A stretch of DNA of 20,413 nt from an uncultured Campylobacter sp. (lineage in GTDB: Bacteria > Campylobacterota > Campylobacteria > Campylobacterales > Campylobacteraceae): assembly GCA_937896205.1 (NCBI GenBank), contig CALBNA010000232.1:1-20413 (forward strand), written 5' to 3'. The notes under the pieces were generated by a model. That model did no database searches, was not told the origin of the DNA, and was given only the letters and a program-made list of their open reading frames with translations. The position numbers and the translations under genes were made by a program. This document shows positions 1 through 20,413 of this stretch, piece after piece. The number at the start of each line of letters is the position of its first letter. The stretch's first letter is position 1.

Positions 1-27
1 ATTCAAGCCCCCACCCCCTTTACAACA

Positions 28-63
28 AAGTAAAAAACAACCTCAAATGGTTGTTTTTTACTT
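28..63 (-). terminator. Rho-independent terminator after trpE (symmetric)
   Basis: A perfect 15-bp inverted repeat (arms 28-42 and 49-63) flanks a 6-nt loop. Each arm contains six A or six T in a row next to the ACAACC/GGTTGT core, so the U-run is part of the stem and the structure can act in both directions. It begins 22 nt past the trpE stop codon at 85-87, so it most likely ends the trpE transcript. It could also serve a gene entering from the left of the window. Confidence 0.8.
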
Positions 64-84
64 AAAAGCCCAAATTTTTATTTC

Positions 85-1440
85 TCAAATTTCCTTTGCG
101 TTTTTCGTAAACACGTTTAGTACCGAGGCGCGTTTTTTACAAATTTCTTTATATTCGTATTCAGGAACGCTATCTATCACGATGCCGGCTCCCGCCTGCA
201 CGAAAATTTCGGCGAAATTTTCCTCAAGCCCACCGCTTTTTAAATTTGACTCGTTTGCGCCGTCAAGGCGCGGGTTATGCCGGCCAGCATCAAATTTGCG
301 TGCAAATATCGCGCTTCTAATCAGAATCGCCATTTGCGCGTCGCCGTTAAAGTGGAAAAACCCGATGCCGCCGCCGTAGGCATTGCGCCTGTACGATTCA
401 AGCTCGGCGATGATCTCCATGGCGCGGATCTTTGGCGTGCCGCTGAGCGTGCCTGCGGGGAAGATGCTGCCCACTGCGTCAAATGCGTCTATATCGTCTG
501 ATTTTGCGCCGTAGACGTCGGAGACGATGTGCATCACGCTCTCGTAGCGCACGATGCGCATGGCGTTTTTGACAGCGACGCTTTTTGGCTTGCTGACGCG
601 GCCGATGTCGTTGCGAGCGAGGTCGATGAGCATTTTGTGCTCGGCTAGCTCCTTTTCGTCGCTTAGCAGTTCGCGCTCGAGCGCGGCGTCCTCTATCGCG
701 TCTTTGCCGCGTCCGCGAGTGCCGGCGATAGGGGCGACGTAGATTTTGCCCTCTTTTATCTCGCAGACTAGCTCGGGGCTAGAGCCCGCGACATCGCCGT
801 AAGGTGTCGGAAAGTGAAACATATACGGGCTCGGATTTGCCTGGCTCAAGGCTCGGTAGAAGTCTAGGCTGTCCATATCCGAGGCTAGTTTTAGCTGTTC
901 GCTTAGCACGACTTGAAAGACATCGCCGCTTTTTAGGTACTCTTTGGCGCGTTCGGCGATACTCAGAAAATGCGCTTTTTCGCCATCAAGATCGGTTAAA
1001 ATTTTATATTTACTCTGTCTTTTTGCGCGCTGTTCTTGGGCGGACGCTTCGTCGTCTGCGCTAAATTTAACGAGAAAATCGTAATACCGCTCGCGGTCGC
1101 CGTAAAAGTTGTAAATTTTGCTATTTTTATCAAAGTGTAGGTAGGCGCGGGCGTTAGCGTAGAAAAAGTCGGGGAAATCGTACTGCGAGGCGTTAAATTC
1201 GGGTATTTTTTCAAAATATTTTATCCCGCCGTAGCCGAGCACTCCAAACAGTCCCGCAAAAGGGGCGCCCGATTTTTGAGCTTTGAAATAGCTCTTAAGC
1301 CCTGCAAAATCGGTCTGCTCGCTGCTGATATACTCGCAGTCGATACCGACGATGGTCTGCGTCGTATCCTCGGCGAGGTAGGAGTTGGCGAATTTTTCGC
1401 GGATCTTTTCGTAATAAAAAACCGGGCTCAAAAGTAACAT
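85..1440 (-). CDS. trpE: Anthranilate synthase component I
   Basis: Converts chorismate plus ammonia or glutamine to anthranilate, the first step of tryptophan synthesis, normally with a TrpG amidotransferase. The 451 residues show the chorismate-binding fold: GDVFQ (172-176), PIAGTRGRG (237-245), AEHKMLIDLARND (266-278), SVMHIVSDV (301-309), FPAGTLSGTPKIRAMEII (327-344) and AYGGGIGF (354-361). NPSPYMF (202-208) and the YLAED stretch near residue 21 match the feedback-tryptophan region of TrpE rather than PabB. The ATG at 1440 has an AAAGGAT ribosome site and a TATAAT box just upstream. The gene appears monocistronic: a terminator follows it and no trpG or trpD is adjacent in the window. PabB is the alternative and is judged less likely. 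Confidence 0.9.
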   Translation of the reverse strand: MLLLSPVFYYEKIREKFANSYLAEDTTQTIVGIDCEYISSEQTDFAGLKSYFKAQKSGAPFAGLFGVLGYGGIKYFEKIPEFNASQYDFPDFFYANARAYLHFDKNSKIYNFYGDRERYYDFLVKFSADDEASAQEQRAKRQSKYKILTDLDGEKAHFLSIAERAKEYLKSGDVFQVVLSEQLKLASDMDSLDFYRALSQANPSPYMFHFPTPYGDVAGSSPELVCEIKEGKIYVAPIAGTRGRGKDAIEDAALERELLSDEKELAEHKMLIDLARNDIGRVSKPKSVAVKNAMRIVRYESVMHIVSDVYGAKSDDIDAFDAVGSIFPAGTLSGTPKIRAMEIIAELESYRRNAYGGGIGFFHFNGDAQMAILIRSAIFARKFDAGRHNPRLDGANESNLKSGGLEENFAEIFVQAGAGIVIDSVPEYEYKEICKKRASVLNVFTKNAKEI

Positions 1441-1463
1441 AAAATATCCTTTAATGAGCGTCG

Positions 1464-1469
1464 ATTATA
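1464..1469 (-). promoter_or_regulatory. -10 box of the trpE promoter
   Basis: On the minus strand the sequence reads TATAAT, preceded by a T-run, 24 nt upstream of the trpE ATG. Campylobacter sigma-70 promoters typically have a T-rich stretch rather than a strong -35 box. The implied leader is too short for a classical attenuator with a Trp leader peptide. Confidence 0.6.
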
Positions 1470-1471
1470 TA

Positions 1472-1489
1472 AAAATTAAGCTTAATTTT
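1472..1489. repeat. 18-bp perfect palindrome upstream of trpE
   Basis: The half-site AAAATTAAG is followed by its exact reverse complement. It sits immediately upstream of the trpE -10 box and touches the stop codon of the DUF302 gene (1489-1491). It could be an operator for trpE, or an AT-only terminator for the upstream gene since T residues follow it on the minus strand. The sequence alone does not decide. Confidence 0.5.
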
Positions 1490-1917
1490 CATTTGACGGC
1501 GGCGTCAAAAAGCTCGCGCTCTAGCCTTTGCGCCGCTTCTAGGGCGTGGCAGTCAAAGACGCCGTACCTAGCCGCGACGCTTTTTATATCCTCAAAGCTC
1601 ACGACTGTTTTGCCATCTCTTTTTTGAAATAAAAACTTAAACGGAAGCTCCAGCGCAAGGTTCGGTTCGCACTCTATTAACGGCGCAAGTACGCCCGGCG
1701 CGCCGAAAATCACAGTGATCGACGGCGTCAAATTTACTCCCGTTTGCGCGGCGAAAACGTGATGAGGCACTACGGCAAATTCGCTAATATCCTTCATGTC
1801 AAGCAGTCTTTGAAACCTCTTAACCGCGGCTTCTAGCTCTAGCTCGCTCTGGCCTGTTGTGACGCTGGCAAAGGCCAAATTTAATCCCGCAAAAATCATC
1901 AAAAACAATCTTTTCAA
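1489..1917 (-). CDS. Secreted DUF302 family protein
   Basis: The 142-residue protein has a clear signal peptide (MKRLFLMIFAGLNLAFAS, likely cleaved near residue 18), so it should be periplasmic or envelope-associated. The mature part matches the DUF302 pattern: a histidine-containing segment near residues 50-55 (VPHHVFAA), then TPSITVIFGAPGVLAPLIEC, then LALELPFKFLFQKRDGK and a VSFEDI turn. The biochemical role of DUF302 is not established. The gene is divergent from the exporter gene, with 77 bp between the two starts. It lies 48 bp upstream of trpE on the same strand, but the separate trpE -10 box suggests independent transcription. Confidence 0.75.
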   Translation of the reverse strand: MKRLFLMIFAGLNLAFASVTTGQSELELEAAVKRFQRLLDMKDISEFAVVPHHVFAAQTGVNLTPSITVIFGAPGVLAPLIECEPNLALELPFKFLFQKRDGKTVVSFEDIKSVAARYGVFDCHALEAAQRLERELFDAAVK

Positions 1918-1964
1918 TAACTTCCCTTTTTTAAATTTTAAAATTAATTTTACCCAAAAACGGC

Positions 1965-1970
1965 TAAAAT
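1965..1970 (+). promoter_or_regulatory. Possible -10 box for the TauE/SafE-type gene
   Basis: TAAAAT lies 24 nt upstream of the ATG at 1995, followed by an AAGG ribosome site at 1985-1988. There is no clear -35 element. This is a weak call based on position and composition only. Confidence 0.35.
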
Positions 1971-1994
1971 CGGATTTTACTTTAAGGCGAGATT

Positions 1995-2747
1995 ATGGAA
2001 ATTTTATCGGTTGCGTCGATCGGATACGTGTGTTTGGGACTATTTATTGGCTTTTTGTCCGGATTTTTGGGCATCGGCGGCGGCGCGGCGGCCGTACCGA
2101 TACTCGTATTTTTGGGCTTTGACGTCAAATACGCAATCGGCGTAAGCGTCCTTCAGATGATGTTTAGTTCGGTCTACGGCTCGCTTTTAAATCTCAAAAA
2201 CAAGACCGTCGATCTAAAGCCCGCTTTGGTTCTGGGCAGCGGCGGCTTTTGCGGGGCGAGCGCGAGCGGCTTTATCGTAGCGAGCGTTCCGTCGAAATTT
2301 TTGCTTCTCACGCTTATCTGCATTCAAATTTTTAACGTTATTAAGCTATTTTTTAAAAATCCTGAGCCAAAAGGTGCGCATAATCCCTCTCTCGTACCGC
2401 TTTTTTTCGTCGGACTTTTTGTCGGCGCGGTAGCGATCAGCGTGGGTATCGGCGGCTCGGTTATCATCATGCCGGTTTTGATAAATTTCTTAAACTACGA
2501 CATAAAAAAGGCGATCAGCACGGGACTGTTTTTTGTGATATTTTCGTCGATTTCGGGCTTTATAAGTCTAACTTTGCAAGGGCTCGTGCAGTACGAGGTT
2601 GGCGTTTTGGTCGGTATCGGCTCGCTTATAAGCGTGAGATTTGGCGTAGCTTTAGCGCAAAAGATCGACCGTGCTATCCAAAAAAGATGCCTGCTTGCGC
2701 TCATCTGTACGACGCTGCTCATAATGATAAATAAACTTTTTGCTTAA
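1995..2747 (+). CDS. TauE/SafE (TSUP) family membrane exporter
   Basis: An inner-membrane transporter of 250 residues with about seven or eight hydrophobic segments. It has the internal duplication typical of the family: GFLGIGGGAAAVP near residues 23-35 and VGIGGSVIIMPVL near 150-162, each followed by a conserved helix. TSUP members move sulfite, sulfoacetate, taurine-linked sulfonates or similar anions, and the substrate here cannot be read from the sequence. The ATG at 1995 is chosen because AAGG precedes it at a good distance. No sulfur-metabolism gene is adjacent; the divergent neighbour is the secreted DUF302 protein. Confidence 0.85.
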   Translation: MEILSVASIGYVCLGLFIGFLSGFLGIGGGAAAVPILVFLGFDVKYAIGVSVLQMMFSSVYGSLLNLKNKTVDLKPALVLGSGGFCGASASGFIVASVPSKFLLLTLICIQIFNVIKLFFKNPEPKGAHNPSLVPLFFVGLFVGAVAISVGIGGSVIIMPVLINFLNYDIKKAISTGLFFVIFSSISGFISLTLQGLVQYEVGVLVGIGSLISVRFGVALAQKIDRAIQKRCLLALICTTLLIMINKLFA

Positions 2748-2803
2748 ATTTGAGCTTATAAATTTAAAACAATACGATTAAATTTGCGATAAATTAAGAG
2801 AGT

Positions 2804-2819
2804 GGGGTAAATTTACCCC
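2804..2819. terminator. Palindrome between convergent genes, possible terminator
   Basis: A perfect 16-bp palindrome (GGGGTAAA then TTTACCCC) lies in the 90-bp gap between the convergent exporter and methyltransferase genes. It can fold into a 6-bp stem with a 4-nt loop. Neither side has a proper U-run, so it may be a weak shared terminator or a transcript-end stabiliser. Confidence 0.4.
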
Positions 2820-2837
2820 GACCACCTTCAATAAAAA

Positions 2838-4418
2838 TCAGAAATTTTCTAAAAATCCGCCGTCGCTTAGCTTTAACTCAAGGTCTTTTACGTAGTTTTC
2901 GGCTGCTTTTTGGTATTCGTTTTTGCTAGCGGTTTTTATCGCGCCGTTTTTGACGGCAAACTCCAGTTTACGCTCTTGCGCGAATTTCGCCGTTTGCTTT
3001 ACGATATTTTCGAGCGAGTTTTCGCCGTTAAATTTAAGCGAGATAAAGGCGTCAAACTGCGAAAAATTTGCCGACACGTTTAGTTCGTCGGAGATTTTTA
3101 TCACTGGTTCGTTGCTAGATGAAAAATACTCAAAATACCCTCGTACTCGCTCTTTTAGGCGGCTTTTACCAGCTTCGTAAACGACTTTCGGACGTTCGTA
3201 GGTCGTTAGCTTCGCGCAGTTTGCGGCTAAAATTTCCATAAAGCCAAAATAGGCCGATTTTACCGCGTTTTCATCGTCTTTTAAAAGCGCGGCGACGTCG
3301 GCGAAATTTACGCTTGCCGGATAAACGTCGGTAAATACCTGATAAAGCCAGTCGTACTGCGGCTTCATCGGAGCACCGTTTATATTTACGTAGCCATCTT
3401 TTGCTCGGTCGAAATTTGCCGAGATATGCAGCTTGCAAAGCTCATCCGCGCCGATATTTACGCTAAAGTCGTCTGAAACGAGGTCTTTGTGCGTTATCAT
3501 GCTACGCCTAAAAACCCTGTTTGTTAAAAAATCAAGCATCTGTTCTTTTTCGATGCGTGAGCTAAAATTCGCGTCTATATACGCGTCAAATTCGTCTATG
3601 CCCAAATTTGACTGAAAAACGTCCTCCAGTCCGACCTCGGCGAGATAGGCAAGGCCGTTTTTATCAAGATCGGCCGCAAAATCCTTAAAATAAATCGGAT
3701 CGTTAAAAACTTCCAGATACTCGTGTGCTATATATGAGTTGCTAGCGGATAAGATATAGTCGATGTGAAATTTTAGACTTTCGTAATTTAAGAAAATTTG
3801 GCTTACGTTGCCGTCTTTTTGGCAAAATTTCGCGTACTCTCCAAGTACTTTTAAAAGCTCCCTTGCTTTGGCTACTTTTGCGGCTTCTCCTTTTATATCC
3901 TTAGTGCCGAACATTAAAAAATCTCTGATCGTATCCTTGATCTTCCAGCCCGGATAGACGTTGTAGCTCACGTACGCCACGCCGTTTGGGCTCAAAAATC
4001 GCTTGATCGTTTTTAAAATCGCGTCCTTTACGACGTCAGGCACCCAGCTATAAACGCCGTGGCAGACGATGTAGTCAAATTTTCCGTAATCTCTCACGTC
4101 CGCATCCGTAAGATCGCAGATATCTTTTGCTATAAATTTTATATTATCCACGCGCATTTGCGCGGCTAGCTCTTTGGCTTTATTTATCTGCACCTCGCTT
4201 AGATCTATGCCAAGAGCCTTTGCCTGCGGGTTTGCGATAGCAAAAGGAAATAAATTTCCGCCGTAGCTGCAGCCGATTTCCAGTACTTTAGCCGTTTTTG
4301 ACGGCGGCGGCGTTAGCGATAAAAACGAAGCCAAAGCCTCAAGTCGTGTAGGCGAAGTTTCGGGGAAAGCGGCCGAGATATATGGAAGCTCGTCGTAGGA
4401 TTTTTGGATGTCGTTCAT
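2838..4418 (-). CDS. SAM-dependent methyltransferase with regulatory domain
   Basis: A 526-residue class I methyltransferase. The Rossmann domain shows motif I VLEIGCSYGG (45-54), the ribose-binding acidic residue in GIDLS (70-74), KFIAKDI before the motif II region (about 94-100), and FDYIVCHGVYSWVP (114-127). A SYNVYPGWK segment (151-159) marks the start of the predicted methyltransferase regulatory region (PF10119 type), followed by a long C-terminal part to residue 526. This architecture and length recall the rickettsial outer-membrane-protein lysine methyltransferases, so a protein target is possible; that is inference from memory. The ribosome site before the ATG at 4418 is weak. It runs convergent to the exporter gene, and the upstream transporter gene ends at a hairpin. 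Confidence 0.8.
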   Translation of the reverse strand: MNDIQKSYDELPYISAAFPETSPTRLEALASFLSLTPPPSKTAKVLEIGCSYGGNLFPFAIANPQAKALGIDLSEVQINKAKELAAQMRVDNIKFIAKDICDLTDADVRDYGKFDYIVCHGVYSWVPDVVKDAILKTIKRFLSPNGVAYVSYNVYPGWKIKDTIRDFLMFGTKDIKGEAAKVAKARELLKVLGEYAKFCQKDGNVSQIFLNYESLKFHIDYILSASNSYIAHEYLEVFNDPIYFKDFAADLDKNGLAYLAEVGLEDVFQSNLGIDEFDAYIDANFSSRIEKEQMLDFLTNRVFRRSMITHKDLVSDDFSVNIGADELCKLHISANFDRAKDGYVNINGAPMKPQYDWLYQVFTDVYPASVNFADVAALLKDDENAVKSAYFGFMEILAANCAKLTTYERPKVVYEAGKSRLKERVRGYFEYFSSSNEPVIKISDELNVSANFSQFDAFISLKFNGENSLENIVKQTAKFAQERKLEFAVKNGAIKTASKNEYQKAAENYVKDLELKLSDGGFLENF

Positions 4419-4478
4419 TTTGTAGCCTTAGGTTAAAATATTTTTACGATGATACAGCAACGCCTATTAAATAAGGGT

Positions 4479-4508
4479 AAATTCGGGCGGTCGCAACAGC
4501 CCGAATTT
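4479..4508 (-). terminator. Hairpin after the DASS transporter gene
   Basis: A perfect 10-bp stem (AAATTCGGGC at 4479-4488, GCCCGAATTT at 4499-4508) with a 10-nt loop abuts the stop codon of the transporter gene (4511-4513). On the minus strand only three T complete the stem, so this is a weak intrinsic terminator. Its placement supports the role. Confidence 0.6.
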
Positions 4509-4510
4509 GA

Positions 4511-6169
4511 TTAAAATTTAAGTCCGAAAACGGCCGAAGCGATAAAGACGACGGTCGCCGTGATGAGAAAAATACCGATGATATTTAGCCAGATTCCGGC
4601 CTTTATCATCGAGCTGATTTTTACGTAGCCAGAGCCGTATGCGATGGCGTTTGGCGGTGTGGCGACGGGCAGCATAAATGCAAACGTAGCCGCCATAGCA
4701 ACCGGGATCGTAAATAGCATCACGTTTGCACCGGTATAGCCAAGTCCCGCGCTAACGCCTGCGATGACGGGCAAAAAGGCCGCTGCGGTAGCGGTGTTTG
4801 ACGTGATCTCGGTGAGGAAAATGACGAGCGTTACGACAGCCATGATGATTGCCGCGATAGGTAGCGCGCCGAGAGCAGAGACCTGATGTCCGATCCAAAG
4901 CGACAGCCCGCTGCTGCTAAACTGCGCTGAGAGCGACAAGCCGCCGCCAAAGAGTATGAGGATATCCCACGGCAGCTTTTTGGCGCTATCCCAGTCGATG
5001 AGGCGTTCGCCGCTTTTGTTTGCCGGTACGATAAATAGCAAAATCGCCGTACTCATCGCGATTATCGCATCAAGGCTGGCGATTTTTATCTCAAAGGACT
5101 TTAGGATAAAGCCTAGCGATATCCAGCACGCGGCCGCTGCTACGAAGATGACTCCGACTAGCTTTTCTGGTGTAGTTATGGGTCCTAGTTTATCTAGCTC
5201 GTCTTGGATCACTTTTTTGCCGTTTGGTATCTCACCGATTTCTGGCCTAAAGAGTACGTAGGTGAGCAAAAACCAGCACGCCGCGAGCATAACGACGCTA
5301 AGCGGCACACCCACTAACATCCATTCAAAAAAGCCGATCTCGATGCCAAATTCGTTTTTCATGTATGCGACTAACAGGGCATTTGGCGGAGTACCGATGA
5401 TGGTGCCCACTGAGCCGATAGAGGCGGCGTAGGCGATGCCTAGCATCAGCGAGATGCCGAAATTTGAGCTAAAGGTGCTCGTTTTTTCTTTTATCTCCTT
5501 TGCGATGTCGCGGCCTTTGTGAAATACCGTATTCATAAAGCCGCCCTGCACGCCTTTTCGCGAAATTTCGTCCAAATTTGCCACGTCCTCAATCGCCGTA
5601 AACGTCCATTTTTGAGTCGTTAAGCGTCCGACTAAATGCAGTACGCTTAGGCCCACCGGAAGCATCATTATGGCGGTTGCGGTGTTGCTCACCCACATGG
5701 ATAAAAATCCTGTCGCCACCATAAACCCCGCCACCAGCCGCCTAGGGCTCGTGCCAACTAAAAGCACGATGCCAAGGGCGATTCTGGTGTGTAGATTCCA
5801 CCTTTGCATCGCAAGGGCTAACACAAAGCCCCCCATAAAAAGATAGATGGTGTCCGAAGCATACGGCGCGGCGACTACCTTAAACGCATCGACGCCTAGC
5901 ACCGGAAATGCCACCATCGGTACCAGGGCGGTTGCGGGCAGGGCGATGGCCTCGGTCATCCACCACGCCGCCATCAGCGCAGCTACTGCGGCAACGACTG
6001 GCATAGCTTCTACATGCAGCTTTTTGCCCTTGGCTGCAGCTAGGGCGATGTCTCCTGCGTTTGCGGGGAAGATTTTATAAACCCAAATCGCTAGCAAAAC
6101 GCCTAGCACCAGCCCGATGAGCTCGACTCGGTTTGTTCTTCTGTCTATAGGAATGTTCGGATTTGCCAT
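4511..6169 (-). CDS. DASS/SLC13 sodium:carboxylate symporter
   Basis: A 552-residue inner-membrane symporter with about 11-12 hydrophobic segments. It has the two SNT signature repeats of the divalent anion:Na+ symporter fold: MWVSNTATAIMMLPVG (SNT at 161-163) and TEITSNTATAAAFLPV (SNT at 457-459). It also carries the paired loops GTPPNALLVAY in the first half and ATPPNAIAYGSG near residues 498-509. Likely substrates are C4- or C6-dicarboxylates such as succinate, fumarate, malate or citrate, but sulfate or phosphate relatives exist, so the substrate is not assigned. The start at 6169 follows an AGGAG site. It is divergent from uvrA with a 175-bp shared upstream region. Confidence 0.88.
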   Translation of the reverse strand: MANPNIPIDRRTNRVELIGLVLGVLLAIWVYKIFPANAGDIALAAAKGKKLHVEAMPVVAAVAALMAAWWMTEAIALPATALVPMVAFPVLGVDAFKVVAAPYASDTIYLFMGGFVLALAMQRWNLHTRIALGIVLLVGTSPRRLVAGFMVATGFLSMWVSNTATAIMMLPVGLSVLHLVGRLTTQKWTFTAIEDVANLDEISRKGVQGGFMNTVFHKGRDIAKEIKEKTSTFSSNFGISLMLGIAYAASIGSVGTIIGTPPNALLVAYMKNEFGIEIGFFEWMLVGVPLSVVMLAACWFLLTYVLFRPEIGEIPNGKKVIQDELDKLGPITTPEKLVGVIFVAAAACWISLGFILKSFEIKIASLDAIIAMSTAILLFIVPANKSGERLIDWDSAKKLPWDILILFGGGLSLSAQFSSSGLSLWIGHQVSALGALPIAAIIMAVVTLVIFLTEITSNTATAAAFLPVIAGVSAGLGYTGANVMLFTIPVAMAATFAFMLPVATPPNAIAYGSGYVKISSMIKAGIWLNIIGIFLITATVVFIASAVFGLKF

Positions 6170-6192
6170 GATAACTCCTATGCTTGGGATAA

Positions 6193-6198
6193 TTTATA
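6193..6198 (-). promoter_or_regulatory. Possible -10 box for the DASS transporter
   Basis: On the minus strand TATAAA lies 23 nt upstream of the ATG, ahead of the AGGAG site. No convincing -35 element is seen. Confidence 0.35.
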
Positions 6199-6304
6199 GT
6201 ACACCTAAAAAGCTTATAGCTTAAAAAATTCTTTTGCTTTAAAATTGATTTTTTACTAAAGTGTTGATAAAAGTAACAACGATTTTAGTTAAAGCGATTT
6301 TGGG

Positions 6305-6310
6305 TATAAT
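6305..6310 (+). promoter_or_regulatory. -10 box of the uvrA promoter
   Basis: A consensus TATAAT preceded by TGGG (extended -10) and a T-rich stretch sits 34 nt before the uvrA ATG. This matches the Campylobacter sigma-70 pattern. No LexA-like dyad was recognised beside it. Confidence 0.65.
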
Positions 6311-6344
6311 GACGGGTTAAAAATTTAAAATCACGGAAGCGAAA

Positions 6345-9200
6345 ATGAACGCAAACGACACCATAAAAATCACGGGCGCGCGCGAGCACAACCTGAAAAA
6401 TTTAAACCTCGAAATCCCGAAAAATAAGCTCGTAGTTTTCACTGGACTTAGCGGCAGCGGCAAGAGCACGCTAGCGTTTGACACGCTTTATGCCGAGGGG
6501 CAGCGCAGATATATGGAGAGTCTATCAAGCTACGCCAGGCAGTTTCTAGACCGCGTAGGCAAGCCAGATGTTGATAAGATCGAAGGCCTCACGCCCGCCA
6601 TCGCGATAGATCAAAAAACTACGTCCAAAAACCCGCGCTCGACCGTAGGCACGATAACGGAAATTTACGACTACCTGCGCCTTCTTTATGCTCGTATCGG
6701 TATCCAGCACTGCCACAAGTGCGGCAAGCCGATCTCTAAAATGTCGGCTAGCGACATCATAAACGAGATCCAAAAGTTGCCCCAGGGCGCCAAAGTCGTC
6801 ATCTACGCTCCGCTCGTGCGCGAGAAAAAGGGCACGTGGGCGGATCTGATCGAAAATTTACGCGGCAAAGGCTACGTGCGCGCTCAGATAGACGGCGTAC
6901 AGGTGCGTCTAGACGAGGAGATCGAGCTAGCCAAAACCAAAAAGCACACGATAAAGCTCATCGTAGACCGCATCGTGATAGACGCCGATAACGCGCAGCG
7001 CCTAGCCCAAGACGTAGAAAAAGCGCTGGGTGAAAGCTACGGCGAGGTCGAGGTCGAGATCGCAAATGCGCAGGAACTCGGGCTAAAAGAGAGCTTCATC
7101 CACTATAGCGAGCACTCGGCATGCTTTGATTGTAAAATTTCATTTACTCCGCTTGAGCCGCTTAGTTTTAGCTTCAACTCCCCAAAAGGCGCGTGCGAGA
7201 GGTGCGACGGCCTTGGTATCAGATATAGTCTGGATCTCACCAAAGTGATCGACGAGGAAAAAAGCATCGAAGGCGGCGCAATAAAGCTGCTTTACGGCTA
7301 CAACATGAGTTATTATTATAAATTTTTGCTGGCTTTTTGCGAGCAAAACGGCATCGACGTAAAGCGCCCCTACTGCGAGCTTAGCGAGGACGAAAAGCGC
7401 CTCGTACTCTACGGCAACGTAAAAGAGGTCGAGTTTTTCTGGAAGAAAAACAAGCTACTGCGCAAATTTGAAGGCGCGTTAAAGATCACGCACGGACTGC
7501 TAAAAGATTACAAGGACTTTGACGAATACATGAGCGAGAAGGTCTGCGACGACTGCGGCGGACACAGGCTAAAGCCCCAAAGCCTAGCCGTCAAGGTCGC
7601 AGGGCGCGGTATCGGCGAGATTTTAGATATGAGTATCGAAAACTGCACTGCGTTTTTCTCGGACGAGTCAAATTTTAGCTACCTTAGCGAATATGATAAA
7701 ACGATCGCAAAGCCGATATTTAAGGAGATAAACGAGAGGCTGTTTTTCCTCTACGACGTGGGGCTTGGCTATCTATCGCTCGGACGCGACGCGCGCACGA
7801 TCAGCGGCGGCGAAGCGCAGCGCATCAGGATCGCAAGCCAGATCGGATCGGGCCTTAGCGGCGTGATGTACGTGCTAGATGAGCCTAGCATCGGTCTGCA
7901 CGAGCGTGATACGCTAAAACTCATCAAAACTCTGCGAAATCTGCAAGCCAAAGGCAACTCGGTTATCGTTGTCGAGCACGATAAAAAGACGATCGAGGAG
8001 GCCGACTACGTCGTAGATATCGGGCCTGGAGCCGGGAAATTTGGCGGGCAGATAGTTTTTGCCGGCGACGTGAAAAGCCTGCTAGACTCAAGCACTCAAA
8101 CAGCGCTTTACATAAACGGCGAAAAGGAAATCGACTATCAAAAAAACCGTAAAAGCGACACGTGGCTTGAAATCTCAAACGTAAATATCAACAACATATC
8201 AAATTTAAGCGCGCGCTTTCCGCTGCGAAATTTAGTCGGTATCACGGGAGTTTCTGGCTCGGGCAAAAGCTCGCTTGTGCTACAAACCCTGCTGCCTGAA
8301 GCCCAGGAGCAGCTAAACCGCGCCAAAAAGGTAAAAAAGGTTGCGGGAGTAAATTTGAGCGGACTAGAAAATCTAGACAAAGTGATCTACCTCGATCAAA
8401 GCCCGATCGGACGCACTCCGCGCTCAAATCCGGCCACCTACACGGGCGTGATGGACGAGATCAGAGGACTTTTTGCGCAGACAAAGGAAGCCAAACTGCG
8501 AGGCTACAAGATCGGCAGGTTTAGCTTTAACGTCAAGGGCGGACGCTGCGAAAAGTGCCAAGGCGAGGGCGAGATCACGATCGAGATGCACTTTTTGCCC
8601 GACGTAAACGTCGTCTGCGACTCGTGCGGCGGCACTCGCTACAACGCGCAAACGCTAGAAATCCTCTACAAAGGCAAAAGTATCGCCGACGTGCTAAATA
8701 TGAGCATCGACGAGGCTGTGGAGTTTTTTAAATCCGTGCCTAAAATCGCCAGCAAACTAACGACGCTGCAAGACGTCGGCCTAGGCTACATCACGCTGGG
8801 GCAAAACGCCGTGACTCTAAGCGGCGGCGAGGCGCAGCGCGTAAAGCTAGCAAAGGAGCTCAGCCGCTCGGACACGGGAAATACGCTCTATATCCTTGAT
8901 GAGCCGACTACGGGGCTGCATTTCGCCGACGTCGATAGGCTCGTGCGCGTGCTACATCACTTGGTCGATCTTGGCAACTCGGTCTTTGTCATCGAGCACA
9001 ACATGGACGTCATCAAAAACTGTGACTACATCGTCGATATGGGGCCCGAAGGCGGCGCAAAGGGCGGTAAAATCATCGCCGAGGGCAGCGTAAAAGAGGT
9101 CGCCAAAAATCACGCAAAAACGGGCAGCTATACGGGTAAATTTTTAGCCGAGGAGCTGGAAAATATGAAAAACTCGGCAAAAAAGGCGAAGAAAAAATAA
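6345..9200 (+). CDS. uvrA: Excinuclease ABC subunit A
   Basis: The damage-recognition ATPase of nucleotide excision repair; it forms a dimer that loads UvrB at bulky lesions such as UV photoproducts. The 951 residues are full length for the family. It has two ABC modules: Walker [10 protein letters not shown] (about 34-42) and GVSGSGKSS (about 635-643), with signature motifs [12 protein letters not shown] (about 486) and [12 protein letters not shown] (about 825). The Walker B segments are [10 protein letters not shown] and [10 protein letters not shown]. Zinc-binding cysteine pairs are seen at CHKC (about 123), CFDC, CERC, CDDC and, in the C-terminal finger, CEKC with CDSC. The tail is lysine-rich. 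It is followed after 116 bp by a second UV-repair gene on the same strand. Confidence 0.97.
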
Positions 9201-9250
9201 AAAGTTTGAGAAGTTTGCAATGGATCAAATTTGCGGTATAAATTTGATGG

Positions 9251-9286
9251 TTTGCGGGCTAAACCGCGCCAAATTTAGCCCGCAAA
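9251..9286. repeat. Perfect 13-bp inverted repeat between uvrA and the glycosylase gene
   Basis: Arms TTTGCGGGCTAAA (9251-9263) and TTTAGCCCGCAAA (9274-9286) enclose a 10-nt loop. No U-run follows on the plus strand (an A-run does), so it is not a standard terminator. A read-through attenuator or an mRNA-stabilising 3' structure for uvrA is possible. Confidence 0.6.
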
Positions 9287-9316
9287 AAACTGCGGTAAAT
9301 TTAACGAAAGGCAAAA

Positions 9317-9757
9317 ATGAGGCTTTGGACGATAAGTTTTAAATATCTCGATGCAAAGGGGTTAGTCGCGCTGTGGCGCGAGGCTCTACTGGCTAAAAAC
9401 GTGCTGGCAGGGCTAACTAAAGGCTACAAAAATCACCCGCAGCTTGACCGCTTTTACGCGCATGAAAACGCGCAGGCGGCGATAAATGCGTATCTAGCGG
9501 AGGTTTATGCGCAGGCCTGCGCTCGCGGATATAAATTTGACGCGGCAAAAGTGGGCGAATTTGACGAGCGAAATTTAGCCAAAATAGCCGTCACTCGCGG
9601 ACAGATAGAGTATGAATTCGCCTTTTTGCAAGAGAAGCTAAAATCGCGCGACGTCAAGGCTTATGAGCGAAATTTAAGCGAAAAAAATATAGAAATCGCA
9701 AGCATTTTTAAAGAGGTCGAAGGCGAAATCGAGCCGTGGGAGAAGGTGAAAATTTAG
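9317..9757 (+). CDS. Pyrimidine dimer DNA glycosylase (endonuclease V type)
   Basis: A 146-residue protein of the Pyr_excise family (PF03013 type, related to T4 endonuclease V). It would cut the glycosidic bond of cyclobutane pyrimidine dimers and nick the abasic site. The recognisable pattern is MRLWTISFKYLDAKGLVALW at the N-terminus, REALLAKNVL with a conserved Glu at residue 22 (the likely catalytic position), GYKNHPQLDRF and a C-terminal EIEPWE. Family length is similar. AAAGGC precedes the ATG. No separate promoter is obvious in the 116-bp gap after uvrA, so partial co-transcription past the intergenic hairpin is possible. The functional assignment is from family resemblance. Confidence 0.82.
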   Translation: MRLWTISFKYLDAKGLVALWREALLAKNVLAGLTKGYKNHPQLDRFYAHENAQAAINAYLAEVYAQACARGYKFDAAKVGEFDERNLAKIAVTRGQIEYEFAFLQEKLKSRDVKAYERNLSEKNIEIASIFKEVEGEIEPWEKVKI

Positions 9758-10043
9758 CGCCGTCTTACGCACGTCTTTTTGGCTTGCTTGAACAAATTTG
9801 ATTAAAAACGCCAAAATACATTACGCAGATTTTCCCGAAAATTACGACAAATTTAGAACGTTAAATTTAGATATTTAAAACGCCGTAAAATAGCGCAAAT
9901 TTGGCGCTAGGCTGATACATTGCTTTGAGCGGGTAAATTTGATTCGGCAATGTGTGGACGGTAAGATAAAAATCTCGCACGAACAGCGCTGCGATAAAAT
10001 CTAAGATTTACGAGCTAGCGCAGGTGTTTATTAAATTTAGTGT

Positions 10044-10067
10044 TTTAAATTTGACGTCAAATTTAAA
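10044..10067. repeat. 24-bp perfect palindrome
   Basis: Half-site TTTAAATTTGAC (10044-10055) is followed directly by its exact reverse complement (10056-10067). The inner TTGACGTCAA core recurs at 10099-10108 inside the nearby terminator. It lies beyond the fhs terminator, away from any gene start. Confidence 0.6.
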
Positions 10068-10082
10068 GGACGAAATAGCCAA

Positions 10083-10129
10083 ATTTAAAAAGGCGAACTT
10101 GACGTCAAATCTCCGTCAAATTCGCCTTT
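10083..10129 (-). terminator. Rho-independent terminator of fhs
   Basis: On the minus strand a 16-bp stem (AAAGGCGAATTTGACG against CGTCAAGTTCGCCTTT, one G-T pair) with a 9-nt loop is followed by TTTAAATTT. It starts 68 nt past the fhs stop. The plus strand also shows GTTTTT after the stem, so it may stop transcription from both sides. Confidence 0.75.
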
Positions 10130-10196
10130 GTTTTTAGAAATCAAACTGCGCTGACTGGCCAAATTTACAATCAAATTTGATGAATCGGAGCTCGTT

Positions 10197-11825
10197 TTAC
10201 TCCGCCTTCATATGCTCGGCGGCAGGCACTTTTGGTAGTCCCGGCATCAGCATAGTTGATCCGCTGACCGCCACGATAAAGCCCGCTCCACCGCGGATCT
10301 CAAGCGCGCTAACCTCGAAGCTAAAGCCCTTCGGTCGTCCTAGCAGCTTAGCGTCCGAGCTAAAGCTATACTGCGTTTTTGCGACGCAAACTGGAAAGGC
10401 GTCAAAGCCTAGGCGCGAAATCTCGGCTAGATCAGCCTGCGCGCGCGGGCTAAAGACGACGTCTTTGGCGCCGTAAATTTTAGTCGCGATCTTTTCGATC
10501 TTGGTTTTGACGGGGTCGTTCGCATCGTAGGTGAAGTTTATCTCGCGAGCTGGTTTTCCGCAGATTTGCGCGACTTTTTTAGCCAGATCCTCTGTGCCCA
10601 CGCTTCCTTTTAAAAAGCCCTCGCACACGCTAAACTCAGCCCCCGACTCCTCGCAAAGAGCGCGCACGTGAGCGATCTCCTCGTCCGTATCGGTTGCGAA
10701 TTTATTTAGCGCGACGATGACGTTTTGGTTGAAATTTTTTAGATTTTCTATGTGGGCTTTTAGGTTTTCGCCGCCTAGTTTTAGCGCGTCCAAATTTGGC
10801 TGGGAGATGCCGTCTTTATCGCATCCGCCGTTATATTTTAGCGAGCGGATAGTGCTTACTAGCACGACGCACTTTGGCGCGAGTCCTGCGGTGCGACACT
10901 TGATATCGAGGAACTTTTGCGCTCCTAGCTCGGCGCCAAACCCCGCCTCGGTCACGACGTAGCCCGCTAAATTTAGCGCCGTTTTAGTTGCGATGACGCT
11001 GTTGCAGCCGTGCGCGATGTTTGCAAACGGTCCGCCGTGGATGAGCACGGGCGTGCCCTCTAGAGTTTGCACGAGGTTTGGTTTTATCGCCTCTTTTAGC
11101 AGGACGCAGACGGCGTCGGCGCAGTTTAGGGATTTTGCGCGCACGAGGCCGCCGTCTTTATCGTAGGCGACGACGATGTTTTCTACGCGCTCTTTTAGAT
11201 TTTTTAGGTCGGTTGCGAGGCATAGGATCGCCATTATTTCGCTAGCGGCGGTGATGACAAATCCATCTTTTCGCGTAAATTTATTGCTCTTTTCAAGGCC
11301 GATTTCGATCTCTCTTAGCGAGCGGTCGTTCATATCCATGCAGCGTTTGAAAACGACGCGCGCAGGGTCGATATTTAGGGCGTTGCCGTGGTGGATGTGG
11401 TTATCTAGCATCGCTGCTATGAGGTTGTTTGCCGAGGTAATAGCGTGAAAGTCGCCGTTAAAGTGCAGGTTGATATCCTCGCTAGGCGTCACTTGCGAGT
11501 ATCCGCCGCCCGTCGCTCCGCCTTTTATACCAAAAACAGGCCCAAGGCTTGGTTCTCTAAGCGCGGCGCATACGCGTTTGCCGATACGCGCTAAGCCGTC
11601 AGATAACCCCACGGTCACGGTCGTTTTGCCCTCGCCGTAGGGCGTCGGGTTGGTCGCGGTAACTAGGATGAGGTTTGCGCCAGGCGCGCTACCTAGTCGG
11701 GGCTCGATCTTGGCTTTCAGCTTACCGAAGGTGTCTAGCGCCTCCTCGCCTAGCCCCAGTTTTGCGCCGATTTTTACGATATTTTGCGGCTTTGCGCTCG
11801 CTTCTATTTCTCTGTCGCTTAGCAT
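10197..11825 (-). CDS. fhs: Formate-tetrahydrofolate ligase
   Basis: ATP-dependent cytosolic enzyme that joins formate to tetrahydrofolate, giving 10-formyl-tetrahydrofolate for purine and formyl-methionine synthesis. The 542 residues are slightly below the usual 550-560. The nucleotide loop TPYGEGKTT lies at 61-69, and other family segments are visible: GIKGGATGGGYSQV, NLHFNGDFHAIT, LDNHIHHG, TPVLIHGGPFANIAHGCNS and the C-terminal MLMPGLPK. AAGGAAAG precedes the ATG at 11825. A TAAAAT box about 40 nt upstream may be its promoter. It appears to be a single-gene unit with its own terminator. Confidence 0.95.
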   Translation of the reverse strand: MLSDREIEASAKPQNIVKIGAKLGLGEEALDTFGKLKAKIEPRLGSAPGANLILVTATNPTPYGEGKTTVTVGLSDGLARIGKRVCAALREPSLGPVFGIKGGATGGGYSQVTPSEDINLHFNGDFHAITSANNLIAAMLDNHIHHGNALNIDPARVVFKRCMDMNDRSLREIEIGLEKSNKFTRKDGFVITAASEIMAILCLATDLKNLKERVENIVVAYDKDGGLVRAKSLNCADAVCVLLKEAIKPNLVQTLEGTPVLIHGGPFANIAHGCNSVIATKTALNLAGYVVTEAGFGAELGAQKFLDIKCRTAGLAPKCVVLVSTIRSLKYNGGCDKDGISQPNLDALKLGGENLKAHIENLKNFNQNVIVALNKFATDTDEEIAHVRALCEESGAEFSVCEGFLKGSVGTEDLAKKVAQICGKPAREINFTYDANDPVKTKIEKIATKIYGAKDVVFSPRAQADLAEISRLGFDAFPVCVAKTQYSFSSDAKLLGRPKGFSFEVSALEIRGGAGFIVAVSGSTMLMPGLPKVPAAEHMKAE

Positions 11826-11863
11826 CGTCTTTCCTTAAAAATTTGATTTAAAATGATTTTGTA

Positions 11864-11869
11864 ATTTTA
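11864..11869 (-). promoter_or_regulatory. Possible -10 box for fhs
   Basis: On the minus strand GAGGTAAAAT offers a TAAAAT hexamer 38 nt upstream of the fhs ATG. The match is partial and no -35 element is seen. Confidence 0.3.
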
Positions 11870-11924
11870 CCTCGCAAATGCGAAAAATCTCATTAAATTT
11901 TAGCCGCTCGTAATCAAATTTGGG

Positions 11925-11946
11925 CTAAATTTGAAACTAAATTTGA
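11925..11946 (+). repeat. Direct repeats before the DJ-1/PfpI gene
   Basis: CTAAATTTGA occurs at 11925-11934 and again at 11937-11946, a 12-bp period, just before the AAAGGA ribosome site. It may simply reflect the abundance of AAATTTGA words in this genome. Confidence 0.4.
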
Positions 11947-11958
11947 CAAAGGATCGCG

Positions 11959-12555
11959 ATGAAGGCGGTGAATGTTTTGCTTTACGAGGGGTTTACGACG
12001 ATGGACGCGCTAGGACCCGCCGAGGCGCTATCTAGGGCGCTGGATGACGGGCGAAAGTGCTACGAGATAGAGTATTTCTCGGCTACTGGCGGACTCGTCG
12101 GCGGCAGTACGAATGCTAAAATTTGGACGCGAAAGCTAAGCGAGATAGCTAAATTTGACGTTTTGCTCGTGCCGGGCGGTTTTGCGACTAGGGAGCTTGC
12201 GTATGATGGCGAGTTTATCGCTATTTTGGGCGAGCTAGCACGCAGACACGAGCATGTGATCACGGCGTGTACGGGCTCGGTTTTGCTAGCTAAAACAGGA
12301 CTTTTGGACGGCATGGAGGCCACGAGCAACAAGCTATCATGGAAGTGGGTGACCTCAGAGGCTCCTAGCGTACGCTGGGTGCGTGCTGCTAGGTGGTGCG
12401 TTAGCGGGAAATTTTACACCAGCTCGGGCGTGAGCGCGGGTATCGACGCGGCTCTGGGTTTTATCGCCGATATGCACGGGCAAAGCGAAGCCCAGAGGAT
12501 AGCTCGGACGATGGAGTATGTGTGGAGTAGCGACAAAAACGCGGATCTATTTTAA
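11959..12555 (+). CDS. DJ-1/PfpI family protein
   Basis: A 198-residue cytosolic protein with the class I glutamine-amidotransferase-like fold. It shows DVLLVPGGFATREL (67-80), the nucleophile elbow ITACTGSVLLAKTGLLDG with Cys104, and SSGVSAGIDAALGF, which matches the subgroup that includes isonitrile hydratases and the N-terminal half of some AraC-type regulators. There is no DNA-binding domain here, so it stands alone. The acidic residue in DALGPAE (16-22) sits where the family has its conserved acid. The substrate is unknown; detoxification or glyoxalase-like roles occur in relatives. The start is supported by AAAGGA eight bases before the ATG. Confidence 0.85.
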   Translation: MKAVNVLLYEGFTTMDALGPAEALSRALDDGRKCYEIEYFSATGGLVGGSTNAKIWTRKLSEIAKFDVLLVPGGFATRELAYDGEFIAILGELARRHEHVITACTGSVLLAKTGLLDGMEATSNKLSWKWVTSEAPSVRWVRAARWCVSGKFYTSSGVSAGIDAALGFIADMHGQSEAQRIARTMEYVWSSDKNADLF

Positions 12556-12580
12556 AATTTAGCTTGCGGCGGTTGCTAAA

Positions 12581-12595
12581 ATTTGACGGTCAAAT
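12581..12595. repeat. 15-nt dyad after the DJ-1/PfpI gene
   Basis: ATTTGAC and GTCAAAT flank a single G. It uses the same TTGAC/GTCAA half-site as the 24-bp palindrome at 10044-10067. No U-run follows, so a terminator role is doubtful. Confidence 0.4.
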
Positions 12596-12770
12596 ATAAG
12601 CCTAGTTAAATTTCGAGGCACCGTGCCTGAAAGATGCGTGAAAAACGAATTTACAAAATTAGCCGTTCAAAAGCACTGGTATAAAAAGAGCAAATTTAGT
12701 CTGATAGTCGGAAGGCTTCCAAATTTACGGCAAAAAAGTAAACAATCCAAAACAATGCAAATTTTACTGC

Positions 12771-12806
12771 CAAAAATCGCGAATTTTATAAATTTAGCGA
12801 TTTTGG
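12771..12806 (-). terminator. Possible terminator of the two-helix membrane protein gene
   Basis: The arms around 12772-12780 and 12797-12806 (CCAAAATCGC type, one bulged A) flank an AT-only loop. On the minus strand the second arm ends in TTTTTGG, giving a short U-run, about 20 nt past the stop codon. Confidence 0.5.
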
Positions 12807-12825
12807 GCGACAGACTCATCGCCGT

Positions 12826-13083
12826 TTAGAGCGTCTTAAGCTTTTCGCGCACCAAGGCAACGTAAATCATCGCTAGCGTCGTCGCAAACCAGATGACGTA
12901 AGGTAAGCAAAAAACAAAAGGCTTTTCGTAGTAGTCGTATTGCACGCCGACGTTGCGGCCGATGTAGAGGTAAAATCCGCCCACGATAACAAGGTAAAAC
13001 ATCACGGCAATGGCGTCGCAAACGCGGACTAGCTTGCTTAGCGGGCGCTTAGGTTCTGTTTTGGTTACGTGATAGTTATTCAT
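12826..13083 (-). CDS. Small two-helix membrane protein, unknown
   Basis: An 85-residue protein of no recognised family. A short basic N-terminus (MNNYHVTKTEPKRPLSK) is followed by two hydrophobic segments, about residues 22-41 and 58-77, and a basic tail (VREKLKTL). An inner-membrane hairpin with both ends in the cytoplasm is the simplest topology. An upstream in-frame ATG would add 11 residues, but the start at 13083 is preferred because AGGAG precedes it and a TATGAT box (13112-13117) overlaps the longer start. It is divergent from the zinc-ribbon gene. Confidence 0.65.
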   Translation of the reverse strand: MNNYHVTKTEPKRPLSKLVRVCDAIAVMFYLVIVGGFYLYIGRNVGVQYDYYEKPFVFCLPYVIWFATTLAMIYVALVREKLKTL

Positions 13084-13111
13084 TTTTTCTCCTTTATTTT
13101 TGGGAAATGTT

Positions 13112-13117
13112 ATCATA
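13112..13117 (-). promoter_or_regulatory. Possible -10 box for the two-helix membrane protein
   Basis: On the minus strand TATGAT lies 28 nt upstream of the chosen start. This helps reject the longer in-frame start at 13116. Confidence 0.4.
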
Positions 13118-13204
13118 ATTTGCGTAAAATTTTGATGACATATAGTAAATTTTAAAGCAAAAAATTCACAACTAAAAAAATAATAAAATTTAAGCGGATT
13201 TTAT

Positions 13205-13213
13205 GGGGGGGGG
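13205..13213 (+). repeat. G9 homopolymer in a promoter spacer
   Basis: Nine G in a row lie immediately before the TAGAAT hexamer, in otherwise AT-rich DNA. G-tracts of eight or more are the standard slipped-strand phase-variation sites of Campylobacter. None of the lengths tested here joins an upstream ATG in frame with the downstream gene, so an effect would be transcriptional. Confidence 0.85.
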
Positions 13214-13219
13214 TAGAAT
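13214..13219 (+). promoter_or_regulatory. -10 box of the zinc-ribbon membrane protein gene
   Basis: TAGAAT lies 30 nt before the ATG at 13250 and touches the G9 tract. An AAAGGA ribosome site follows. The G tract would fill the spacer to any -35 or T-rich element, so its length would set promoter strength. Confidence 0.55.
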
Positions 13220-13249
13220 ACGCTCTTAATATTATTTTAAAGGATAAAA

Positions 13250-13639
13250 ATGAATTTTTATTTTTTTGATGCGAAAGACTTGAGGCGCGTCGGTAGGTTT
13301 CTGGCTATTTTTATATCGTTTGCTATAGGTATTGGAGTCAGTGTCTTGTGCGTTCATTTTTTAAAAGACGATAGCTACTCTTTGCTATTTATAGTTGTTA
13401 TCCCTTTGGTATATTTAGGGCTTAAATTTTATTCAAAATGCCCAAACTGCAAAAAGAGTTTTTGTACTAGAAAAATAGGCCAAGAGACGTTGCGTGAGGA
13501 GCTGGCGAAAGGAACTAAAAAGGTGGATAATAGAACAGTAAGCACAACGTTTAGGATAAAAGATATAGAAATTTATACTAAATGCGATAAGTGCGGTTTT
13601 GAAAATTTTTATACGGTAACCAAAAAAACAGAGGTGTAA
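13250..13639 (+). CDS. Membrane zinc-ribbon protein, unknown
   Basis: A 129-residue protein of no recognised family. Two hydrophobic segments (about residues 17-37 and 45-59) are followed by a soluble tail with two cysteine pairs, CPNC (64-67) and CDKC (112-115), spaced as in a zinc ribbon. Between them is a charged stretch with KKVDNRTVSTTFRIKDI. The tail is probably cytoplasmic. The gene is more AT-rich than most of the window; one sampled 60-base line holds 17 G+C. Expression is probably under a G9-containing promoter. The downstream gene starts 50 bp later behind a weak hairpin, so both may share transcription. Confidence 0.7.
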   Translation: MNFYFFDAKDLRRVGRFLAIFISFAIGIGVSVLCVHFLKDDSYSLLFIVVIPLVYLGLKFYSKCPNCKKSFCTRKIGQETLREELAKGTKKVDNRTVSTTFRIKDIEIYTKCDKCGFENFYTVTKKTEV

Positions 13640-13671
13640 TTTTTAAGGATTTTAAACGTCTTAAAAATTTT
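13640..13671 (+). terminator. Weak hairpin between the zinc-ribbon gene and the next gene
   Basis: TTTTTAAG (13640-13647) pairs with CTTAAAAA (13660-13667), followed by TTTT. The stem is AT-rich, so partial read-through into the next gene is likely. Confidence 0.4.
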
Positions 13672-13689
13672 AATCAATAGGAGTAGAAA

Positions 13690-14412
13690 ATGGTAAATGA
13701 AAATTTCAAAAAATGGGCTTTGGGTTTTAGCGGTTGCGACGGTGGAGACATCGGTAGCGCGCAAAGCCCGAGCGTTTGGCTATGTGGACTTGAGTGGGGC
13801 GGCGGGTTTAAGCCTGAAGAGCTGGCTGATGAGTTTAAGAATGACGTTAGCGAGCCGTCCGTAGGATACGAGAGTCATGAGCGAAATTTGGCCTATCAAT
13901 ACAATATCAAAGCCATAAAGTTACTTTGCGCGCTTAACGGAGCGAGCGATCATATCAAATTTAACGAAACCGTAAAGCCGTTTACGCAAGGCGCAAAGGG
14001 ATATTTTAAGCTAAATTTATATCCGCTTGCGTTTAAAAATACTAGTCATAGTCTTTGGAGCGAAGGTTTTGCCGAGGCGACAGGTCTGAAAAATAAGGGC
14101 GAATATATACGCTGGATAGAGCAAAATCGCTTCCCTAAACTTAGGGCATGGGCAAAAGAGCGTAAACCGCGCCTAATAATCTGCGTGGGAATAAGCTATA
14201 AGAACGAATTTATCGCGGCATTTGGCGGCGAGGGCGTGCAGGTGAAGGAAGCGGTCGCAGGCGGTAAGAAATTTTATTATTTTAAAAACAAGGCTGGCAC
14301 AATCGTGGCGATAACGTATTTCTTGGGCAATCCACACGGTTTAAATTCTGACGCGGCGATAAAAGCTACTGGAGAGAAAATAGCTCAAATTTTAGCTCAA
14401 AACGGCAAATAA
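13690..14412 (+). CDS. Uncharacterised protein, possible uracil-DNA-glycosylase fold
   Basis: A 240-residue soluble protein that I cannot name with certainty. Four segments fall in the order seen in the uracil-DNA glycosylase superfamily: SVWLCGLEWGGG (28-39) in the position of the catalytic GxxPG-type loop, LNLYPLAF (108-115), RLIICVGISY (161-170) as a core beta strand, and NPHGLNS (214-220) in the position of the minor-groove HPS-type loop. The first loop carries Glu35 but lacks the usual proline. Similarity to the fold is inference from motif order only. The ATG is set by AGGAG eight bases upstream. It converges on the three-gene operon that follows. Confidence 0.6.
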   Translation: MVNENFKKWALGFSGCDGGDIGSAQSPSVWLCGLEWGGGFKPEELADEFKNDVSEPSVGYESHERNLAYQYNIKAIKLLCALNGASDHIKFNETVKPFTQGAKGYFKLNLYPLAFKNTSHSLWSEGFAEATGLKNKGEYIRWIEQNRFPKLRAWAKERKPRLIICVGISYKNEFIAAFGGEGVQVKEAVAGGKKFYYFKNKAGTIVAITYFLGNPHGLNSDAAIKATGEKIAQILAQNGK

Positions 14413-14462
14413 ACTTAGCGTTAAAGGCATTAAATAACTAAAATTTACCGTGATCGCACGCC

Positions 14463-14506
14463 AAAAAAACGGCGAGTGTGATTTGAGCGTACTTCACGCA
14501 CTCGCC
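14463..14506 (-). terminator. Rho-independent terminator of the three-gene operon
   Basis: On the minus strand GGCGAGTG pairs with CACTCGCC (outer 8 bp, with an extra TGA/TCA pairing past a 2-nt bulge), followed by a G and seven T. It lies 15 nt past the stop of the repeat-protein gene and is the clearest intrinsic terminator in this half of the window. Confidence 0.82.
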
Positions 14507-14520
14507 AAATTTGCCTCACG

Positions 14521-14856
14521 CTACCACAGTTTTAGGCAGACTTGCCCTATTATGACAGCGATGGGAGCTCCGTTTATGTCGTAGGTGTTGCTCGAGTTTG
14601 AACCAAAATCGGGCTTGACGACATTGCCTTGTATCACCCAAGTGTTGCTTGAGTTTGCGCCGTATTTGGGCTTTATTTTTTTGCCGTCAAACTCAAATGT
14701 GTTAGAGGAGTTGGCTCCGGTTTTGGGCTTTAGCACGCCGCCGTCAAATTCAAACGTATTGTGCGTGGTTGCGCCGTATTTGGGCTTTAGCTCGTTGCCC
14801 TCATATACCCAAGTGCCGTTGCCCGCAGACCTTCCGTCCCAGTTGATTTTCGGCAT
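14521..14856 (-). CDS. Small protein of five 19-residue repeats
   Basis: A 111-residue protein made almost entirely of tandem repeats at residues 14-32, 33-51, 52-70, 71-89 and 90-108. The consensus is NTxxxxGxxxKPxxGxNSS, degenerate in the first and last copy. The regular aromatic, Gly and Pro positions suggest a small beta-repeat structure. There is no signal peptide and no membrane segment apart from a mildly hydrophobic C-terminal end (PIAVIIGQVCLKLW). A strong AGGAGG ribosome site precedes the ATG, so high translation is plausible. It is the last gene of the operon with the DnaJ-finger protein 29 bp upstream. Function is unknown. Confidence 0.75.
   Translation of the reverse strand: MPKINWDGRSAGNGTWVYEGNELKPKYGATTHNTFEFDGGVLKPKTGANSSNTFEFDGKKIKPKYGANSSNTWVIQGNVVKPDFGSNSSNTYDINGAPIAVIIGQVCLKLW
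14533..14817 (-). repeat. Five tandem 57-bp coding repeats
   Basis: The repeats correspond to residues 14-108 of the small repeat protein. The period is 57 bp. The central copies are the most alike, the outer ones diverged, which suggests an old or selected array rather than a recent expansion. Confidence 0.7.
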
Positions 14857-14885
14857 TTCGTCCTCCTAAAATAAGTTATAATCAA

Positions 14886-16802
14886 TCACTTTGCGCGGCT
14901 TGTTTCTTTTGCTTTTATCGCTTCGTAAATTTCATCCGCGCTCGTTAAATTTGCGTCCAAAAACTCCTGCGCCTTTTTGAGAGTGCGCGCCCCCATGATG
15001 CCGTCGGCCTTGACGCCGATAGTCTTTTGCACGTATAAAATTTTCTCTTTTTGCGTGATCTGCGGCGCGGTTTTGGCCTCGGCGGTCGAGTTTGCTTCTC
15101 GCGCCGTCTCGTTTGAGCCGTCAAATTTAGCCGTCATCTCGCGAAATTTGGCCTCCAGGCTGCGCGATGCCTCAAACCGCTCGTCAAGCTGCATAAGAGT
15201 CGGCGCGTAACCAAAACTTGATATCGCGCCGTAGATCGCGCCGACTGCTCCAAAGCCCGCTAAAATTTTAAAAAACAGAGCAAAAGCCTCTTTGTTTCGC
15301 ATGCTTTGGCGGTACTCTTTAGGCACGGCACTACGGCGAAACAGAGTAACCAGCGCGCTAAGAGGCGCCAAGACGCACCAAGCAGCGCCCGCGCAAACTG
15401 CCAAAAATATAAGCGTATAAATAGGCGCCATGATGTAGCGCTCGGCTAAATTTTCGCCCAAAAATCCCGCCGTAAAAACTAGCGCAATCAGCCAAAACAC
15501 CGAGCCCAGCCCGAACCAAACCGCAGGAGAATATACGGGAGAGATTTTATCCAGGCATTTTTTCATCGTTTCGCCTAGCTTGCTCGCCGCGCCCCTTGAG
15601 ACATAGCCGTCGCAGGCCTCTATCACGGCGTTTGCGGCCTCGGTTTGCGCGCCGCCTGTTTTAGCGATACGCTTTAGCGCGGAGTCAAGAGCTGGCTGCG
15701 AGCAGTAGCGCGTAAAAAATTTAAACGCCTCGCGCCTAGTTATCTTGCCGTCGGCGTCAATCTTTTCTAGCATAGATATCTCGTCTGCGAAAAGATCGTC
15801 GAAAAACGGCGGCCTGATAAATGCGTAGGGCGGGTTGCTAAAGCCCACCGCCTCGTACTCCTTGCCTAGCAGGATAAAATTTAGCCGCGTTATTGCGCTA
15901 GAGCCCACGTAAGAAAACAGATGCGAGCTCTCGTCTCCGCTCTCTTCGTCTTGATGAAACGGTATCGTTTGCGAGAGAAATTTGCAGGTGCGAGCGCATA
16001 AAAAGTCTAAAAGCTCGTCGGCGTAGGCGCGCGATTTTATGCGTAAATTTACGCTCGGTTTTGCGCAGGCGCCGATGTTTGCTACCGTGGTAAAGTATCC
16101 GTGTCCGCTACACTGGGCGCACTGCACGTAGCCTGATCCCCCGCATCCGCCGCACCTAACCGTGCCAGATCCCGAGCAGCCGTAGCAGGTATTTGAGCCG
16201 CTGCCTCCGCATGATGAACAGCTCTCGTAGCGATACGTCACGTAGGTGCTACCGTCTGAGTTATACTGGGTGTGAGGGCGATTTACGCCGCCACTGCCGC
16301 CGCACATGGAGCAGCTTTGTCGTCCGCGTCCGCCGCAGCTGGAGCAGGTTTTTTTGCCTCGTCCGCCGCACTCGCCGCATCTCGTCTGCCCGTCGCCGCC
16401 GCAGTTGCCGCAGCGCTCGCTCATGCTAAAGGGCTTAAAATCGTAATACCTAACCGTGCCGCCTGATTTTGCGACGGCCTCTTTTGCGTCTTGGCGTAGC
16501 TCGGTGAGTAAAATCTCGCGCAAATCGGCGCTATCTCTAGCCTGCAGCAAGCACTCTCTGGCGTGATTTTCGTAGCCGCGCACGTCGCCTCCGAAGTGTA
16601 TCTGTTCTTTTGCGCCGCCTGCGATCTTGCTCTCCTCGCGCTTGCCGTAAAACTCCCACGTCACGCTAGCCGTGGCTTCAAAATCAAAAATTTCGTGCGA
16701 AATTTCTACCAAATCCTCAGGCTTAGCTTGGTTGCCGTTTATTAGATTGCGCAGCCCTTTTAAAAACGGCTCGTGCAAATTTAGCTCGTCAAATTCGCTC
16801 AT
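14886..16802 (-). CDS. Membrane protein with eight DnaJ-type zinc motifs
   Basis: A 638-residue protein with an unusual architecture. Residues 1-130 form a soluble N-terminal part. Residues 131-235 hold eight CxxCxGxG motifs starting at 131, 142, 153, 164, 195, 206, 217 and 228, twice the four found in DnaJ. A J-domain is absent: no HPD motif is seen. Residues 339-365 (MLEKIDADGKITRREAF) resemble a TerB/DjlA-like or degenerate EF-hand helix pair. Three membrane segments lie near 427-448, 457-483 and 507-530. After a linker, residues 587-615 (VQKTIGVKADGIMGARTLKKAQ) match a peptidoglycan-binding_1-type unit. An AGGAT site precedes the start, 16 bp after the YcxB-like gene. Function unknown. 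Confidence 0.8.
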   Translation of the reverse strand: MSEFDELNLHEPFLKGLRNLINGNQAKPEDLVEISHEIFDFEATASVTWEFYGKREESKIAGGAKEQIHFGGDVRGYENHARECLLQARDSADLREILLTELRQDAKEAVAKSGGTVRYYDFKPFSMSERCGNCGGDGQTRCGECGGRGKKTCSSCGGRGRQSCSMCGGSGGVNRPHTQYNSDGSTYVTYRYESCSSCGGSGSNTCYGCSGSGTVRCGGCGGSGYVQCAQCSGHGYFTTVANIGACAKPSVNLRIKSRAYADELLDFLCARTCKFLSQTIPFHQDEESGDESSHLFSYVGSSAITRLNFILLGKEYEAVGFSNPPYAFIRPPFFDDLFADEISMLEKIDADGKITRREAFKFFTRYCSQPALDSALKRIAKTGGAQTEAANAVIEACDGYVSRGAASKLGETMKKCLDKISPVYSPAVWFGLGSVFWLIALVFTAGFLGENLAERYIMAPIYTLIFLAVCAGAAWCVLAPLSALVTLFRRSAVPKEYRQSMRNKEAFALFFKILAGFGAVGAIYGAISSFGYAPTLMQLDERFEASRSLEAKFREMTAKFDGSNETAREANSTAEAKTAPQITQKEKILYVQKTIGVKADGIMGARTLKKAQEFLDANLTSADEIYEAIKAKETSRAK

Positions 16803-16818
16803 TTTAAATCCTAAATTT

Positions 16819-17388
16819 TTACTTGTCTATTCCCGCGCGCTTTTTTATCTCGCTTAAAAACTCCGCTCCGCCGTCGCCAAAAGCCTCGCGCGGCACGGCG
16901 TAAAACATGGAGTTTGCGATGATAACGACGACGAAACTACCGACATAGCGGGCGTCGCTGATGACGTTATAAAAATATCTGCCCTCGCCGAATTTGCTTT
17001 TTTGCACGAAAAACCCATCCTCTAAGATCACACTTTTTGGTCCGAATTCGCCGTAGTTTGCTTTATTTATCAGCGCGCGAGTAAGCAGCCAAGGCCGCAG
17101 CCCAGTAGCGTAAAGTAGAGTAAAAAACGCGGCCATCCACGATAGGTAGGCTAGATTTTCCACGCCGCTAAAACCGTAATCCCTAAGCAAGTCGCTAAGC
17201 TCCCTGAAGTAAAATTTGACGCACAAAAGCGTGATAAAAAACATGCCAAGAGCCGACGCCGTAAAGTCGCATATACGTATGTTTCGCATAAATTTATCGC
17301 CCTTATAGACTATCTTGCCCACCTCACGCGTCATGGCTTTATACTCGGCGCTAGGCTTTATCTCAAATTCGGCTTTTAAATTTGACAT
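16819..17388 (-). CDS. YcxB-like membrane protein
   Basis: A 189-residue inner-membrane protein. A soluble N-terminus precedes two hydrophobic segments (about residues 42-62 and 80-97). The C-terminal part follows the YcxB-like pattern: a strand-rich stretch with ILEDGFFVQKSKFGEGRYFY, then SFVVVIIANSMFYAVPREAF, where the aromatic-x-x-PxxAF turn is the family hallmark. YcxB-like proteins have no settled function. It is the first gene of the operon, with AAAGGAAG before the ATG and a GATAAT box about 27 nt upstream. The family call is moderate. Confidence 0.65.
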   Translation of the reverse strand: MSNLKAEFEIKPSAEYKAMTREVGKIVYKGDKFMRNIRICDFTASALGMFFITLLCVKFYFRELSDLLRDYGFSGVENLAYLSWMAAFFTLLYATGLRPWLLTRALINKANYGEFGPKSVILEDGFFVQKSKFGEGRYFYNVISDARYVGSFVVVIIANSMFYAVPREAFGDGGAEFLSEIKKRAGIDK

Positions 17389-17414
17389 TTGCTTCCTTTA
17401 AATTTTGATGAGAT

Positions 17415-17420
17415 ATTATC
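17415..17420 (-). promoter_or_regulatory. Possible -10 box of the three-gene operon
   Basis: On the minus strand TTTGATAATATC gives a GATAAT hexamer 27 nt upstream of the YcxB-like start. No -35 element is evident. Confidence 0.3.
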
Positions 17421-17523
17421 AAATTTGGCCTAAATTTACGCTATTTTTAAAATCGCCGCTAAAACGATAATTAAGCCCAAATTTAGTAAAATCGCCGCCA
17501 AGACGCGAGGTCGCGTAATACGT

Positions 17524-17529
17524 TATAAA
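17524..17529 (+). promoter_or_regulatory. Possible -10 box for the molybdoenzyme gene
   Basis: TATAAA lies 83 nt before the start at 17613. If real, it implies a 75-80 nt leader that contains a six-codon ATG frame at 17538 (MQSLTP). The evidence is weak. Confidence 0.25.
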
Positions 17530-17612
17530 GGCAAACGATGCAAAGTTTAACTCCATAAATTCCGCTAAATTTAAACCAAATCAACCAATCAATTTAAATT
17601 TAAGGCAGAATC

Positions 17613-20066
17613 ATGAAAAGACGAGACTTTCTAAAACTAGGCGCGCTCGCGGCAGCTTCGGCGCAAGCAAAACAGTTTGACGCCGCGGCGCAGGCGATAT
17701 TTGACGAGCAGATGGGACTTTGCGCGAATAAATTCGGCGCGTTTTACGTAAAAACCATCGGCAGCAGGGTCGTGGGCACAGAGCCTTTTGAGGGCGACGC
17801 GATGCCTACGGTGTTAAACAACGCCCTAAGCGATCACATCCAAAACGAAACGCGCGTAAAATACCCCTACGTGCGCAAAAGCTTCCTCGCAGACCCGTCA
17901 AATCCAAAACCCGAGCTTCGCGGTAAAGAGCCGTTCGTGCGCGTTAGCTGGGATGAGGCGATAAAGCTAAGCGCTAAAATTTTAAAAGAAAACTTCGACA
18001 AATACGGCTCGGAGGCCATTTACGGGCAGCTTTATCAGTGGGGCAGCCTCGGTAAGGTCGGTCACTCGCAGCGCACCGCAAAGCGCATGCTAAACGCGCT
18101 AGGCGGCTACGTGAGCGAGCTTGGCGGCTACTCATACGGCGCGGCGACGGCGTTTTTGCCTCACGTGACGGGCTCTATCGATCCGACGCATAATCCTACG
18201 CGCTGGGAGGGCGTGGTAAAGGAGGCTAAAACGATCATGTTTTGGGGCACGAATCCGGTCGTCTCAAACAAGATCGCTATCGGCGTACCGATGCACAACT
18301 CCTACGCCTACTACGAGATTATGAAGGATAAATTTAAAAAAGGCGAGATGAAAATTTATAGCGTGGACGTTTACCGCAACGAAACGGCGGAGTATTTCGG
18401 CGCGCAGTATCTTGCCGTGCGCCCCTGCACCGATATGGCGATGCTGATCGGGCTTTGCGAATATCTTTACGAAAACGGCCTTTACGACAAGGAATTTATA
18501 GAGCGCTACACGGTCGGGTTCGATAAATTTAAGGATTATTTCACGGGCGCGAAAGACGGCGTGAAAAAGGATCTCGCGTGGGCGAGTAAAATTTGCGGCG
18601 TGAGCGAAAAGAAGCTAAAAGAGCTAGCGGGTACGCTGGCCAAAAAAGACACGCTCATAGTTACAGGCTACGCGATACAGCGCCAGCACCACGGCGAGAT
18701 GGCGTACTGGGCGCTGATCACGCTAGCGGCGATGCTAGGCGACATCGGCAAGACGGGGCGCGGCTACGTGATGAACGATCAGATGCATAAAAACGCCGAT
18801 ATTAGCTTCGTCTCGCCAAAGCTTCAGGCCTTTAATCCCGCGGTAAACGAAAAATACATCGCCCCGCAGGGCAAGCTAGCCAAAGCCAAATACCACGAGA
18901 TACCAAACAGCAGGCTCATAGACGCGATCATGGAGCCGGGCAAGCAGATCGGGCGCAACGGCAAAAAATACGTCATGCCGCACATTAGAGTGATGTTTAA
19001 CGCCAACGGCTCGACCTTCACCCGCCACCCCGATACAAACCGCGCGGTCGCAGCAATGAAAAAGATCGAAGCGATCATCACCACAGAGCCGTTTTGGACG
19101 AGTACGGCAAAGCTCAGCGACATCGTGCTGCCATCGGCTCTTGAGTGCGAGCGCACGGATATCGAGTTTGCAAACTCCACTAGCGAATACCTTTTTGCGA
19201 TTAAACCGCTAGTAAAGCCCGCAGGCGAGAGCAAGAGCGACTTTGAGATCGCTCGGCTCATCTGCGCGCAGTGGGGCGAGGAGTACGAGCAAGCCTTTAG
19301 CGAGGGCAAAACGGAGCTTGAGTGGGTGAAAGAAATCTACGAAAACGCCGCAAAGCAAGCCGAAGGCATGGGTATAGCGATGCCTAAATTTGAGGAGTTT
19401 TGGCAAAGGGGCTACGTCAAATTTGATAAGATCGACGAGAAAAAGCGATATTTTACAAACTACGCGGACTTCCGCGCCGATCCCGAGAAAAACGCGCTAA
19501 AAACACCGTCTGGCAAGATCGAGCTCTACTCCGAAGCGGTCGAAAAGCTAGGTTACGCCGACTGCCCGCCGCACGCGACGTGGATGGAGCCGTTTGAGTG
19601 GCTGGGTGGCGACGTGAGCAAGTATCCTATCGCCATCAGCGGCGCGCACTCTAAATTTAGGCTCCACTCGCAGCTAAACAGCTCGCTCATCCGCAACTAC
19701 GCCGAGATCGCAAACCGCGAACCCGCGCTCATCAGCCCCGCCACGGCAAAGGCGCGCGGCATAAAAACGGGCGACGTGGTGAGGATCTACAACGACCGAG
19801 GCGAGATCCTCTGCGGCGCGCTGGTGAGTGACACCGCGCAAGATAACGTCGTGATCGTAAGCGAAGGTGCGTGGTACGATCCTGCCGTCTGGGGTGAGCG
19901 TAGCCTATGCAAACACGGCAACATAAACGTACTAACCAAGGACGCGCCTAGCTCGCAGCTCTCGCAAAGCAATACCGCACACACGAGCATGGTGCAGATA
20001 GAGAAATTTAAAGGCGAACTGCCGAGCATAACGGTGTTTGATAGGCCTGTGACGATAGAGGCTTAG
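17613..20066 (+). CDS. Periplasmic molybdopterin S/N-oxide reductase
   Basis: A terminal reductase of the TorA/DMSO reductase/BisC class, using bis-MGD molybdenum to reduce TMAO, DMSO or related oxides during anaerobic respiration. The 817 residues start with a Tat signal (MKRRDFLKLGALAAASAQA, twin Arg at 3-4), so the enzyme is exported folded. No N-terminal Cys cluster for an Fe-S centre is present. Ser145 in YQWGSLGKVGHSQ is the likely Mo ligand, as in Ser-type family members. The C-terminal cofactor-binding domain shows GAHSKFRLHSQL near 676-687. AAGG precedes the ATG. No cytochrome c or chaperone partner gene is adjacent. Relatives in campylobacters act on TMAO, DMSO or methionine/biotin sulfoxide, so the substrate is left open. 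Confidence 0.85.
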   Translation: MKRRDFLKLGALAAASAQAKQFDAAAQAIFDEQMGLCANKFGAFYVKTIGSRVVGTEPFEGDAMPTVLNNALSDHIQNETRVKYPYVRKSFLADPSNPKPELRGKEPFVRVSWDEAIKLSAKILKENFDKYGSEAIYGQLYQWGSLGKVGHSQRTAKRMLNALGGYVSELGGYSYGAATAFLPHVTGSIDPTHNPTRWEGVVKEAKTIMFWGTNPVVSNKIAIGVPMHNSYAYYEIMKDKFKKGEMKIYSVDVYRNETAEYFGAQYLAVRPCTDMAMLIGLCEYLYENGLYDKEFIERYTVGFDKFKDYFTGAKDGVKKDLAWASKICGVSEKKLKELAGTLAKKDTLIVTGYAIQRQHHGEMAYWALITLAAMLGDIGKTGRGYVMNDQMHKNADISFVSPKLQAFNPAVNEKYIAPQGKLAKAKYHEIPNSRLIDAIMEPGKQIGRNGKKYVMPHIRVMFNANGSTFTRHPDTNRAVAAMKKIEAIITTEPFWTSTAKLSDIVLPSALECERTDIEFANSTSEYLFAIKPLVKPAGESKSDFEIARLICAQWGEEYEQAFSEGKTELEWVKEIYENAAKQAEGMGIAMPKFEEFWQRGYVKFDKIDEKKRYFTNYADFRADPEKNALKTPSGKIELYSEAVEKLGYADCPPHATWMEPFEWLGGDVSKYPIAISGAHSKFRLHSQLNSSLIRNYAEIANREPALISPATAKARGIKTGDVVRIYNDRGEILCGALVSDTAQDNVVIVSEGAWYDPAVWGERSLCKHGNINVLTKDAPSSQLSQSNTAHTSMVQIEKFKGELPSITVFDRPVTIEA

Positions 20067-20156
20067 GCTTTAAAGTAAAATAGTCGGCATGATATTTTGT
20101 CACATAAAATTACTAGCGACCTTATAAATTTAACATAAAAATTTGGTGATCAAAGA

Positions 20157-20162
20157 TATAAT
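20157..20162 (+). promoter_or_regulatory. -10 box upstream of the AT-rich terminal gene
   Basis: A consensus TATAAT lies 32 nt before the ATG at 20195. It suggests the gene has its own promoter independent of the molybdoenzyme gene. Confidence 0.5.
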
Positions 20163-20194
20163 GTTTTTAAAAATTTATTGATTTAAAGACAGGT

Positions 20195-20413
20195 ATGGTT
20201 AAAGATATGAGTTCTGGTCAGGAAACGGACATTTTTAATTGTCCGACTATTTTATATATTAAAAATCTTGGTTTAGAAAAATCGGATGCAAATTTAGAAC
20301 ATCTAATTTATCTATTCCATCAAGATTTGGGAATTGATTTAAAGCGTGAAATAGTATCTTCCATAGGAAGACAAACTAATAGCAAGAAAATATATGATTT
20401 TATATCTCAAGAG
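20195..20413 (+). CDS. AT-rich partial gene, unknown
   Basis: An open frame of 73 codons runs off the right edge, so the C-terminus is missing. The N-terminus reads MVKDMSSGQETDIFNCPTIL and continues as an apparently all-helical protein; DLKREIVSSIGRQ resembles a HEAT-like helix pair. No family is recognised. G+C is 62 of 219 (28 percent), far below the molybdoenzyme gene, where a sampled 60-base line holds 29. This suggests acquired DNA; genes of this look often belong to restriction-modification or defence islands, but that is speculation. A start at 20207 (Met5) is also possible, since AGG at 20191-20193 fits it better. Confidence 0.6.
   Translation, partial: MVKDMSSGQETDIFNCPTILYIKNLGLEKSDANLEHLIYLFHQDLGIDLKREIVSSIGRQTNSKKIYDFISQE

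Follow-up and report, generated by a model that had tools for sequence, protein, structure and literature searches.

Three genes lie side by side on the minus strand of a Campylobacter showae-like stretch of DNA, 20,413 nucleotides long, which we call the window. They encode a YcxB protein (gene 1), a membrane protein with a ladder of zinc-binding motifs (gene 2) and a small protein built of 19-residue repeats (gene 3). Judged by their sequence, the trio is a real single unit, limited to one Campylobacter group among the genomes we searched. The unit is a local grouping of three otherwise independent families, limited to C. showae-like bacteria, and finding the genes together here is no evidence that the system is widespread. 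Two unannotated proteins gain a likely structural identity from the analysis. As for what the operon does, our tentative choice is that it supports a wall-tethered, chaperone-like platform, a function inferred from the predicted parts.

A three-gene unit of C. showae-like bacteria

The source of the unit is an oral Campylobacter, its middle protein being 94% identical to the C. showae CC57C copy. The proteins have 189, 638 and 111 residues, and the gaps between their genes are 16 and 29 bp (Table 1). Plausible ribosome sites (AAAGGAAG, AGGATT and AGGAGG) lie upstream of the three starts. Directly past the last gene, on the strand of gene 3, comes a hairpin, GGCGAGTG...CACTCGCC, followed by GTTTTTTT. 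A sequence-only reading of this stretch had described the same three frames, gaps, AGGAGG site and terminator-like hairpin, and the open reading frames and sequence bear it out. It had also called the terminator strong; the hairpin and its T run exist, but the hairpin folds only moderately better than shuffled sequences (z -1.71, with 12 of 200 shuffles equally good). A consensus terminator scan, which allows loops of 3-8, missed it on account of its loop length. Among six loci compared, the hairpin is present in the window, L038 and L039 and absent from L001, L040 and L041. Tandem Repeats Finder (TRF) reported two arrays, a 57-bp one inside the repeat gene and a 33-bp one within the cysteine region of the zinc gene; across the window, Rfam gave nothing at gathering score and a tRNA scan gave no tRNA.

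Table 1. Features of the three-gene unit, in window positions
Feature	Position	Strand	Basis
Gene 1, YcxB-family protein, 189 aa, C-terminal YcxB domain	16819..17388	-	PF14317, hydrophobicity, dN/dS
Gene 2, membrane protein of 638 aa: alpha/beta head into which the zinc ladder is inserted, helical domain, three membrane helices, tail	14886..16802	-	
Zinc ladder of gene 2, residues about 131-242	16077..16412	-	4+4 CxxC, 11-residue pitch
Three predicted membrane helices of gene 2, about residues 430-448, 461-479, 506-524	15231..15515	-	hydrophobicity, model helices
C-terminal peptidoglycan-binding-like tail of gene 2, about residues 581-638	14886..15062	-	PG_binding_3/PG_binding_1 matches
Gene 3, beta-flower-like repeat protein of 111 aa with four full 19-residue units	14521..14856	-	
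Intrinsic terminator-like hairpin and T run after gene 3	14463..14506	-	folding and sequence

All three genes look real, with purifying selection in each. Pairwise dN/dS against the window is 0.011-0.090 for the repeat protein (four genomes), 0.102-0.137 for the zinc protein and 0.137-0.295 for YcxB (five genomes each), constraint being strongest on the repeat protein. The G001 repeat gene was left out of this comparison because that copy has an internal stop. The C. showae CC57C repeat gene (L001, 4660-4923) is interrupted by an internal stop, so the product of gene 3 may be dispensable.

Among 150 Campylobacteraceae genomes (the family of G001), the repeat protein occurs in seven, the zinc protein in eight and YcxB in 14. 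At least one of the families is present in 18 of the 150 and all three in five: G001, G112, G120, G124 and G144. In these five the genes are adjacent and in conserved order while the flanking neighbours change, with gaps of 8 to 20 bp between YcxB and zinc genes and 29 to 92 bp between zinc and repeat genes. Elsewhere the zinc gene stands with neither partner alongside: in the stretches examined from G002, G011, G057, Neisseria elongata and a Neisseria MAG, and in four Pasteurellaceae-family genomes with an open zinc gene (the gene is fragmented in L005 and L006). In G057 relatives of two window genes (10197-11825 and 9317-9757) flank the zinc gene, which lies at 648,768; a Sel1-repeat gene is beside it, and YcxB is at 412,855. 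The repeat protein was not found in 11 zinc-gene genomes outside the trio group (A5 profile, a search holding no positive control), and YcxB turned up in two of 13 genomes searched, one of them a weak match and on a different contig. In G097 and G108 the repeat gene stands without either partner. Nine of the 150 Campylobacteraceae genomes carry a distant YcxB gene; in five of the six whose regions were examined the gene is downstream of a gene of 280 to 300 aa, G057 being the exception, and this upstream gene is DUF3737 in the single copy tested.

Wider searches added little. The A3 profile found the repeat family in six of 298 genomes from the phylum of G001, all six already found by other searches, and the A5 profile found it in none of 398 from the phylum of G003, again with no positive control within the search. 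The window repeat protein as query matched one of six genomes, G001 being the positive. Viral contigs yielded one locus and plasmids one record for the repeat protein; the zinc protein was found in neither collection. Weak matches in the zinc-protein genome searches, with frames of about 375-390 residues, are probably DnaJ itself. The alignments behind these profiles hold 10 of 269 relatives for A1 (120 listed), 14 of 24 for A3, seven of 24 for A5, and six of 53 plus four locus copies for A7.

The three families thus mostly live apart. Outside the trio group they largely do not co-occur, and five of the 18 member-bearing genomes hold all three. The single unit proposed from sequence stands where gene order is conserved, in 5 of 150 Campylobacteraceae genomes, but not outside that group, where the families are largely separate; a reading of the three as one system is therefore limited to the C. 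showae-like group.

Beyond the unit, at 13250-14412, are two frames of 129 aa (two CxxC pairs) and 240 aa (no Pfam match). L038, L039 and L041 have both, whereas in L001 and L040 neither lies between the unit and the PfpI gene; this stretch is a variable junction adjoining the repeat gene. PADLOC gives a weak match of the 129-aa protein to a 4TM effector (E 0.0075). In G120 (L038, 609-1487) an AbiTii-family gene (PF18864) lies between uvrA-like and 146-aa genes, a place where the window has none.

Zinc ladder, wall-type tail and YcxB protein

The ladder of gene 2 consists of eight CxxC motifs, four in each of two arms, set at an 11-residue pitch with a 31-residue step between the arms. Zinc-protein copies in Neisseria and Pasteurellaceae have 3+3 motifs against the window's 4+4, and the arms are equal (4+4 or 3+3) in 17 of the 18 zinc proteins counted. 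The module had been named an octa-zinc motif; two arms of four CxxC would imply about four zinc sites, not eight. Structure comparison matched the ladder model to the fold of the DnaJ and BSD2 zinc domains; Foldseek against the PDB gave no match at E 0.001. The DnaJ zinc profile PF00684 is matched by nine of the 11 members of A1 (best 3.2e-6) and BSD2 (PF25436) by three. The window protein's PF00684 score is under the Pfam cut-off, and one relative, P0074, has PF00684 in the database's own annotation. Against sequences of solved structures, the zinc profile matched a DnaJ zinc domain best (E 7e-4) and then protein A chains. A J-domain was found neither in the window zinc protein (Pfam, E 1) nor among the 25 Pfam families listed for the 11 A1 members.

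The second membrane helix of gene 2 is followed by a positively charged loop, which by the positive-inside rule would place head and loop inside and the tail outside. On the window tail, PG_binding_3 scores 13.3 bits against a cut-off of 24.6 (E 0.099). Among the 11 A1 members the best values are 2e-4 for PG_binding_3 and 1.7e-3 for PG_binding_1, and at E 0.5 these families match five and four members, respectively. The peptidoglycan-binding-like tail reported earlier is thus under the Pfam cut-off in the window protein. Such a tail is present on 16 of the 18 zinc proteins whose ends were examined. Two Pasteurellaceae-family copies, L086 and L087, end before it, so wall contact would not be essential to the zinc-protein family. 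We rejected an EF-hand reading of the DADGKI stretch, which is not conserved among relatives. A small membrane protein of G057 (L023, 1495-1989) shares the peptidoglycan-type tail of the zinc protein. Two 870-aa zinc proteins of C. gracilis type (P0025 and P0096) end in nearly the same tail as the 647-aa P0010, which suggests tail exchange between subfamilies.

Gene 1 is above the PF14317 cut-off (24.9 against 23.3 bits), as is one distant Campylobacter relative; the G057 copy is not. One clear hydrophobic stretch, at about residues 37-60, and a weaker one near 80-98, under the threshold used, suggest that the product is probably an inner-membrane protein. The YcxB proteins of G112 and G124 diverge from the window copy mainly across the hydrophobic part, the first 105 residues, and its surroundings. 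The YcxB profile matched no solved-structure sequence up to E 1.

A repeat protein with a variable number of units

The repeat protein is probably a new, divergent beta-flower-like family whose models point to a flower-shaped ring. Its 19-residue unit contains a KPK-x-G-A-x-S-S-N-T half. The best model has tandem beta-hairpins, four of them predicted (pLDDT 88.7, pTM 0.83), and its best VIA structural match is the Tubby-like barrel 1ZXU, spanning residues 1-103. The beta-flower fold comprises PF21784-PF21786, in clan CL0395 with the Tubby C-terminal domain, and both model and match agree with the passages that describe it (Durairaj et al. 2023, PMC10584680). A Salinibacter relative, P0198, matches PF21786, Pfam's model of a six-fold beta-flower, at E 1.6e-4 and 22 bits (cut-off 34) over profile positions 5-124 of 125. 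The window protein itself has no Pfam beta-flower match, PF21786 matches one of 15 A3 members (E 0.12), and a profile comparison of the repeat family with two PF21784 sequences gave no match. Searched against sequences of solved structures, the repeat profile returned two matches (E 0.69 and 0.85). For comparison, PF21784 occurs in three of 150 genomes from the phylum of G003; PF21786 matched nothing in 150 genomes from the phylum of G001 nor in 14 controls, and is uninformative there. The hairpin-tip motif [DNEQ]XXG fits three of five window units (EFDG, EFDG and DING) and not VYEG or VIQG. For a few relatives the LCI fold and DUF2527 outscored the beta-flower models (P0128 reached 22.6 against an LCI cut-off of 20.3, via a 14-residue match), and we set them aside because their best stretches cover 10-14 residues inside one repeat. 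Signal-peptide-like starts, judged by eye, are found in P0128, P0132, P0143 and P0198.

A linear or open scaffold, not a ring, would sit well with several of our results. Two of the five models scored under 60, Foldseek found no match for the repeat model at E 0.001 in the PDB or among viral models, and the alleles have anywhere from 2 to 4 units. We nonetheless consider a scaffold unlikely, given the scores of the best model, the reach of the 1ZXU match, the P0198 match along nearly the whole of PF21786 and a C-terminal hydrophobic segment that fits a central helix.

Alleles with the window's two ends have four, three or two units, in exact 19-residue steps: 111 aa in the window, 92 aa in P0122 and P0123, and 73 aa in P0127 and P0130 (in P0127 the unit-spacing pattern that we used overlooks one unit). 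One source names P0123 as Campylobacter showae. The repeat genes of G097 and G108 lie between the same neighbours and encode 109 and 90 residues, respectively, again one 19-residue step apart. All five trio genomes, on the other hand, share the length of 111 residues, with a stop in one of them. Metagenome alleles may be repeats collapsed in assembly, which weakens the count of short alleles. It is conceivable, though we would not call it probable, that whole-unit recombination at one locus alters the symmetry number of the ring, and that the zinc ladder is likewise modular, growing by one motif in both arms together. Modular protein growth has two clear examples here, the ladder going from 3+3 to 4+4 and a beta-flower-like protein changing unit by unit in close relatives. 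The natural 2-, 3- and 4-unit alleles would be a ready series for how a closed beta-ring changes its fold number. In the literature searched, including the portions of PMC10584680, PMC7618865 and PMC7618909 that were available, we met no report of a beta-flower changing its unit number at one locus.

The same kind of 19-residue unit appears in a Salinibacter plasmid protein and on a viral contig. The former, on Salinibacter ruber plasmid pSR60 (L067, 1477-1938), is an exported-looking protein beside an ion channel gene. Ion channels lie near the repeat gene both there and in G097; different channel models beside Ion_trans are involved, and we take this as coincidence.

Possible functions and known relatives

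Gene 2 is predicted to sit in the inner membrane: a cytosolic head, built on a DnaJ/BSD2-like zinc ladder with about four zinc ions, would lead into three membrane helices and a periplasmic tail of peptidoglycan-binding type. The zinc domains of DnaJ and BSD2 bind polypeptide clients, and the ladder may likewise hold clients at the membrane, making the protein a wall-tethered, chaperone-like platform. Gene 3, predicted to form a small beta-flower-like ring of hairpins in the cytosol, with a hydrophobic helix at the C-terminus, and gene 1, a predicted inner-membrane YcxB protein, would be its local partners in envelope assembly or stress. A function shared by the trio is plausible. The envelope link already suggested from the sequence draws support from sequence features and from gene order in 5 of the 150 genomes. 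Physical partnership is conjectural, since the families are usually found separately, and elsewhere the zinc protein persists without the other two. Chance neighbourhood may explain the same facts: three unrelated genes could have shared one transcription unit since the C. showae-group ancestor, kept by descent while doing separate jobs. The full set is missing in 13 of the 18 member-bearing genomes, all three genes have different neighbours elsewhere, and G057 keeps its zinc and YcxB genes apart. Against mere descent, order and short gaps persist in five genomes despite flanking genes that come and go. Weighing against the platform are the lack of a J-domain, the PF00684 and tail scores under cut-off in the window protein, the tailless L086 and L087 copies, the empty Foldseek search with the zinc model and the interrupted repeat gene of CC57C. 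We favour the platform, if cautiously, and rank chance neighbourhood just after it.

A contact or defence system had also been proposed, and finds no direct support: no PADLOC model matched the three window proteins at E 0.1, and PHROGs gave just weak families of unknown function. The form of this idea that we weighed, and consider improbable, has the beta-flower-like protein as partner of nuclease-like proteins in a defence or conflict module. The next gene after the repeat gene in G097 and G108 encodes a 197- or 161-aa protein with an E-x-K-like stretch. On viral contig L066 the repeat gene immediately precedes a DUF6946 gene (2.6e-77), an integrase-like gene (by eye) adjoins, and a passage by that family's authors assigns DUF6946 to a nuclease clan (PMC10584680). 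But the window unit has no nuclease, Pfam found nothing in the 197-aa protein, PADLOC likewise matched none of four proteins scanned from L066 and L042 (repeat proteins and neighbours), and phage records gave none for the L066 repeat protein, the 197-aa protein or the DUF6946 protein. At the end of the L066 contig (4330-6045) three genes stand in a row, encoding a 204-aa protein that matches no Pfam family, the repeat protein and the DUF6946 protein.

Each part of the unit has a known relative. With DnaJ (PF00684) and BSD2 (PF25436), gene 2 has in common CxxCxGxG motifs in two arms and the fold. The DnaJ zinc domain has 2+2 motifs, whereas gene 2 and its relatives have 3+3 or 4+4, no J-domain, a membrane anchor and, in most, a wall-type tail. 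That tail resembles the peptidoglycan-binding domains PF01471 and PF09374 in being helical with a DG-x-x-G motif, and differs in its weak scores, under cut-off in the window. Gene 1 is like other YcxB proteins (PF14317), a family for which we know of no function, in passing the curated cut-off, and unlike them in its operon context. The repeat protein shares with beta-flowers, as parts of PMC10584680 describe them, tandem beta-hairpins, a hydrophobic C-terminal helix and 1ZXU as closest solved structure; it differs in falling under the Pfam cut-offs, in its very regular 19-residue unit and in a unit number that varies at one locus.
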